Positions 1-49,402 of a stretch of 49,402 bases of DNA are shown here, piece after piece. Source of the DNA: a virus; IMG/VR virus record IMGVR_UViG_3300033388_001954, positions 1 through 49,402 of that record; one strand, given 5' to 3'. The notes beneath the pieces were generated by a model. That model made no database searches, was not told the DNA's origin, and worked only from the letters and a program-made list of their open reading frames with translations. The number at the start of each line of letters is the position of its first letter. The stretch's first letter is position 1. Position numbers and translations under genes: made by a program.

Positions 1-93
1 TCTAAACTGTTGAGGTATCTGGTTATGCTGCATTTTGCGGCATGTAGTGATTTGCAGTTGTGCCAATCGCGACCAATGCAAGACCAACGGCAC
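1..93. repeat. Terminal direct repeat, left copy
   Basis: Bases 1-93 recur at 49310-49402 with a single difference (C at 74, A at 49383). The copies are direct and sit exactly at the window ends, so they are either a circular assembly overlap or a real short terminal redundancy. An open reading frame runs through the join, which favours a circular or permuted molecule over a gene-free physical end. Confidence 0.95.
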
Positions 94-149
94 CCTTCAG
101 TCCCGCAATAAGCGTTAATAAAACAGCCCTTATAAAGAAGCGTAATCAT
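1..149 (-). CDS. Cys-rich small protein spanning the genome ends (5' part)
   Basis: A minus-strand ATG at 149-147 opens a frame that runs off the window start. When the ends are joined it continues to a TAG at 49294-49296 and gives a 54-residue protein. Six cysteines fall at about residues 9, 15, 20, 24, 32 and 40, which suggests metal binding or disulfides. GGAG lies about 10 nt before the ATG. The stop lies only 5 nt before the ATG of the next leftward gene (49288), as expected for an operon. No family was recognised. Confidence 0.6.
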   Translation of the reverse strand, partial: MITLLYKGCFINAYCGTEGCRWSCIGRDWHNCKSLHAAKCSITRYLNSL

Positions 150-193
150 TCTTCCTATTCTCCTATTGCCCTTCGGGCGTTATTACAGTTTTT

Positions 194-225
194 AAGCTTG
201 TAGGTATGTTACTGTTGGAAAGCTA
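194..225. repeat. 32-bp direct repeat, copy A
   Basis: The 32 bases beginning AAGCTTGTAGGTATG are identical to 48795-48826. Both copies lie just beyond the stop codon of a leftward gene, and both are followed by a similar TTTATGGG(C/T)TAG. The role is unknown: a 3'-end processing or regulatory element, or a trace of duplication. Confidence 0.85.
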
Positions 226-234
226 GTTTATGGG

Positions 235-531
235 CTAGTATCTATTATGAAGCTGTACCATACAGTCAAACCATTTTCCCCTTGTTAAACCACCCATCCT
301 TCCATTGTAAAATGTTTGTGAACCATCTTTGCCGTAGTTACCTGATATATGCACTTCGTCCCCATCGATACGTACATATGCGGTTATGTAGTGTGCTCCA
401 AAAATAAAGAATTCCTCCATTACTGTGTGTAACTCAATCCGCTTTTCGTAGAGCTCCCAGCTATAGTCAGTTTCTACTTTCAGAAAGCCGCCCACCTTAT
501 TTATTTGATTTATTAGGATTTGTTTTTTCAT
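235..531 (-). CDS. Hypothetical early protein (98 aa)
   Basis: This is the last gene of the short leftward early series. The start is backed by AGGAAAGGT 6-8 nt upstream. The N-terminus is basic and the middle is rich in aromatic and beta-prone residues, with an Asp-Gly-Asp-Glu turn near residue 56. No transmembrane segment and no cysteine cluster are present. The 32-bp repeat (194-225) follows the stop directly. No family was recognised; the operon position suggests a host-takeover or accessory role. Confidence 0.7.
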   Translation of the reverse strand: MKKQILINQINKVGGFLKVETDYSWELYEKRIELHTVMEEFFIFGAHYITAYVRIDGDEVHISGNYGKDGSQTFYNGRMGGLTRGKWFDCMVQLHNRY

Positions 532-549
532 TGCTATTACCTTTCCTGG

Positions 550-798
550 TTACAGTTTTACGGCTACCCCGAAGCTGATGAGCCCTTTCTCGATAGCCTC
601 ACCGGCTAGCTCACTATAGTTGTTTTCAGCTATTATCCATTGTCTTTCGAAAGGTCTGCATCCGTTACTGTCAACCTCTTTGGTTTCCTGGTAACAGGTT
701 AGCAACTTGTCAGCAGTTGCCCGCAATGCGTAGAGCTTGCGAAGTAGGGGATGTGTGGAGAGGCGGTATTGGCGAATCTTTTGGGCTGTGGTTTCCAT
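550..798 (-). CDS. Hypothetical early protein (82 aa)
   Basis: A small, mostly helical protein with a basic N-terminal third (Arg/Lys-rich from residue 8 to 32) and a hydrophobic C-terminus. Only a weak GAGA sits before the ATG, so translation may depend on coupling to the upstream micropeptide frame. It lies between two other leftward early genes with short spacers. No family was recognised. Confidence 0.6.
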   Translation of the reverse strand: METTAQKIRQYRLSTHPLLRKLYALRATADKLLTCYQETKEVDSNGCRPFERQWIIAENNYSELAGEAIEKGLISFGVAVKL

Positions 799-821
799 GG
801 TTATTATCTCACTATCGAAGG

Positions 822-899
822 TTAGAGGTTAGCTGCAATTATGGCAATGATGCCGATGATGATGAGTATTGCAGGTATGACGTTGTGAGGTGAAGGCAT
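822..899 (-). CDS. Putative 25-residue hydrophobic micropeptide
   Basis: A minus-strand ATG at 899 overlaps the stop of the upstream gene (TAATG). The frame runs 25 codons to a TAA at 822-824. After a short polar start (Met-Pro-Ser-Pro-His-Asn) the peptide is almost entirely Ile, Leu and Ala, a single membrane-spanning helix. There is no separate Shine-Dalgarno, so expression would rely on translational coupling. It fills what would otherwise be a 100-base gap in a dense operon. The coding call rests on these features only. Confidence 0.45.
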   Translation of the reverse strand: MPSPHNVIPAILIIIGIIAIIAANL

Positions 900-1360
900 T
901 AGGAAAGTATCCAAGTGAACGCACTTTCACTGCAGTCTGAAAGGACTACAGCCATAGCGGAATTGTTACTAATGCCGATCACCCCGTCATAGTCTGAGTC
1001 CGTCGTTACCATGCATTCCGACAAGTCCCACAGGATATGCCTTGCTGGCTCGTCGTCGTCTTCCGGAGCTAAATAGCTAACTTCCTCCGCTTGCTCGTCC
1101 AAGTTGCTTACAGCCTCCGCTTGCCACTCTTCCGAAAGCTCAAAGTATTCCACAACCTCGCGAGCCTTGAAAGTACCCCGCATGATAGTGTCGAGCGCTT
1201 GAGAGATACGCGATTGATGCAAGCTGGAACGTCGGCCAATATGAAAGCCAAGTTCTTTCTTTAGGCGGTGCTTTTCGGCGGCGTTGTCCACGTTTTCAGT
1301 GAATTCCTGGTAAAGGTCGTATACTTCAGATAGTTCGTTATAAGCGGATAAATGACTCAT
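899..1360 (-). CDS. Acidic early protein (153 aa)
   Basis: A strongly acidic protein, especially from residue 80 on, where a run of Asp/Glu (around 98-102) precedes Pro-Ala-Arg. The N-terminal half looks helical. It lies in the leftward early operon, third behind the consensus promoter at 2418-2446. The composition is compatible with a DNA-mimic or protein-sequestering inhibitor, but that is inference; no family was recognised. Confidence 0.7.
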   Translation of the reverse strand: MSHLSAYNELSEVYDLYQEFTENVDNAAEKHRLKKELGFHIGRRSSLHQSRISQALDTIMRGTFKAREVVEYFELSEEWQAEAVSNLDEQAEEVSYLAPEDDDEPARHILWDLSECMVTTDSDYDGVIGISNNSAMAVVLSDCSESAFTWILS

Positions 1361-1433
1361 AGTAGTAGTCCCTTTTTGGGTTATTAAGGGCCATAACAGC
1401 CCCTAATGGTAGTGTTATTGGGTAGTTAGAGCG

Positions 1434-1970
1434 CTAGTTAGTGCGGAACATGTAGTAATTGGCCTCAAGTAGGGATACGTCATACTCATTGTGGTCGTAA
1501 CTAGCGAAATGGTGACCGTAACCATCAACCCGCCTGTATAAGTCTTGTAGATCCTCGACAAGGTCACTATCTATGATAGCTTGCCCTATCTGTTCATAAG
1601 CCTCACCGTCTTGACCTGCCTTAATGAGTAGCTCAGGCCACCCCGTAACGGATGCCAGAAAGTCAGAATTGAAACATCCCAGTATGTAGGCATCCGAAGA
1701 TAGCTCATCCTGCTGGATATCGTCAATCTCATTGACACCAATAAAACGGAATTCGCCTTCTGAGGTCTCGACAGTAAAGTCAGTTACTTGGTTGCGGTCG
1801 CAAAGGAAAGCTGAGCTATCAACATCAATCTCTAATGCGTCGTAAATAGCCCTCCTATCATCCTTGTCGAAGTTGATGCCGGCAATGATTTGTGTGTCCG
1901 ACTCAATGAATTGGCGCAACTGTTGGAAGTTAGCGGCCGTTACTTCTTTGTCTTGTGTGGTAGTAGTCAT
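1434..1970 (-). CDS. Acidic early protein (178 aa), antirestriction-like composition
   Basis: By my count it has about 37 Asp/Glu against about 11 Lys/Arg in 178 residues, a very low pI. The C-terminal half has an aromatic-rich stretch (Tyr-Gly-His-His-Phe, Tyr-Asp-His-Asn-Glu-Tyr). AAGGA sits 9-10 nt before the ATG. It is the second gene of the leftward early unit. Highly acidic early phage proteins often imitate DNA to block restriction or nucleoid enzymes (ArdA, Ocr); assignment here is by analogy only, and no ArdA signature was identified. Confidence 0.7.
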   Translation of the reverse strand: MTTTTQDKEVTAANFQQLRQFIESDTQIIAGINFDKDDRRAIYDALEIDVDSSAFLCDRNQVTDFTVETSEGEFRFIGVNEIDDIQQDELSSDAYILGCFNSDFLASVTGWPELLIKAGQDGEAYEQIGQAIIDSDLVEDLQDLYRRVDGYGHHFASYDHNEYDVSLLEANYYMFRTN

Positions 1971-2005
1971 AATAGGTAAATCCTTGTTGGGGTTAGGTTG
2001 GTGGT

Positions 2006-2362
2006 TTAGTAGCTTACGATAGCTGCGTTATCAAGTTTGCCTTCGCGAGTTAGTGCATACATTATGCAGTTGCCTAAGTGGTCACCCGCTTCGTAGTCGT
2101 CGTCCTGAACAGTGATGTTATCACCGCATTGGATTACATATTGACCGTCATCATTAACAAACATAGATACAGGATTATCCATGTCATTAGCAGTAGTAAA
2201 GACAAGCTCACCTATCTCTTCCACGTTCCAGCTCCTGCTACAGTCGCAATGGTTAATTACCCAATGCCTTGCGTCCATCATATTAACGGCTTCGAAGGTG
2301 TGGGATTCTGTCTTAGTAGCAAACTCGTGGTTGCTGGTAGTTGTGGCTTTGAAATGTTTCAT
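2006..2362 (-). CDS. First leftward early protein (118 aa)
   Basis: First gene behind the consensus sigma-70 promoter (start about 50 nt downstream of the predicted transcript start). GGAG precedes the ATG. Residues 1-40 alternate beta-strand-like segments (Lys-His-Phe-Lys-Ala-Thr start) with a Met-Met-Asp-Ala-Arg-His-Trp helix, followed by an acidic C-terminal half rich in Asp. The layout resembles small phage proteins that take a 'modified amino acid exposure' type beta-alpha start, but I do not recognise a family. Confidence 0.7.
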   Translation of the reverse strand: MKHFKATTTSNHEFATKTESHTFEAVNMMDARHWVINHCDCSRSWNVEEIGELVFTTANDMDNPVSMFVNDDGQYVIQCGDNITVQDDDYEAGDHLGNCIMYALTREGKLDNAAIVSY

Positions 2363-2417
2363 TTGTCATTATCTCCGTTCTGGTTATGCGGTTGTTCGCC
2401 GCGTTGGTTAATAGCTT

Positions 2418-2446
2418 ATCATACCATAGAGATAGCAACCTGTCAA
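2418..2446 (-). promoter_or_regulatory. Consensus sigma-70 early promoter, leftward
   Basis: On the minus strand a perfect -35 TTGACA (2446-2441) is separated by 17 bases from TATGAT (2423-2418), a 5/6 match to the -10 consensus. The predicted start is near 2411 and the first gene begins at 2362. This is the strongest host-type promoter I found and sits in the 279-base divergent gap between leftward early and rightward genes, so it is the likely first promoter used after entry. Confidence 0.85.
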
Positions 2447-2598
2447 GCGAGTCCATCAGTTAGCCTCAAATGTATGGCTTATTAGCGTACCATAACGGCG
2501 GCAATAGCGGCGGCATTAGTGCGCCTAGCGGGGGAAGTAGGCGGTAAGGAGTACAAACTAGGTGGACGGTTGCATGCTTATGTTGCGGATACACTAAC

Positions 2599-2612
2599 GA
2601 TAATACATTATC
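2599..2612. promoter_or_regulatory. Near-palindrome GATAATACATTATC before terS
   Basis: A 14-base near-perfect palindrome lies 30 bases before the first rightward gene. Related sequences occur at 13183-13196 and, as a perfect palindrome with GC in the centre, at 20685-20698. It could be an operator, but it also overlaps an AT-rich -10-like region and could be chance in an AT-rich gap. Confidence 0.35.
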
Positions 2613-2641
2613 ATTATCAACAATAGAGAGAGTGATACCCA

Positions 2642-3127
2642 ATGGCTTACCCTGCTATTTATAAGAGTGCTGAACCACTACAGGCTGACTGTGACAAGTA
2701 TATTGCAATAGCTACTGCCAATGGGATGGAAGCGGTTACAACCCTGCGTGAAGGTAATAGCAACCATTACGATGAGATGCCTAGTGTGGAGGCGTTAATA
2801 TGCGAGTTAGGCATGTCGGCTACATCCTTCTATAGCGTGTATCCCAAGAAAGGGGAGGACTTCGCAAAGGTGTTGACTCACGCGCGTACAAGGGTTCAAC
2901 GCCTACAAGCTGAGTGGGTAGCTCGTGACCCTAGGGGTAGGGCTAGGTGGGGTGAGTTCCTGCTTAAGTCACATGACCGCAAGCAATACGGGGATAAGCA
3001 GACCATTGAGCAAGTAGGCAGTGGAGGCATGCTTATCGTGTCTGGACTACCTAGTAACGTGCTGCAAGTAGGGCAAGGACATTGTGCTACTCCCATAGAC
3101 GTGCATGTTACTGAGCCTGAGAACTAA
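2642..3127 (+). CDS. terS: Probable terminase small subunit
   Basis: 161 aa. Residues about 35-70 form a helix-turn-helix-like segment (Pro-Ser-Val-Glu-Ala-Leu-Ile-Cys then Ser-Ala-Thr-Ser-Phe-Tyr), followed by a long basic helix and the pattern Arg-Trp-Gly-Glu-Phe-Leu-Leu-Lys-Ser-His-Asp-Arg-Lys-Gln-Tyr-Gly-Asp-Lys typical of phage small terminases that recognise packaging sites. The C-terminus (from about 125) is a Gly/Val-rich tail. It is the first rightward gene; terL lies further down the same strand (7287). Sequence match is by eye, so the call is probable rather than certain. Confidence 0.65.
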   Translation: MAYPAIYKSAEPLQADCDKYIAIATANGMEAVTTLREGNSNHYDEMPSVEALICELGMSATSFYSVYPKKGEDFAKVLTHARTRVQRLQAEWVARDPRGRARWGEFLLKSHDRKQYGDKQTIEQVGSGGMLIVSGLPSNVLQVGQGHCATPIDVHVTEPEN

Positions 3128-3303
3128 TACATAATCATTATTATGCGACGCTATAACACTGTATCTAGCCTCAAACTTAATAGAAACTTAGGAGTCCCTT
3201 TTTCCAGGGAAGAGGGGGGGGGGAGCCCCCTAGCCCGCAGCCCTTTTTCGGGAGGGGACCCTAACCATATAATTTTGTATTTCAAAGCTTCGAGGGTTTA
3301 CCA
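3128..3303 (+). other. GC-rich hairpin stretch with G10 tract
   Basis: Between terS and the GGQ gene lies a non-coding stretch with a run of ten G (3214-3223) directly followed by AGCCCCC, and further C- and G-rich blocks to about 3262 that can pair with each other. There is no U-tract immediately after. It could be a terminator, an attenuator or an mRNA structure setting expression of the gene at 3304. The long frame through it looks spurious. Confidence 0.5.
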
Positions 3304-3648
3304 ATGGAATTACGCTTCACCAAAAAGGACTTCCACCTTACCTGGTTTAGTGGCACCGGCGGCGGTGGGCAGCACAGGAATAAGCACATGAACTGCTGCA
3401 GGTTGAAGCACATACCTTCGGGTGTGGTTAAGACTGGGCAAAGTAATCGCACTCGCCCCGCTAACCAAGCAGAGGCCCTTAACGCTATCGCTACTGATGT
3501 ACGCTTTTTAGCCCACGCATCGCTACGTCTGAGAGAGCTTGAGCGGGGAGAGACTACTGAGCAGGTTGTAGACAAAATGATGGCTAAGTTGGATGACTTC
3601 TTGACCCAAGTTAAAGACCCCGAAGGCAACTGGGTTAACCTTCTGTAG
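3304..3648 (+). CDS. GGQ-domain peptide-release-factor-like protein (ArfB-type)
   Basis: 114 aa. Residues 16-60 match the catalytic domain of class-I release factors: Ser-Gly-Thr-Gly-Gly-Gly-Gly-Gln at 16-23 (GGQ 21-23), His-Arg-Asn-Lys, then Leu-Lys-His-Ile-Pro-Ser-Gly-Val-Val and an Arg-Pro-Ala-Asn-Gln-Ala-Glu-Ala-Leu helix. GGQ places the water that hydrolyses peptidyl-tRNA in the ribosome. The codon-recognition domains of RF1/RF2 are absent, so it resembles stand-alone rescue factors such as ArfB/YaeJ. The C-terminus is an acidic helix rather than the basic tail ArfB inserts in the mRNA channel. GAGGG precedes the ATG. Confidence 0.85.
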   Translation: MELRFTKKDFHLTWFSGTGGGGQHRNKHMNCCRLKHIPSGVVKTGQSNRTRPANQAEALNAIATDVRFLAHASLRLRELERGETTEQVVDKMMAKLDDFLTQVKDPEGNWVNLL

Positions 3649-3723
3649 GCCTCACCCATAGTTTAGCACCTCAAACGTTCCGAAGGGTAAATACACCCAC
3701 ACCCACTAAGGATTAGTAAGCTT

Positions 3724-4302
3724 ATGAAGCAGCACCCCACCCCTTCCTTCACCTTCGATGCTGACCGTTACGAGGGTACTGCCATTACGGCTAACTGCGT
3801 TCCCCATAAGAAGCTTCTCGTGATTGGTGACGCACCCACTAAGGCTCAGCAGTTCTCCCACTACTTACGCCGCTATGGTTGCGCAGCCGACTCAGTGATG
3901 TCCATCAATAGGGGAGTATGGGGCTTATCGGTTGAGGCTGATTACCTAGCCACAATGCATTGTGATAGTGGCATCCTGAGTACCCTGATCGACATTAAGA
4001 AGTTTACTGGCAACCCTACTGTGATTGGCTATCGCTGTAATGGTGATCAACATAAACGTGTTACCCACATCGTTGATGGTAGTCACATGCATGGGACTAG
4101 CAGCCTGCTAGGCGTATTGGCAGGCCTCGTAATGGGTTACGGCTCCATAGACCTAGTGGCGGTAGACATGCTTCCTGAGACTGGTTACGGTAGCCCTAAT
4201 AAGCTAGAAGCATGGGAGGTATGGGCACCTTACTTTGAGGGGCGGGTTAAGAGCTTTCAAGGTAGTTTGGTAGATATGTTAAAGCCTAGAGAGGTATCCT
4301 AA
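3724..4302 (+). CDS. Hypothetical protein, possible Rossmann-type fold (192 aa)
   Basis: Residues 31-50 (Leu-Leu-Val-Ile-Gly-Asp-Ala-Pro-Thr-Lys) look like a nucleotide-binding beta-turn-alpha opening. Later strands (Thr-Val-Ile-Gly-Tyr; Ile-Asp-Leu-Val-Ala-Val-Asp-Met) are spaced as in alpha/beta folds such as the DUF115/sialyltransferase-like phage proteins. His residues cluster at 110-130. AAGGATT precedes the ATG, and the stop TAA overlaps the next ATG (TAATG at 4300-4304). Function unknown; the fold suggestion is weak. Confidence 0.6.
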   Translation: MKQHPTPSFTFDADRYEGTAITANCVPHKKLLVIGDAPTKAQQFSHYLRRYGCAADSVMSINRGVWGLSVEADYLATMHCDSGILSTLIDIKKFTGNPTVIGYRCNGDQHKRVTHIVDGSHMHGTSSLLGVLAGLVMGYGSIDLVAVDMLPETGYGSPNKLEAWEVWAPYFEGRVKSFQGSLVDMLKPREVS

Positions 4303-4514
4303 TGGAAAAGATCGACACCATAGAGCATCACTTAGCAGCCCTCATGGAGCACTTCGACGTAGTCCAGGTGTTAGCCTGCAGCCATGACGGGAGCGCTAAC
4401 AGGACTACCTCCTACTGGTCAGGTAGAGGTAACATGTATGCCAGGCAAGGCCTAGCTGTAGATTGGTTGGATCGCCTGGAAGACAGCAAAGAGGAGGGAA
4501 GAGAGAATGTCTAA
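4302..4514 (+). CDS. Hypothetical protein (70 aa)
   Basis: Starts inside the stop of the previous gene (TAATG), so it is translationally coupled. An amphipathic N-terminal helix (Ile-Glu-His-His-Leu-Ala-Ala-Leu-Met-Glu-His-Phe) leads into a Ser/Arg/Tyr-rich middle and an acidic-basic C-terminal helix. The next gene overlaps its last 8 bases. No family was recognised. Confidence 0.6.
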   Translation: MEKIDTIEHHLAALMEHFDVVQVLACSHDGSANRTTSYWSGRGNMYARQGLAVDWLDRLEDSKEEGRENV

Positions 4515-4860
4515 GAAGATTATATTACCGGACTCCTACTACTTCACAGCAGCAGAGGTGGATGGCCATGACTTGGTTAACTACCTCAACGCACAGCTAG
4601 CCCATCGCTATGCCTTCCATCATGTTGATAAGGTTAGTAATACCATGATGCTTATTTTCTTGGTAGACAAGGAAGCAGACCCAGCTTTTAGGACTACCGA
4701 TAGCGAAGCTCTCCTACAGGTGCAGTGGCATGATAACTTCTCAGTTAAGGTAGTGGGGGACCTCATCCTGTCGGAAGGCGTCACCTCTGTGGTTGTCCAT
4801 GGCGAGGATTCCATTGAAGTCATTAGCGGTAACCAGAAAGGTCGCAAGGAGGTAGTGTAG
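4507..4860 (+). CDS. Hypothetical protein (117 aa)
   Basis: Overlaps the previous gene by 8 bases, with GAGGGAAGAGAG before the ATG. The protein alternates short beta strands, several strongly hydrophobic (Met-Met-Leu-Ile-Phe-Leu-Val; Val-Thr-Ser-Val-Val-Val-His), with charged turns and has no cysteines. A small soluble all-beta or alpha/beta protein is likely. No family was recognised. Confidence 0.6.
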   Translation: MSKKIILPDSYYFTAAEVDGHDLVNYLNAQLAHRYAFHHVDKVSNTMMLIFLVDKEADPAFRTTDSEALLQVQWHDNFSVKVVGDLILSEGVTSVVVHGEDSIEVISGNQKGRKEVV

Positions 4861-4861
4861 C

Positions 4862-5089
4862 ATGTTTACCTTAAAACACTTCCAAGAGCAGGTTATTACC
4901 GCTGGAGATGAGTTCGTAGCGGATTCATTCTTCATTACGTGCGGTGATGCGCGAAGGAAGGTAATGGTCCCTGATACAGTCAAAGCTCGCGCCGGCATGA
5001 ACCCTGACGCTTACCTAGCCTTTGAGCTTAGTAAAGGGTTTGCTGATATGGCAAACTTCCTCAATAAGGAGGCCAATAAACATGACTAG
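4862..5089 (+). CDS. Hypothetical protein (75 aa)
   Basis: Begins one base after the previous stop, with AAGGAGG 10 nt before the ATG. An N-terminal amphipathic helix is followed by a Cys-Gly-Asp turn and a C-terminal Ala/Asn-rich helix. Its stop overlaps the next start. No recognisable family; part of the compact rightward cluster between terS and tRNA-Tyr. Confidence 0.6.
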   Translation: MFTLKHFQEQVITAGDEFVADSFFITCGDARRKVMVPDTVKARAGMNPDAYLAFELSKGFADMANFLNKEANKHD

Positions 5090-5285
5090 CCGTAAACCAC
5101 CTTTCAGAGACAGCGAATACTACTTTTCCTCACAGTACAGTAAGCCCGATAACCCCACTGCTGGTGAGCTTGCTAAGTACTACCGCACCCTCCACCTATC
5201 TTACCCCGCCTATTGCAAGGACTGTAGTAACGCCTACGGACTGGAACCTGTCGACAAGGAAGAATACCACAATGAAAGCTACTGA
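5082..5285 (+). CDS. Small CxxC protein (67 aa)
   Basis: The ATG at 5082 was chosen over an upstream in-frame Met because AAGGAGG (5065-5071) lies at a good distance. It overlaps the previous gene by 8 bases. The sequence contains Tyr-Pro-Ala-Tyr-Cys-Lys-Asp-Cys, a Cys-x-x-Cys half zinc-knuckle, after a polar Tyr-rich region. Such small proteins are common in phage accessory clusters. Function unknown. Confidence 0.6.
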   Translation: MTSRKPPFRDSEYYFSSQYSKPDNPTAGELAKYYRTLHLSYPAYCKDCSNAYGLEPVDKEEYHNESY

Positions 5286-5526
5286 TGATAACCCTTACCC
5301 GGCAGAGAAGCTTATTGATGCGATGCAGGCCAGGTTCCTTCAGCCTACGGAGTACTGCCTTATCACCACGGAAGCAGCCATTCGCCACAACTGGGGGCCT
5401 GGGGAGAAGTGCTTCGGCAAGACCGTAGAGGAGTTCATAGCTGCTGCTAAGGCTGGTACCCAGAAAGCATTGGGCTGTCGGGTAGTATTATCAGAGAGCT
5501 TATCTGTCGAGACTACAGTCACATAG
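5272..5526 (+). CDS. Hypothetical protein (84 aa)
   Basis: The ATG at 5272 (AAGGAAGA about 9 nt upstream) is preferred to the longer in-frame start at 5164, which would run far into the previous gene. It overlaps that gene by 14 bases. Predicted helical in the middle (Thr-Val-Glu-Glu-Phe-Ile-Ala-Ala-Ala-Lys). Last gene before tRNA-Tyr. No family recognised. Confidence 0.55.
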   Translation: MKATDDNPYPAEKLIDAMQARFLQPTEYCLITTEAAIRHNWGPGEKCFGKTVEEFIAAAKAGTQKALGCRVVLSESLSVETTVT

Positions 5527-5643
5527 CCGTACCCTGCCACAGTGGGATGCATATTTTTATAGGTAATATTTTCCAACACTGATGCTACCACAATTAGTGC
5601 TTGCCCTACCGGAGCCACCCTCGCAAAATCCGGTAACCATTTT

Positions 5644-5729
5644 GGTGTCATGGCTGAGTGGTCAAAAGCGTCGGACTGTAAATCCGATCCCTTTAGGGTG
5701 CGATGGTTCAAATCCATCTGGCACCACCA
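5644..5729 (+). tRNA. tRNA-Tyr (anticodon GUA)
   Basis: The sequence folds as a class II tRNA with a long variable arm, as bacterial tRNA-Tyr does. The acceptor stem GGTGTCA (5644-5650) pairs with TGGCACC (5719-5725) with one G-U. The anticodon stem TCGGA/TCCGA encloses CTGTAAA with anticodon GTA. The T stem is GATGG/CCATC around TTCAAAT. The 3' CCA is encoded (5727-5729). It lies on the late strand between terS-region genes and the virion genes. Tyr identity is read from the anticodon. Confidence 0.95.
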
Positions 5730-5814
5730 AATAACAATGCCCTGCACGCCTCTCAAAGAAGCGCACCCTGCGGGGTCACTCTTTTATCATAACAACCACA
5801 GAGGTAACACCCTA

Positions 5815-6066
5815 ATGGGCAACGAATGCAATAATCGCGGCAGGAACTGGAAGCCAGTTGGTAACCATACTCCCCACGCTAGTAACAACATCACTACCCC
5901 CCATAACGCTATTATGGCAGTAGACGCCAGTGACGAGGCAGTGCTAGTGAATCATGAGGACGCACTCACTACGGTCTACCTCGCCCAGGGAGTGATTTAC
6001 CCAGTGAACTGCAAGCGGGTTAACGCTGTCGGTACTACCGCAACTTCCATCGCGCTATTTGCGTAG
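5815..6066 (+). CDS. Hypothetical protein (83 aa)
   Basis: The ATG at 5815 follows GAGGT at 9 nt; the longer in-frame start at 5650 would lie inside tRNA-Tyr and is rejected. The N-terminus is Asn/His-rich and polar, followed by an Ala/Val/Thr-rich segment with beta character (residues 37-83). It sits 12 bases before the LamG-like surface protein gene and may be a small decoration or capsid-associated protein; that is inference from position and composition. Confidence 0.6.
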   Translation: MGNECNNRGRNWKPVGNHTPHASNNITTPHNAIMAVDASDEAVLVNHEDALTTVYLAQGVIYPVNCKRVNAVGTTATSIALFA

Positions 6067-6078
6067 GGGATACCACCA

Positions 6079-7290
6079 ATGCTAGTAGGCCCAACAGTAA
6101 TAGGCAGTAACATCTGGGGCAACAGCCTGCCCTCTACCCCGTTCGATAGGTTGCTGCGCGAAGCAGTGATAGTGGGGGGCTCCGCATTACAACTAACAAA
6201 TGTTAGGGCTGGCGCTAGGAAGTCCATCATCGATGGGACTGACGTACCCGCAAATACGCCTGGTCTTAGGGTAGTTAACGGTATATTTGTGGTTGACAAC
6301 ATGGCTGCAGCCACTATTAAGGTTACTAACGTCCTGTCAGATTGGACTCAAGCTGCTGCCGCAACTACTGAACCCTCTCCGTATCTCTATAGAATCACTG
6401 AGGATGCCGTCGATACGCAGCATAAGATTTACTCCGAAGATGATAATACTGCAGCTAACAACACTACATCCTTCAGGGTTAGGCAAGCTGTTGGTACTAG
6501 GCATATAGTTCTGTATCTAAGTGGGGCACAAGCAACTGAAAGGTTAGGCATAAACCTAACAACCGGTACTGCCTTCGCGGTAATTGGTAGCCCTGTATAT
6601 AAGATTGACAAGCGTAGCGACGGGTGGATATATGTAGATTTCAAGCCAGTTGCCGCAGTCACCAACTACATGACAATCGGCCTGTCTGATGGCATCGGCA
6701 GTGGCGGCAATCTTGATAGTTACCAGGGTGACGGGACTTCAGCAATTGAAGTAGAGAATGTCAGGACAGTAGCCCTCACCGCCCCGGCTGCCGCATTCCC
6801 TGACAACTCTCCCGCAAGTACGGCCTACGCCACAGACGTTCTTACCTTCTTGCACACCTATACGGCTACGACCACGTTTCAAGTCCCAATCATGCCAAAT
6901 GGCTGGGGGGGCGCCGGCAACCCTGCCGATGCTGAGGCCGTTCTTTTGGAAGCCGGAGCGTTGCAGCTGAAGCTTTCGGCAGCAGGATTTATCGAGACTT
7001 CCGGCGGTGCGGTTTCCACCAAAAAACTCACGGCGGATACGCTGTCAGTCATTACCGTCGAGTGTGATGGAATCAACCACACCCTTCAAGTGGATGGAGA
7101 GACCCCGGTAGTTGCCGCCAGCGCCATCGTCCCCAGCGGAACTTCCTACTATGGCAATTTGGCAGCAGGGACCAAGCCGAGCCATGCGCTTGAACACATT
7201 GCGATTTGGGCTCGCGCACTAACTGCCGCAGAGATAACTACTGGTGAAGAAGGCTACCAAGCTAAGCTCGGAGGCATGTTGCCAGTATGA
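6079..7290 (+). CDS. LamG/concanavalin-like surface or tail protein (403 aa)
   Basis: An N-terminal strand-rich region (1-90) is followed by a carbohydrate-binding-like jelly-roll (about 95-235, with Trp-Ile-Tyr-Val-Asp-Phe strands) and a second LamG-like domain (about 250-395). The latter ends in the typical His-Ile-Ala-Ile-Trp-Ala-Arg-Ala-Leu-Thr-Ala-Ala-Glu-Ile motif. This architecture suits virion surface proteins that bind glycans. The DNA for the last third (about 6780-7200) uses noticeably different codons (more TCG, GCG, TTG) from the first part, hinting at acquisition of the C-terminal domain. The stop overlaps the terL start. Confidence 0.7.
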   Translation: MLVGPTVIGSNIWGNSLPSTPFDRLLREAVIVGGSALQLTNVRAGARKSIIDGTDVPANTPGLRVVNGIFVVDNMAAATIKVTNVLSDWTQAAAATTEPSPYLYRITEDAVDTQHKIYSEDDNTAANNTTSFRVRQAVGTRHIVLYLSGAQATERLGINLTTGTAFAVIGSPVYKIDKRSDGWIYVDFKPVAAVTNYMTIGLSDGIGSGGNLDSYQGDGTSAIEVENVRTVALTAPAAAFPDNSPASTAYATDVLTFLHTYTATTTFQVPIMPNGWGGAGNPADAEAVLLEAGALQLKLSAAGFIETSGGAVSTKKLTADTLSVITVECDGINHTLQVDGETPVVAASAIVPSGTSYYGNLAAGTKPSHALEHIAIWARALTAAEITTGEEGYQAKLGGMLPV

Positions 7291-8696
7291 CGGATACTGC
7301 TACTACAATCGATCTAGGCTTTCGCCCTCACAAGTGGCAGGACGAGTTTCTTAATAAGTGGAAACGCCACAACCTCCTAGTGTGTTGCAGACGTTTTGGT
7401 AAGACTGTCCTCAACGTTGTTGTTGAGGGAACGCTAGCCGCTAATAACAAGCGTGCCGGCCAGCCCCCTAGATATGCTTATATTGCTCCCTTGAAGGATC
7501 AAGCAAGAGAGATCACCTGGCCCTACTTCAAGCAGTACTTCAAGCCGCTCATTGATGCAGGCCAAATGAAGATAGACGACCAGGGCATGAAGATCACCAT
7601 TAAGGAGAATGATGCTGAGATCAAGCTCTATGGTGCTGATAAGGGTGGTTGCGAAGCCATTCGCGGTAAGCACCTCGATGGCGTAGTCTTTGACGAGTTT
7701 GATGACATTGGCATGGGCGTATGGATGGACATCGTATTGCCTGCCCTAGCTGACTTTAAGGGCTGGTCCCTTATGACTGGTACCATTAAGGGGCATGGTA
7801 ACCTTTACGAGTGTTACATAGAGGGGCTAGATGATGATGACTGGAATGTTGGTAGATACCCATTCTCGCTAGTAGCAGAAGACTTGCCGGCCTATGACGA
7901 CGAAGAGATTGCAAAGGTCTATCACCGTTACCGCAACAAGCCTAACGCCTTCGCCAGGGAATATGAAGTAGATTTTGAAGCACAGGTGGATGACGCTGTT
8001 ATAGCACCATCTGATGTTACTGCTGCCAGAAAGAAGGTAGTAACGAAAGGCACCTTTGAGTTAGGCCCTAAAATTATGGGCGTAGACGTAGCCAGGTTTG
8101 GCAACGATAACTGCTGCATTGTTAAGAGACAAGGCATCTTCTGCCATGAGCCAATCGTTATTGGCAGCATCAATAACATGGAGTTCGCTAACGTAGTGGC
8201 TCGCCACATCGTAGAGTGGGGGCCTGACGCGGTCTTCATTGATGCAGGTAGAGGTGAGGGCGTAATCGACAGGTTACGGCAATTAGGCCACTCCGTCATT
8301 GAGGTACCCTTTGGTGGTAGTGCCCAGGATAATGGCCGCTACCAAAACAAGCGTGCTGAGATGTGGTTTAAGATGTGTGACTGGGTGAGGGAGGGCGGTA
8401 GCCTACCTAACAACGAAAGACTTTGTCATGACCTCACTAGCGTCCGCTACGAGTATGGTAGCGGTGGTAGGCTTATTAAGCTTTGGAGCAAGGAACGCAT
8501 CAAGGAACTAACTGGTAGATCGCCAGACCTGGGGGATGCGTTAGCGTTAACCTTCTCCCATAAGGTAGTAACCGAACAGGATCGCACAGACCGGTCACTC
8601 CACAGAGCTTCCATGGTAGCCAGGAACCGTCGCAATGACTATCATCCGCTTCAGCGGCAAAGTGCATTTAATAACAAAGCAAGAGTGAGACCATAA
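7287..8696 (+). CDS. terL: Terminase large subunit
   Basis: 469 aa DNA-packaging motor. The ATPase domain shows Walker A Cys-Cys-Arg-Arg-Phe-Gly-Lys-Thr (33-40), Walker B Val-Val-Phe-Asp-Glu-Phe-Asp (133-139) and the coupling motif Met-Thr-Gly-Thr (163-166). The RNase-H-like nuclease domain has Asp267 in Gly-Val-Asp-Val-Ala-Arg, Asp319 in Phe-Ile-Asp-Ala-Gly and Asp414/Asp417 near Asp-Leu-Gly-Asp-Ala. It pumps DNA into the prohead through the portal and cuts it. The ATG overlaps the previous gene by 4 bases and its stop overlaps the next ATG (TAATG). Confidence 0.95.
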   Translation: MTDTATTIDLGFRPHKWQDEFLNKWKRHNLLVCCRRFGKTVLNVVVEGTLAANNKRAGQPPRYAYIAPLKDQAREITWPYFKQYFKPLIDAGQMKIDDQGMKITIKENDAEIKLYGADKGGCEAIRGKHLDGVVFDEFDDIGMGVWMDIVLPALADFKGWSLMTGTIKGHGNLYECYIEGLDDDDWNVGRYPFSLVAEDLPAYDDEEIAKVYHRYRNKPNAFAREYEVDFEAQVDDAVIAPSDVTAARKKVVTKGTFELGPKIMGVDVARFGNDNCCIVKRQGIFCHEPIVIGSINNMEFANVVARHIVEWGPDAVFIDAGRGEGVIDRLRQLGHSVIEVPFGGSAQDNGRYQNKRAEMWFKMCDWVREGGSLPNNERLCHDLTSVRYEYGSGGRLIKLWSKERIKELTGRSPDLGDALALTFSHKVVTEQDRTDRSLHRASMVARNRRNDYHPLQRQSAFNNKARVRP

Positions 8697-8998
8697 TGGG
8701 TGCAGCAGTAGGACCAATCGTTTCGTCGCTTATTTCCACAGCAGGCTCAGCGTCAATCGCTAGGGGGCAAAAGAAGGAAGCTAGGAAAGCCAGAAAGCAG
8801 GGCGCATCTTTAGCAGCAGAAGCCGAAAGAAACCGACCACAGGCGGCTAGGGACATTAGCGGCAATGTATCAGCCTCTAAAGACGAAGCAAGACGCCGTG
8901 CGTTGCGGCAGTTCGGGGTAGGTGGTACCAAGCAGACTGGTAGCCTAGGCGTCCAGGGTGGTGGAGCCACAGCTAAGAAGCAAACTTTGGGAGCGTAA
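8696..8998 (+). CDS. Small Ala/Gly/Arg-rich virion-module protein (100 aa)
   Basis: Begins in the terL stop. A hydrophobic N-terminus (Gly-Ala-Ala-Val-Gly-Pro-Ile-Val-Ser-Ser-Leu-Ile) is followed by a highly basic helical stretch (25-50) and a Gly-rich tail. Small proteins with this composition occur between terL and portal in many podoviruses, but their role is unknown. It may be virion-associated. Confidence 0.65.
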   Translation: MGAAVGPIVSSLISTAGSASIARGQKKEARKARKQGASLAAEAERNRPQAARDISGNVSASKDEARRRALRQFGVGGTKQTGSLGVQGGGATAKKQTLGA

Positions 8999-9000
8999 CA

Positions 9001-10704
9001 ATGGCTAGGAAAGTCCCAGCAGAGATAGTAAAATTTAGGCAGCGCCTCGACATCGAAGGCAATCGCCTCGAAAGTCAGCGCATGTCTGACGGTTGGGACG
9101 CACAATGGTTGCAGATCAAAGAGTATCTATTACCAGATCGTGGCCGCAATCTTAATACCTCCAATAGCCCTGACACTGAATATAACCAGGGTGAATGGAG
9201 TAGAGCTTCCATTATTGATGACGTTCCTGAGAGAGCAATGGGTATCGCCAGTAATGGCATGATGGAAGGGATGACAAGCCAGACTAGGCCATGGTTTAAG
9301 ATGGGACCAGAAGGCCCTATGGATGGCGTGCCACGCTCCCACCTCGTGTGGTATGACATGGTAACCGAAAGCATTAGGGGCGTATTTAATCGCAGCAATC
9401 TATATAAGGTGTTGCCTGGCATATACAAGGAACTCCTAGGGTTTGGGACGCATTGCAGCTTCCTGGAGACTGACCCTATCGAGACTATTAATATTAAGTC
9501 TTTCACGGTTGGTGAGTACTACTTACTGGACGATCCCAGAGGCCGTATCCAGAAAGCTTTCAGAAACATCTACATGACTGCTGAGAATATTATCCAACAG
9601 TTCGGTGAGGATAATTGCCCGCCCGTTGTAGTGGAAGCAGCAAAGGGTGATAAGACCTTCAATAAAGCCTTCCAAGTTCGGCATGTCATTATGCCAGCTA
9701 GTAAGGATGTGCCCGTCAAGGACATCTTAGGCAGGCCCTGGCTGTCGGTCTACTACGTGAAGGATGCCGGCGTTAACGAGGGGCTGCTAGGTGTTAGGGG
9801 TTACAGCGAAGACCCAATCCTGGCGCCACGTTGGGATATCGTTAGCAACGATGTTTATGGCAAGGAATGCCCTGGTATGGTATCCCTCGGCAACGTGAGA
9901 ATGCTGCAGAAGGAACAGGAGCAAAAGCTCATTGCGTTAGATAAGAAGACCAACCCGCCCCTCCTGTCGGAAGACGAGAGTGCCGTACTAGATACCTTCC
10001 CAGGTGGTGTGTCATATACGCAAGGCGTAGCCGGCAATAGGGCCTCTATTCAGCAGCTCTATGACGTTAACTTTGATGTGGCCTCCGTATCCGCTGACAT
10101 TCAGGAAGTCCAAGCCTCCATCAGGGAAGCCTTCTTTAATGACTTCTTTTTGCTGGTAGGTCGTAAGACCGAGAGAATGACTGCCACCGAAGTGATGGAG
10201 CTGCAGTCTGAGAAGCTGATGATGTTAGCTCCCGTCTTCCAGCGCATTACCGATGAATTTATTGAGCCCCTCATTGATCGCACATTCTGGATCATGGCAA
10301 GGCAAGGCCTACTTCCTGAGCCGCCCCCTGACCTGGACATCGATAACATTAAGATTGAGCACATCTCACTACTAGCGCAGGCCCAGAAGGCTGCAACGGT
10401 ACGCTCTATCGAGTCGTCACTAGGGTTTGCCGTACAGGTAGCAGCTATCGCTCCTGGCGTTCTCGACAACTTCGACTTTGATAAGGCTGTCATCGACTAT
10501 AACGACCTGATCGGCGCACCTGCTTCCCACATCAAGGACCCCGCCATTGTGGCAGCCATTAGGGAGCAGAAGGCCCAACAGGAAGCTATGGCCCAGCAGA
10601 TGGAGATGATGAATGCTGCGGCACAGGGCGCTGAAACTATGTCTAAAGCACAGGTGGGTAACAACAGCGTCCTGGACGCACTCCTAGGGAGGCCTTTGAC
10701 TTAA
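9001..10704 (+). CDS. Portal (head-to-tail connector) protein
   Basis: 567 aa, the usual length for T7 gp8-type connectors. The N-terminal pattern with Trp-Leu-Gln-Ile-Lys-Glu-Tyr-Leu-Leu-Pro (about 36-45) and Ala-Ser-Asn-Gly-Met-Met-Glu-Gly-Met-Thr (about 83-92), and a C-terminal region containing Arg-Met-Thr-Ala-Thr-Glu-Val-Met, match the Head-tail_con family. It forms the dodecameric ring through which DNA is packaged and ejected. It stands between the small protein after terL and the Bbp19-like gene, as expected. Confidence 0.92.
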   Translation: MARKVPAEIVKFRQRLDIEGNRLESQRMSDGWDAQWLQIKEYLLPDRGRNLNTSNSPDTEYNQGEWSRASIIDDVPERAMGIASNGMMEGMTSQTRPWFKMGPEGPMDGVPRSHLVWYDMVTESIRGVFNRSNLYKVLPGIYKELLGFGTHCSFLETDPIETINIKSFTVGEYYLLDDPRGRIQKAFRNIYMTAENIIQQFGEDNCPPVVVEAAKGDKTFNKAFQVRHVIMPASKDVPVKDILGRPWLSVYYVKDAGVNEGLLGVRGYSEDPILAPRWDIVSNDVYGKECPGMVSLGNVRMLQKEQEQKLIALDKKTNPPLLSEDESAVLDTFPGGVSYTQGVAGNRASIQQLYDVNFDVASVSADIQEVQASIREAFFNDFFLLVGRKTERMTATEVMELQSEKLMMLAPVFQRITDEFIEPLIDRTFWIMARQGLLPEPPPDLDIDNIKIEHISLLAQAQKAATVRSIESSLGFAVQVAAIAPGVLDNFDFDKAVIDYNDLIGAPASHIKDPAIVAAIREQKAQQEAMAQQMEMMNAAAQGAETMSKAQVGNNSVLDALLGRPLT

Positions 10705-10705
10705 T

Positions 10706-11026
10706 ATGGCTAGATACCACGACCAACAAGAAGCAGAGCGCGAGCGCAATAAGGCAGTAGCCCTACGAAAGCAAAGAGAGCTATCCAGTGACTTCGAGGC
10801 AGTCATGAAGACTGATGCCGGCAAAAGGGTCCTATGGTGGATAGTCGGCAGGGGCGCACCTTTCAATAAGTTATTTGAGGCTAACAGCACCATGGCCTAT
10901 AAGGCCGGCAGGCGAGACGTAGCTATTGAAGTAATAGCAGCCATGCGAATGGCTAACTTCCCACTTTACCAAGAGATCGAGTATAGCCAATACTTGTCTG
11001 AAGAAGAAAAGAAAAAAGAGGATTAA
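10706..11026 (+). CDS. Bbp19-like protein (106 aa)
   Basis: Contains the compact pattern Asp-Phe-Glu-Ala-Val-Met-Lys-Thr-Asp-Ala-Gly-Lys-Arg-Val-Leu-Trp-Trp and Phe-Asn-Lys-Leu-Phe, then Tyr-Lys-Ala-Gly-Arg-Arg-Asp-Val-Ala-Ile-Glu. This pattern is seen in the Bbp19-type proteins encoded beside the portal in Bordetella BPP-1-like podoviruses. Highly charged at both ends. Likely a virion assembly factor; the precise role is not known to me. It starts two bases after the portal stop. Confidence 0.7.
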   Translation: MARYHDQQEAERERNKAVALRKQRELSSDFEAVMKTDAGKRVLWWIVGRGAPFNKLFEANSTMAYKAGRRDVAIEVIAAMRMANFPLYQEIEYSQYLSEEEKKKED

Positions 11027-11031
11027 CCTTC

Positions 11032-11703
11032 ATGCCAGAAGAAGCAGCAGCTACACAGGGTACCACCGAAGTGGCAACGCCAGGCGAGAAGGAAGCGACG
11101 ATTCTGGAGGAAGCCTCAACTGAGGCAGCCCCACCAGAAGCTTCCACACCCGAAGAGGGTGATGCCAGTACCGAACCTAAAGATGGAACAGTACTACAGG
11201 AGGCCGAAAAGGAATCGCAAGATAAGAGCTCCACAGCACCTGAGTCTTATGAAGACTTCACCGTGCCAGAGGGGCAGGCTCTCGATAGCGACATCATTGA
11301 CAAGTTCAAGGGTCTTGCTAAAGAGGGTGACCTGAGCCAAGAGAAGGCCCAAGGGTTCATTAATCTCCAGATGGAGATTGACGCAAAGCGGCAGGAGGCT
11401 AGTGAGAAGTTGCTAGCAGATACGCAGGCTGAGTGGAAAAAAGAACTAACCGGCGACCCTAACTACAAAGAGAATGCCATAATCGCGCTGGACGCATTGA
11501 AACAGATGCCTGAGTCGTTCCAGAAGTTAGTATCCGAGGATATGAGTTTTCTGGGTGACAACCCCGCTTTCATGGCAGGCCTAACGTGGATAGGGAATCT
11601 CACTAAAGAGGATAATGCTATTACTAGCAAGTCCGCTCCCCAGGCTCAGGACGAATGGCCTGGCCTAACCACCATGAGACAGAAATACGAAGGCAGCTTC
11701 TAA
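11032..11703 (+). CDS. Scaffolding protein
   Basis: 223 aa, very acidic, with Glu/Ala/Thr/Pro-rich disordered residues 1-75 and long predicted helices after about 90 (Glu-Lys-Ala-Gln-Gly-Phe-Ile-Asn-Leu-Gln-Met-Glu). Position directly before the major capsid gene, length and composition all fit a phage internal scaffold that guides prohead assembly and is then removed. The acidic N-terminus and helical core match other podovirus scaffolds. Confidence 0.8.
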   Translation: MPEEAAATQGTTEVATPGEKEATILEEASTEAAPPEASTPEEGDASTEPKDGTVLQEAEKESQDKSSTAPESYEDFTVPEGQALDSDIIDKFKGLAKEGDLSQEKAQGFINLQMEIDAKRQEASEKLLADTQAEWKKELTGDPNYKENAIIALDALKQMPESFQKLVSEDMSFLGDNPAFMAGLTWIGNLTKEDNAITSKSAPQAQDEWPGLTTMRQKYEGSF

Positions 11704-11735
11704 GCTACCTTTAATTGTAACAAGAGGTAATAACA

Positions 11736-12758
11736 ATGAGTACTCTCGCAGGTACTGCTGTAACGCTTGACGACTTGATTAAGCAAACCGCTCCAGATGG
11801 TTCTATTGAACGAAAGATCATCGACCGTCTTTCTCGCATGAATCAGCTTCTCCAATATCTCCCCTTCAAGGAGACTAATAAAGAGACTGGTGAACAATAT
11901 ACGCAGACTACGGCCCTAGCGTCTGTTTCCTACGCTATCCTCAACTCTGGTACTGCCAAGAGTAAAGGTCGCAACCAACAGTGCATGGATGCTGTTGCTA
12001 AGATCGAGGGTGTCCAGGACGTTGATGCTCGTCTGTTGGAAATCAATGGTTGGAAGCCTGGCTACTTGGCTAATGAAGCCTTGAAGTTTACGGAAGCCAT
12101 GAACCAGCAGCTCGCTACAGACCTCATCTATGCTGATCACGGCATTACGCCTGAGAAGTTTGATGGTACCTTTACTCGTCTTGATACTCCCAGTACGACT
12201 CGCGGTACCTATGGTTACCAGATGATTAGTGGTGGTGGTAGCGGTAGTGATAATACCTCTATCCTGTTTGCTACGCTGGGTGAAGACCTGATGACTGGCC
12301 TTTACGGTAAGGGCACTAAGGCTGGGCTCCGTAAGGCTTGGGAAGGTGAGCAGTGGGTGGATGATGCTTCTAGTAATCCCTACCTCGTACATCGTACCAA
12401 GTGGGAATGGAATGTAGGTCTGGCTGTTAAGGACCCTCAAGCCATCGTCCGTATCTGTAACATCGACAAGAGCGCTCTGGTAGCCGATACTAGCGCCGCT
12501 GACCTTGACGAGCTCATGATCCGTAGCATCCACCTGAATGCTAAGAAGAATATGGGACCTTCCGTATTCCTGGTCAACCGCACTGTCCATGCTTGGTTGG
12601 ATATCCAGACCTTCAATAGCTCGCAGCGTGATTGGACCAAGACGGAAGACGCGTTCGGTAATCCGATTAATAAGTTCCGTGGCTACCCCGTCCTCATGCA
12701 CGAAGCAATCACTAACGCTGAAGCGACCGTAACTGGTACGTTCCAGTCGGACATCTAA
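11736..12758 (+). CDS. Major capsid protein (Bbp17-type)
   Basis: 340 aa. The start Met-Ser-Thr-Leu-Ala-Gly-Thr-Ala-Val-Thr-Leu-Asp-Asp-Leu is followed by Asn-Gln-Leu-Leu-Gln-Tyr-Leu-Pro-Phe, typical of the HK97-fold major capsid proteins of BPP-1-like phages. Codon use is the most regular in the window, as expected for the most abundant protein. GAGGT precedes the ATG. The Bbp16-type cement protein follows 13 bases later. Confidence 0.88.
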   Translation: MSTLAGTAVTLDDLIKQTAPDGSIERKIIDRLSRMNQLLQYLPFKETNKETGEQYTQTTALASVSYAILNSGTAKSKGRNQQCMDAVAKIEGVQDVDARLLEINGWKPGYLANEALKFTEAMNQQLATDLIYADHGITPEKFDGTFTRLDTPSTTRGTYGYQMISGGGSGSDNTSILFATLGEDLMTGLYGKGTKAGLRKAWEGEQWVDDASSNPYLVHRTKWEWNVGLAVKDPQAIVRICNIDKSALVADTSAADLDELMIRSIHLNAKKNMGPSVFLVNRTVHAWLDIQTFNSSQRDWTKTEDAFGNPINKFRGYPVLMHEAITNAEATVTGTFQSDI

Positions 12759-12771
12759 AGGAGTACTGATA

Positions 12772-13182
12772 ATGATTCTTGATGCACAAAATATCCTTAG
12801 TTCTGCCCAGGAAGTTCTCGCTACGGCAGCTTCCACTAACGTCATCGATCTGGGTGCTGCTACCTTTGGTAAGCGGTCCCCTATCGGTGGCAGTGACCAG
12901 TATGTAGATGTTACCGTACAAGCTGCCTATACAGGCGGTACTTCTGTACAGGTAGTTCTCCAGACTGACAACGACGAAGCCTTCGGCTCAGCCGACGACA
13001 GTTGGACTGGTCCCGCCATCTTGGTTGCTGCCCTCGGGGCTGGCGCTGAGGTATTCCGAATGAACTTGAAGGGTCTCAACCTTTCTCGCTACATTCGCCT
13101 TAATTACGTTGTTGTTGGCAGCCCCTCGACGGGTAGTTTGGACGCACACGTAGTTAACGCAGTACCACAAAACAACAAGTAG
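12772..13182 (+). CDS. Capsid cement/decoration protein (Bbp16-type)
   Basis: 136 aa, all-beta. Opens with Met-Ile-Leu-Asp-Ala-Gln-Asn-Ile-Leu-Ser-Ser-Ala-Gln and ends with Tyr-Ile-Arg-Leu-Asn-Tyr-Val-Val and a Ser-Leu-Asp-Ala strand, matching the Bbp16 family, whose members coat and stabilise the capsid. Strong AAAGGAG site at 7-9 nt. It follows the major capsid gene directly. Confidence 0.85.
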   Translation: MILDAQNILSSAQEVLATAASTNVIDLGAATFGKRSPIGGSDQYVDVTVQAAYTGGTSVQVVLQTDNDEAFGSADDSWTGPAILVAALGAGAEVFRMNLKGLNLSRYIRLNYVVVGSPSTGSLDAHVVNAVPQNNK

Positions 13183-13196
13183 GATAATACATTATG
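13183..13196. promoter_or_regulatory. GATAATACATTATG box over start of next gene
   Basis: A 13 of 14-base match to the palindrome at 2599-2612 that overlaps the ATG at 13194. It could be an operator or simply a translation start context. Low certainty. Confidence 0.25.
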
Positions 13197-13733
13197 CCTT
13201 CCACAGCTCTCTATAAATCAGTAGTGCCCTGCACTTGGCCCGTAACCGCTAAAGATGGTAACTACAAGCACCAATACTTCCCCGCAGATTGTGAGCTCAC
13301 AGTCCCCAAGGGCGAAATCGTTGGACCATCTTTCGTGCCAGTCGATAACCAGGCCCAGAAGGATCGCGAAGACCAAGTCATTAACCCAGACAAACATCAC
13401 AAGGGCGATAAGTTCAGGCTTGCTATTCTTGCTGAGTTGCTAGTAAAAGAAAATGGGTTGCGTGATACTAAAGGCCTTGACGATAAGGGTAAGGTTATTA
13501 CTACCCGCTTCGCCAAGACGGAAGCTATGTCTCTCATTCTAGGAGTAGATGACAGCAAGATTGAGGCTGCTACCGATCCGGTGGCTACCGCTAAGGCTGC
13601 CATCATGGAGGGGCTTGATGCTAAAGGCATGCGCGCACTACTGAAGAAGCATGATGTTAAATTCTTCCAAGGGCTGAAAGAGAGCCAGCTTGCGGAGGTT
13701 ATATACAAGGAAGGTCTCCACACAGAGATCTAA
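13194..13733 (+). CDS. Virion-module protein (179 aa)
   Basis: Residues 1-50 look beta-rich (Val-Pro-Cys-Thr-Trp-Pro-Val-Thr; Asp-Cys-Glu-Leu-Thr-Val-Pro-Lys-Gly). The C-terminal 35 residues (Leu-Leu-Lys-Lys-His-Asp-Val-Lys-Phe ... Leu-Ala-Glu-Val-Ile-Tyr) resemble the short two-helix HeH/LEM-type DNA- or protein-binding motif often found at the end of phage head proteins. It is placed between the cement protein and the tail genes. A head completion or fibre role is possible. Confidence 0.65.
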   Translation: MPSTALYKSVVPCTWPVTAKDGNYKHQYFPADCELTVPKGEIVGPSFVPVDNQAQKDREDQVINPDKHHKGDKFRLAILAELLVKENGLRDTKGLDDKGKVITTRFAKTEAMSLILGVDDSKIEAATDPVATAKAAIMEGLDAKGMRALLKKHDVKFFQGLKESQLAEVIYKEGLHTEI

Positions 13734-13738
13734 CCTGT

Positions 13739-13775
13739 CGGGAGGGGTCTTAGGGCCTCTCCCGTTTCCCCTTTT
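13739..13775 (+). terminator. Intrinsic terminator after head genes
   Basis: CGGGAGGGG pairs imperfectly with CCTCTCCCG around a TCTTAGGG loop (13739-13764), followed by TTTCCCCTTTT. This closes the head-gene block, though it may be leaky since tail genes follow on the same strand. Confidence 0.75.
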
Positions 13776-13778
13776 CCT

Positions 13779-13792
13779 GGGAAATATTTCCC
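13779..13792. promoter_or_regulatory. Perfect 14-bp palindrome GGGAAATATTTCCC
   Basis: Lies between the terminator after the head genes and the ATG of the tail adaptor gene (13812). Symmetric sites of this type commonly bind dimeric regulators. It could instead be part of the terminator structure. No second exact copy was noticed. Confidence 0.35.
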
Positions 13793-13811
13793 TAATTACG
13801 GAGCACTGTAA

Positions 13812-14390
13812 ATGTTTAGCAGCACTGATATTGCCAACAAGGCGCTATTCGCCATAGGCCAGCGAAAGAAGATAGGCGCACTCACGGAATCGTCAGCAGC
13901 CGCTACTGCTCTTAACGTGGCCTACGACCCCTGCCGGCAAGAGGCTTTAGAGGCCTACCCCTGGAACTTTGCCATTAAGACTGGCAACCTTAACCTGTTG
14001 GCAGCTGTGGAGCCAGAAGAGTGGGGCTACGCATTTCAGCTCCCTAACGATTTTCTTAGGTTACTGAAGCTCACTAACCAACTTGACATTACAGAATACG
14101 AGATCATGGGTGACCGGCTTTTTTGTGACCTGTCAGAAGTCAACATCAAGTATCTCTACAACCTGGAAGATACTACTAAGTTCTCTAGCCAGTTCGTTAA
14201 CGCTTTCTCCTATAGGCTCGCAGCCGAAGTGGCACTTGGTATTACCGGTAAGGCTGACTTAGAGCAGCTTAACTGGCAGAAGTACTGGAACGCTGTGGCT
14301 GGTGCGAGGGCATCTGACAGTAGCAGCAATAGGAAGAAAGAGACTAGGTACCAGGCATTCCTTAACGCTAGAAAAGGCGTAACTTCCTAA
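13812..14390 (+). CDS. Tail tubular protein A-like (T7 gp11-type adaptor)
   Basis: 192 aa, the normal size. The start Asp-Ile-Ala-Asn-Lys-Ala-Leu-Phe-Ala-Ile-Gly-Gln and the core Arg-Gln-Glu-Ala-Leu-Glu-Ala-Tyr-Pro-Trp-Asn-Phe-Ala (37-49) are the family hallmark. The middle has Trp-Gly-Tyr-Ala-Phe-Gln-Leu-Pro-Asn-Asp-Phe-Leu-Arg. It forms the ring that joins portal and nozzle. GGAG lies before the ATG. The next gene starts at its last base. Confidence 0.9.
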   Translation: MFSSTDIANKALFAIGQRKKIGALTESSAAATALNVAYDPCRQEALEAYPWNFAIKTGNLNLLAAVEPEEWGYAFQLPNDFLRLLKLTNQLDITEYEIMGDRLFCDLSEVNIKYLYNLEDTTKFSSQFVNAFSYRLAAEVALGITGKADLEQLNWQKYWNAVAGARASDSSSNRKKETRYQAFLNARKGVTS

Positions 14391-17242
14391 TGACTAGTAC
14401 TGCATTCCAAAACTCATTTATAGGTGGCGAGTTCTCCCCATCCCTGTTTGGCAGAAGTGACCTATCTAAGTATCAGTCTGCCGCTAAGCTACTGAAGAAC
14501 TTTATTGTACAGCCACATGGTGGTGCAGCAAACCGACCTGGCCTAGAGTACATCGAAGACAGCCTTGGCACGGGCAGGCTAATCACCTTCAAGTTTTCTA
14601 CATTGCAGTCCTATGTATTAGCATTCACAGACCTCAGATTAAGGGTACTAAAAGATGGCGGATTGGTTCTTACAAATATTGTGGAAAGTGGCACCTTTCA
14701 GTGGACCCTGTCTGGAGGGGGTAGTGATGAGTATTACCTGGAGGCTGCAGGTGGTGGTGAATATCCTCGCGTAAGGCCTACCCACCTCTATGAGGATGGT
14801 AGTGAGATCCCCGAAGCCACCCCAGGTTCGCTAATAGCTTCCACATGGGGGTGGGGCGATAATGATAGCTTGGGCTTTTCCACTATCTATTGCCGCATAT
14901 CTGACAGTAGCGACCCTGACAGTAAGCCCGATGGCTACCTGCAAGTGATTGCTGAGTTCACTAGCCCATACAGTGCTGCAGACCTTTCCCAGCTACGCTT
15001 TACGCAGAGCTTTGACACTCTCTTCCTTGCCCATAAGGATTACCCACCGCAGAAGCTTGTCAGGACTGCTGACGATGAGTGGGCCTTTAGTACATTAGCC
15101 TTTTCCCCTTCTGCGGTACCACCTGAGCCCGTTGGGTTAGCAGATGGGTTGACCGCAGGCAGCCAACAGCTTTATTATAAAGTCTCTGTCAATGACAGTA
15201 CAACTGGCGAAGAGTCTTTACCTACTGATCCCGTGCGACTCGGATGGGATGGCGACTGGAAAGTATCGCAGTTCGTCTTTATTAGGCCAAACGTACTTAG
15301 TGGTCCATCGCCGTATACGGCTACGAAATTCACTGCATCCGGTAGTGGTACGAACGAATGGTACTGTGAACTGACTGCCGGCGGTGACCCTTCTTTGTTG
15401 CTACCTTCTGAAGTATGGGAAAGGTGGACAAGCTGGATCACTCCGCGCGAGTTTGTGGATGGCACTATAGGGTCCTTAGCTGCGGGCGAGTGGGCCTGGG
15501 GTGACAACGACAGTCTTGGGTATAACACAATATATGTCAGAGATATCTTTAGTGGTGACCCTAATGTGGCTCATGTTTCCTACAAGCCCACAACTACGGC
15601 ATCTTACAATATCTATAAAAGCGTAAACGGTTACTACGGTTTTATTGGTACTACCAAGCACCCATGGTTCCTTGATGACAACATCTTACCTGCCACAGAG
15701 AATGCACCAATAGAGGATAATGATGTCTTTGAGGGTGCCGATAACTACCCTGGGGCTACTGGTCTCTATGAGCAGCGCCTGATGTTCTCCCGCACTAACA
15801 ACGATCCCCAGTCCACTTGGGCATCCGTCACCAACCAACTCACAAACTTCTCATCTTCAGGCTTCAATGACAGTGATGCTATTGTTAATGCTCCCCTATA
15901 TAGTGGAGAAATGGAAGAAATTAGGCACATCGTAGGTCAGCAAGATTTAGTGATCCTTACCGAAAGCAACGCTTGGCTAATGGCTAAGGGTAGGAACGTT
16001 GATGCCTTAACCCCCTCAACCTTCGGTTATAGCCACCGCAGCAATGTTGGGGCTAACGACGTCAGGCCAGTTAGGGCCGGCACCACCATCCTCTACGTAT
16101 CCCGAGATGGTAAGCATGTCGTAGACCTAACCTATATGCTGCAGATCCAGGAAGTCATTGGTATTGGTAGCTATAACGGTATCGACCTTACGGTATTGGC
16201 TCCCCACCTTTTCAAGGACAGTAAGATCAAGGAGATGGCCTTCCAGGAGTCTCCCAACAGAACCCTCTGGGTAGTCATGGAAGATGGTACCATGCGTATG
16301 ATGACGTTCCTGAAGGAGCAATCAGTATGGTGCTGGAGTAGGTTTGAGACTGAAGGCTTTATCGAGTCAGTGGCAGTCATCACTTCCGAAGGTGATGATG
16401 AGGTGTACTTCCTTACTAGGCGTACCATTAATGGTACAGTGGTGAGATACCTTGAGAAGCTGAAAAGCAGGAACTGGGGTGATGACCAGTATGATATGTT
16501 CTTCGTTGATACTGGCGTTACCTACGACCTTCCCCTCACGATCACGAATACCACCAACGCTAACCCCGTAGTAGTAACCGCTGCCTCACACGGCTTCTCC
16601 AATGGTGACTGGATATACATTAAAGACGTAGTCGGCATGGCGGAGCTTAACAATGTCTGGTTCAAGGTTGTTAGCTCGAATACCAATACCTTTGCGCTTA
16701 CTAACCCAGATGACGATAGTAACATTGATGGTGTATTATATGGTAGCTATGAGAGTGGTGGTGCCGCAAGGTTAGGTGTAACTACCTTTTCAGGGCTTGA
16801 CCACCTGGAAGGTGAGAAAGTTGCTATCCTGGCTGACGCTTCCGTCATTAGCGGCAAGACCGTTAGTGGTGGGTCTGTTACCATCGACAACCGCGCAGTT
16901 ACGGCCCATATCGGCTTGCCCTATGAGGCGGTGTTAGAGACCTTACGGATAGAGCCGCCATCGGGTGGTACATTACAGGGTCGCCTCAAAAGCATACGCT
17001 ATGTTACTGTTAGGCTAGACGAAAGTCGTGGCTACAGTATTGAGCAGATTGGTGGTGACCAGTTTGACGAGCCCTTCCGAATTGGTGAGCCTTATAGCTC
17101 GGCAGTATCTCTTTTTACTGGTGACATTAGAAGTGATGTTGCTGGTGTTTGGGATTACGATGGCTTCGTTAGAATCACCCAGCCCGACCCTCTACCAATA
17201 AACATACTAGCATTAGTGCATGAATTTGATGTTGGCGACTAG
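14390..17242 (+). CDS. Tail tubular protein B-like nozzle protein (T7 gp12-type), with FCCH-like insert
   Basis: 950 aa. The N-terminus Phe-Ile-Gly-Gly-Glu-Phe-Ser-Pro-Ser-Leu-Phe-Gly-Arg-Ser-Asp and Gly-Gly-Ala-Ala-Asn-Arg-Pro-Gly are the hallmark of tail tube B proteins. Two similar insert modules appear near residues 85-185 and 300-390 (each with Trp-Ala/Gly-Trp-Gly-Asn-Asp-like pieces). Around 710-780 is the beta domain Ala-Ser-His-Gly-Phe-Ser-Asn-Gly-Asp-Trp-Ile-Tyr, often labelled ubiquitin-activating E1 FCCH-like. It forms the DNA exit nozzle. Confidence 0.88.
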   Translation: MTSTAFQNSFIGGEFSPSLFGRSDLSKYQSAAKLLKNFIVQPHGGAANRPGLEYIEDSLGTGRLITFKFSTLQSYVLAFTDLRLRVLKDGGLVLTNIVESGTFQWTLSGGGSDEYYLEAAGGGEYPRVRPTHLYEDGSEIPEATPGSLIASTWGWGDNDSLGFSTIYCRISDSSDPDSKPDGYLQVIAEFTSPYSAADLSQLRFTQSFDTLFLAHKDYPPQKLVRTADDEWAFSTLAFSPSAVPPEPVGLADGLTAGSQQLYYKVSVNDSTTGEESLPTDPVRLGWDGDWKVSQFVFIRPNVLSGPSPYTATKFTASGSGTNEWYCELTAGGDPSLLLPSEVWERWTSWITPREFVDGTIGSLAAGEWAWGDNDSLGYNTIYVRDIFSGDPNVAHVSYKPTTTASYNIYKSVNGYYGFIGTTKHPWFLDDNILPATENAPIEDNDVFEGADNYPGATGLYEQRLMFSRTNNDPQSTWASVTNQLTNFSSSGFNDSDAIVNAPLYSGEMEEIRHIVGQQDLVILTESNAWLMAKGRNVDALTPSTFGYSHRSNVGANDVRPVRAGTTILYVSRDGKHVVDLTYMLQIQEVIGIGSYNGIDLTVLAPHLFKDSKIKEMAFQESPNRTLWVVMEDGTMRMMTFLKEQSVWCWSRFETEGFIESVAVITSEGDDEVYFLTRRTINGTVVRYLEKLKSRNWGDDQYDMFFVDTGVTYDLPLTITNTTNANPVVVTAASHGFSNGDWIYIKDVVGMAELNNVWFKVVSSNTNTFALTNPDDDSNIDGVLYGSYESGGAARLGVTTFSGLDHLEGEKVAILADASVISGKTVSGGSVTIDNRAVTAHIGLPYEAVLETLRIEPPSGGTLQGRLKSIRYVTVRLDESRGYSIEQIGGDQFDEPFRIGEPYSSAVSLFTGDIRSDVAGVWDYDGFVRITQPDPLPINILALVHEFDVGD

Positions 17243-17289
17243 ACATAACTGCACCACTTCCCAATAACTGATGAGGATTTGTCTTTCTT

Positions 17290-17745
17290 ATGTTGACCTT
17301 TTCTGATGCTTCACTAACAGACATACCATACCTGGCAGCCAACCTTCGGGAGGCCGACAGGGCGGAGGTGGTAGTCACCCATGACAGCTGCGAGGAAGCA
17401 TTGCTGGAGTCCTTTAATGCTTCACCTCAGTACCGCAAGGCAGCTTACTGGTGTGGTAAGCCGGCTGCCATGTGGGGGCTATGTTGCTATGAAGGTAATG
17501 ACCAACTGGGCTGCCCCTGGATGCTGGGTACGCCAGATATATTCAAGTGGAGGCATGCCTTCTTCAGGGAAAGCCGTAAGGCAGTAGCCGAGATGCTGCA
17601 GATTCGACCAGTATTGGGTAATATTGTAGATGAGAGATATAGTGCCGCAATCAGGTGGTTGCGGTTTCTGGGGTTCACTATCACTAATAAGGTAGTCTTC
17701 CCAGACGAGGAACATGGGTTTATCTTTGTGGAGTACAGAAAATGA
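17290..17745 (+). CDS. T7 gp13-like GNAT-fold virion assembly protein (151 aa)
   Basis: Matches the pattern of phage proteins with a GNAT acetyltransferase-like fold beside internal virion genes: Leu-Arg-Glu-Ala-Asp-Arg-Ala-Glu-Val near residue 20, a Trp-Cys-Gly-Lys-Pro-Ala-Ala-Met-Trp-Gly strand and a C-terminal Leu-Arg-Phe-Leu-Gly-Phe-Thr-Ile. Homologues are needed for ejection-protein assembly, though catalytic acetyltransferase residues are not evident here. The last four bases overlap the next gene. Confidence 0.8.
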   Translation: MLTFSDASLTDIPYLAANLREADRAEVVVTHDSCEEALLESFNASPQYRKAAYWCGKPAAMWGLCCYEGNDQLGCPWMLGTPDIFKWRHAFFRESRKAVAEMLQIRPVLGNIVDERYSAAIRWLRFLGFTITNKVVFPDEEHGFIFVEYRK

Positions 17746-18248
17746 CTTTTAAAAGTCGAATAATGGTTATTATGGTAGTCATGATGCTACCGTTGGGCTG
17801 CAGCACTAGTCGCTATACTGTAAAAAGGTTAAAGGATGGGCAAGAAGTGGTAACCAAAAGGGCAACAGCTACTGCTGAGGTGGTTGCAAAAAAGTTCTGC
17901 GGGGTGGAAGTTTACCGAAAGGTAACGCCCCTACAGTCCGCAGCAGCAGCCACAAAGGCAACAATAAGAAGGCCCGCCAAGTGGGTGCTATACTTCGCGC
18001 TCCCGGTCGCAATTTTAGCCTTCGCCGCTACACTCGTAATCCAAAGCATAGCCATCCAAAAGAAGACCGGGACAGTAGCGTTAGTAGCGATAGCAGCAGC
18101 AATACTGGCAGCAGTGTGGCTTATAGCAACAACCTATCTATTGATAGCAATGTTTTTATGTGTCCCTTTATTGGGGGTGATTGGATGGGTGATGTGGAGG
18201 AACCGGGAGAGGGGCTTTCTGTTTGCGAGAAAGTCACCTACATCATAG
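17742..18248 (+). CDS. Lipoprotein with membrane helices, lysis candidate (168 aa)
   Basis: Residues 1-20 form a lipoprotein signal: Lys/Arg, a Met/Val/Ile core and the lipobox Leu-Pro-Leu-Gly-Cys20. After a polar region (21-78) come two long hydrophobic stretches (about 82-104 and 110-155). The combination is unusual for an o-spanin, which lacks extra membrane helices. Position between tail and ejection genes is often used for lysis genes. Its 3' part is overlapped in another frame by 18185-18334. Function not established. Confidence 0.55.
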   Translation: MTFKSRIMVIMVVMMLPLGCSTSRYTVKRLKDGQEVVTKRATATAEVVAKKFCGVEVYRKVTPLQSAAAATKATIRRPAKWVLYFALPVAILAFAATLVIQSIAIQKKTGTVALVAIAAAILAAVWLIATTYLLIAMFLCVPLLGVIGWVMWRNRERGFLFARKSPTS

Positions 18249-18334
18249 GGCTTGGCGTCATGCTATTCACTATAGCTTTCTTTACTGATAAACACAACAT
18301 CCACAAGGTAGATTCTGATGAAGACGAAGCATAA
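18185..18334 (+). CDS. Overlapping single-TM small protein (49 aa)
   Basis: An out-of-frame ATG at 18185 inside the preceding gene opens a 49-residue frame that runs past its stop (18248) to 18334. It has an acidic N-terminus, one membrane helix (Tyr-Ile-Ile-Gly-Leu-Gly-Val-Met-Leu-Phe-Thr-Ile-Ala-Phe-Phe) and an acidic tail. It also overlaps the start of the next gene by 17 bases. Without it, 18249-18317 would be an unusually empty gap here. A lysis or membrane role is inference. Confidence 0.5.
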   Translation: MGDVEEPGEGLSVCEKVTYIIGLGVMLFTIAFFTDKHNIHKVDSDEDEA

Positions 18335-18866
18335 CATTGCACCTGGATTCGAATCTCAAAAGATCCACATCAAGAAGTCGCCCACCGCTGACACTCGAAC
18401 ATGTGACCCGAAGACGGTAACAAAGGAGCAGTTACTGGAGTCTAGCAAGCTTCACCAGAAGGACGTTGAAAAAGCTTTAGCTTGGATGAATGGCCGATTA
18501 GAGCTAAGGACTCAGTTCTTCTTTTTGGCTACTGGTGGACTTTCTTATCCCCACGACCACGACAAGATTGATGATATTGACGGGTTTCATCGCGACTTCC
18601 AAGCTGCAAACGAACGGCCATTCGTCGACGGTGAGTGGTATCAGAAGCATTTGCGTGAAAACCGGCATCACTTGAATGTTGCCGAGGGCGTTCCGGATAA
18701 CGTTGACCTGTTCGATGTGCAAGAGATGATTGCTGATTGCGCAGTGTCTGGCATGGCGCGTAGTGGCGAAGTCTATCCGCTTGAGTTGTCGAATGAGCTG
18801 CTTCAGCGTGCGGTTCAGAATACGCTTAAAAAACTGGTTGCGTCAATTGTTGTCGAGGAGGATTAA
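18318..18866 (+). CDS. DUF5662-like protein (182 aa), probable recent acquisition
   Basis: The pattern Lys-His-Leu-Arg-Glu-Asn-Arg-His-His (about residues 112-120) followed by Val-Asp-Leu-Phe-Asp-Val-Gln-Glu-Met-Ile-Ala-Asp-Cys (about 130-142) and a C-terminal Asn-Thr-Leu-Lys-Lys-Leu resembles DUF5662, a His-rich phage/bacterial family of unknown function. Its codons (TCG, TTG, CGT, GCG, GTT common; CTA and AGG scarce) differ clearly from the flanking late genes, suggesting horizontal gain into the late operon. Confidence 0.65.
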   Translation: MKTKHNIAPGFESQKIHIKKSPTADTRTCDPKTVTKEQLLESSKLHQKDVEKALAWMNGRLELRTQFFFLATGGLSYPHDHDKIDDIDGFHRDFQAANERPFVDGEWYQKHLRENRHHLNVAEGVPDNVDLFDVQEMIADCAVSGMARSGEVYPLELSNELLQRAVQNTLKKLVASIVVEED

Positions 18867-18871
18867 GAAAG

Positions 18872-19096
18872 ATGAACCATAAACCACCCTGCGCCTACAG
18901 TAAAGCTACCATGTGGGCTATTGTTATCATGACGGGCATTGTAGTGACAGTAGTAGCAGAAGTAGGTAAGGCCTCTGATAAGGCCTCTGAGGCGCTTGAT
19001 AAGGCCAATACGCAGGCAGAGTCCCAAGTGTGGGTTAAAGACGCCCTAAAGCGCATAGAAGGCAAAGTAGATACCATAATCAAGGAGGGTAAGTAA
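18872..19096 (+). CDS. Single-TM coiled-coil protein, holin/i-spanin candidate (74 aa)
   Basis: A short cytoplasmic-type N-terminus, one membrane helix (about 13-30) and a charged heptad-rich C-terminal helix (32-74) give the outline of an i-spanin or XhlA-type holin-associated protein. AGGATTAAGAAAG precedes the ATG. It sits between the DUF5662-like gene and the gp14-like gene, with only 5 bases and an overlap of one base. The specific role is not proven. Confidence 0.55.
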   Translation: MNHKPPCAYSKATMWAIVIMTGIVVTVVAEVGKASDKASEALDKANTQAESQVWVKDALKRIEGKVDTIIKEGK

Positions 19097-19653
19097 TGCC
19101 TTTCTCAGGAACTCTCGGACCAGACCCTACTACGATTAGTACAGCCGGCGCTAAGCCCTGGTATCAGGACCTCAATTTTGCAGCACTGTTTGGCGGCATC
19201 GGCAGTGGCCTACAAAGCGTTGCCTCAGCGCAGCAGTCTTATAGCCGAGTAGGTCAACTAGCCACATCTGCTGCAGAAGCTACCACGAACGCTGCGCTAG
19301 TAAGGACGCAAGCAGCTATTGGTAGAGACCTATCTTCCGTAGAGATGGCTAACATCGGGTTAGCCGCAGCCCAGGAGAGGGGTGCTGCCCGCACATCCTT
19401 TGCAGCTGGTAATGTACAGTTAGACGTAGGTGAGGCAGCTTCCTTTGAGCAAGCCCTAGCAGCCTCCACCGAAAGACGCCGGCAGGCTACTAAGACGCAG
19501 TCAGATATCCAGCAACATTCCCTAGGCATCAAAGAGAAGAGCCTACTACTGCAAGCCAAGAACTTTCGCTCCGCCTCAAAGCAAGCTAAGAGGGCTGCTA
19601 ACATTGGCGCATTCGCCTCTACTGCAGCCAACATCGCACCAGCATTTCTATAG
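19096..19653 (+). CDS. Internal virion/ejection protein, T7 gp14-like
   Basis: 185 aa, rich in Ala, Ser and Gln with one hydrophobic segment (about 25-45) and long amphipathic helices, the usual signature of the small ejection protein that forms a pore in the outer membrane. It precedes the gp15- and gp16-like genes exactly as in T7-type genomes. The call rests on order, size and composition more than on a specific motif. Confidence 0.75.
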   Translation: MPFSGTLGPDPTTISTAGAKPWYQDLNFAALFGGIGSGLQSVASAQQSYSRVGQLATSAAEATTNAALVRTQAAIGRDLSSVEMANIGLAAAQERGAARTSFAAGNVQLDVGEAASFEQALAASTERRRQATKTQSDIQQHSLGIKEKSLLLQAKNFRSASKQAKRAANIGAFASTAANIAPAFL

Positions 19654-19664
19654 GAGTCACTAAG

Positions 19665-21374
19665 ATGCCCCCACGCAGACTAGATCCAACTACGCCAGTA
19701 GCAGCAGCCACAGGCTTACCTGCCGTATCCCTACAGCGACCAGCAGAGGCGTTTGGTGGGGGTGCCTCCGCAGTAGCCACGCAACAGGCGGGAAAAACCT
19801 TCGACGTATTTGCAGCTGTAGCAGCACAGCGACAGGAAGTAGCATTACAACGGGCTGAGCTAGACTACGATAAGCTACTGAAAGATGGCCTCCATAATCC
19901 TGAGACGGGCATAATGAATCAGAGGGGCACTGCTGCCGTAGGCCTATCCCAACGTACTGCCCAGCTTTCAGATACGCTGATCCAGCAGCTGACCAAGGAC
20001 ATGACAACCGAGCAAACTGCAGCCTTCACGCAGCGCATAGGTTTTAAGAAAAACTCTTCGGTAGCTAACGCAGCTAACTTCGAATTCAATGAGGTTAACA
20101 GAACTCTCAATGAGCAGCATGCGGCAAGGCTCAACAGAACTGTCGGGGACATTGTAACCAACAGTAACGCCAACAATATCTTTGGACCGGGCTCACAGTT
20201 TCTACAGGAAGGGGTATCCCAGGTTGGGTTACTACTAGAGCAGGAAGCTGCCCGCCAAGGTTGGAGCCAGGCTGAGTTAGAGGTGGAGACCGAAAAGACG
20301 CTCGGCACCATTATGCGGGGCATGACGGAAAGGATGATTTCCGATGAAGACTTTGGCGCTAGCCCTGAAGAAGTAGAAGGCTTCATTAAGGGTAATAAGA
20401 GATTCCTTGACCAGTCCATCGTTGGTAAGCTTCGCAACCGCGCAGCTGGCACAGCCGCTAAGGTTCGCAGCAATGAGGTCATGGTGGACACCATCAATAG
20501 ATTTACCCCTATGGGTGGTACGCACCCCGAAGCTAAATCATTGGCTGACGCGGAATCCTTTCTCAGGAAGAACTACAAGGACGACCCACTGCTTGACGAA
20601 TACCTCGGCGATACCCGCGCAGCCTGGGGCACCTTCGCTAAGCGCGAGAAGGATGCGGAGAACTCCACAACTCAGGAGCTTATTGATAATGCATTATCAT
20701 TACCGGCAGACGACTTCGTCGGCAGAAGGCAGGCTATTAAAGACGGCTTCAGTATTAGCCCTACCATAGGTAAGAAGGTAGAGTCAGCCATTAAAGCAAT
20801 GACCAGCTTCAGTGACCCTGCAGCTTCGCGATCTATCAATGAGGCTATTGCTACTGGAGCCTCCCCTGATGAGGTTAGGGAACTAGCTGATAACTTCATG
20901 GACGCTGGCGCACTAAATACTAACGACTGGGCAAAAGCGGTCCAACAGTCGCAAGGTAAGGGTAAAGAGGAAAACCTTCGTATCTACCGGAAGAATGTAG
21001 CTAAGTTGCAGAAAATGATTGACAAGAAAGTGGAGATACCGAAGGCTCCAGGGGCATTCTTTGAAAGAGACTTAGTCCAGGAAGACCTATCTAACGGCAT
21101 CAATAGTTACTTTGCTATTTGCAATAACCCCGCTACCACCCCCCGCGATGCAGAACAGCAATTTGAAAACATCTTCCTAAACTCTTTAGAGGGTGAAGCC
21201 CGCCAGCAAGCAGTCAAGAGAATGAAGGAGCTACGCTCCGCACCAGCTCGTGGCAGAGTCCAAAGGTCACTGCAAAGCCGTAGATCATTAGCACCTACCA
21301 TTAGAATTAGCCCCAGCCGGCAGACCGACGTTAAGAAACTCTCGGACGAAGAAATCCTCAAAGCTCTACAGTAG
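19665..21374 (+). CDS. Internal virion/ejection protein, T7 gp15-like
   Basis: 569 aa, almost entirely helical, Ala/Gln/Glu-rich with no transmembrane segment. Position between the gp14- and gp16-like genes and its size fit the middle ejection protein, which builds the periplasmic tunnel. The C-terminus is basic (Arg-Ala-Arg, Arg-Arg-Ser-Leu). A palindrome GATAATGCATTATC lies inside it at 20685. It is close enough to the next gene (14 bases) to be one transcript. Confidence 0.75.
   Translation: MPPRRLDPTTPVAAATGLPAVSLQRPAEAFGGGASAVATQQAGKTFDVFAAVAAQRQEVALQRAELDYDKLLKDGLHNPETGIMNQRGTAAVGLSQRTAQLSDTLIQQLTKDMTTEQTAAFTQRIGFKKNSSVANAANFEFNEVNRTLNEQHAARLNRTVGDIVTNSNANNIFGPGSQFLQEGVSQVGLLLEQEAARQGWSQAELEVETEKTLGTIMRGMTERMISDEDFGASPEEVEGFIKGNKRFLDQSIVGKLRNRAAGTAAKVRSNEVMVDTINRFTPMGGTHPEAKSLADAESFLRKNYKDDPLLDEYLGDTRAAWGTFAKREKDAENSTTQELIDNALSLPADDFVGRRQAIKDGFSISPTIGKKVESAIKAMTSFSDPAASRSINEAIATGASPDEVRELADNFMDAGALNTNDWAKAVQQSQGKGKEENLRIYRKNVAKLQKMIDKKVEIPKAPGAFFERDLVQEDLSNGINSYFAICNNPATTPRDAEQQFENIFLNSLEGEARQQAVKRMKELRSAPARGRVQRSLQSRRSLAPTIRISPSRQTDVKKLSDEEILKALQ
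20685..20698. promoter_or_regulatory. Perfect palindrome GATAATGCATTATC inside gp15-like gene
   Basis: A 14-base perfect palindrome. The same symmetric core with one central change occurs at 2599-2612 and an incomplete one at 13183-13196. An intragenic position argues against a simple promoter operator, so the group may be chance. Confidence 0.25.
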
Positions 21375-21388
21375 GAAGTACTTTCAAC

Positions 21389-24300
21389 ATGGCAGAACCA
21401 TTACAACCTAATTGGGCACTCTTTGAAGAGGCTAACCGTCGAGGCATTCTTCCTGACGACAAGAAACCCCTTTACGAGGAGGCGGTCAGCAGAGGCATAG
21501 CACCGCAGCCGGCAATCAATAAGCCCAACAATGCTGCCCTATTTAAGGAGCTAAGAAACGTAAACCCTGATAGCATTGATGAGCAATACGCATTTGGGTT
21601 GGCCAGCCTAGCGCAGGAAAGCCTATGGGGCATTAGGGACGATGACGGTAAAGCTACGTTTGGTAGTCCCCAAGAGCCTCGCACCCTAATTAAGAAGCTG
21701 CAGAACCTCCTCGACCCAGGCAGGCATCAGGATGTGTTATCCGACTATGAGAAGCTTATTAAGCTCGACCCCGAGCAGCAGCTAGCAGAGGCCAGGAAGG
21801 CTGAGCCAGTTGGCAGTAAACTTACTGAAGCAGTATCCTTCTTTGAGGAATCAGTCTTAAAGGAGTTAACACCAGGTAAGCCTCCTGCGCTTGGTCAGGT
21901 CCCTCCTGAGTTGACGGAAGCCTTAAAGAATGTTGATCCAGACATGGCTGCTTGGTTCACTGATCCCGTTGGTGAGATTGATGCTGAATCGATTGGTAAG
22001 CTAGTTTTACCTAGTCGCCCCTCCCAGCAGGCTGAGATAGTGGAAGAGGAAGCTGCTATTAGGGAAACCGCAGAGGCTACCGTGAGGGACAAATATAAGT
22101 TCTCCCTCCTGCAGAAAGACTTTTTCCGCTATAAGACTTTACTAGAATCCTCACTGTCGGGAGACTCTATCAGTTGGGCAAAAGCTTCCGCGAACGCTGA
22201 TGAGGTTGATGCTACGTGGTTTAGTATGTTACCACAGCAAGAGAAGCCCATGGCTACCAAGCTGGCTTGGTTACTAAAGAACACGTCAGACAGTGGGGTG
22301 ATGGCCGAATCAGCCATTAAATTGTTTCGATCCGCAGCGACAATCGGCAAGGGTGGGTGGCGCTTTTTCTTCCAGCGTGGTGCTGATCTTGGCTTTGGCG
22401 TTGAGGCTCTCTTTCGACCTGAGGAAGCTGGTCAGGTACAGCTTGCGCTTGACGAGATGAAAAAAGATGACGTGTTACTGGAAAGCCTTGATAATCGGAA
22501 GTTCTCCGAGAGGGGTTTCCTCGCTAAGGGGATTGTTGGTACCTTTGAGAATGCACCACTAATCATCGCATTGGGTGTCCCTGGCCTGCGTGAGCAAATA
22601 GGCCCAGTCCTTATTACTTCCTATATGGCAGATGAGGCAGAAAGACAGTTCATTAGTGACGGGATGAACCCTGAAGTAGCAGCACCGCTAGGGCTTGGTG
22701 TTGGCATCCTTAATACTGCAATCGAGAAGCTGCAGATGGATATCGTGCTAGGTAAAAACACACTACCGTTCAGTAGGCTCCTAACAAAGAATATGGTTAC
22801 CGCATTCGCCGGCAGGGTCGGCACAAACATTACTACCGAGATGTTTGAAGAAATAATGCAGAGTGCAGTAGAAGAGAGTGCTAGGCAAGTAGGGATGGGT
22901 GAGCTTGATATCCAGGCCATGAATGCAACCATCCTAGAGACCATCGAGCAGTCCTTACCTACGCTAACTGTTATGGGTGTGATTGGTGCTGCATCTGGTT
23001 CCATTAGGGATCGCAACAACCGGGAGCCTCTAACTGATGAGGTTCGTGGTAAGATTAATGATGTAGTCCCCATGGATTACGAGAAGATTATGTCAGACAT
23101 CTCCGGTACTGAAAAACGCATGTCAGATGTGTTGTCGGAGAATGAGGATAGGGCCAGGGCTGAGGTCATGACAGACTTCAGAGCTGCTAAGAGCGAGAAG
23201 GCTAAGAAGGCTGTATTGGAAGACAATATGGTAGAGAATGTAGATGAGGCCTTCGAGTTCCTGTCTGACAACATGGCCGCAGTCGAAGAAGAGGTTACTG
23301 CCCGCAAGGAGGTAGCTAAGGCAGAACTTGGTAAGGTATCCGAGGCAGCCCCAGTAGAGCTCCAAGAAGCTGCTGCCCAGATTGGTGAGGCCGCAGGCTT
23401 TGATGTTGTGGCATTCGTTGACAAGCTCACCAACGTAGAGGGTGACCCCAACAAGGTAGCCCAGTTGGTTGATAACACCGTCGAGGTTCTCAATAGCTTC
23501 CAGGACCCGGCTACTCTGGTAAGGCATGAAGCTTTCCATAAGTTCATGGAAGATACTGATATTTTATCAGAAGGTCAGCAGGAGGTTCTGAATTCCGCAA
23601 CCGAGAAGCTGGTATCCGAGCTAGCTAAAGCTGGTATCGATACCTCAATTTATGAAGCGCTTGAAGGGGACGCTCGTACCCAAGAAGTGTTAGCTGACGC
23701 TGGTGCAGTACTGTCCCAGCAAGAGCTATCCCTATGGGGTAAGGCTAAGGACTTCTTTGAGAAGATTAAGAACTTTGTTAGTAGTAAAGGCTTTCAGTCG
23801 GTTCGCAGCATCTTGCAGTCAGTAGAGAAGGAAGGGTTAGCGAAGGCCGCCACCCCAGCTGCTACCACTGAGGCCCGCTTTGCTAGGCGTGCAGGTGAGG
23901 GAGTCCAACCCTCCACAGAAGCCGAAGTGGATACTAAGTTTGACGCTATCATGGATGAGATCTTTGAGGCTGGCTTTGAGGAAGGCAGGCTACAGGGTGA
24001 AGCTGCGTCCGTAGCTAAAGCTGCTAAGGCTACTATAGCTAAGCGGGTAGCCACCGAGAAGAGTAACGCAGTAAAAAGCAGGTCCTCCTTAACGCCCTCC
24101 GAGCTCTCCAATAGCGGAGTTGATGTTAATGCCGCATTCGCCAGTAAAGACATCCAGGTAGGCATAGAAGCCATTAGAGGTCCTATTAAGGAAGCTATTA
24201 GAAAGCAGCTTGTCAAGGAGGGGGTATTCACTGACAGGAAGGTAAGGTACGAGAGCGATCCTATTTTTAAGGCTACCTACCGCCAGACGATGGCCTCCAT

Positions 24301-26809
24301 ACTTGCATCCCAATCAAAGAAGCTTACGTGGGGGCCAACCAGGGCTAGCATCATAGCAGCTACCGAGAAGTTAAGGACCCTCACCCGCATGGATGCTATT
24401 GACAGGAACGTCAATAAGATCGCTAGCAAGATTGATGGAGGCAAGGTAACTCAAACCAATCGCCAGCTACGGGAAGACTTCAAGAAGCTTACCAAACCAT
24501 TTAAGGGTCCCGTCAAGAAGAGATTGGAAGTTGGGAAGCGAAAGATGCCAGCATCTACCCAGTCGTGGATTCGCATAGCTAATAGGGTATCAACCCTAAA
24601 AGCTGAGACCGCCGAAAGGTTTGTCAATAACCTCAACGACTTCCTAAACGAAGGGTGGGCAGAAGATAGTGAGAAAACGATTGCACTCTTTAAGGACCTC
24701 TACGCCACTATCCCTCAGGCTAAAGACTATAAAGCCATGGAGCTCCAAGACCAGGCGTTACTACTTTCCAGTAACATGCAGCAGAACGCCTCACTCTCCA
24801 GTCGCGAAGTTGCCGAAGTAGCAGCAGCAGTGGACGCGATGGAGAAGACTATCGAAACCGGCAAGCAGGAAGTTACTACTGTAGCAGAAGAGAGGGCATC
24901 CCGTCTACGAGACATTAGGGGTGACATCAAGACTGGCGTTGGTACATTACGTGCCGGGGATTTCAAGAAGGCTACTAACTCTTTCATTGGTGCAGCTCTC
25001 GGCTTACGCAGTTGGTTCAAGCTACTGACTCAGGGTGCTGAGACTGAGGTAGAAGAGAAGGTTGCTAACGAGAGATTGGCCAAGCTACTTAGGGATGTCA
25101 ATAGAGCTTCCCAGCAGCAAAGGCTGGCAGAGTTCGGTGGGCATGAGGCTTTTATGGGGGCCCTAGGGGAGATGTATGATAGCAAGTCAGAGGCCGCGCT
25201 GGCAGACCTCAATAAAGCCCGCAAAGAGTACAGCCAATATAGCCGCAAAGGTGACAACCTTTCCAAGCTCCACCTCATGCAGATCATCGGTATGGCTGAA
25301 CAGCAAGACTATCAAGAGCAGGCTAAGTCCTATGATATTGCAGCTATGAAGGGAGAGCTATCGGAAGCTGACAAGGCTCTGCTTAACTGGTTCCGTGAGT
25401 GGTATCGGAAGGAGTTGCCCTCCATCAATGCCACTAATGAACGCATTACCGGCATAACCCTAGTTACACCAGACGAGCTCTACATACCTGGCCAGGTTGA
25501 AAGACATGGCGGGTTGCCTGAAACCCATAAGGCTACCGTAATACAGCCACAGGCGTTACGCGAAAGGCAGCGCCACGGTAATCCTATTTCAGAGGATGTT
25601 ACCATACTTGACATGTGGTTGCAACGCCTCTCCCAGAATGAGCACTACAAAGCTTTTGCTGACGTAGGGCTAGATTTACGTGGCGTATTCGCTGAGAGCG
25701 AACTGCAGAAAAGTATTGACAATGCATTGGGCAAGAAGGCGTTAGACCAGTTACTGGCTGGAGTACAGGACGTAATCAACGATGGCTATAACGGCAAGAT
25801 GGACATCAAGTCAGTAGAGAGTCTGAGAAAGTTTTTCACCTACAGTAAGTTCTTCTACAACTACCGCATCGGCCTAAAGCAGCTTACGAGCTTTCCGGCC
25901 TTCGCGTTTGAGATTGGGCTGTCAGAGCTCGGCACTTACATGACGAACGCTTTCACAGCTGAAGGTAAGGCTGCCATGATGGAGATACTTAATAGCGACC
26001 TAGCTAAAGAGCGTATGGGCAGAGGTAACACCGAAGAGGTTAGGCAGACTATCGGCTCAATTACACCTACCAGAATGCAGGCCTTCTTTAGGAGGGCAAT
26101 GTTTTTCAACAAGTGGGGTGACATCATCCCGTCAATGTGGATAGGCCAAGGAATTTATCGCGGCTTCCAAGCAGACCTTCGTGAGAATAGCAACCTGTCC
26201 GAGGAGGCCATCAAGAAGGAAGCGTTATCCCGCACCTTTGAGATCATCGAGGCTACCCAGCAGAGTAGCCAGATTAAGGATCAAGCCATATGGCAGCGCA
26301 GGGGTGGCACACCAGGTAGGGTCTTGACGATATTCACCAACACTACTAGGCAGTATCTGGAGCAGGAGTTTGTTACGGCAGCAAGGTGGTTTGCGCAGCC
26401 CACCAATAAAGTTCGTCAGGCAGAAGCAGCTAAGGTGGTTCTCCTTAACCACGTAGTACTACCGTCAATGTACTATGGCATGAACCTGGCCATTAACGCC
26501 TTCTATGGTGATACTCCAGACGAGGACGATGTAGCCCCATGGATAGCTGCTATGCTGGCAGGCCCAGCTAGTGGTTACATTCTGGTTGGTACAGCCTTTG
26601 CTGCGCTAGCGGACGGTATGGCCGGCGGGGGTCGGGGCTTCCGAGGCAGCACCACCGCAATGGATGGTTTGATCTCAGATGCTAAAACAGTTGGCGCTAT
26701 GATGAATGCAGTTGCCACGCTAGAAGAAGAGGACTTCCAGAAAGCAGCAGACGCGCTACTGAAGAGCTTGTTGCCGCCCTATAGAGAATTCAGGAAAATA
26801 GAACAATAG
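21389..26809 (+). CDS. Large internal virion/ejection protein, T7 gp16-like, with zincin motif (1806 aa)
   Basis: The largest gene. Position after the gp15-like gene and helix-rich composition fit the large ejection protein that enters the cell with the DNA. Around residue 713 is His-Glu-Ala-Phe-His, followed at 766 by Glu-Val-Leu-Ala-Asp, a HExxH plus ExxAD arrangement as in thermolysin-type gluzincin proteases. This suggests a metal-peptidase domain inside the polyprotein. T7 gp16 instead carries an N-terminal transglycosylase; no such Glu motif was recognised here. Two hydrophobic segments near 385-420 and 1690-1735 may insert in membrane. Confidence 0.8.
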   Translation: MAEPLQPNWALFEEANRRGILPDDKKPLYEEAVSRGIAPQPAINKPNNAALFKELRNVNPDSIDEQYAFGLASLAQESLWGIRDDDGKATFGSPQEPRTLIKKLQNLLDPGRHQDVLSDYEKLIKLDPEQQLAEARKAEPVGSKLTEAVSFFEESVLKELTPGKPPALGQVPPELTEALKNVDPDMAAWFTDPVGEIDAESIGKLVLPSRPSQQAEIVEEEAAIRETAEATVRDKYKFSLLQKDFFRYKTLLESSLSGDSISWAKASANADEVDATWFSMLPQQEKPMATKLAWLLKNTSDSGVMAESAIKLFRSAATIGKGGWRFFFQRGADLGFGVEALFRPEEAGQVQLALDEMKKDDVLLESLDNRKFSERGFLAKGIVGTFENAPLIIALGVPGLREQIGPVLITSYMADEAERQFISDGMNPEVAAPLGLGVGILNTAIEKLQMDIVLGKNTLPFSRLLTKNMVTAFAGRVGTNITTEMFEEIMQSAVEESARQVGMGELDIQAMNATILETIEQSLPTLTVMGVIGAASGSIRDRNNREPLTDEVRGKINDVVPMDYEKIMSDISGTEKRMSDVLSENEDRARAEVMTDFRAAKSEKAKKAVLEDNMVENVDEAFEFLSDNMAAVEEEVTARKEVAKAELGKVSEAAPVELQEAAAQIGEAAGFDVVAFVDKLTNVEGDPNKVAQLVDNTVEVLNSFQDPATLVRHEAFHKFMEDTDILSEGQQEVLNSATEKLVSELAKAGIDTSIYEALEGDARTQEVLADAGAVLSQQELSLWGKAKDFFEKIKNFVSSKGFQSVRSILQSVEKEGLAKAATPAATTEARFARRAGEGVQPSTEAEVDTKFDAIMDEIFEAGFEEGRLQGEAASVAKAAKATIAKRVATEKSNAVKSRSSLTPSELSNSGVDVNAAFASKDIQVGIEAIRGPIKEAIRKQLVKEGVFTDRKVRYESDPIFKATYRQTMASILASQSKKLTWGPTRASIIAATEKLRTLTRMDAIDRNVNKIASKIDGGKVTQTNRQLREDFKKLTKPFKGPVKKRLEVGKRKMPASTQSWIRIANRVSTLKAETAERFVNNLNDFLNEGWAEDSEKTIALFKDLYATIPQAKDYKAMELQDQALLLSSNMQQNASLSSREVAEVAAAVDAMEKTIETGKQEVTTVAEERASRLRDIRGDIKTGVGTLRAGDFKKATNSFIGAALGLRSWFKLLTQGAETEVEEKVANERLAKLLRDVNRASQQQRLAEFGGHEAFMGALGEMYDSKSEAALADLNKARKEYSQYSRKGDNLSKLHLMQIIGMAEQQDYQEQAKSYDIAAMKGELSEADKALLNWFREWYRKELPSINATNERITGITLVTPDELYIPGQVERHGGLPETHKATVIQPQALRERQRHGNPISEDVTILDMWLQRLSQNEHYKAFADVGLDLRGVFAESELQKSIDNALGKKALDQLLAGVQDVINDGYNGKMDIKSVESLRKFFTYSKFFYNYRIGLKQLTSFPAFAFEIGLSELGTYMTNAFTAEGKAAMMEILNSDLAKERMGRGNTEEVRQTIGSITPTRMQAFFRRAMFFNKWGDIIPSMWIGQGIYRGFQADLRENSNLSEEAIKKEALSRTFEIIEATQQSSQIKDQAIWQRRGGTPGRVLTIFTNTTRQYLEQEFVTAARWFAQPTNKVRQAEAAKVVLLNHVVLPSMYYGMNLAINAFYGDTPDEDDVAPWIAAMLAGPASGYILVGTAFAALADGMAGGGRGFRGSTTAMDGLISDAKTVGAMMNAVATLEEEDFQKAADALLKSLLPPYREFRKIEQ

Positions 26810-26818
26810 GTATCACAA

Positions 26819-29086
26819 ATGACAGTCCCAACCGAAGACAATAAAGCAGGCCCGTACGCAGGGGCAGGTGTAGGTCCCTATAGTGGCGGATCGCTAACCA
26901 TTACCACCAGCGCTGAGATAAGGGTTGTGTTAACCACTGCTAGTGGCAACGAGAGCGACCTAGTGTTGACAAGCGATTATAGCGTGTCAATCGATAGTAA
27001 TGGCAACTTCACAGTTACGACAGTATCCTCCTATACTTCCTCTGAGAAGATTACCATTGTCTACAGCCTACCAGCTACCCAGCTATTTGCTCCCGACAAT
27101 CAGGCCCCATGGGTGGCAAAGAACCATGAGGATGCCTACGATAAGCTCACTAGGCTAGTACAGGAAACCAGGGAAGAGAACGATAGATCGGTGAAGGTGC
27201 CAGTAAGTAGCAGCCTTGACCCTGATGATGTCTTTCAGGACTTCCTTGACGGCACCCTAACGGCAGTCGCCTACACTAGCGAGAAGCAGCTAAGTCTCTA
27301 CAATAGCCTAGCTGATGCTATCGCAAGTATCGCCAGTAACGACGTTAACCTCATAATCGATACAGACGATAGCCTCACCGGCAACTTGATTGTTCCAGCA
27401 AATATCGCCCTGCGGTTTGTTAAGGGTAACATCATAACAACGTCCACCAATAGCCTGACTATACTAGGACCAATCATTGCTGGCTCCTGGCAGCTATTTA
27501 ATAGTACTGGTGGTTCAGTGCTAAGTACAAGCAACATCATGAAGGTTAACCCTTACTGGTGGGGCATTGTTGGGGACGGCGCTACCTCAGACGTAACCAG
27601 TATCACTAACGCATTTTCCTTCGCAAGTGATGGGTCGGCTATTTACTTTCCGCCGGCGGCCTCATCCTACTACATTGACAGTGCGATTGTAGCTACAGAT
27701 AAGGACCTTTTTATTGACGCAGGGATCGCAAGGTTTACCCTCAGCGGCGACAATGCCGGCTTCCAATTTCACGGTGACATTAGTCGGCTAAGGTGGGCGG
27801 GTGGCGTCTTCCAGGGGGATAACACAAACCGGGACAGTGACAGCACGCTTGCGCAGGCCGCCCTTATAGTCGGCAATGTGGATGGTGATGACATTGCTGA
27901 TGTTATCATTTCAGACCTCTACTGCAACCAGGCTAACATTGGCATAAAAATAGCAGACGGAAGAAGTAGTGGCGATACTGTGGATCGCGTAATCATAACT
28001 AACTGCACAATCCTTGGGGCTGTCGGCTTCGTTGGTGGAGTAGGTTACGGCATCCAAATATCACAGGCTCCAGGTGTGTCAATTAAGGACTGCAATGTCG
28101 AGGATTGCCAACGCCATGGAATATACGTGTCAGAAGGAAGGAATGCCAGGGTTACTGGCTGTGAGGTTGTGGGTTGCGGCAAGGGCGATGGGACAATACG
28201 CGGGGCGATGTCAATTTCCCGTACCGCTAATGTTGTTATTTCAGCATGCCTACTGCATGACAATGCGGACTGTGCGCTTGCTATTGATACAGACAGCCAA
28301 GGGCTAGCCCCTGATAATATCTGTCGCGACATAGAAGTCTCTGGCTGCACATTCAGCGTCAACGATTACGGCTCCCTGCGGATTGGAACAAGTGCAAATC
28401 CTGCTGTGGATGGTGTGCCTGGAGCAGTAACGATATCCGATTGTACGATACGAGAACAGGCCACACCTCTGGCTTCGGCAATTACGGTCAACCAGTGTGA
28501 CATACTATCCATCTCGAACATCACCATTGACGCGAGGGACGTTACGGGTACCTTCAGGGCTGTAACCCTAACCGGCACCGGCGGTGAGGCTTATACTAAG
28601 GGCTTGAAGCTTGATAACATTCACGTTTCAGCAGCCAACTCGTCAGGGTCCTACGTAGTTCAGGTCGCAGTCGCAATCTATGAGGGATCACAGCAAGTAG
28701 AGATTACAAACATCCTGAGCTCCGACATTACGGGAAGCCTGATAGAGTATGTTGCCGGAAGTGCGGCAAGCGTGACAAATGCAAAGCTCTATATTGAGGA
28801 CGGTAGCCGTACCCTAACAAACGCTGGGGCCACCCCGTGGGTTGCGGGAGCTGAACAAATATTACTAACTAACTCGTCACCACAAGACCTCAGTAACTTT
28901 ACGGGCGGGAGGCCCGGTGAAAGTATAGTTATTATCTTTACCGATGGAAACACGACAGTGAAGAATTCAAACTTCTATGTCGCAGCAGCAGCGGACTGGA
29001 ACCCTGCTCAGAATGATACAATATCTATGAGTAAAAGACCTGCCTCGCTGTGGTATGAGGTTTGCCGTTCTGATAATACGCCATAA
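26819..29086 (+). CDS. Tailspike with right-handed beta-helix (755 aa)
   Basis: Residues 1-150 match the T7 gp17-type N-terminal anchor (Tyr-Ser-Val-Ser-Ile-Asp ... Ala-Trp-Val-Ala-Lys-Asn-His-Glu-Asp-Ala-Tyr-Asp). Residues about 270-560 repeat short Asn-Cys/Val-Gly-Cys-Xaa-Val turns typical of pectate-lyase-like beta-helices used to bind or cut surface polysaccharide. Several Asp clusters could form a catalytic site. Codons in the last two thirds look more varied than in the anchor, in line with modular swapping of the receptor part. Strong recognition, specificity unknown. Confidence 0.8.
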   Translation: MTVPTEDNKAGPYAGAGVGPYSGGSLTITTSAEIRVVLTTASGNESDLVLTSDYSVSIDSNGNFTVTTVSSYTSSEKITIVYSLPATQLFAPDNQAPWVAKNHEDAYDKLTRLVQETREENDRSVKVPVSSSLDPDDVFQDFLDGTLTAVAYTSEKQLSLYNSLADAIASIASNDVNLIIDTDDSLTGNLIVPANIALRFVKGNIITTSTNSLTILGPIIAGSWQLFNSTGGSVLSTSNIMKVNPYWWGIVGDGATSDVTSITNAFSFASDGSAIYFPPAASSYYIDSAIVATDKDLFIDAGIARFTLSGDNAGFQFHGDISRLRWAGGVFQGDNTNRDSDSTLAQAALIVGNVDGDDIADVIISDLYCNQANIGIKIADGRSSGDTVDRVIITNCTILGAVGFVGGVGYGIQISQAPGVSIKDCNVEDCQRHGIYVSEGRNARVTGCEVVGCGKGDGTIRGAMSISRTANVVISACLLHDNADCALAIDTDSQGLAPDNICRDIEVSGCTFSVNDYGSLRIGTSANPAVDGVPGAVTISDCTIREQATPLASAITVNQCDILSISNITIDARDVTGTFRAVTLTGTGGEAYTKGLKLDNIHVSAANSSGSYVVQVAVAIYEGSQQVEITNILSSDITGSLIEYVAGSAASVTNAKLYIEDGSRTLTNAGATPWVAGAEQILLTNSSPQDLSNFTGGRPGESIVIIFTDGNTTVKNSNFYVAAAADWNPAQNDTISMSKRPASLWYEVCRSDNTP

Positions 29087-29097
29087 GGAAATAACTA

Positions 29098-29289
29098 ATG
29101 ACCAAAGAAATAGAGCTACTTACCTGGTTAGCTAGGGATGGCTGGCGCTGGAAGGCTGGCCCTATCGTGGGAGGGGAGACTGATTGGAAGATCCAGTCAA
29201 CTGAGTGCTATAAAACAGCTGACCTTGCGGAGAAGGATGCTGAGCTATATATCTGCAATAATTGGGCTATAGAGAAGGAGGTATCCTGA
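29098..29289 (+). CDS. Hypothetical protein (63 aa)
   Basis: Small Trp-rich protein (Leu-Ala-Arg-Asp-Gly-Trp-Arg-Trp-Lys-Ala-Gly) with a helical C-terminus. AAGGAAAT precedes the ATG. The stop TGA overlaps the next ATG (TGATG at 29287-29291), a strong translational coupling to the fibre-like gene. It may be a chaperone or lid for the tail proteins; inference from position. Confidence 0.6.
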   Translation: MTKEIELLTWLARDGWRWKAGPIVGGETDWKIQSTECYKTADLAEKDAELYICNNWAIEKEVS

Positions 29290-30608
29290 TGGGATGGTAT
29301 CTTTGCATAAAAACAATACAGTTTGGTGGGAAGCTTTACGAGGAGGGGAAGTACTACTTAATTAATAGTAGCCCCACTCCGCCTGCCGGGAGCTTCACCG
29401 CCAAAACGATTGACCAGATCCCCCGCATAGAAGACGACAAGCTACGAATTGATAGGGACCTTGAAGGCACCCATCACATACTCAACAAGGCTAACTTTGA
29501 GAAGGATGTAGCTGTCGAGGGTAGCCTCTCTGCCCCCGCAATCGCAACTAACTGCATTGACTTTGATGTATCCGCTTCCGTTACCACTGCAGAGGGCCGC
29601 CTCTGTTGGGATGGTGACGAGGATTCACTAGCCGTAGGTATGCCCGGTGGTGAGGTTAACCTTAACGTAGGGATGGAGGCATTCCTGCCCAGGCGGGTAT
29701 CCAACAAGAGTGGTGGTGACCTAAAGAATGGCAACTACATCTACATTAGCGGGGGGAGTGGGGTTAATGCTGAGATAGAAGCAGCCCAAGCTGATGTTGC
29801 TAGCACAGCAGAGACCACAATAGCATGCCTAACGGAGGACATAGATGACAACGGAAAGGGTTATGCTACTACGTTTGGTTTGGTGAGGGGTAGTACTGCC
29901 CAGCCAATCGATACTTCGTCCTTCCCACCAGGGACTGTGCTATATCTGTCACCCACAGTACCGGGAGGCTTCCAAGATACCGTACCCCCGCATCCTAACT
30001 ACGTTACTAGGTTAGGGCAAGTCTTTAGGCAGCATGGGTCAGAGGGTTGGATATTCGTTAACATAGGTGAGCCTGTCTGCCCTTGCCGCATAGCCGGCGG
30101 AGACGACGCAGTATGGGATGACTTGCGCTTCCCAGCTAGCAGGATTAGGCAGGGAGCTACGGCCAAGCCTGACTTTGATGTTACTAACCTTGGCTTGCTG
30201 TTTCCCCAGGACGATGCCACAGAGATTGCCTACATCATAGGGCAGATGCCGCATGAGTACCTACTTGAAAGTGACCTTGAGCCGCATATCCACTTCTTCC
30301 AGGAGGAGGCCACTACGCCTACCTTCAAGCTAGACTATAGGTGGTATAAGAATGGGGCAGACCCAACTGGTAGCTTCACAACTATTACAGCTGCTACCTT
30401 TGCGTTCACCTACACATCAGGTACCATTATGCAGATTGCTAGCTTCCCATCAATAGATGCTACTGGCATAGATAGTGTGAGCTCCATAATAGACATTAAG
30501 CTCTACCGGGATGATGACGACATTAGTGGTGACGTACTCCTGAAGGAGTTTGATATCCATTACAAGATAGATAGCTTAGGCAGCAGGCAGCAGTTCACTA
30601 AGGGGTAA
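29289..30608 (+). CDS. Fibre/decoration-like virion protein (439 aa)
   Basis: The ATG at 29289 is preferred over an in-frame Met 27 bases upstream because GAAGGAGGT lies 8 nt before it. The C-terminal third contains Pro-His-Glu-Tyr-Leu-Leu-Glu-Ser-Asp-Leu-Glu-Pro-His-Ile-His-Phe and a beta sandwich with Lys-Leu-Asp-Tyr-Arg-Trp-Tyr-Lys-Asn-Gly. I recall this pattern from phage structural proteins encoded beside tailspikes. The middle (about 130-270) is beta-rich. Last gene of the rightward arm before the terminator. Confidence 0.65.
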   Translation: MGWYLCIKTIQFGGKLYEEGKYYLINSSPTPPAGSFTAKTIDQIPRIEDDKLRIDRDLEGTHHILNKANFEKDVAVEGSLSAPAIATNCIDFDVSASVTTAEGRLCWDGDEDSLAVGMPGGEVNLNVGMEAFLPRRVSNKSGGDLKNGNYIYISGGSGVNAEIEAAQADVASTAETTIACLTEDIDDNGKGYATTFGLVRGSTAQPIDTSSFPPGTVLYLSPTVPGGFQDTVPPHPNYVTRLGQVFRQHGSEGWIFVNIGEPVCPCRIAGGDDAVWDDLRFPASRIRQGATAKPDFDVTNLGLLFPQDDATEIAYIIGQMPHEYLLESDLEPHIHFFQEEATTPTFKLDYRWYKNGADPTGSFTTITAATFAFTYTSGTIMQIASFPSIDATGIDSVSSIIDIKLYRDDDDISGDVLLKEFDIHYKIDSLGSRQQFTKG

Positions 30609-30610
30609 CG

Positions 30611-30650
30611 AAAAAGCTCCCCTCTAGATAGTTATCCTAAAGGGGAGCCG
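30611..30650 (-). terminator. Intrinsic terminator between converging arms
   Basis: GCTCCCCT (30616-30623) pairs perfectly with AGGGGAGC (30641-30648). On the minus strand the hairpin is followed by TTTTT, so it is a textbook terminator for leftward genes. On the plus strand the run after the stem lacks T's, so rightward stopping is weaker. It marks the meeting point of the late (rightward) and replication (leftward) arms. Confidence 0.85.
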
Positions 30651-30677
30651 TGGTGAGGGGTGGTAGTAAGGGCTATT

Positions 30678-30983
30678 TCATTTGCCTTCCTCTTGTGAGA
30701 GTGCCCCTTCAAGCTGCTTATTGCGGGCTTCGAGTTCTTTTATCTTGTCGATGACTTGCTCTTCAAGGAGGCTACCATACTCCCATTCAAAGCTAAACAT
30801 GCATGCCTTCCAAATGGTTTCAAGGTGTCCCCATCCGCGAGAAGCCTTGTCGGTCGCCTCGGCCAGTGCAGTTTGGATTTCATCTTCGGTACCGCAGGGG
30901 CATTGATGCCATGCAAGGTTTCCAATAATTCCAGGGCCGTTCTCGCCGTAGAATCCAGTGTCTTCACATGTTTCACACTTCAT
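30678..30983 (-). CDS. Cys-rich zinc-binding-like protein (101 aa)
   Basis: The N-terminus carries Cys-Glu-Thr-Cys (3-6) and Cys-Pro-Cys-Gly near residue 28, one probable zinc site of the 'Cxx C ... CxCG' type. A long charged helix follows from about 60. Last leftward gene before the terminator. GAGAAG precedes the ATG. Function unknown; such proteins often adapt RNA polymerase or nucleases, but that is only a suggestion. Confidence 0.65.
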   Translation of the reverse strand: MKCETCEDTGFYGENGPGIIGNLAWHQCPCGTEDEIQTALAEATDKASRGWGHLETIWKACMFSFEWEYGSLLEEQVIDKIKELEARNKQLEGALSQEEGK

Positions 30984-30985
30984 CT

Positions 30986-31543
30986 CTACTTCTCCTCTCT
31001 ATGGTTTTTCAGTAGCCTTTTAACTGATTCTTGTAGGTTATGGACAGTAGTCCCACTACAGCGCATCTGCTTGGCGGTCTCCCGATGGCTGTAACCATAA
31101 GCAAAACGCAGCTCAACCACTTTACGATGTCTGCTAGTTAGGTGCTTCTCTATGTATTGCAGCAGGTCTTCGTTGCTGTACTCTATGATGGCCTCATCTA
31201 CTGGCTGCTGACTGTCGGGTATCCCATCAAGGTTGAGTGATCGACGCTGCCTTTTTTCCTCCCTAACAATGCGCCGTGATATATTTCTCTTGAGTGACTT
31301 CGTGAAGTAGGTCCGAAACTTGGTGCGACCTTTGCGATAGTTCTTGACGCAGGTATTGAAGGCCTCCAGGAAGGCGTCCATGCAGCTGTCATCACCGTCT
31401 TCAGGTTGTAGCCTCCTTAAGGCCTTACCCTTTTCCCTCAGGAAAATAAACCACATCTGCTCCATAAGAGTACCATAGGACTCATCATCCTTACTGGCGG
31501 CTGCAGCTAAGGTATTTTGTTCTTCTGCTGATAGTATCTTCAT
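30986..31543 (-). CDS. Sigma-70 family factor (first of two)
   Basis: 185 aa when started at the ATG at 31543, which has AGGTGG at a good distance and an ATGA overlap with the upstream gene; the longer start (31570) is rejected. Region 2 lies about 55-95 (Met-Asp-Ala-Phe-Leu-Glu-Ala-Phe-Asn-Thr ... Lys-Phe-Arg-Thr-Tyr-Phe). Region 4 is at 135-180 (Ser-Arg-His-Arg-Lys-Val-Val-Glu-Leu-Arg-Phe, then a helix-turn-helix). It would direct host RNA polymerase to phage promoters. It is distinct in sequence from the second factor at 44613. Confidence 0.88.
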   Translation of the reverse strand: MKILSAEEQNTLAAAASKDDESYGTLMEQMWFIFLREKGKALRRLQPEDGDDSCMDAFLEAFNTCVKNYRKGRTKFRTYFTKSLKRNISRRIVREEKRQRRSLNLDGIPDSQQPVDEAIIEYSNEDLLQYIEKHLTSRHRKVVELRFAYGYSHRETAKQMRCSGTTVHNLQESVKRLLKNHREEK

Positions 31544-31731
31544 GGTGTTGCCACCTTCTTTTTTAGGCACAACTTACAGGTTACGTTCTTCCAGTTCCTT
31601 GCAATGTAGTAACGCTTGCCTCCCCAATATGCTCTTGGTCCACCACATAGTGACGTTGGCCTCCATTCCTTCTGACCAAAACCCAAGTAGTGTTCAACCT
31701 TTCTTTTGTAGTCTCCCTTATGTATCCTCAT
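31540..31731 (-). CDS. Small CxxC protein (63 aa)
   Basis: Basic protein ending in Cys-Lys-Leu-Cys-Leu-Lys-Lys-Lys and carrying Cys-Gly-Gly at residue 29, a likely half zinc finger. The ATG overlaps the upstream stop, and its own stop overlaps the sigma factor start (ATGA), so it is coupled to both. Could be a partner of the sigma factor, but this is unproven. Confidence 0.6.
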   Translation of the reverse strand: MRIHKGDYKRKVEHYLGFGQKEWRPTSLCGGPRAYWGGKRYYIARNWKNVTCKLCLKKKVATP

Positions 31732-32273
31732 AGTAACACCTCCTTCCAGTGTGGTAAGTTCCCCAGGAACTGCCAGTGCTTATAGAGTTTGTTGGGGTTG
31801 CTCTTCATGAAGCAAACCTTCGGTAGGTTCTTAAGGTGCGGCCTACCATTAGCGGCAAAGAACTGTTCAGGGATAACCTTGTTAACGTACACTCCGTGGA
31901 CGTGGTACAGGAACTTCTGGGTCAGCGAGAACTTAGCTATTTGGGTTGCAGGGCTTCTCTTTCCCTTCACGTCAATGCTGTAGTCATAGCCAGACATAGA
32001 GCAATACGAGTGAAGTCCATTAAGTTCCTTACTACTCCACACCTCAAAGTCCGACGTGTAATGGGACGCCTGCAGTAGGCACCTATCTACCATCTTAACC
32101 TTCGTCTTGAGCTGCTTCTCTACCTTGTAGGTAACCTTCTCAGTGAGCGGGTACTGGTACTGCGTCCTGAAGGATAGGAACCCACCTTCTTCCGATACCT
32201 CCTTCAGCCAGCAGTATAGCAACGCCTCAGACAGGGAGTCCCAGAGGATGCCGTCATGGGTTGTTTTAGCCAT
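31728..32273 (-). CDS. PD-(D/E)XK nuclease, Holliday-junction resolvase-like (181 aa)
   Basis: Start at 32273 is chosen over 32324 because GGAGGTGG lies 6 nt before it. Glu16 lies in a helix, Asp75 in Tyr-Thr-Ser-Asp-Phe-Glu-Val-Trp, and Asp101-Val-Lys103 in the strand Asp-Tyr-Ser-Ile-Asp-Val-Lys-Gly. These are the three positions of the PD-(D/E)XK active site. Likely roles are resolution of recombination junctions or DNA end trimming before packaging. The exact family (DUF1064/T7 endo I-like) is not settled. Confidence 0.75.
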   Translation of the reverse strand: MAKTTHDGILWDSLSEALLYCWLKEVSEEGGFLSFRTQYQYPLTEKVTYKVEKQLKTKVKMVDRCLLQASHYTSDFEVWSSKELNGLHSYCSMSGYDYSIDVKGKRSPATQIAKFSLTQKFLYHVHGVYVNKVIPEQFFAANGRPHLKNLPKVCFMKSNPNKLYKHWQFLGNLPHWKEVLL

Positions 32274-32484
32274 TGGGTTCCACCTCCAGCGGGATTGGTT
32301 CAGTGGTACCTGAAATAAAGCCAAGCTCGCTAGCGATATCTTCCATCAGGCAGTACCCATCACAGTTAGCGTCATCATATCTTACCGTAACGCCTCCAGG
32401 TACTTGTTTGTAGCCGTCTTCGTCTGCCATATATAGTAGGTCGTAGGCTGCTCGTAGTAACACATCCTTTCTGCTATCCTTCAT
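32266..32484 (-). CDS. Hypothetical protein (72 aa)
   Basis: Acidic, helical at the N-terminus (Arg-Lys-Asp-Val-Leu-Leu-Arg-Ala-Ala-Tyr-Asp-Leu-Leu), then beta (Val-Thr-Val-Arg-Tyr-Asp-Asp). The ATG overlaps the upstream stop. It overlaps the nuclease gene by 8 bases. GGCAGT-type start region with AAGGAT upstream. No family recognised. Confidence 0.55.
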   Translation of the reverse strand: MKDSRKDVLLRAAYDLLYMADEDGYKQVPGGVTVRYDDANCDGYCLMEDIASELGFISGTTEPIPLEVEPNG

Positions 32485-32680
32485 CGGGCTTTACCTCCTT
32501 AGGTTTTACTACCTTAATGCCATGGGTTACCCCGAACTTCTCCCAGTAGGCCATCTCGCACTTGTCGCTACAGATGTTGTTGCGGTTAGTGGTGCTACCA
32601 GGTGGGGTAAACTGTTTACCACAACAGCAGCAAGCATGTTGTAGTACTGTCGTAGTGGTTTTACTGGTTGCTGTACTCAT
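32474..32680 (-). CDS. Zinc-ribbon-like protein (68 aa)
   Basis: His-Ala-Cys-Cys-Cys-Cys-Gly-Lys-Gln-Phe (15-24) and Cys-Ser-Asp-Lys-Cys-Glu-Met (37-43) form a C-x2-C ... C-x3-C metal site like those of FYVE/MYM or LIM-type knuckles. The C-terminus is Lys-rich. The ATG overlaps the preceding gene's stop by 4. Function unknown. Confidence 0.6.
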   Translation of the reverse strand: MSTATSKTTTTVLQHACCCCGKQFTPPGSTTNRNNICSDKCEMAYWEKFGVTHGIKVVKPKEVKPDEG

Positions 32681-32907
32681 TTCTTTCCACCTCGCGAGAG
32701 GCTGCTATAGCTCAACCCAACTGGTATGCATCCATTGAGGCATATGTAGCAGCTACATAGGAGGCTATACCTACTAGGCTTACCACACAATGGGCACTTG
32801 GGGTTGCCATCAGCCTCTTCTGTCGCTTCCTTCTTGCCAAAGATCTTGTCGTAGTTCCCCCTGGCTTGTTTGCTAAAGGGGATAGTCCTACCTTTATGTC
32901 TGCTCAT
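32677..32907 (-). CDS. Zinc-ribbon-like protein (76 aa)
   Basis: Two Cys pairs (Cys-Pro-Leu-Cys-Gly at about 37 and Cys-Ser-Cys-Tyr-Ile-Cys at about 51) plus a basic N-terminal half (Lys/Arg-rich) suggest a small zinc-finger nucleic-acid-binding protein. It overlaps the downstream gene by four bases. Function unknown. Confidence 0.6.
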   Translation of the reverse strand: MSRHKGRTIPFSKQARGNYDKIFGKKEATEEADGNPKCPLCGKPSRYSLLCSCYICLNGCIPVGLSYSSLSRGGKK

Positions 32908-33091
32908 TGGTGGTGGCCTCCATCTTCTTTAGCTCTTCCTCAGCCAGCCCGTTGTAATTTGCTAAGGCAGAGAAGCCATCCATTGCCTGGCCTTGGTTTG
33001 CTACTGTCGCCTGCCCTTGCGCCACCCGTATGGCTATAAGGGCTTTGCTGAGCTTTATGTATTCTTCCTTCCAGTCGTAGGGGTCCATCAC
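32894..33091 (-). CDS. Hypothetical protein (65 aa)
   Basis: Helical throughout with an acidic C-terminus (Glu-Glu-Glu-Leu-Lys-Lys-Met). It overlaps the genes on either side by a few bases (ATGA-type overlap with 33088). No cysteines and no membrane segment. No family recognised. Confidence 0.55.
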   Translation of the reverse strand: MMDPYDWKEEYIKLSKALIAIRVAQGQATVANQGQAMDGFSALANYNGLAEEELKKMEATTNEQT

Positions 33092-33303
33092 TTACACCTC
33101 TGTAGGCGGTGATACTTTCTCTCTACGCTCTCAGGCGTGCGGCCCAGTATCCTGGCTAACTCCTTTGTGGGTACCTTGCCGTAGTACTTATCCAGGACTC
33201 CCTCATCGGTAGTGCTCCATTTCTTGACGCCCTTATGGGTAGCTACTAGGGCTTCTAGCTCAGGGACGATAACCTCTTGGGGTTTGTTGTGTAATGCGCG
33301 CAT
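33088..33303 (-). CDS. Myb/SANT-like DNA-binding protein (71 aa)
   Basis: Residues 26-70 (Lys-Lys-Trp-Ser-Thr-Thr-Asp-Glu-Gly-Val-Leu ... Glu-Leu-Ala-Arg-Ile-Leu-Gly-Arg-Thr-Pro-Glu-Ser-Val) fit a Myb-like three-helix domain with Trp at the first position. Such domains bind DNA. It could regulate leftward or late transcription. The call rests on motif only. Confidence 0.65.
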   Translation of the reverse strand: MRALHNKPQEVIVPELEALVATHKGVKKWSTTDEGVLDKYYGKVPTKELARILGRTPESVERKYHRLQRCK

Positions 33304-33316
33304 AGTTCCTATGCTC

Positions 33317-34087
33317 CTAATATTTAGTAGTTACTTCTTTCACACCCTTCAGCTTCAGGATACGGGGCTCCCATACGTAGCTACCATCTTGGTAGATCGT
33401 AAACACCACAAAGCCGAAGTCCACATAACCTTCGCATTGTCGCGCCCCGTACTCGGTGGCTGCCGCCTGGAGAGCCGGCAACGTCATGCGCAACTTGGTG
33501 GAGTTACCACTATACTGGAAGAAGTGGACGTGTGACCGGATAAACACATCACAACGGGGCTGCAGCTTCTCGTCTGCCCACACCATGTTCCACAAATCAG
33601 CCTTAGCAGTAGCTGTATGGCGACCGTGGGGTACGGCACTGCCACCCACTTTGTGCTTCACATCAAACTTAACGCCATTAACTTCCAGGAAGAGGTGGTT
33701 CTTGGGGCTACAGCCAAGCTCGCTGGCAATGATGTCCTCATAGTTTTCCTTCTTCCCACTATGATATGGCGTACCATATGACATGCTGTAGTTCTTAGCA
33801 TCCCATACTTTCAGGGCATCCACAGCCATATTAGCCTGCTCAATCTGGGATACTGTAGTAAGCTCCCTGCCTCCGTTTGCTTCACCTCTCCCATCGATTA
33901 GGTCACCGTTAGCTACTACCAGGTGGGGCTTCGGGATATCTGATACTTGGCTAGCATACCAATTCCACATTTCCTTATTGAGCTTACTGGTGGGTAGGTT
34001 ATTATAGTGCCAGCTTGGGTGGGTGAGCCCCGCTACGTGGCCACAGTGGAGGTCCCCTAGCATGATTACTGTTTTGGCTTTAGCCAT
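33317..34087 (-). CDS. Calcineurin-like metallophosphoesterase (256 aa)
   Basis: Metal ligands appear as Gly-Asp-Leu-His-Cys-Gly-His (11-17), Gly-Asp-Leu-Ile-Asp-Gly (61-66), Gly-Thr-Pro-Tyr-His (105-109, in place of the usual Gly-Asn-His-Asp) and a late Ser-His-Val-His-Phe. The fold cleaves phosphodiester or phosphomonoester bonds; phage members may be nucleases or nucleotide phosphatases. The changed third motif is unusual and could alter substrate choice. The ATG overlaps the upstream gene by 8. Confidence 0.8.
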   Translation of the reverse strand: MAKAKTVIMLGDLHCGHVAGLTHPSWHYNNLPTSKLNKEMWNWYASQVSDIPKPHLVVANGDLIDGRGEANGGRELTTVSQIEQANMAVDALKVWDAKNYSMSYGTPYHSGKKENYEDIIASELGCSPKNHLFLEVNGVKFDVKHKVGGSAVPHGRHTATAKADLWNMVWADEKLQPRCDVFIRSHVHFFQYSGNSTKLRMTLPALQAAATEYGARQCEGYVDFGFVVFTIYQDGSYVWEPRILKLKGVKEVTTKY

Positions 34088-34430
34088 TATTAAGCTCCTC
34101 TTTAACTTTGGTTACTGCGCACAGTAGGGTTGACAGGTGGCCTATCTTCCCTGCTATTTCAGACTCTAAGAGTTTTAAGGTTAACATTAGCTCAAGGTTT
34201 TCGTACCCCTTTTTGCTGCACTGGTTACAACAAATGAGTTCAAAGTCACAATCGTTGCATAGGTTGAGGTCTTCTGAATGCAGTAGTGCAATATCATCAA
34301 ATACAACTGACGTTACATTTCCATTCATATCTACGTAACCAAATCTCTCAAGAGTAGTTAGGTTACCATCTTCGTAGAGCAGGTTGCTAACCATATCAGC
34401 TAGCTTAATTAACTTATCTTCACTCATCAT
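34080..34430 (-). CDS. Hypothetical Cys-containing protein (116 aa)
   Basis: Cys-Asn-Asp-Cys-Asp-Phe-Glu-Leu-Ile-Cys-Cys-Asn-Gln-Cys in the middle (about 58-71) forms a probable zinc site between helical ends. The start has two adjacent ATGs (34428 and 34425); the stop overlaps the phosphoesterase start. No family recognised. Confidence 0.6.
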   Translation of the reverse strand: MMSEDKLIKLADMVSNLLYEDGNLTTLERFGYVDMNGNVTSVVFDDIALLHSEDLNLCNDCDFELICCNQCSKKGYENLELMLTLKLLESEIAGKIGHLSTLLCAVTKVKEELNNG

Positions 34431-34659
34431 TACGCTTCTCCCTTACTGCTTCGATTGCATTCTCAAGAAACCCGGTTAACTCCACAGCTGAGCCCATACA
34501 GCAGCTCCAGTCTGGGATGCTGTGAGGATCGACTCCTGCTGCTCTTACTAGGTTGAATACTTTGTCGCGAATCTCAGCGTTATAAGTAACCAACTCATCG
34601 ACAGCAAAGATGCTCCTATCAATAAAGCGATAGTCAGCTGTGGTTAGCTTATCCATCAC
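34420..34659 (-). CDS. Hypothetical protein (79 aa)
   Basis: Contains a Thr-Ala-Asp-Tyr-Arg-Phe-Ile-Asp helix and Asp-Trp-Ser-Cys-Cys-Met-Gly. It overlaps both neighbours by about 10 bases. AGGAG lies before the ATG. No family recognised. Confidence 0.55.
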   Translation of the reverse strand: MMDKLTTADYRFIDRSIFAVDELVTYNAEIRDKVFNLVRAAGVDPHSIPDWSCCMGSAVELTGFLENAIEAVREKRNDE

Positions 34660-34921
34660 TCTTCTCCTGTTTGTAGTTACTATCCTTATCGAATGCTTTC
34701 AGGGTAATGATTAGGCGCTCCCTTATGGTACCATCATCGAAGCTAATCTTGTCATACCCCTCCGGCGTCATTGCTGCTGTGCGGCGCTCGTTATCGTTAA
34801 GCTGCAAGTAGTCGCAAGCGTGGGCTAGGGTGCAGCAGATACGGTAAGTACCCTCCTCGATTACTTCATCGTTATGGCAGTAGGTGGTGAGGAATCCTAT
34901 GTGGTAGTAGTGGTCATCCAT
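34649..34921 (-). CDS. Hypothetical protein (90 aa)
   Basis: His/Tyr-rich start (Asp-Asp-His-Tyr-Tyr-His-Ile-Gly-Phe) and a mixed alpha/beta pattern with a Cys-Cys-Thr-Leu-Ala-His segment. Overlaps both neighbours. GGGAGAAG precedes the ATG. No family recognised. Confidence 0.55.
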   Translation of the reverse strand: MDDHYYHIGFLTTYCHNDEVIEEGTYRICCTLAHACDYLQLNDNERRTAAMTPEGYDKISFDDGTIRERLIITLKAFDKDSNYKQEKSDG

Positions 34922-35297
34922 TACCGGCTTCTCCCATTAGGTTGGTGATGTAGTCTTTCCTGGCTTCTATTGCTGGGTCGAACACTCGCTCTCGGAACTC
35001 TACAGATACCTTATTATCCTTTTTAAGAGCTTCTGCCATACCTTGGAGGCTTTCCTTGATAGATAGCATGGTAGCTAGTAATTGGGCAGCTGTAATGCCA
35101 TGGTCGCAACCTAACACTTCTACTAGCTCAACCCATCCGGCAAGCTCCAGGTTATGGAGGTTGTAGTAGTCGCTATGGGAATGGCTCCAGTGGGGTCCTT
35201 TTACCTCACCCTTTACTTCCTTCTCTTCTACCCAGTTGTAGTGACGGACCTTACAGTCCTTACCGTTGGTTACGAACTCTACTTTATGGTTACTCAT
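34914..35297 (-). CDS. Hypothetical protein (127 aa)
   Basis: N-terminus beta-rich with many His/Tyr (Trp-Ser-His-Ser-His-Ser-Asp-Tyr-Tyr), C-terminus helical. AAGGAGCAGG precedes the ATG. A tandem of short, overlapping genes follows. No family recognised. Confidence 0.55.
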   Translation of the reverse strand: MSNHKVEFVTNGKDCKVRHYNWVEEKEVKGEVKGPHWSHSHSDYYNLHNLELAGWVELVEVLGCDHGITAAQLLATMLSIKESLQGMAEALKKDNKVSVEFRERVFDPAIEARKDYITNLMGEAGNG

Positions 35298-35493
35298 AGT
35301 CCTGCTCCTTCATTATTTTTTTATACCTAGTTAGTAATGCAAGCGTAGGTTCTGTTGAGAGGAGGCTATCTACCTTGTCGCCGGACCTGTATTCCACTCT
35401 CGCCTTCTTGTTGTCCTTATAGATGCTAACAACCAAGTGTGACCGAACACCCGCTAAGCCATCTGGCCCGTCGAATTCAAACATCTTACTCAT
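35290..35493 (-). CDS. Hypothetical protein (67 aa)
   Basis: The ATG at 35493 (AAGGAGG 6 nt upstream) is preferred to the in-frame Met at 35547, which would overlap the previous gene by 60 bases. Contains Phe-Asp-Gly-Pro-Asp-Gly-Leu-Ala-Gly and Arg-Val-Glu-Tyr-Arg-Ser-Gly-Asp; C-terminus helical. No family recognised. Confidence 0.55.
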   Translation of the reverse strand: MSKMFEFDGPDGLAGVRSHLVVSIYKDNKKARVEYRSGDKVDSLLSTEPTLALLTRYKKIMKEQDYE

Positions 35494-35944
35494 TAATAGC
35501 CTCCTTGATGGTATCCACGATCTCGTCAGTGATATCCGTAACGTCAATTACTTTCCCGTTAACGGTAACCGTGATGGTAACCTCCTTCGGCTGCGGGGTG
35601 GGGATGGGTTCGCAGATGCGGTAGGTGATGCCCGGTAGGAGAGCGGCGTCAACGGGCTCCGGCTCCCAGGCTTCAGTACCATTACTCATCCACAAGTATT
35701 CAACGTTCCCAAGTTTCTTAGCTTTTTCAAGCTCCTTCTCCTCCACCTTGGTTAGTAACCCGAAGGCGATGGGCCTTTCTACCTGTGGGGTGGCAGGCCA
35801 GCGGTAGGTGCATGCGTACCAATTGCGGGGGTGGCTCTTAGTGGGCAGCCACTTATCGCAGCGGCCAGCACTCCAGACCTCACACCCTTCTGGTGCAGTC
35901 TCCGGCTTCTCGTCTCCTTTTTCCCAAGTGTGGTAAGTCTTCAT
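35486..35944 (-). CDS. Paralogue 1 of the MKxYHxW family (152 aa)
   Basis: Starts Met-Lys-Thr-Tyr-His-Thr-Trp-Glu-Lys-Gly-Asp-Glu-Lys-Pro, the same opening as genes at 38554-39324 and 47675-48103. A central Arg-Trp-Pro-Ala segment and Glu-Lys-Ala-Lys-Lys-Leu-Gly-Asn-Val-Glu-Tyr are shared with the latter. The DNA for the last motif (35697-35734) is identical over 38 bases to 47847-47884. The start at 35944 is chosen by family alignment and AAGGATA upstream. Function unknown. Confidence 0.6.
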   Translation of the reverse strand: MKTYHTWEKGDEKPETAPEGCEVWSAGRCDKWLPTKSHPRNWYACTYRWPATPQVERPIAFGLLTKVEEKELEKAKKLGNVEYLWMSNGTEAWEPEPVDAALLPGITYRICEPIPTPQPKEVTITVTVNGKVIDVTDITDEIVDTIKEAINE

Positions 35945-36030
35945 AATATTATCCTTTTGTTTCCTTGTTGGGGGTTGTGGCGTGTTCACTAATCATGAAC
36001 ACTATGGATTCATGAATGCTAGCACAGCTG

Positions 36031-36336
36031 CTAACAAAACTCCCTATCGCAACTATCATAGAAGGTGTGATGCTGGTAACTTTCAAATTCATGTACTTTC
36101 AGGTCTGCTGAATTGTAAATTATATTAAGGAACAAACCGATGGTAACATCCGTCCCCCACTCATCTACGATGCCTTCCGACATGGCGATTGGGATCAAAT
36201 CCTCCAGGTCTTTGATCTTATCGCTAGTTTTCAGTAAGAATCTCCAACCGCAGGAGGACTTACCAATGTGGGTATCCTCATCGCTATGGCCACAGTGGCT
36301 GCAGGTATCCGCTTTCAGGTAGTAGTTAGTGGACAT
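36031..36336 (-). CDS. Conserved phage zinc-site protein (101 aa)
   Basis: Met-Ser-Thr-Asn-Tyr-Tyr-Leu-Lys-Ala-Asp-Thr-Cys-Ser-His-Cys-Gly-His-Ser with Gly-Lys-Ser-Ser-Cys-Gly-Trp (28-34) is a pattern I know from a conserved phage protein family of unknown function. Two Cys, two His and a late Cys pair could bind one metal. A helix with Asp/Glu-rich turns follows. Strong GAGGAG lies before the ATG. Confidence 0.65.
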   Translation of the reverse strand: MSTNYYLKADTCSHCGHSDEDTHIGKSSCGWRFLLKTSDKIKDLEDLIPIAMSEGIVDEWGTDVTIGLFLNIIYNSADLKVHEFESYQHHTFYDSCDREFC

Positions 36337-36857
36337 TAGGGGGTCTCCTCGTTTATTGCAGCCAGCGCAGCTGCTAGTTCTCTATTCGCAAACCATGCTA
36401 TCTTTCTCAAGTCTCTCACCTTATCGCTATGACCACAGTTACCTAACCGATAGGTAGCCTTAAAGATGTTGCCTACCGCGAAGTTCATAGCACGATACTC
36501 GATTAAGTCCTGTAACTCAGATGCGTTAGTGGGTAGGGCGTACTGTGATGGGGTACTGCCTCCTGGCTCTTCCTTCCATTTAACGTCAGGGAGCTGCACC
36601 TTTTGGTAGACACCCTCCGTGGTGATGTTAGCTTCAACGAATTCAAGATCATCTAGTACGGAGCGAGGCTTATCATGTGTTAGTATGTAGGCTTCTGCTA
36701 GTTCTGCCACCTTGCCTTCGATAACTTTAACACTACATCCATTATCTTCACTGCTTCCGCAGTATATCCGCAGCGCATCAGGGCAGAGGTGACACCGCAT
36801 ACCACTACACTCACCACCATTATCTACCAACATCTTTGCTGCTGTTAACTTATCCAT
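36336..36857 (-). CDS. DUF3310-like nucleotide-pool protein (173 aa)
   Basis: The C-terminal half, Ile-Glu-Tyr-Arg-Ala-Met-Asn-Phe-Ala-Val-Gly-Asn-Ile-Phe-Lys-Ala-Thr-Tyr-Arg-Leu followed by Asp-Leu-Arg-Lys-Ile-Ala-Trp-Phe, is close to DUF3310 (phage SaV-like nucleotide kinase domain). The N-terminal half is a Cys-rich knuckle (Cys at about 17, 22, 25, 33) joined as an extra module. A role in nucleotide metabolism is possible. The preceding gene is a deoxyribosyltransferase-like protein. Confidence 0.65.
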   Translation of the reverse strand: MDKLTAAKMLVDNGGECSGMRCHLCPDALRIYCGSSEDNGCSVKVIEGKVAELAEAYILTHDKPRSVLDDLEFVEANITTEGVYQKVQLPDVKWKEEPGGSTPSQYALPTNASELQDLIEYRAMNFAVGNIFKATYRLGNCGHSDKVRDLRKIAWFANRELAAALAAINEETP

Positions 36858-37341
36858 TGTTATGATCTCCGGTTAGGCCAGCAAAGGCTGCCGCAAGCCT
36901 TTTATTACCCTTGTCGATCTTGCTGAGGAATCCAACCAGCCAAGCATCCATCTCCATCTCTCTAATAATAATCTCCGTAGCAGTCATGCGATCGGTAGGT
37001 ACTGCCAACCACTGCCCTAGTGGCTTTACGGTAACCCCGCAGCATTCAGCAAACAGGTATTCGCAGTTAGCAATTTCAGAGGTTTCCCATCCAGGTAGCA
37101 AGGCTACGCCATCGCATTCTGGGATGTCTGCTAGGTCGCATAGGAGCTCCCTTCCTAGCTGCATGCCATCGGCGGCAGTGAAGTCATAGCTAGGCCCATG
37201 ATTCCACGCAGCCTTGTTAATTACCTCATGGCCAGCGTCCGTCAATAGGTCTGACGCCTTATTAAAGGCTGCCTGGTTGTTGTTGGCGATACCCTTCATT
37301 GGGCCTGCTAGGTAGATGGTTTTCTTGTCGCTGTCGCTCAT
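36850..37341 (-). CDS. Nucleoside 2-deoxyribosyltransferase-like protein (DUF4406)
   Basis: 163 aa. Thr-Ile-Tyr-Leu-Ala-Gly-Pro-Met-Lys-Gly (8-17), Phe-Asn-Lys-Ala-Ser-Asp-Leu-Leu, and the later Cys-Asp-Gly-Val-Ala-Leu-Leu-Pro-Gly-Trp-Glu-Thr-Ser are standard for the nucleoside 2-deoxyribosyltransferase fold. Members exchange bases on deoxyribosides or bind nucleotides; catalytic Glu appears as the Glu in Trp-Glu-Thr-Ser or the Cys-Glu-Tyr-Leu region. Next to the DUF3310-like gene it suggests a nucleotide-salvage pair. Confidence 0.7.
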   Translation of the reverse strand: MSDSDKKTIYLAGPMKGIANNNQAAFNKASDLLTDAGHEVINKAAWNHGPSYDFTAADGMQLGRELLCDLADIPECDGVALLPGWETSEIANCEYLFAECCGVTVKPLGQWLAVPTDRMTATEIIIREMEMDAWLVGFLSKIDKGNKRLAAAFAGLTGDHNNG

Positions 37342-37853
37342 AGTTTCGCCTCCTCTACGTCCTTTAGTGTTACGTCCTGGGTGGTGTTACCTTCGTCTGA
37401 CATGTCAGACACCTCCACCGCATCGACTGCTTCCTCTAACTTCTTCCACCTCTCCGCTAGTGGGTAAGTATTTAGGACTACCATGTTTTCCATTATGGGG
37501 CCACAGTGTCCTTTCACTTCGTTATCCAATACACCAACACTTTTAGGGATGTGCTCATCCATGCCGCAGCCACCACAGATAGTGCGACTACTGAAGAATG
37601 GGTGGGGTACTTCCTGAGGTACCCTTTCCACACCACCACACCGAAGGCAGCAGGGGATGGTGTCCTTCTCCCACACTGTGGTGATGATACCTTCGCATTC
37701 CCGAAGCCCACACTTCATGCCGCTGTTGTGGGGTACCAGCCTGCGACCACATTGCGGGCAGCAGTAAGGCTCTTCCCTGCGTTGGCGGTTATGGAGCCAT
37801 TGGACTTGGCGGGGAGAGAAGGGGGCTGTTACTGTGGGTTGGTTAGGAGTCAT
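37338..37853 (-). CDS. Multi-zinc-ribbon protein (171 aa)
   Basis: Start at 37853 (GGAGGTAACAGC before the ATG, overlapping the previous stop). Four knuckles are visible: Cys-Cys-Pro-Gln-Cys-Gly, Cys-Gly-Leu-Arg-Glu-Cys, Cys-Cys-Leu-Arg-Cys-Gly and Cys-Gly-Gly-Cys-Gly. An acidic tail of about 40 residues ends the protein. Could bind nucleic acid or RNA polymerase. Unusual for its number of sites. Confidence 0.6.
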   Translation of the reverse strand: MTPNQPTVTAPFSPRQVQWLHNRQRREEPYCCPQCGRRLVPHNSGMKCGLRECEGIITTVWEKDTIPCCLRCGGVERVPQEVPHPFFSSRTICGGCGMDEHIPKSVGVLDNEVKGHCGPIMENMVVLNTYPLAERWKKLEEAVDAVEVSDMSDEGNTTQDVTLKDVEEAKL

Positions 37854-38566
37854 GCTGTTACCTCCAGCTTGTTGTATTGTAATTCTGTGATTGGTGGATA
37901 CCAAACCTCGTGGCGGGTCCTAAGTAAATATAGCAGCCTTCCTTGTTCTAGCAAGTAGGAGTAGGGAAGATTTCTCTTTTTATATTCTTCAATGACCGTC
38001 ATCATGGGGTCCTCTGACCCTAATAAGGCCTTCTCAGCCCCTACTTTGCCGCAACCCATGATGCCCGGTATGTTGTCGCAACCATCACCCATTAGCATCT
38101 GGTGGCAAAGGTTACGAAGAGCTTTAGCTTCGGATACCACACTGTGATGCTCCTTGCGGTAGTCATAGAACTTACAGGGAAGCTGGTGGAGATCCTTATC
38201 AATACAGGCGATGGTAACCTTATAGCCGTAGTTTGCCGCCACAATCGCAACCACATCGTCAGCCTCATAGGTGCGACATACGGTAGTGTTAAAGTTAGCG
38301 GCAATAAACTTCTTAGCTTCGGTAAGGTATTCAGGCTTCTCCTTGTCTTTCCTATTACCTTTATAGGGCTTAGTAACAGCCAGGTGGTTACGGAAGTTGA
38401 AGATACCATCCCAATGTTGGAGGTAACACTTCAGTTCGTCACACCGGGTAGCTAGCCTGATGTTTAGTAATACATTCTGGATATGGGCCCGGCAATCCAA
38501 CCAGGTGCCTTTGTAGCCAGCCATATAGGCGAGGCTATCCAGGTCTGCCAAGGTTATGATTGGCAT
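37850..38566 (-). CDS. 5'-3' exonuclease (FEN-type)
   Basis: 238 aa; the start at 38566 has GGAGGTAGCG and begins Met-Pro-Ile-Ile-Thr-Leu-Ala-Asp-Leu-Asp. Acidic metal ligands appear at Asp8/Asp10, Glu101-Ala-Asp-Asp (101-104), Asp123-Lys-Asp125 and Gly-Asp-Gly-Cys-Asp-Asn (160-165), then the helix-hairpin-helix Gly-Cys-Gly-Lys-Val-Gly-Ala. This matches T4 RNase H/T7 gp6-type enzymes that remove RNA primers and 5' flaps. The Tyr-Lys-Gly-Asn-Arg (68-72) basic motif is present too. Confidence 0.85.
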   Translation of the reverse strand: MPIITLADLDSLAYMAGYKGTWLDCRAHIQNVLLNIRLATRCDELKCYLQHWDGIFNFRNHLAVTKPYKGNRKDKEKPEYLTEAKKFIAANFNTTVCRTYEADDVVAIVAANYGYKVTIACIDKDLHQLPCKFYDYRKEHHSVVSEAKALRNLCHQMLMGDGCDNIPGIMGCGKVGAEKALLGSEDPMMTVIEEYKKRNLPYSYLLEQGRLLYLLRTRHEVWYPPITELQYNKLEVTA

Positions 38567-39324
38567 TTCGCTACCTCCAGGTCGGTTGCTTTGATGCGGC
38601 AATGCTTCCAGGCGTCCCCCCAGCAGATAAATTTCATGATAGAATCAGGATCTACCCCCATAAGTAACTCGTCCTTCCATGGCGTGGAATGAACATCTCG
38701 CACCTCACAAAGGACCCTTCCGCCGGCTTCTACCACCATAGCGTCCGTGATGGTGTTACCTTCTAGGTATTGTGGAGTCCTGTCGGCGATCAATAAAAGC
38801 GAAAGCTTCCATCTGCTGCTACCATTTTCGTCCGTGAGGTCATCCCAGCACCCAGTAGCACACAAGTTCTCTCCTTCTAAGTCCTTAGCTTCAGGTAGTG
38901 CCCCCATAATAGCTTCCAGGTTTTCCAGGGTGTGGTGGTTGGTGGCTTTTTTGTAGTGGTGCAGCTCTTCTGTAACCTCTTTGCGGATCTTGTCTTTCTC
39001 GATTAACTCGTCTTCTAGTCTCTTAATGGTAAGCTGGCATTCTCCAACTTTCTCCAACCAGTTCAGCCCCACATTATGGATTCTGTTACGTAACTCATCA
39101 TTCTCTAGTTGTAGTTCTTCTAGGGCGATAACAGCATTCTTTAGGGTCTCCGTGTTGTCAGTTACTACATAGGGGGGCACGGGCCAGCGCTGCGTGACTT
39201 CATCGTCCCGCTCGATGCTACTATCATCGTCTACCCATTCACCATCATAATGGTACTGAAGTCCGGCTGGGCGGACATTCCCTGGTAACTCATTTCCTGG
39301 GCTCCACATGTGGTAAGCTTTCAT
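38554..39324 (-). CDS. Paralogue 2 of the MKxYHxW family, with coiled coil (256 aa)
   Basis: Starts Met-Lys-Ala-Tyr-His-Met-Trp-Ser-Pro-Gly-Asn-Glu-Leu-Pro. The central region (about 60-130) is a long coiled coil. The C-terminus contains Cys-Trp-Asp-Asp-Leu and Trp-Lys-Leu-Ser-Leu. It is the longest and most changed of three paralogues, and the shared part is limited to the first 15 or so residues and a Trp-Pro segment. AGGAGAGAAG precedes the ATG at 39324. Confidence 0.6.
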   Translation of the reverse strand: MKAYHMWSPGNELPGNVRPAGLQYHYDGEWVDDDSSIERDDEVTQRWPVPPYVVTDNTETLKNAVIALEELQLENDELRNRIHNVGLNWLEKVGECQLTIKRLEDELIEKDKIRKEVTEELHHYKKATNHHTLENLEAIMGALPEAKDLEGENLCATGCWDDLTDENGSSRWKLSLLLIADRTPQYLEGNTITDAMVVEAGGRVLCEVRDVHSTPWKDELLMGVDPDSIMKFICWGDAWKHCRIKATDLEVAKCQS

Positions 39325-39356
39325 AGTCTCTTCTCTCCTGTGGGTCATTGACCCGG

Positions 39357-40676
39357 TTAATAGCAGTCTTTGCTGCCATATTTATGGTTACTGAAATAGC
39401 TGTACTTAGGATAATACCTTAGCACACATTGTCCTTGTGCGCCCCCCCTAACCTTCCCTAATCTTATCCAACAATCAACTGCTTCTCCTTTTTCGATGCT
39501 ATACTGTAGCTCTGGGTTAGCGGCGGGGTCCTCCCTGGTCATCAATAATACTACGTCTGCGTCCTGCTCCAGTGCTCCGCTCTCTCGTAATTGATGGGTT
39601 TGTGGGCCTTTCTCACTTTCTGCTGCTGCCCTGTTAAGCTGACAAAGCACGATACCCACTACTTTTAGCTCGCGGCACAGCTCCTTCATGGCTTTCGACA
39701 TCTCTGCTACTTGCTGCTCTCTCTTTAGGTGGGGGCTATCGCTAGTAATTAGTTGGAGGTAATCTACGAAAAGGTATGAAATGTTATGGTCAGCTTTCCA
39801 GCGCCTGGCTTGTTGGGCTAACTGGGAGAAGCGAATCCCTGGTTGCTGATCAAAGCAGATGGGTAGGCTTGCTATGTGGTTACCTGCTGCGATGACCGCA
39901 TCCTCCCCCAGGTGGTCCCGCAACTGCCTGGTATCAGTCTTCGATAAAGCGCACACGAGCCTATCAACTAGCTGGTCTGCCCCCATTTCTAATGTGAAGT
40001 AGCCGGCTGCCAGGCCCTGGTTAGCTAGCTCGTAAAGCATGCAAGCCGCCAAGGCTGTTTTCCCCATCGAAGGTCTTGCTGCCAATATAACCATGCTGCC
40101 AGGCTCTACGGCACCAGTTAGGGTAGTTATGTCATCATAACCCAAAGTGAGGAATGTGCGGGGCTCCACCAAAATCTTCTTACGCAGCTCCCATGCCTCG
40201 GCTACCGTCATCACAGAGCCTCTCTGCCCATAAGACGCTAGGTTACGGAGTTCGCCTTCAATTGCTGCAGTTACTTCAGATACAGGCTTCTCGGCTTTAT
40301 AGAGGCTAGTATTCGCAACTTCAAACGCCTTAATAAGCTTCCTGCGTGAGTGATAATCTCCCACTTTTTGTAGGTATGTTTCCAAATTTGCCACCGTAGG
40401 CAAGCTATTACGAATTTCCCTGATGACACGCATCCCCTCAAGCGGGTCGGGTAGCTTGTCGGCAATTGATACCAGGTCCACCTCCTTCCATCCAATGGCA
40501 CCTCCCGAAGCCGCTGCTTTATAGATAGCCGCATGCCGTGGGTCCCAAAATGGGTTTTCAGAGCCGAAGGTCGCGTGGACTTTGCTGCCAATCGTCGCTG
40601 GCTCTTGAAGGCAGGCCGCCAACAAAGCCTTCTCGTTTGGTAGGGAGTGGGGTTGTTGTAATTCTTCATGCTTCAC
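39357..40676 (-). CDS. dnaB: Replicative DNA helicase, DnaB-type
   Basis: 439 aa when started at the GTG at 40676. The N-terminal domain opens Pro-His-Ser-Leu-Pro-Asn-Glu-Lys-Ala-Leu-Leu (9-19), as in DnaB. Walker A Arg-Pro-Ser-Met-Gly-Lys-Thr-Ala is at 201-208, Walker B Tyr-Leu-Phe-Val-Asp-Tyr-Leu at 301-307, then Leu-Cys-Gln-Leu-Asn-Arg and Glu-Ser-Gly-Ala-Leu-Glu-Gln-Asp-Ala-Asp. It unwinds DNA at the fork. The longer ATG start (40778) would run through a small Cys-rich gene, so it is rejected, though the start is not certain. Confidence 0.9.
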   Translation of the reverse strand: MKHEELQQPHSLPNEKALLAACLQEPATIGSKVHATFGSENPFWDPRHAAIYKAAASGGAIGWKEVDLVSIADKLPDPLEGMRVIREIRNSLPTVANLETYLQKVGDYHSRRKLIKAFEVANTSLYKAEKPVSEVTAAIEGELRNLASYGQRGSVMTVAEAWELRKKILVEPRTFLTLGYDDITTLTGAVEPGSMVILAARPSMGKTALAACMLYELANQGLAAGYFTLEMGADQLVDRLVCALSKTDTRQLRDHLGEDAVIAAGNHIASLPICFDQQPGIRFSQLAQQARRWKADHNISYLFVDYLQLITSDSPHLKREQQVAEMSKAMKELCRELKVVGIVLCQLNRAAAESEKGPQTHQLRESGALEQDADVVLLMTREDPAANPELQYSIEKGEAVDCWIRLGKVRGGAQGQCVLRYYPKYSYFSNHKYGSKDCY

Positions 40677-40842
40677 TTTTAGTGCCTTTCTTTGGGTGCA
40701 GTAATCTCTTCCCTTTATCACAAGGTCCGCGAGCATGGCTATTGTAGTGATGTTCGCACATATAGGATGCTGACCCATTTTTGTTTGAAACGAACCAGCT
40801 CGCCTCCTTGAAGCACCAGTCGCATTGCGGCGTATTCCTCAT
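40666..40842 (-). CDS. Hidden Cys-rich protein overlapping the helicase start (58 aa)
   Basis: A frame from ATG at 40842 to TGA at 40666 gives 58 residues with Cys-Asp-Trp-Cys (7-10) and Cys-Glu-His-His (29-32) then Cys41, a probable zinc knuckle. The ATG overlaps the previous stop (ATGA). It overlaps the helicase's 5' end by 11 bases. This frame fits the Cys-rich series in this arm better than the helicase's extra N-terminus would. No family recognised. Confidence 0.65.
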   Translation of the reverse strand: MRNTPQCDWCFKEASWFVSNKNGSASYMCEHHYNSHARGPCDKGKRLLHPKKGTKSEA

Positions 40843-41087
40843 TCTTCTAGCCTCCCCATGGCGTATTGGCGGTTGCCGGTGAGGTTGCAGCTGTGGTGGG
40901 AATATTTATCACCCTCAGCCCACCAGCAGCCCATGTCAGTAAACCCAAAGATGCGATACTTCTCGTTACCGCTATAGATGCGACACCCAATAACCGGCAC
41001 TGCATCCAGGTATTTAGAGTCTTCTACGCGGGGTAACTCACCTTTCCAGTCTATGGGAAATACTTTGTAGGTGTTACTGGACATCAT
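40839..41087 (-). CDS. Hypothetical protein (82 aa)
   Basis: Beta-rich, Trp- and Tyr-rich protein (Phe-Thr-Asp-Met-Gly-Cys-Trp-Trp-Ala-Glu-Gly). The stop overlaps the hidden gene's start. GAGAGATGATG at the start offers two Met codons. No family recognised. Confidence 0.6.
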   Translation of the reverse strand: MMSSNTYKVFPIDWKGELPRVEDSKYLDAVPVIGCRIYSGNEKYRIFGFTDMGCWWAEGDKYSHHSCNLTGNRQYAMGRLEE

Positions 41088-41256
41088 CTCTCTCCTCTTC
41101 TTTGGCGGTTAATAGCTTCTTGTTATGCTTATGTTGTCGGGAACTCTGGCACCAGGGGCAGTCCCCACCAGGCCGGCAGCTCCTATCAAAGCGCTTACTG
41201 CCATAATAGGGCTTCCGGTGTTCGGCACCCTTGTTAATGGCCTTATTGAGAGACAT
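41074..41256 (-). CDS. Small zinc-site protein (60 aa)
   Basis: Strongly basic; contains Cys-Arg-Pro-Gly-Gly-Asp-Cys-Pro-Trp-Cys (27-36) and two His nearby, a likely zinc knuckle. The ATG overlaps the preceding stop and its own end overlaps the next gene. May bind nucleic acid; unproven. Confidence 0.6.
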   Translation of the reverse strand: MSLNKAINKGAEHRKPYYGSKRFDRSCRPGGDCPWCQSSRQHKHNKKLLTAKEEERDDVQ

Positions 41257-41669
41257 TACCAGCTCCTCTCATTGCTGCTACCACGTAGCTTATCCAGTTG
41301 CTGCTGCTGTATCCGTAGATGGCTACCCCCTGCTGCGGTCGGGCTTGCGGTGCCACACCACTTAGAAGCATTCCGTAAGGCGGCCTGCCAGCTCTTCATT
41401 TTATTTTTACCAACCATCCAGCCATTGCTTTCGTAATGGTCTTGGAAGCGGTTTACGTCGATGGAAAGACCCTTTTCCTGGCAGTATGATAGCAACTCCT
41501 CTTCGGTGGGTACGGCAAAACGGGTGCTACGCTTAGGTGATAGCCTCTTTTGTTGCTCTGCTATGCGCTCTACCTGTTGTTGTAATGCGTCTACCCGGTC
41601 GGATAGCTGTTGTAATAGCGGGTCACTGCCGCAACCCTTCACGATACCGATGCTTCGTGCGTCAGTCAT
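41256..41669 (-). CDS. Replication accessory (helicase-loader-like) protein (137 aa)
   Basis: The start at 41669 follows AAGGAGGTAAAGCC. A coiled-coil segment (14-43) precedes Phe-Gln-Asp-His-Tyr-Glu-Ser-Asn-Gly-Trp-Met-Val-Gly (75-87) and Met-Lys-Ser-Trp-Gln-Ala-Ala-Leu-Arg-Asn (91-100). That last motif is common in phage primosome/loader proteins that bring DnaB to DNA. Being in the same operon as the helicase supports this. Not proven. Confidence 0.65.
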   Translation of the reverse strand: MTDARSIGIVKGCGSDPLLQQLSDRVDALQQQVERIAEQQKRLSPKRSTRFAVPTEEELLSYCQEKGLSIDVNRFQDHYESNGWMVGKNKMKSWQAALRNASKWCGTASPTAAGGSHLRIQQQQLDKLRGSSNERSW

Positions 41670-41875
41670 TATGGCTTTACCTCCTTTTTTGCTTCCACAA
41701 CCTTCTTCCACTGCCATTTAGTGCTGCCGTACGCATCTCTCATGACATATTCTGCTGCCCCGCTAGTGATTGCGTAATCCTTCCACGCAAAGTGCGTGAT
41801 TACGCCACCAGCAATACAGCCTAGTAAGAGAAACGCAAACGCCAATCCTATCATTACGCTGCCTTCGTCATCCAT
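41669..41875 (-). CDS. Single-TM protein (68 aa)
   Basis: Residues 8-28 form a hydrophobic helix (Met-Ile-Gly-Leu-Ala-Phe-Ala-Phe-Leu-Leu-Leu-Gly-Cys-Ile-Ala-Gly-Gly-Val-Ile), followed by a basic C-terminus. The ATG follows GAGGTAACTATT. It may be a membrane anchor or superinfection factor; no family recognised. Confidence 0.55.
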   Translation of the reverse strand: MDDEGSVMIGLAFAFLLLGCIAGGVITHFAWKDYAITSGAAEYVMRDAYGSTKWQWKKVVEAKKEVKP

Positions 41876-41893
41876 AATAGTTACCTCTCGTCA

Positions 41894-42871
41894 TTAGTGG
41901 TTAATGTGGGCCAGTAAGGCGTTGCCACATGTAATCATCCCTCGCTCTTCTTCCTCGGAAGGTACAAACGTCAACACGTCGAAGCCGTTTGAAATTAAGT
42001 CTTGTTCAATATCTTCGTATGGTGTGAATGAGCTATATCCACCCTTAGTTCCGATAGAATTAGAGGTGCTTGCTGCGGTGTTATGGATTGGTGTCAACTT
42101 AACCATCCACCTTGTTGGGTCAAATAGATCCGCAAGCTTTTTCCCTGATATCTCGTAGCCGTCAGCTACTGCAAAATTTAGAGCGTATTTCCTACCACGC
42201 GGCTTTGGCAGCTTGTCGGCAAGGTACGAAATTCTTGCAAGGCTTGAAGAGCTACCACTAAACATCTCTTCGCGCTGCTTGTCGCATGTTGAGTTGATAC
42301 TTAGTTGTAAGCCAGCCTCACCGCCATAGGTGTCGTTTTTTACGTAATAGCACCACTCTGTGAGGTACGCCTGCAGATGCGTATTTGCGTGTGGCATCAT
42401 AGTGCTGATTACAGGGTGGATAGTGTCTGCCTGTACTCCTAGGTCATGGCTCACGAAGTAACGTAACCCCAGAGCATGGCGTAATGTATCTCGATTAAAT
42501 GTCGGCTCCCCCATCCGAGCGTAATGCACGTTAAGCCGCTTCGTTTCCGTCGCACCGCCGACAAGTAGCCCGGCTGCAACCTGCTTATTCATGTCAGCAA
42601 CAGAGGCATTTCTACCAGGGCCAACCTTGGGCACGTCACAGAATTTGCAGCCCATACTGCATCCGTACTGGCTTGAGATTGTGACAACCCATTTTTCGGT
42701 CAATGGTAGCGGTTGCCCATTTGGGACCCCTAAGAGCGGTCTGGTAATGCCAAGGAAGTCAGCTTTTATGTTAGCTTCTTTTCCGTAGTCTGCTATCGAG
42801 AGGCATTCAAGCTTCCCTTTTTGGCCATCAATAATGATTACTTGTCCTGTGGGAACATTTTGAATCTTCAT
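41894..42871 (-). CDS. RlmN-like radical SAM RNA methylase with altered active site (325 aa)
   Basis: The radical SAM cluster is Cys71-Ser-Met-Gly-Cys75-Lys-Phe-Cys78, preceded by Thr64-Ile-Ser-Ser-Gln-Tyr-Gly, which aligns with the Cys-Val-Ser-Ser-Gln-Val-Gly of RlmN. Met-Gly-Glu-Pro is at 120-123 and the carboxy end has Arg-Gly-Met-Ile-Thr-Cys315-Gly-Asn, matching the methyl-carrying Cys region. The residue that is Cys118 in E. coli RlmN is Thr64 here. RlmN/Cfr enzymes methylate A2503 of 23S rRNA and some tRNAs. The missing Cys may change the reaction. Confidence 0.8.
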   Translation of the reverse strand: MKIQNVPTGQVIIIDGQKGKLECLSIADYGKEANIKADFLGITRPLLGVPNGQPLPLTEKWVVTISSQYGCSMGCKFCDVPKVGPGRNASVADMNKQVAAGLLVGGATETKRLNVHYARMGEPTFNRDTLRHALGLRYFVSHDLGVQADTIHPVISTMMPHANTHLQAYLTEWCYYVKNDTYGGEAGLQLSINSTCDKQREEMFSGSSSSLARISYLADKLPKPRGRKYALNFAVADGYEISGKKLADLFDPTRWMVKLTPIHNTAASTSNSIGTKGGYSSFTPYEDIEQDLISNGFDVLTFVPSEEEERGMITCGNALLAHINH

Positions 42872-42901
42872 CTCTCTCTCCTTTTTTAGTGGTTAAGGGT
42901 C

Positions 42902-42921
42902 GCCCCGCCCGAAGGCGAGGC
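42902..42921 (-). other. Stable UUCG-loop hairpin between SSB-like and radical SAM genes
   Basis: On the minus strand GCCTCGCC-TTCG-GGCGGGGC forms an 8-base stem capped by a cUUCGg tetraloop. No U-tract follows, so it is not a standard terminator. It may slow transcript decay, pause polymerase or set expression of the downstream radical SAM gene relative to the SSB-like gene. Confidence 0.6.
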
Positions 42922-42936
42922 TTTCCCGTGGTGGTT

Positions 42937-42950
42937 AGGGCGATCGCCCT
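42937..42950. promoter_or_regulatory. Perfect 14-bp palindrome AGGGCGATCGCCCT
   Basis: Located 8 bases past the stop of the SSB-like gene. Could be a protein-binding site or the second hairpin of the same intergenic structure (contains the CGATCG restriction core). Confidence 0.4.
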
Positions 42951-42958
42951 AGATACCT

Positions 42959-43630
42959 CTAAAAGGCAATTTCGTCTTCATAGTCCGGGATACCACTAGT
43001 AGGTGCTTGCTGTTGTGGGGCCACATTCTGCGTAGTTTGTGGGGCCACCGCTTGCTGCGGGGGAGCCTGGTAACCACCCTGTGGAGGTGCCTGCTGGGCA
43101 GGAGCTTGCTGTGGGGCATATTGCTGCTGCGGCGGAGCCTGGGGGGCAGCCTGCTGGGCAGGAGCTTGCTGTGGAGCTGTAACCGGCTGGTAACCATTAC
43201 TAGCAGGCTGGTCGGAGTGCTGGATCTTAAGGTCAAGCCCCTTGCTGCCATCACCCTTAGTGTATTCCGTTACTAACAACGATACCGGGCGACCTTCACG
43301 GACTGCCGGCTCGAAGTCAGGCCAATGGGGGTGGGCTAACGTATAGTTACCAATGGCGGTGAGATCCTTAATGGTCCACTGCTGCGCGGAGGAACCCCAA
43401 CTCTTCGTCATGCGACGAGTGGGCATCCTCCCATGCTGGTCAGGCTGGAGGGGCTCCGGCCCGTTTGGTCCTGCAAACTCAAAGAGCTCCATGATGAGGA
43501 CGATAGCAGGATCACCTTTACGGGTTGTGGCGCTCTGTTGCCCGACGAGTTTGCCTTTGTAGTTACCGAGACGAAGGGGTGCCGTGCGTTGGTATTGCTG
43601 CTGGCCTTGGGGTGCTGGGTTGTAGGTCAT
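42959..43630 (-). CDS. Single-stranded DNA-binding-like protein with PQ-rich linker (223 aa)
   Basis: An N-terminal region (18-140) with beta-barrel-like strands (Leu-Gly-Asn-Tyr-Lys-Gly-Lys-Leu-Val-Gly, Val-Ser-Leu-Leu-Val-Thr-Glu) is followed by a Pro/Gln/Ala-rich linker (145-205) and an acidic end Pro-Asp-Tyr-Glu-Asp-Glu-Ile-Ala-Phe. That tip mimics the bacterial SSB tail (Asp-Asp-Ile-Pro-Phe) used to recruit partners. It would coat unwound DNA at the fork. The family assignment is by architecture, not by sequence match. Confidence 0.7.
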   Translation of the reverse strand: MTYNPAPQGQQQYQRTAPLRLGNYKGKLVGQQSATTRKGDPAIVLIMELFEFAGPNGPEPLQPDQHGRMPTRRMTKSWGSSAQQWTIKDLTAIGNYTLAHPHWPDFEPAVREGRPVSLLVTEYTKGDGSKGLDLKIQHSDQPASNGYQPVTAPQQAPAQQAAPQAPPQQQYAPQQAPAQQAPPQGGYQAPPQQAVAPQTTQNVAPQQQAPTSGIPDYEDEIAF

Positions 43631-43632
43631 AG

Positions 43633-44013
43633 TTATTGGTCCTTTGGGGTTGTTGATGCTGGGTTTTCTTTACCGTAGATATCGTTACTGACAGCCCTGG
43701 AGCTGCATGCTGGTAGGGATACCGCTTGGTTAATGTAACTCTGGATCGTGCCACTTCCCCAGTCAATGTAAAGATACCTGCTACCTTTTTCTTCCAGTAC
43801 CTCCTCAATAGTGAGCTTACTGGTATCTTCGATCTCCTTTTCTTTTTCTGTTACGTCTTCCTTAGCCTCCTTTATTTCCTGTTCTAGGCGCTTAATCTTT
43901 TCTTTGCGATATTCCAGGTGCTTATTGAGGCCCTTGAAGATGGCAATAACCTTCTCTTCTTTTTCCTCTTGTATTTCGTCCTTAGCGAGTACTGCTAGGT
44001 CTTTGCAATTCAC
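43633..44013 (-). CDS. Coiled-coil protein (126 aa)
   Basis: Residues about 15-75 form a charged heptad coiled coil (Glu/Lys rich). The remainder has Tyr-Leu-Tyr-Ile-Asp-Trp-Gly-Ser-Gly. Begins after the SSB-like gene's upstream region with AGGAAG before the ATG. May serve as a scaffold for replication or as a regulator. No family recognised. Confidence 0.6.
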   Translation of the reverse strand: MNCKDLAVLAKDEIQEEKEEKVIAIFKGLNKHLEYRKEKIKRLEQEIKEAKEDVTEKEKEIEDTSKLTIEEVLEEKGSRYLYIDWGSGTIQSYINQAVSLPACSSRAVSNDIYGKENPASTTPKDQ

Positions 44014-44240
44014 TTAGCTTCCTCCTTGGTATTACTATCGTCGAGGTCGCAGTATCCCGCAATCATGCCTACGATAGGGACTGGGATGCCAATAATGCGG
44101 ACTGCTTCTGCGCGGTAAGGCGCTTCGAAGTCACACTGGGTGAGCTTGTAGATATTCATAAAGAATCCTACGATTGCTAATGAAATTACTGCCAAGACAG
44201 TAATACCAACGGTTACTGATGCTGTGGGGTTGCTGCTCAT
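44010..44240 (-). CDS. Two-helix membrane protein (76 aa)
   Basis: Hydrophobic stretches at about 9-27 and 46-65, the second following Cys-Asp-Phe-Glu-Ala-Pro-Tyr-Arg-Ala-Glu. I recall similar small phage membrane proteins of unknown role. Possible superinfection-exclusion function; not proven. Acid-basic C-terminal tail overlaps the next gene by four bases. Confidence 0.6.
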   Translation of the reverse strand: MSSNPTASVTVGITVLAVISLAIVGFFMNIYKLTQCDFEAPYRAEAVRIIGIPVPIVGMIAGYCDLDDSNTKEEAK

Positions 44241-44259
44241 GATGCTACTTTTCCTTTTA

Positions 44260-44613
44260 CTAACTTACGTATGCTTTCAGGGCTGCTAATATGGTGGACT
44301 CTGAGAACTCCTTGCCGTTAATGGTGACGGTTTTTTCTGGTACTACCTCCTGAGGGCGTTCCCAGAGGAGGTCGCCTGTTTCTTTCTTGTAGAGGTCGTA
44401 TGCCTTGGGGCCTTCATAAACCTTAACAATGTCAAGCGTGTGGTCGCCACAGCAAATTAGATCCTCTTCAAAAAACTGTAGCTCACAAAATTTACCATGA
44501 AAACCACACAGGGAACCAGTAAAGCTAGTGCCATTCATGGTTTCCAGGTACAGGTAATGGTTACCCGCCCGATTCTCTAATACCATCCCCTGTTTCAAAT
44601 CACTTTTCTTCAT
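44260..44613 (-). CDS. Hypothetical protein with VTINGKE-type tail motif (117 aa)
   Basis: The end Lys-Thr-Val-Thr-Ile-Asn-Gly-Lys-Glu-Phe resembles tail sequences in paralogue 1 (Val-Thr-Val-Asn-Gly-Lys) and paralogue 3 (Val-Thr-Met-Asn-Gly-Lys) of the MKxYHxW family. A Cys-Gly-Phe-His-Gly-Lys-Phe-Cys and Cys-Cys-Gly-Asp-His segment may bind metal. The start overlaps the sigma factor stop (TAATG). Function unknown. Confidence 0.55.
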   Translation of the reverse strand: MKKSDLKQGMVLENRAGNHYLYLETMNGTSFTGSLCGFHGKFCELQFFEEDLICCGDHTLDIVKVYEGPKAYDLYKKETGDLLWERPQEVVPEKTVTINGKEFSESTILAALKAYVS

Positions 44614-45191
44614 TACGCGATCTCCCTTAGTTTTTCTACTGCTTTGTTGTAGCGCTTTAACGCGCCATTCTTACTGATTGATAACATATCGCCAATCTGC
44701 TGGAAGGTCAAGTCTTTCAGCCGTAATTCTACTACTTTTCTTTGGGGTGCTGACAGGAAGGATAAAAGGTGGGGAATGTCCTCTCTGTGGGCGGGCATTA
44801 CTATTAGGTCTGACATTGTTATCTCCGTGATGCCTGTTAGTTGTAGTTCAATTACGTCATCTGATGATATTGTGGTAGTGTCCCGCTTCCCCCGGGTGAC
44901 TGCTACCTTTTGGTGGTAGTCCCCTAACCTTCTCCTTGCTGCTGCCTTCAGGAAGGTGGCGACACCGCAGCCTTTTCGCTCGTCATAGTTCTTGATGGAT
45001 GATAACATAGCGGTAACCGCGATAGCGATGGCGTCATCATGCTCTATTGCCCACCACTTCGTAACCTCCTGCTTGATAAGTGGTACCATACTTTCTATTA
45101 ACAGACCACAAGCGTCTGTGTCCCCCTCCTTGGCGAGTACCACCACCTCCTGTTGCTGGGTAGTAGTTAGCGTTCTGCAATTATCCCACAT
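44613..45191 (-). CDS. Sigma-70 family factor (second)
   Basis: 192 aa. Region 2 is at about 40-95 (His-Asp-Asp-Ala-Ile-Ala-Ile-Ala-Val, Asn-Tyr-Asp-Glu-Arg-Lys-Gly, Ala-Thr-Phe-Leu-Lys-Ala-Ala-Ala-Arg). Region 4 is at about 140-190 (Pro-Gln-Arg-Lys-Val-Val-Glu-Leu-Arg-Leu, Thr-Phe-Gln-Gln-Ile-Gly-Asp-Met-Leu). It differs substantially from the first factor at 30986, so they may act in different phases. Both are in the leftward arm but 13 kb apart. The ATG lies 4 bases past the previous stop. Confidence 0.87.
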   Translation of the reverse strand: MWDNCRTLTTTQQQEVVVLAKEGDTDACGLLIESMVPLIKQEVTKWWAIEHDDAIAIAVTAMLSSIKNYDERKGCGVATFLKAAARRRLGDYHQKVAVTRGKRDTTTISSDDVIELQLTGITEITMSDLIVMPAHREDIPHLLSFLSAPQRKVVELRLKDLTFQQIGDMLSISKNGALKRYNKAVEKLREIA

Positions 45192-45195
45192 AATG

Positions 45196-45834
45196 TTATG
45201 ACCTTTCTTTTGTGGTTGTTAAGTTTTCCGTCCACTGGGTAGCCATAGCTACTGCTATGCCGGGGAAGGTTTTGCTTCTTTCCTTCGGAGAATTCCACGC
45301 CTTGAAGGAAGGTAGGCTGGACTGCTTCCTGGTACCATCCTTTCTTTGACCTCCCCTAGTGCTGTTGCTGCACCAGTTATGGGTTGGTGTTACCACCTCA
45401 GTTTCTCGCAGTAAAGGCAAGCCCTTAAGCCAGAGGCAAGTCTTCTTCATGAATGGATCGCCGAACTGCCATGGCTGTATAATCTGGTCGGGTTTTCGCC
45501 ATGCGGTAGAAAGCTTACCTACTGGGTTCTCGATAGCTACCCTATCGCAGCTGTCGTAAATCTTCATAACAAAATCTATTGCGGCTTGCTGCCTGCCATC
45601 TGCCACCTTCTGAGGCCATGACGGTGCGCCCGATGAGGCCAGGTGAGTGCAAGGCGGGAAAGCAATTACCATATCCCAATCTTCCATCAGCCACGCTTCT
45701 GCCAGCTGCTGCAGATGCCACCCTGGACGTCCACCACTACAGGGCAGCGGGTCGCAACTATAGGCCTCATGACCCCGCTTGCGTAGCTCCTTGGTTACTG
45801 CCTGGCTCTCTTCGCATGCTACTAGAATCCTCAT
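45196..45834 (-). CDS. Cytosine-C5-methyltransferase-like protein (212 aa)
   Basis: Motif IV appears as Pro-Pro-Cys-Thr-His-Leu (about 61-66) and motif VI as Glu-Asn-Pro-Val-Gly. The N-terminus (Met-Arg-Ile-Leu-Val-Ala-Cys-Glu-Glu-Ser) lacks the usual Phe-x-Gly-x-Gly start, and the protein is shorter than full Dcm enzymes. It may be a compact phage methylase that hides DNA from restriction or a derivative that no longer works. Start at 45834 chosen by GAGGTGAAG. Confidence 0.65.
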   Translation of the reverse strand: MRILVACEESQAVTKELRKRGHEAYSCDPLPCSGGRPGWHLQQLAEAWLMEDWDMVIAFPPCTHLASSGAPSWPQKVADGRQQAAIDFVMKIYDSCDRVAIENPVGKLSTAWRKPDQIIQPWQFGDPFMKKTCLWLKGLPLLRETEVVTPTHNWCSNSTRGGQRKDGTRKQSSLPSFKAWNSPKERSKTFPGIAVAMATQWTENLTTTKERS

Positions 45835-45847
45835 TTCTTCACCTCTG

Positions 45848-46273
45848 CTATTGTTGTGCTGCCGGCATGATGCCGTCAATTATCATTTGTGCCCATTCGA
45901 TGTGGCCAATCAGGAAACTTTCTGTGTCCTCGTAGGGGTAAGAAAGGGGCCCGATTTCTTCGTCACCCCAACCATACCTAACATTAGTTTCGTCGAGGGT
46001 TAAACCACCAAACGTCTGCTTGCAACAGGCGTACTTTCTATAGCACGAGGCCCTAACCGCCAACCACTTACATTGCGAGCTTATGCAGGCGTAGGTCGGA
46101 ACGCAATGAGGGCAGCCAGAAAAGTGGGGGTAATCCACAACCCCGCAGTATAGGTCTTTTAGTAGGGTAATATTCCTTTCATAGATCTGCCAAGCCTGCT
46201 GCATAGTGGTATCCACTAGTGCTAGCTGTTGGATTTCCTCTGGAAGTAATACGTAGAGATCCTTGGATATCAT
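45848..46273 (-). CDS. Cys-rich protein (141 aa)
   Basis: At least ten cysteines (including Cys-Pro-His-Cys at 54-57 and Cys-Ile-Ser-Ser-Gln-Cys at 63-68) indicate one or two metal sites. Helical ends flank this core. AAAGGAACC lies before the ATG. Function unknown. Confidence 0.6.
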   Translation of the reverse strand: MISKDLYVLLPEEIQQLALVDTTMQQAWQIYERNITLLKDLYCGVVDYPHFSGCPHCVPTYACISSQCKWLAVRASCYRKYACCKQTFGGLTLDETNVRYGWGDEEIGPLSYPYEDTESFLIGHIEWAQMIIDGIMPAAQQ

Positions 46274-46304
46274 GATTCTAGGTTCCTTTCTTTGATGGTT
46301 GTTG

Positions 46305-46730
46305 TTATTGTTTTGCTAGTCTGTCATATAAAATAACATTTACGGTTGCTGCTAAATTCATGCAGCCACTTGTGGGGATGTATACCCTATCTCGGCACCA
46401 GTCGGTGATGCGGGAGCCTAGCGTTGCGTCCTCCCCGCCAAAGATGTAGAAAGCCCTTGCCGGGTGCTGATACTCAGGTAGTGGTGTAGCGCCTTCTATG
46501 AGGTCCACAGCTACAGGCACGCAGTCGAAAGGTAAAACCTCACGAAGGTTAGATGGCCTAAAGAATGGTAAGTGCCGATAGCTGCACATAGTGTCGGTGT
46601 TCTGCCTCTTGAAGCGCTTGCCGGTAGCCGCTACGAAGGACGCATTATACACACCTGCTGCACGGAGTGCTGCTCCTACGTTGACGTCAAACTTAGGGTT
46701 ATCTAGCCCGATTCCGCAATATCCTCTCAT
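46305..46730 (-). CDS. SPOUT-family RNA 2'-O-methylase (TrmH/TrmL-like)
   Basis: 141 aa, the size of minimal SPOUT methylases. Motif 1 is Asn-Pro-Lys-Phe-Asp-Val-Asn-Val-Gly-Ala-Ala-Leu-Arg-Ala-Ala (11-25), motif 2 is Phe-Gly-Gly-Glu-Asp-Ala-Thr-Leu-Gly (97-105), and motif 3 is Ile-Pro-Thr-Ser-Gly-Cys-Met-Asn-Leu-Ala-Ala-Thr-Val-Asn (118-131), forming the knotted SAM site. Members methylate ribose at tRNA wobble positions (TrmL) or rRNA. The target of this one is unknown. Rare in phages to my knowledge. Confidence 0.82.
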   Translation of the reverse strand: MRGYCGIGLDNPKFDVNVGAALRAAGVYNASFVAATGKRFKRQNTDTMCSYRHLPFFRPSNLREVLPFDCVPVAVDLIEGATPLPEYQHPARAFYIFGGEDATLGSRITDWCRDRVYIPTSGCMNLAATVNVILYDRLAKQ

Positions 46731-46984
46731 TTCTTCACCTTCTCTACTTTATTGTTGTTGCATCCAAAGCGGTGGCAAGTTAAGGTACCGTCATCGCCAT
46801 CTTCCCATACTCGTCGGTTACTGCCACAGGTGCTGCAGGCTGGTAACGCCAGGTCCTGGTGGCATTCCTCGCAGTAGTTATCACCTTCATAGGTGAGGAT
46901 GCTGTCGTTACCGCAGCCACAACAGGGTGGCGGGTCCGGTAGCCAATAGTCGGGATGCTCCATTATGATAGGTGGTCCATACAT
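46727..46984 (-). CDS. Double zinc-ribbon protein (85 aa)
   Basis: Cys-Cys-Gly-Cys-Gly (20-24), Cys-Glu-Glu-Cys (38-41), Cys-Ser-Thr-Cys-Gly (50-54) and Cys-His-Arg-Phe-Gly-Cys (70-75) form two four-Cys sites. The stop overlaps the SPOUT gene start (ATGA). AAAGGATAA precedes the ATG; an in-frame ATG at 46963 is possible. Coupling to the SPOUT methylase hints at a partner role in RNA binding. Confidence 0.6.
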   Translation of the reverse strand: MYGPPIIMEHPDYWLPDPPPCCGCGNDSILTYEGDNYCEECHQDLALPACSTCGSNRRVWEDGDDGTLTCHRFGCNNNKVEKVKK

Positions 46985-47029
46985 GGTGGGGTTATTATCC
47001 TTTTGCTACAGTCATTTTGTGTATATCCA

Positions 47030-47308
47030 TTACTGTGATACCTCTTGGCTAGTCATTGCTAACGCTGCACCAACTACCGTTTTCGTCATCTCATGCGACT
47101 CCTTTACTTGCTTATCCAGGTCGGCAGAGTGACCAGCAGAGATAGCTTTTGAGGATTTATATACCTCATCAGATATTTCCAAAAGAGCATGACCAATGAA
47201 TTTATTGCCAACGTTGAAAAAATTTACTGACATATCCCGCAATTCACGGGCGACTTCGTTGAGGTTTTTAGTTTCGTCAAATACAATGTCTAAGAATTTC
47301 TTTTTCAT
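47030..47308 (-). CDS. Hypothetical helical protein (92 aa)
   Basis: The ATG at 47308 overlaps the previous stop (ATGA) and has AGGT 8 nt upstream; longer starts at 47323 and 47365 lack good ribosome sites. Basic start (Met-Lys-Lys-Lys) then helical with no cysteine. No family recognised. Confidence 0.55.
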   Translation of the reverse strand: MKKKFLDIVFDETKNLNEVARELRDMSVNFFNVGNKFIGHALLEISDEVYKSSKAISAGHSADLDKQVKESHEMTKTVVGAALAMTSQEVSQ

Positions 47309-47514
47309 TTTTGTACCTGCCATGCTGTTGCCCCGCGTACCATTGCTTGGGAGTAGTTGAACCACAACTGTGAATTGTAGCCTGTTTTCTTTGTTGTATA
47401 AGTAGTGACTGTCGGGCTTCCGTAGGGCTCCCAGCCGTCTTTCAGGTGTTCGTTGACGGCATCATTGAGCTCACCTTGAGTTCCGCATAGGAGTTTGTAT
47501 TCGTTCTTTGTCAT
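47305..47514 (-). CDS. DUF1737-like small protein (69 aa)
   Basis: Leu-Lys-Asp-Gly-Trp-Glu-Pro-Tyr-Gly-Ser-Pro (about 24-34) and Tyr-Ser-Gln-Ala-Met-Val-Arg (54-60) are the signature of DUF1737, a widespread bacterial/phage family of unknown function. GAGATGACAAA precedes the frame. It sits just upstream (in transcription) of the coiled gene and downstream of the tRNA-like gene. Confidence 0.7.
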   Translation of the reverse strand: MTKNEYKLLCGTQGELNDAVNEHLKDGWEPYGSPTVTTYTTKKTGYNSQLWFNYSQAMVRGATAWQVQK

Positions 47515-47552
47515 CTCATATTATCCATTTGCTGTTCCTTGGTTAAGGGTTC

Positions 47553-47640
47553 TGGTGCGAGAGGCGGGACTCGAACCTGCAGTGGCCCATAATGGCAAGT
47601 AGCGACCTTGCCGGGTGCTTCTCCATTAAGCTACTCTCGC
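47553..47640 (-). tRNA. Irregular tRNA-like gene, anticodon uncertain
   Basis: On the minus strand GCGAGAG (acceptor, 47640-47634) pairs with CTCTCGC (47563-47557), followed by discriminator A and encoded CCA. A regular 4-bp D stem GCTT/AAGC and a T arm GCAGG-TTCGAGT-CCCGC (one A-C mismatch) are present. The middle is irregular: a 6-bp hairpin GGCAAG-GTCGCTA-CTTGCC sits inside a flanking CCC/GGG pairing. If the 7-base loop is the anticodon loop the anticodon reads CGC (Ala), but base 37 would be T. A different fold could expose GCC (Gly). Total 88 bases. Confidence 0.6.
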
Positions 47641-47674
47641 AGTAATAGCCCCACCGAAGTGAGGCGTAGGGATG

Positions 47675-48103
47675 CTAGCCCCTAAGGTTATTCCAACTTT
47701 CCTTGCTGAAGTCCCGAGGGTTAACAGGCTTGCCGTTCATGGTTACCGCAAAGTCGAAGGTTTCCTGCAGTGGTTTGATGCGGTAGACGACCTCGTCATA
47801 GGAATCATCGTCGGTTGGCTCATCTTCCCATCCACTTGTGCTGTAATATTCAACGTTCCCAAGTTTCTTAGCTTTTTCAAGCTCAGCCTGCTCTTTAGGA
47901 CTCAGCAGACCGAAAACAGTGGGGCGCTGAGGCTGGGGTTCTGCGGGCCAGCGGCGAGCTGGGATGGTTTCCATGTTCCATACAGAGGGGTTAGAGCAGC
48001 TACGGCACCAGCCGTCCCCGCAATCAAGGAATTCGCAGCCCTCTGGCATGGTAGCCGGCGCTTCGTCGCCCTTGGTCCAAAGATGGTAAGCTTTTGTTGT
48101 CAT
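47675..48103 (-). CDS. Paralogue 3 of the MKxYHxW family (142 aa)
   Basis: Starts Met-Thr-Thr-Lys-Ala-Tyr-His-Leu-Trp-Thr-Lys-Gly-Asp-Glu-Ala-Pro. The part Glu-Lys-Ala-Lys-Lys-Leu-Gly-Asn-Val-Glu-Tyr is encoded by DNA (47847-47884) identical to 35697-35734. Ends with Ala-Val-Thr-Met-Asn-Gly-Lys. Start at 48103 has GAGGATAAC. First gene of the leftward replication arm after the non-coding control region. Function unknown. Confidence 0.6.
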   Translation of the reverse strand: MTTKAYHLWTKGDEAPATMPEGCEFLDCGDGWCRSCSNPSVWNMETIPARRWPAEPQPQRPTVFGLLSPKEQAELEKAKKLGNVEYYSTSGWEDEPTDDDSYDEVVYRIKPLQETFDFAVTMNGKPVNPRDFSKESWNNLRG

Positions 48104-48343
48104 TGTGGTGTTATCCTCGTTAGTTGTTGTTGATGCTGCTGTCATTATTTCTGACAGTTCCTAACATTACTACCCCCTTACGGCTATTACAAGCAGCTTT
48201 TCTAAAAAGGATAAAATTTTTCTGATCTACGCCCTGCTAGGGTGCTTCCCTCACGTATGCGCACGTATATATATACCGCACACCCACACGTTATAATTGG
48301 TATTCTTATCAATGATCTACTTTCAAGAAGGTATACCCTATAA

Positions 48344-48385
48344 GGTTACCCCGCTATGGTTACCCCGCTATGGTTATGCTACTAT
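48344..48385. repeat. 14-bp tandem repeat GGTTACCCCGCTAT (2 exact + 1 degenerate)
   Basis: Two exact copies (48344-48357 and 48358-48371) are followed by a degenerate third (GGTTATGCTACTAT, 48372-48385). The period is close to one and a half helical turns; tandem iterons of this kind often bind replication or regulatory proteins. It adjoins a longer repeat array. Confidence 0.85.
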
Positions 48386-48403
48386 GGTTAACCTACTGGG
48401 GTT

Positions 48404-48485
48404 ACCTACTAGGTAGTAACCTTTCAGGTAGGTTAAACCTACTAGGTAGTAACCTTTCAGGTAGGTAGTAAACTTTCAGGTAGTA
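48404..48485. repeat. 33-bp tandem repeat with internal palindromes
   Basis: A 29-base unit beginning ACCTACTAGGTAGTAACC repeats exactly at 48404-48432 and 48437-48465 with a 33-base period, followed by a partial third copy to about 48485. The unit contains the palindrome ACCTACTAGGT and a further AGGTAGG arm, so each copy can form a small hairpin. Likely protein-binding iterons or part of an origin. Confidence 0.85.
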
Positions 48486-48756
48486 GTTAGGGGGTGTTAA
48501 CGATATTCATACTTTTGGGAAGTAGCTAATAAAATGTAGTGACTATGAAAGGTGATACCCAAACTGGCTAAGTGCTGTAATTATTGTGGAGGATAGTAAA
48601 GCCCTGCTTGGGTTACGACAACTATGGTGAGAAATATTAGGTTATAGCATCTTGTTGTTGGAAACCATCTCCCCCCCGCCAACGGCAAGTGCTAAGAAGG
48701 AATTACCCTGATTATAGGGCTAGCATCCGTTCTAAGGTACTTCTCGTGAAGAACAC

Positions 48757-48784
48757 AGTGAAAAGCCACCCTTGATAAGGGTAG
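48757..48784 (-). terminator. Intrinsic terminator of the leftward early unit
   Basis: ACCCTT-ATC-AAGGGT on the minus strand, then GGCTTTTC, forms a short stem followed by T's. It lies about 90 bases past the last leftward early gene (48872) and just before the repeat-rich region. Confidence 0.65.
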
Positions 48785-48794
48785 CTATGTTTTG

Positions 48795-48826
48795 AAGCTT
48801 GTAGGTATGTTACTGTTGGAAAGCTA
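48795..48826. repeat. 32-bp direct repeat, copy B
   Basis: Identical to 194-225. In both places the element follows the stop of a leftward gene, here about 45 bases beyond. Downstream bases TACTGTTG (48811-48818) and CAACAGTA (48845-48852) can pair, so this copy may form a larger hairpin than copy A. Confidence 0.85.
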
Positions 48827-48871
48827 CCATTAAGGGGTAAACCTCAACAGTAGCTTAGGTAGGTTTATGGG

Positions 48872-49288
48872 TTAGGAACCTATGTAGTAGTAGATCTCGT
48901 TATCGTCACCCCAAAAGAGGTTGCCACTAAAGTTCCCCTCATTCACTAGTAACTCATATTCTATCCAGTCCCAGTCACCTACGTCTTCACAGTACTCCCC
49001 CATATCTCCAGCTATCATCTGAATAAGCAGAGCATTGCATTCCTGCAAGGTCCACGCCTTGATTTCAATTTTCTCCCAAGCTCCAAAGCTTAATACAAAT
49101 TCCTCAAAAGCTTCCCTATTGTCTGTCGCAATCCAACAATAAGCCTCTTCGCCGCAGTAAACAGGGTCAGCGTTATCCATTGCAGCCTCCCAAGCGTCAG
49201 CACTTGCACTGTTGCCCATTTCAGCCCTTGATGCCTGGTAATCCATTGGGGATTCAGTGTTAAAAAACCTGGTTATGTTGAGTTCCAT
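48872..49288 (-). CDS. Acidic early protein, antirestriction-like (138 aa)
   Basis: By my count about 29 Asp/Glu against 5 Lys/Arg, a very acidic protein. The pattern Met-Asp-Tyr-Gln-Ala-Ser-Arg-Ala-Glu-Met-Gly, then Phe-Gly-Ala-Trp-Glu-Lys-Ile-Glu-Ile-Lys-Ala-Trp and Glu-Cys-Asn-Ala-Leu-Leu-Ile-Gln-Met-Ile-Ala-Gly-Asp-Met is one I recall from conserved phage proteins of unknown function. The acidity is ArdA/Ocr-like (DNA mimic), but the specific ArdA motif is not evident. Start ATG at 49288 has GGAGAA about 12 nt before. It ends the leftward early unit. Confidence 0.7.
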   Translation of the reverse strand: MELNITRFFNTESPMDYQASRAEMGNSASADAWEAAMDNADPVYCGEEAYCWIATDNREAFEEFVLSFGAWEKIEIKAWTLQECNALLIQMIAGDMGEYCEDVGDWDWIEYELLVNEGNFSGNLFWGDDNEIYYYIGS

Positions 49289-49293
49289 TATAG

Positions 49294-49402
49294 CTATTCT
49301 CCGCCGTTATCTAAACTGTTGAGGTATCTGGTTATGCTGCATTTTGCGGCATGTAGTGATTTGCAGTTGTGCCAATCGCGACAAATGCAAGACCAACGGC
49401 AC
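49294..49402 (-). CDS. Cys-rich small protein spanning the genome ends (3' part)
   Basis: This is the 3' part of the 54-residue frame that starts at 149 on the minus strand. It overlaps the 5' part by the 93-base terminal repeat. The C-terminus ends in Asn-Gly-Gly-Glu before TAG, and the sequence GGCGGAGAA just before the stop also serves as the ribosome site of the following gene. In this copy residue 26 would be Cys rather than Gly. Confidence 0.55.
   Translation of the reverse strand, partial: CRWSCICRDWHNCKSLHAAKCSITRYLNSLDNGGE
49310..49402. repeat. Terminal direct repeat, right copy
   Basis: This is the second copy of the 93-base terminal repeat. It differs from the left copy at 49383 (A instead of C). 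On the minus strand the difference changes a Gly codon (GGT) to Cys (TGT) in the reading frame that crosses the junction, so it may be strain variation or a sequencing error. Confidence 0.95.

Follow-up and report, generated by a model that had tools for sequence, protein, structure and literature searches.

Threonine at the position of the resolving cysteine in a phage family of RlmN-like radical SAM proteins

Introduction

RlmN (NCBIfam model TIGR00048) is the C2-methylase of A2503 in 23S rRNA and of A37 in tRNA, and Cfr is the C8-methylase of A2503 in 23S rRNA. In RlmN, Glu105 deprotonates Cys355 ahead of methyl loading, Met176 is among the residues that steady the cysteinyl radical, and Cys118, the resolving Cys, deprotonates the adduct, acting mainly as a general base (PMC9692996). 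The RlmN variant C118A remains stuck as a covalent tRNA adduct, Cfr has a resolving Cys of its own (C105), and the essential Cys of spore photoproduct lyase is an H-atom donor (PMC9692996). RlmN deprived of its resolving Cys is disabled and stuck on its substrate, to which a branch of RlmN-like proteins that does without this Cys offers a natural contrast.

Here, we describe such a branch, starting from one gene of a phage genome. In the literature that we searched, we found no account of an RlmN-like phage enzyme lacking the resolving Cys, nor of a methyl-carrying Cys placed on a separate protein.

The RlmN-like gene and its product

The window, i.e., the whole stretch of viral DNA that was analysed, is 49,402 nucleotides long. 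The gene under study and its main motifs are as follows:

41894..42871, minus strand: gene for a 325 aa RlmN-like radical SAM protein of the phrog_24834 family (ATG start; Thr at the resolving-Cys position)
42878..42882, minus strand: AGGAG resembling a Shine-Dalgarno sequence, 6 nt upstream of the start codon
42680..42682, minus strand: codon of Thr64 (ACA), which aligns with the resolving Cys118 of E. coli RlmN
42638..42661, minus strand: C71-x3-C75-x2-C78, the [4Fe-4S] cluster motif, from sequence and alignment
42503..42520, minus strand: Ala118-Arg119-Met-Gly-Glu-Pro, the SAM-binding GEP motif (MGEP is residues 120-123; E. coli M176 and G177 are replaced by Ala and Arg)
41927..41929, minus strand: Cys315 codon (TGT), equivalent to the methyl-carrying Cys355 of RlmN

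When the 325 aa product was searched against the PDB by sequence, the only matches were RlmN and Cfr, and Pfam returned a weak match to Radical_SAM. TIGR00048 scored 35.8 bits against a cut-off of 290 bits, and no curated RlmN/Cfr model in the NCBIfam scan came above its cut-off. In PHROGs, phrog_24834 covers residues 5-321 of the 325 (411.8 bits, E 3.6e-123), i.e., the protein is a full-length member of a family with no assigned function; for a related protein, from Bacteroides phage Versailles, the annotation reads 'radical SAM domain-containing protein'. The AlphaFold2 model has a pLDDT of 94.3 and a pTM of 0.92. Among solved folds, it lies nearest to 6fz6, which is an RlmN-like enzyme, and to E. 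coli RlmN (4pl1, 4pl2) and Cfr (9p0p, which is also a sequence match), and spore photoproduct lyase is found among its weak fold matches.

With RlmN, the window protein has in common the radical SAM fold, the CxxxCxxC cluster, the MGEP motif, the Glu105 equivalent, and the Cys355 loop. Unlike RlmN, it has Thr instead of Cys118, lacks Met176, and has Arg119, Lys258, and His116. The N-terminal helical domain of RlmN is absent as well, as only 70 residues precede the cluster and these are modelled as strands. Class A chemistry and fold would be alike in Cfr and the window protein, whose chemistry is assigned by homology; however, the window family has no counterpart of Cfr's C105, and we saw no sign in it of a resistance function like that of Cfr.

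Thr64 and Cys315 across the family

A preliminary description, made from the letters of the sequence, had placed Thr64 at the position of E. coli Cys118 and had recognized the CxxxCxxC cluster and a C-terminal methyl-carrying Cys. Alignment with E. coli RlmN bears this out. It is gap-free between the residue in question and the cluster, with T64 lying 7 residues before C71 just as C118 lies 7 before C125; C71, C75, and C78 are all present, and the ITCGNA loop containing C315 aligns with the AACGQL loop containing C355. No other alignment puts a Cys at the resolving position. Nor does any close relative have the normal Cys, which was seen only in distant proteins, namely RlmN and a phage clade described below. 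The Thr64 observation is thus confirmed, and it reaches further than first noted, to the family and to the whole branch.

In the first 27 relatives, both Thr64 and Cys315 are invariant. A larger family set was gathered with the patterns GRK[YI][TA]LNF and AGLQ..., neither of which includes position 64, so Thr at this position was not selected for by the sampling. These scans returned 198 related stretches from viral contigs. They also turned up loci on contigs from bacteria and archaea, of which many may be prophages or viral contigs that fell into bins. Thr occupies position 64 in 118 of the 119 family members in which it could be read, the remaining one having Ala (GCA). All four Thr codons are in use (ACA 52, ACC 24, ACT 27, ACG 15) at a residue that is kept, which indicates selection on the amino acid. 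Of 126 family loci, 122 have the TCGN motif around Cys315, and in at least three of the four exceptions the gene is incomplete. The cluster, GEP, Glu, and Cys315 are kept across more than 100 diverse phages. We looked for a compensating Cys in the alignment of the Thr family, and it shows no other conserved Cys column outside the cluster.

The idea that Thr64 is a single change in one phage was ruled out, given that Thr is found family-wide.

A branch without the resolving cysteine

To place the family, we built a maximum-likelihood tree from the window family, distant phage relatives, cellular loci, and the canonical RlmN of nine bacterial genomes and E. coli. Besides RlmN, the tree contains a phage clade that has Cys118 (the C-clade) and a third branch that does not, with the topology (G,(I,T)) and support of 94/85. 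At the position of E. coli 118, this branch has Gly in a phage clade (the Gly clade), predominantly Ile in a cellular clade (the Ile clade, with members from Thermoplasmata, Krumholzibacteria, Bacteroidales, and others), and Thr in the window family (the Thr clade). With RlmN as the outgroup, a single loss of Cys118 accounts for this pattern. Judging from these alignments, we assign the window family to an RlmN/Cfr-like (class A-type) branch in which Cys118 appears to have been lost throughout; it is not RlmN or Cfr in the strict sense because a resolving Cys is lacking.

The C-clade proteins (e.g., those of Vibrio phage PS17B-2 and Salmonella phage Arash) are likewise short and lack the RlmN N-terminal domain. 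Unlike the window family, they keep Cys118, Met176, and Cys355 and could work like RlmN.

Three further residues of the window protein were of use when the five groups were compared column by column:

42806..42808, minus strand: Glu22 codon, equivalent to E. coli RlmN Glu105 and conserved in all five groups
42524..42526, minus strand: His116 codon (E. coli V174), a candidate base or substrate contact
42098..42100, minus strand: Lys258 codon (E. coli N307), Lys in all members of the Thr, Ile, and Gly clades and not in the C-clade or RlmN

The column of E. coli 174 contains H, Q, or N (with a few L) in the branch without Cys118, in contrast to a hydrophobic V or M in the clades that have it. Met176 is confined to RlmN and the C-clade, its place being taken by Ala, Ser, or Thr in the branch without Cys118; in other words, Cys118 and Met176 were lost together. 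The column of E. coli G177 is Arg throughout this branch (Arg119 in the window protein). Within the Thr family, His116, His152, and His263 are invariant and specific to it. The Cys355 equivalent is conserved in all five groups, where it must be kept in mind that the Thr and Gly members in this column count were preselected for CG[NQM] and that the unbiased counts are those for the 27 relatives, the 122 of 126 family loci, and 74 of 81 Gly-clade loci. Since the equivalents of Glu105 and Cys355 are kept and those of Cys118 and Met176 are lost, the half of the RlmN machinery that serves methyl loading would be retained and the half that serves release would be gone. The branch spans phages, bacteria, and archaea and keeps every methyl-loading feature, and setting its Thr, Ile, and Gly clades beside those that have Cys at the same position makes the need for a resolving thiol directly testable.

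A separate cysteine peptide in the Gly clade

The radical SAM proteins of the Gly clade end about 40 residues early, and have no Cys355 loop. In 74 of the 81 Gly-clade loci, however, an ORF of about 40 aa that contains this loop lies downstream of the radical SAM gene on the same strand, usually 10-30 nt away and otherwise mostly at 0.3-1.9 kb. Two examples from the set L204-L281, each with the AACGQL motif beside a truncated RlmN-like gene, are:

L255:3084-3200: carrier ORF
L241:8788-8943: carrier ORF

The consensus of the carrier peptide is MExIKxQLExxGYDYAVAIATxAEIENGAACGQLSII, and the spacing from its Gly-Tyr/Phe to the CG is 17 residues, as in the window family. The ORF is under purifying selection (pN/pS 0.16 in the coding frame versus 1.5 and 2.4 in the shifted frames). 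A profile of the carrier peptides gives weak matches in the cellular and Thr families (best E 1.9e-5), and natural in-frame read-through rows, by means of which the carrier was placed in the alignment, align with the C-terminal ends of the other clades, in which this segment is fused. When L255 was read through its TAA and modelled, the nearest folds were again RlmN, and the helix and strand of the carrier followed one another as they do in the C-terminal part of the window protein's model, with a pLDDT of about 90 for the helix, about 76 for the strand, and 53-61 for the Cys loop, which is thus uncertain. From these comparisons, the Gly clade appears to be a naturally split enzyme whose catalytic Cys is found on a separate microprotein.

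Two other explanations of the Gly-clade loci were set aside. That this clade has no methyl-carrying Cys at all was ruled out by the downstream microprotein. Recoding of the stop codon was also ruled out, as all three stops (TAA, TAG, and TGA) occur and the microprotein often lies over 1 kb away or does not share the reading frame of the radical SAM gene.

At one locus (L034), a single ORF that overlaps and then follows the radical SAM gene repeats the carrier motif in tandem, with two copies (GAACGQMAIL ... GAACGQMAIL). Additional genes that by eye look radical SAM-like are often found near the radical SAM gene and the microprotein (L205, L216, L226, L239, and similar loci).

Gene neighbourhood

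Around the gene in the window, the following features were located, the four protein-coding genes lying on the strand of the radical SAM gene:

37850-38602, strand of the radical SAM gene: 5'-3' exonuclease gene
39357-40778, strand of the radical SAM gene: DnaB helicase gene
44613-45191, strand of the radical SAM gene: gene for a sigma-70 region 2/4 protein
45196-45879, strand of the radical SAM gene: DNA methyltransferase gene
5644: tRNA-Tyr
47553: tRNA-Ala(cgc)

NAD salvage is common in large phages; among those of medium and jumbo size, 22-33% have NadV (PMC9503650). By neighbour clustering and Pfam, Thr-family genes were found to be accompanied, in several arrangements, by genes for NaPRT, nicotinamidase, NAD synthetase, adenylyltransferases, and NrtR regulators, one operon order being NaPRT-PncA-rSAM-NadE-DUF5662-NrtR; near Gly-clade genes, the neighbours include NAMPT and NMNAT-Nudix-like genes. 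Some family members lie in or beside gene sets of the kind that reconstitutes NAD+ in phages by NadV/NAMPT and NadM (NARP2 in the literature); nevertheless, the NARP2 pathway as described has no radical SAM member, and no NAPRTase (PF04095) was matched in the record of the window phage, which is possibly a fragment. Other recurrent neighbours are DNA-methyltransferase genes, and RNA genes are not among the recurrent ones.

Enrichment was measured against random anchors within the same loci after near-copies had been collapsed, a null in which the mutual clustering of NAD genes remains: an NAD gene lies within 3 genes of the radical SAM gene at 11 of 96 collapsed Thr-clade loci (random-anchor mean 4.3, with none of 2000 draws as high) and at 12 of 54 collapsed Gly-clade loci (random-anchor mean 5.5, P=0.001). 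The same test gave no enrichment of NAD genes near the radical SAM gene in the C-clade. Most Thr-family loci have no NAD gene nearby, and a NAPRTase gene was present in just 4 of the 37 Thr-family contigs of mid-size. Our leading guess from context as to the substrate is NAD or nicotinate metabolism, both because of the neighbouring genes and because pyridine rings suit a radical addition of the kind considered below.

A DUF5662 gene (PF18907), HD-hydrolase-like by eye, lies directly after NadE in the radical SAM/NAD operons of L048, L054, L062, and L072.

In the cellular clade (L083-L109), genes for an isochorismatase-like hydrolase and a thioredoxin-reductase-like flavoprotein precede the radical SAM gene at many loci, and an alignment of this flavoprotein shows no conserved Cys pair. 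It is possible that this hydrolase-flavoprotein-radical SAM operon represents a new pathway. Genes resembling MttB and corrinoid proteins by eye lie beside it at L088, L091, and L097. Canonical RlmN was present in all four bacterial genomes with Thr-family genes that were checked and in six of ten cellular-clade genomes, the other four having no close RlmN.

Possible reaction and alternatives

The enzymes without Cys118 probably carry out a reaction that differs from that of RlmN, perhaps in NAD metabolism. Our best reading, which we hold tentatively and at somewhat short of an even chance, is radical chemistry via a methylated Cys, with no thiol to resolve the adduct and with a substrate that is not rRNA and is possibly related to NAD. 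Assuming homology with RlmN, SAM would methylate Cys315 and a second SAM would generate a Cys-S-CH2 radical there, which would add to the electron-poor ring of a non-rRNA substrate. Given the new Arg119 and Lys258, this substrate is probably small and anionic. The adduct would be released without a thiol, either through another residue, His116 being the foremost candidate, or by virtue of the adduct's own nature. In the Gly clade, the 40-residue Cys carrier could leave with each round or be replaced after it. The preliminary description had suggested that the protein may trap RNA, use another residue, or perform a different chemistry, for example tRNA capture. Use of another residue or a different chemistry fits best, given the branch-wide changes at E. 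coli positions 174, 176, 177, and 307, while capture of RNA or tRNA is so far unsupported: the N-terminal domain is gone, most of the checked bacterial genomes with a relative have their own RlmN, and the recurrent neighbours are not RNA genes.

Against this best reading, the association with NAD genes is partial and the fold may bind RNA even without the N-terminal domain. It is conceivable, if somewhat unlikely, that the protein is instead a phage RNA C-methylase (of tRNA, phage RNA, or host rRNA) with normal turnover and with His116 or His263 as its base. RlmN and Cfr are the closest solved relatives, His116, His152, and His263 are all available as bases in the Thr family, and a Cys that acts mainly as a general base would be replaceable by another residue (PMC9692996). 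On the other hand, the missing RlmN domain, the canonical RlmN present alongside Thr-family genes in the bacterial genomes checked, and the recurrence of NAD and DNA-methyltransferase rather than RNA genes all speak against it, and a change of substrate is suggested by Arg119 and Lys258, which the cellular and split clades have too. An RNA target also figures in the proposal of a one-shot trap, in which a permanent thioether adduct between the enzyme (or the Gly-clade Cys microprotein) and RNA or another target is itself the product. We consider this distinctly unlikely: fusion of the carrier in the Thr and Ile clades would mean that each enzyme molecule is spent once, the Ile-clade operon with its hydrolase and flavoprotein resembles metabolism, and the RlmN-type N-terminal domain is again missing. 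The covalently stuck RlmN C118A (PMC9692996) and the presence of Thr, Ile, or Gly at 118 with no conserved substitute thiol do favour a trap, and a separate Gly-clade carrier, in tandem in L034, would fit a consumed reagent.

There may also be no methyl transfer, with Cys315 serving as an H-atom donor or shaping the pocket. The joint loss of C118 and M176 would agree with this, as would the weak fold match to spore photoproduct lyase, whose Cys donates H (PMC9692996); yet no clade has lost the equivalent of Glu105, which deprotonates Cys in RlmN, and the CG[QN] motif of the loop persists even where it has moved to a separate protein, so we regard this explanation as unlikely. Decay into an inactive RlmN copy, for which the missing catalytic Cys could be cited, is very improbable: Thr64 is maintained via four synonymous codons, the motifs are kept in more than 100 diverse phages, the predicted fold is intact with high confidence, and selection contradicts decay at the level of the family. 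Finally, these proteins might form a separate radical SAM class in which a one-way or exchangeable methyl-Cys carrier, renewable in the Gly clade, adds CH2-S-Cys, later released or left in place, to a nicotinate- or NAD-type molecule, the product acting against NAD-depleting defences; this we would call a long shot.

Unusual Thr-family loci

Two loci of the Thr family depart from the usual arrangement. At L073:2386-2958 and the next ORF, a member is seemingly split at the cluster motif by an intein-like insert, and one locus, L056, has two Thr-family radical SAM genes.

Follow-up and report, generated by a model that had tools for sequence, protein, structure and literature searches.

The window analysed here, a whole IMG/VR virus record of 49,402 bases, carries virion genes for an epsilon15-like capsid protein, a head–tail connector and a terminase, together with replication-type genes for a DnaB-like helicase and a 5'–3' exonuclease. 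No tyrosine integrase was found in a search of the 49,402-base genome, and the phage looks lytic. A first-pass annotation had reported that the genome lacks a DNA polymerase, which held as far as family A, for which our search of the full sequence was also negative. A capsid-based search of IMG/VR returned no close relatives, and no near relative was present in INPHARED. The same annotation had named five translation-related features as a possible translation-remodelling set, and all five exist at the positions given, each with Pfam, PHROG, Rfam or ARAGORN support. Two are on the plus strand ahead of the terminase: a 114-amino-acid RF-1 domain protein (3304–3648; PF00472, E = 8e-11, 42.3 bits against a cut-off of 35), whose GGQ motif appears in the translation as GTGGGGQHRNKH and which thus combines the above-threshold domain and the motif of RF-1/ArfB-type peptidyl-tRNA hydrolases, and a tRNA-Tyr (GTA) with an encoded CCA end (5644–5729; ARAGORN; RF00005, 66.4 bits). 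The other three lie on the replication side and are read from the minus strand: an RlmN/Cfr-related radical-SAM protein (41894–42871; PHROG_24834, E = 4e-123; RlmN in the PDB, E = 2e-6), a 141-amino-acid SPOUT methyltransferase of the SpoU/TrmH type (46305–46730; PF00588, E = 3e-12, 47.2 bits against a cut-off of 29.7) and an irregular tRNA-like gene, Ala(CGC), with CCA encoded (47553–47640; ARAGORN; RF00005, 41 bits against a cut-off of 29). This second tRNA has a non-standard fold, with additional bases ahead of its anticodon stem and within its variable region, and a search among phages found no full-length relative of it. The set had been placed at 41894–47640, a range that contains these three minus-strand features and leaves the two plus-strand ones outside.

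In RlmN, the methyl group is carried by C355 and the enzyme–RNA adduct is resolved by C118. Alignment of 28 phage RlmN-like proteins to E. coli RlmN from MG1655 revealed that the CxxxCxxC cluster cysteines (C125, C129 and C132) and the methyl-carrier C355 were kept in every one, and that the position of the catalytic C118 was occupied by Thr in all 28. The name 'RlmN' is therefore unsuitable for this phage family. NCBIfam RlmN/Cfr models all scored far below cut-off. Judging from these residues, the family may use another residue, carry out other chemistry or trap RNA, an RlmN deprived of C118 being expected to stall in a crosslink with its RNA.

The proposal that the five genes form one set was examined by co-occurrence. 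We collected 28 viral loci with an RlmN-like protein (47–59% identity) and 7 with a SPOUT protein (55–71%), and searched the 34 whole phage records behind them (27 RlmN-like, 7 SPOUT) for the other members. The GGQ protein was absent from all 34 records, and RlmN-like and SPOUT genes occurred together in a single one, from a phage of 215 kb in which tRNA matches numbered 31. Among 29 of these records, tRNAs exceeded the cut-off in 9 and the abiF RNA described below in none, and window proteins other than the query seldom recurred in these loci. Relatives thus do not keep the set and, because its members do not co-occur among them, the five genes are not one module and travel singly. In favour of the set are the presence of every member in the window and the proven ability of phage tRNAs to offset tRNA-cutting defences (PMC11555353); against it stand the co-occurrence counts and the arrangement of the genes in two blocks far apart on opposite strands, and we regard a single translation-remodelling set as very improbable indeed. 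The three proteins (GGQ, RlmN-like and SPOUT) and the second tRNA are each an accessory in its own right rather than part of one machine. What survives of the suggestion that the set counters host defences is confined to the locus formed by tRNA-Tyr and the abiF RNA next to it.

AbiF is a widespread defence toxin, an HEPN RNase reported to be ancestral to Cas13, and abiF RNA is its antitoxin. An Rfam scan placed an abiF RNA hairpin at 5740–5776 on the plus strand (RF03085; 38.8 bits against a cut-off of 37, a margin of 1.8 bits; E = 3e-7 for the genome), starting ten bases 3' of tRNA-Tyr in the gap ahead of a small ORF with a likely start at 5815. This element had not been noticed in the first-pass annotation. 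All nine RF03085 consensus pairs (six outer and three inner, in a two-stem fold) are formed, and the minimum-energy fold of −14.9 kcal/mol has both stems and adds an A7–U30 pair and three intraloop pairs. The intervening ten bases (5730–5739) are an unpaired 5' flank containing the element AACA, which recurs in other phage copies and in AbiF-linked bacterial ones: of 40 phage cluster representatives among the matches listed, 20 had AACA near the hairpin, as had 11 of 39 AbiF-linked bacterial copies, compared with its occurrence in 2.5% of random 8-mers. Neither an Abi_2 protein nor an AbiF-like ORF was found anywhere in the 49,402 bases, so the locus is the RNA part of an AbiF system only and not an AbiF system. 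The window RNA is thus a member of the abiF family in a phage without an AbiF protein. Chance resemblance was considered and excluded on the model score and on the covariation and bacterial control that follow.

Orphan abiF RNAs proved to be common in viruses. Scanning viral contigs with a loop-core pattern gave at least 120 loci, 108 of which, with at least five outer-stem pairs and small shifts allowed, made up the viral set. We tested 50 whole viral records, comprising 45 from pattern loci, four named phages and the window; from the matches listed, RF03085 exceeded its cut-off in 45 of the 50 and an Abi_2 protein was found in none. A viral contig may lack part of its genome, but each named phage is represented by a complete genome, and Abi_2 was likewise absent from six further complete phages. 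The same pattern in bacterial genomes yielded 74 stem-bearing copies. An AbiF-like ORF was present in 43 of these 74 loci (fetched locus up to 8 kb) and in 1 of 48 weak-stem bacterial matches, compared with 0 of the 108 viral loci among the matches listed (Fisher P = 6e-22, viral against stem-bearing bacterial loci). Abi_2 was present in 39 of 50 bacterial genomes tested, a plasmid copy of the RNA lay 22 nt upstream of an annotated Abi gene, and the neighbour protein of a bacterial abiF RNA matched PDB 8vz6, an Abi family protein. E. coli genomes searched with one common motif variant gave no match, so work on coliphages may have missed the element.

The hairpin bears marks of selection in phages. 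In a covariation alignment of 27 phage sequences (24 distinct), standard pairs filled 99.1% of pair cells, a figure biased upward because rows were picked mostly for full stems. Double changes in the stems, a measure free of that bias, numbered 44 compared with 12.6 after shuffling, and all six outer pairs were altered on both sides at least once. The outer stem is an independent test because the search pattern left it unspecified; the invariance of the loop core in the viral set is a product of that pattern. The hairpin occupied the same site in three Aeromonas T7-like phages, between the connector gene and the scaffold gene, and varied among them by a compensatory A–U/C–G change. Together, these data show that many unrelated phages carry an orphan abiF RNA whose structure is under selection. 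They bear on the idea that the phage copies are functionless relics or passengers of once-complete AbiF loci, which draws on the occurrence of complete AbiF systems in prophages (PMC12373285) and on the identity of certain viral copies to bacterial ones: seven viral loci among the matches listed held a 37-nt motif identical to that of an AbiF-linked bacterial copy, and one of these sequences recurred in the complete phages PZL-Ah8 and CGphi29. Retention of structure through compensatory changes across unrelated phages, including the three T7-like variants at one site, argues against such decay, as does the absence of abiF gene fragments, sought by HMM, from all 108 viral loci among the matches listed, and we consider this explanation distinctly improbable.

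Proximity to tRNA was a recurrent feature of the viral copies. Among the matches listed, 36 of 108 had a tRNA within 30 nt, compared with 1.66 expected and a maximum of 8 in 2,000 trials, and the neighbouring tRNAs mostly began 2–8 nt downstream of the hairpin. Counted by flank cluster among the same matches, adjacency fell to 8 of 46, one lineage being dominant. None of the 74 bacterial copies had a tRNA within 100 nt. The hairpin is part of tRNA arrays in two cyanophages, S-CREM1 and S-SZBM1, 4 nt ahead of tRNA-Gly and tRNA-Ala; in Omegavirus mycobacteriophages it precedes tRNA-Gly by about 270 nt, and in Acj61 it lies 74 nt upstream of a GIY-YIG homing endonuclease gene. A hairpin so often found between tRNAs could be a structural element of phage transcripts that is merely abiF-shaped, such as a terminator, an RNA-stability signal or a tRNA-array processing signal, with AbiF not its target; the T-rich stretch CACTCTTTTA 3' of the window copy fits such a role. 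However, a terminator or spacer would have no need of the loop core or of AACA in the 5' flank, T tracts are weaker in phage copies than in bacterial AbiF-linked ones, many copies do not lie near tRNAs, and in T7-like phages the place of the hairpin is between connector and scaffold genes. No consensus promoter was called upstream of the window motif and no intrinsic terminator near it. We judge a role confined to transcript structure to be fairly unlikely.

To our knowledge, little is known of how phages escape AbiF. RCd22, an antitoxin RNA with two abiF motifs, binds AbiF directly and so neutralizes it both in cis and in trans, an effect for which its stems matter (PMC12373285). Compared with AbiFr/RCd22 (RF03085; PDB 8vz6), the window copy shares the RNA family, both stems, part of the loop core and the AACA of the 5' flank that some of the bacterial copies have; it differs in having no AbiF gene after it, a single motif, an adjacent phage tRNA and two loop-core changes. 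From these likenesses, together with the orphan counts, the stem covariation, the motifs identical to bacterial ones and the tRNA adjacency, we propose that tRNA-Tyr and the orphan abiF RNA (5644–5776) probably constitute a locus supplying a phage-borne RNA decoy that would neutralize host AbiF, a reading we favour with some reserve. The narrow score margin of the window copy, its two loop-core changes, the weight of one lineage in the tRNA adjacency and the lack of a called upstream promoter speak against it. The abiF RNA would be transcribed together with tRNA-Tyr during infection, be released from the tRNA transcript and fold unaided. It would then act in trans on the host's toxin, the HEPN RNase AbiF, binding it and keeping it occupied in the manner of the cognate antitoxin, and the growth arrest that phage infection triggers through AbiF would thereby fail. 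The adjoining tRNA-Tyr, for its part, would stand in for the host tRNA-Tyr that PtuAB-type effectors cut. A phage tRNA-Tyr is a shown antidote to the tRNA-Tyr-cutting PtuAB of retron-Eco7 and Septu (PMC11555353, PMC13096335); the window tRNA, known by its sequence, resembles it in being a phage-encoded tRNA-Tyr, and the locus may therefore serve as a compact cassette of RNA counter-defences.

The loop core is where the window copy departs from its family. It retains GCCUCUCAA, GA, GC and CA, and deviates at C18A and U21A, changes that might weaken AbiF binding; the copy could accordingly be a weaker antitoxin or one tuned to another AbiF. The same changes could reflect a different partner, as they would if the RNA bound some protein of the phage or the host in place of AbiF, or tuned AbiF against competing phages, and so served as a regulator rather than a decoy. 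However, the sole demonstrated partner of the abiF RNA family is AbiF (PMC12373285; PDB 8vz6), and we give this reading little credence beside neutralization of host AbiF. Evidence from lactococcal phages falls on neither side. By the title of a 2000 report from Rince, a DNA region of phage sk1 reportedly protects phage 712 from AbiF. As sk1 has no RF03085 match, it neither supports nor refutes the decoy reading.

RNA antidotes have precedents in phages. RNA anti-CRISPRs (Racr, solitary repeat units; PMC10651486) are viral solitary defence RNAs that occupy a host protein, as we propose for the abiF RNA; the window phage, like them, has a solitary defence RNA and no corresponding defence protein. 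Their target is a Cas protein, whereas the putative target here is a toxin related to the Cas13 ancestor. The ToxI-like RNA of PhiTE, with which that phage imitates a type III RNA antitoxin to act against ToxIN (Blower 2012, as cited in PMC9391042), is a second precedent; it belongs to another toxin–antitoxin family and is reported from escape mutants selected in a single phage, not from many natural phages. The nearest case is the S-CREM1 abiF sRNA, an orphan of the same RNA family inside a tRNA array, which was annotated without an antitoxin or counter-defence role being proposed, in a report noting the abiF motif in three bacteriophage genomes in Rfam (PMC9964418); in a 2025 review its role is described as unconfirmed (PMC12197685). 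We found no proposal of a decoy role for phage abiF RNA in the literature searched, most subscription papers and preprints lying outside that search.

Whether orphan abiF RNAs amount to a widespread class of phage RNA counter-defence, with tRNA arrays serving as antidote cassettes (tRNA-Tyr against PtuAB, abiF RNA against AbiF), seems to us an evenly balanced matter. If the lone AbiF antitoxin RNA is indeed common in phages, it would form an RNA-based anti-defence class beside the RNA anti-CRISPRs, offer an explanation for phage small RNAs lacking an assigned role and make non-tRNA hairpins inside phage tRNA arrays possible antidotes. Carriers of this putative class included T7-like, T4-like, cyanobacterial, mycobacterial and epsilon15-like phages, often with the hairpin inside a tRNA array.

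The RlmN/Cfr-like protein encoded at 41894–42871 (minus strand) belongs to the phage family PHROG_24834, whose members carry Thr at the position of C118 (E. coli RlmN numbering), the resolving cysteine of RlmN, in 28 of 28 cases and retain the Fe-S cysteines and C355. Judged by these residues, PHROG_24834 proteins may be stalled or RNA-trapping enzymes. The 49-kb phage also has genes for two sigma-70-like proteins, distinct from each other, at 30986–31570 and 44613–45191 (both minus strand).

The irregular tRNA at 47553–47640 (minus strand, CCA encoded) lacks the G3-U70 pair that is a feature of tRNA-Ala, although its anticodon is read as CGC, and four additional bases separate its D arm from the anticodon stem. 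Close to the right end, positions 48180–48870 hold few genes and, as read from the sequence, GGTTACC/AGGTAGTAACCTTTCAGGTAGG-type repeats, possibly marking an origin or control region.

The right end of Lactococcus phage sk1 (locus L280:27381–28451) is gene-poor, with two tRNA-like genes, neither annotated in the sk1 record; going by a paper title, an sk1 DNA region reportedly protects another phage from AbiF. In Acinetobacter phage Acj61 (locus L302:1001–1546), an orphan abiF RNA precedes a GIY-YIG homing endonuclease by 74 nt; an endonuclease of this kind, SegB, amplifies anti-defence loci in T6 (PMC13096335).

Follow-up and report, generated by a model that had tools for sequence, protein, structure and literature searches.

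A conserved SpoU-class RNA methyltransferase subfamily carried by phages

On the minus strand of the window (the whole virus record analysed here, 49,402 bases), an open reading frame (ORF) of 141 codons is, judged from its sequence, not a chance ORF and encodes a conserved SpoU-class enzyme. In our best explanation, to which we assign a probability of about 0.6, the product would be a minimal SPOUT homodimer that 2'-O-methylates the ribose of an RNA used in translation, tRNA being the likeliest. The features discussed below are as follows.

46305..46730, minus strand: predicted gene for a minimal SPOUT (SpoU-class) RNA 2'-O-methyltransferase, 141 amino acids, ATG start; called from PF00588, AlphaFold and VIA-align
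46659..46697, minus strand: motif 1, residues 12-24 (PKFDVNVGAALRA), containing N17 and R23, the putative catalytic residue
46605..46622, minus strand: basic loop GKRFKR, residues 37-42, aligned to the DKRLRR loop through which E. coli TrmL binds tRNA
46419..46451, minus strand: motif 2, residues 94-104 (FYIFGGEDATL), with G98 and E100
46320..46379, minus strand: motif 3 and putative knot (residues 118-137, IPTSGCMNLAATVNVILYDR), containing N125 and the signature of the subfamily, CMNLAA-VNV-LYDR
46727..46984, minus strand: Cys-rich, double zinc-ribbon-like ORF, 85 amino acids, with weak, sub-threshold zinc-ribbon matches; a neighbour, with no partnership implied

Conservation of the methylase

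In a Pfam profile search, PF00588 (SpoU_methylase) matched residues 7-135 with an E-value of 3.1e-12 and 47.2 bits, against a curated cut-off of 29.7 bits. Motifs 1, 2 and 3 of TrmH and TrmL, which the sequence-only reading had seen in this gene, were all present; motif 1 also includes G19, and motif 3 includes P119 and C123-M124-N125. That reading had staked its case on conservation of the motif residues in relatives, and in our alignment N17, R23, E100, P119 and N125 were invariant in 73/73 phage representatives. The same held for G98 and for L126, A127, D136 and R137. N17 and R23 are found in E. coli TrmL, TrmJ, TrmH and RlmB as well. The five invariant residues named first correspond to residues that matter in TrmH (Asn35, Arg41, Glu124 and Asn152; PMC5372735). 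The Ser of motif 3 was replaced by Cys in 99% of the phage representatives. Close phage relatives differed with a dN of 0.18-0.26, and their synonymous sites were saturated, so that no dN/dS ratio is given.

Predicted fold and the possibility of an rRNA target

An AlphaFold model of the methylase, built from eight family members, had a pLDDT of 86.2 and a pTM of 0.84, and it gives the protein a SPOUT fold. Compared with solved SpoU enzymes by VIA-align, it matched over nearly the full chain with Z scores of 16-20: AviRb 20.0 (over 140 residues), RlmR 19.5, RlmB 19.2, archaeal TrmJ 19.1, TrmH 18.9, Pseudomonas aeruginosa YibK 17.9 and E. coli TrmL 16.9-17.2. These differences are too small for the fold to choose a substrate. 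In a viral structure library, the only good matches to the model were two giant-virus proteins.

The three highest scores belong to 23S rRNA 2'-O-methyltransferases, with which the model shares the SPOUT catalytic domain. They would fit an rRNA methylase comparable to RlmB, AviRb or the thiostrepton-resistance methylase, which during infection would tune the ribosome or shield it. We consider this unlikely. TrmH, TrmJ and TrmL tie with them to within about 2-3 units; AviRb, RlmB and RlmR are only about 20% identical to the methylase and are longer, with an additional N-terminal domain that the 141-residue protein lacks, while its basic loop resembles that of TrmL. Because of the missing domain and the TrmL-like loop, tRNA is a somewhat likelier substrate than rRNA.

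Relation to TrmL

The sequence-only reading had raised TrmL (YibK), the tRNA Cm34/Um34 2'-O-methyltransferase, as a model, and the methylase shares with it the minimal SPOUT architecture, the catalytic residues and an aligned basic loop. A phage copy of TrmL, methylating the wobble ribose of tRNA-Leu, would account for these likenesses. In TrmL, tRNA binding was lost or weakened when any of eight residues (R20, K42, R43, R45, R46, R59, R104 and R129) was changed to Glu (PMC3763551). Six of the eight positions are basic in the aligned methylase: for example, K42, R43, R45, R46 and R59 align with K38, R39, K41, R42 and R58. The equivalents of R104 and R129 are A102 and G122. Among the phage sequences, R39 was present in 97% and position 42 was basic in 74%; of the TrmL-aligned basic positions only R23 and R39 were nearly invariant, and the others vary.

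Against TrmL identity, the TrmL equivalog model TIGR00185 gave the methylase 15.3 bits, far under its cut-off of 190.6 bits, and the predicted fold is no nearer to TrmL than to RlmB, AviRb, TrmJ or TrmH. The motif 3 Ser to Cys change and the two missing arginines are further differences. In addition, the nearest chromosomal relatives, a sister family described below, coexist with TrmL: 23 of the 24 genomes carrying that family had a separate TrmL match, 15 of these above the curated cut-off and the rest at 166-190 bits. On the model score and this coexistence we rejected TrmL orthology, and we hold a phage TrmL acting on tRNA-Leu to be very improbable. With six of the eight residues aligned as basic and two not, the methylase may still contact tRNA much as TrmL does while being a different enzyme.

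Neighbouring genes

The ATG start of the methylase shares an ATGA with the TGA stop of the zinc-ribbon-like ORF, which confirms the overlap proposed earlier. This immediate adjacency would suit a two-gene module in which the zinc-ribbon protein supplies RNA binding. Overlapping starts are frequent in phage operons, though, and a relative of the ribbon ORF was found neither in the 83 other phage neighbourhoods of the family nor in viral contigs scanned with short peptide patterns, which detect close relatives only. A Cys-rich ORF lay directly upstream of the methylase at 2/84 loci, the window included. We therefore rejected the partnership and find such a module scarcely credible. The earlier description of a SPOUT RNA methylase coupled to a zinc ribbon thus holds for a SpoU/TrmH-class methylase in a phage, and is not supported for the coupling.

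A link to tRNA genes fared no better. The tRNA-like gene noted near 47.55 kb was found as tRNA-Ala(cgc) at 47553-47640 (minus strand, 41 bits). tRNA genes occurred within 6 kb of 7/81 family loci versus 3/80 control loci (the surroundings of the unrelated phage gene phrog_757), counts too small to be called different. Among the relatives checked first, seven had no tRNA gene. The tRNA-Ala(cgc) itself has an odd layout: additional unpaired bases precede the anticodon stem, the anticodon is followed by a U, and the variable region is long. About 1 in 6 shuffled sequences fold at least as well. The gene may be non-functional as a tRNA.

Conserved neighbours gave no functional hint. With the methylase itself and its antisense frames excluded, the largest shared neighbour cluster was present at 9/84 loci. 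Nor does the family follow a common phage lineage: the portal protein of the window was matched in only 3/50 family phages, and an integrase was found in 9/50, many of the contigs in both counts being partial. No integrase match was seen in the window. Since neighbours, portal and integrase are rarely common to the loci, the methylase is carried by many unlike phages.

Distribution and phylogeny

Pattern scans found relatives in at least 116 viral contigs and in at least 574 stretches of bacterial genomes; the family was present in 19/229 sampled genomes of one class. The PHROGs library had no match to any of eight family members. With these 116 or more viral contigs coming from many phage types, the subfamily is common among phages, and PHROGs assigns it no family. 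Our literature search found no paper on it.

The best chromosomal relatives, at about 57% identity, were in Pseudomonas, Stutzerimonas, Vibrio and Photobacterium. They belong to a sister family annotated as SpoU-class 'RNA methyltransferase', also seen in Pseudoalteromonas, whose full-length identity to the phage protein ranges from about 57% (Pseudomonas, Vibrio) to about 45-53%. The sister family has the same CMNLAA-VNV-LYDR signature as the phage copies, but it forms a separate clade and mostly lacks the phage basic residues at positions 52, 53, 92 and 113. We found no paper on its target. In the careful tree, the chromosomal copies formed one clade with support of 100/98, and all phage copies fell outside it. 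In a quick tree that used outgroups from E. coli, the phage copies formed a clade with an SH-aLRT of 98, which included L085 and L086, two contigs from bacterial assemblies. The root placement differed between trees: the E. coli outgroup splits phage from chromosomal copies, whereas a nearer outgroup roots among the phage copies. A recent capture of the gene from a host appears unlikely given the clean split of the chromosomal clade from the phage copies, but the trees root differently and could fit either direction of transfer.

The positions of R52, H53, R92 and R113 were basic in 89-97% of the phage sequences versus 14-27% of the chromosomal sequences. This clade-specific difference, read from the alignment, could form a phage-specific RNA-binding surface.

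More distant phage-borne SpoU methylases are the TrmH-family genes of WXIN (Mycobacterium; 34% identity) and of Trina and NiceHouse (Rhodococcus; 27-28%). Their proteins are longer, branch outside the clade of the family in the tree and are encoded near RNA-repair genes.

In the uncultured phage LR756511.1 (595 kb; L181), a 43%-identical methylase at 3938-4532 spans two frames, owing either to a broken gene or to a sequence error.

Proposed function

The predicted chemistry of the methylase is ordinary. By analogy with TrmH and TrmL, it would work as a homodimer, with S-adenosylmethionine held in the trefoil knot that motifs 2 and 3 build in one subunit, while R23 of the opposite subunit activates the ribose 2'-OH. 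The later steps are less certain. The substrate would be a host or phage translation RNA, most likely tRNA, perhaps bound through the basic loop 38-42 together with the phage-specific R52, H53, R92 and R113, and methylation might keep this RNA functional or resistant during infection. The specificity of SPOUT enzymes is not predictable from sequence or structure (PMC3763551).

In another explanation, the mark would counter host defence: 2'-O-methylation removes the nucleophile of metal-independent ribonucleases, so that it could block cleavage by host RNA-cutting defence, whether anticodon or other nucleases. The gene is widespread, mobile and present in unrelated phages, and RNA end-repair genes occur close to more distant homologues in phages (a polynucleotide kinase in WXIN, an RNA ligase in NiceHouse). 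This hint of coupling to RNA repair was not borne out: an RNA ligase was found in just 3/50 phages, family phages only being counted. Sister copies also sit on bacterial chromosomes, and PADLOC gave no defence family match. Taken together, we judge counter-defence decidedly improbable as the explanation. A bolder version adds the phage-specific residues: a phage-specific ribose methylase subfamily with its own RNA-binding surface would have spread among unrelated phages by protecting translation RNA from host RNA-cutting defence, with a mark unlike those of known host enzymes. This we offer as speculation that is rather unlikely to be right.

Under the preferred reading, a 2'-O-methyltransferase of translation RNA, the target, if known, would reveal which translation RNA it benefits phages to modify, and would also shed light on the sister gene that many chromosomes of Pseudomonas and Vibrio carry.

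Genome context

The plus strand of the window carries genes for the terminase, the head-tail connector and the tail, and the minus strand carries genes for a DnaB helicase and an exonuclease as well as sigma-like genes. The connector protein shares 37% identity with its counterpart in Salmonella phage epsilon15. The methylase is thus an accessory gene in the minus-strand half (replication and regulation) of a podovirus-like phage.

Several other features of the record were observed. Two different sigma-70-like proteins are encoded within its approximately 49 kb, at 30986-31570 and 44613-45191, both on the minus strand. The C-terminal part of the product of 36336-36857 (minus strand) resembles phage kinase/phosphatase families, including, weakly, a 3'-phosphatase/5'-polynucleotide kinase. 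At 5740-5776 on the plus strand, an abiF RNA (Rfam RF03085) was detected with 38.8 bits, against a cut-off of 37. Immediately upstream of it is a phage tRNA-Tyr gene (5644-5729), and no Abi protein was recognised in its vicinity. A defence-linked RNA carried by a phage in this way could serve as a decoy.
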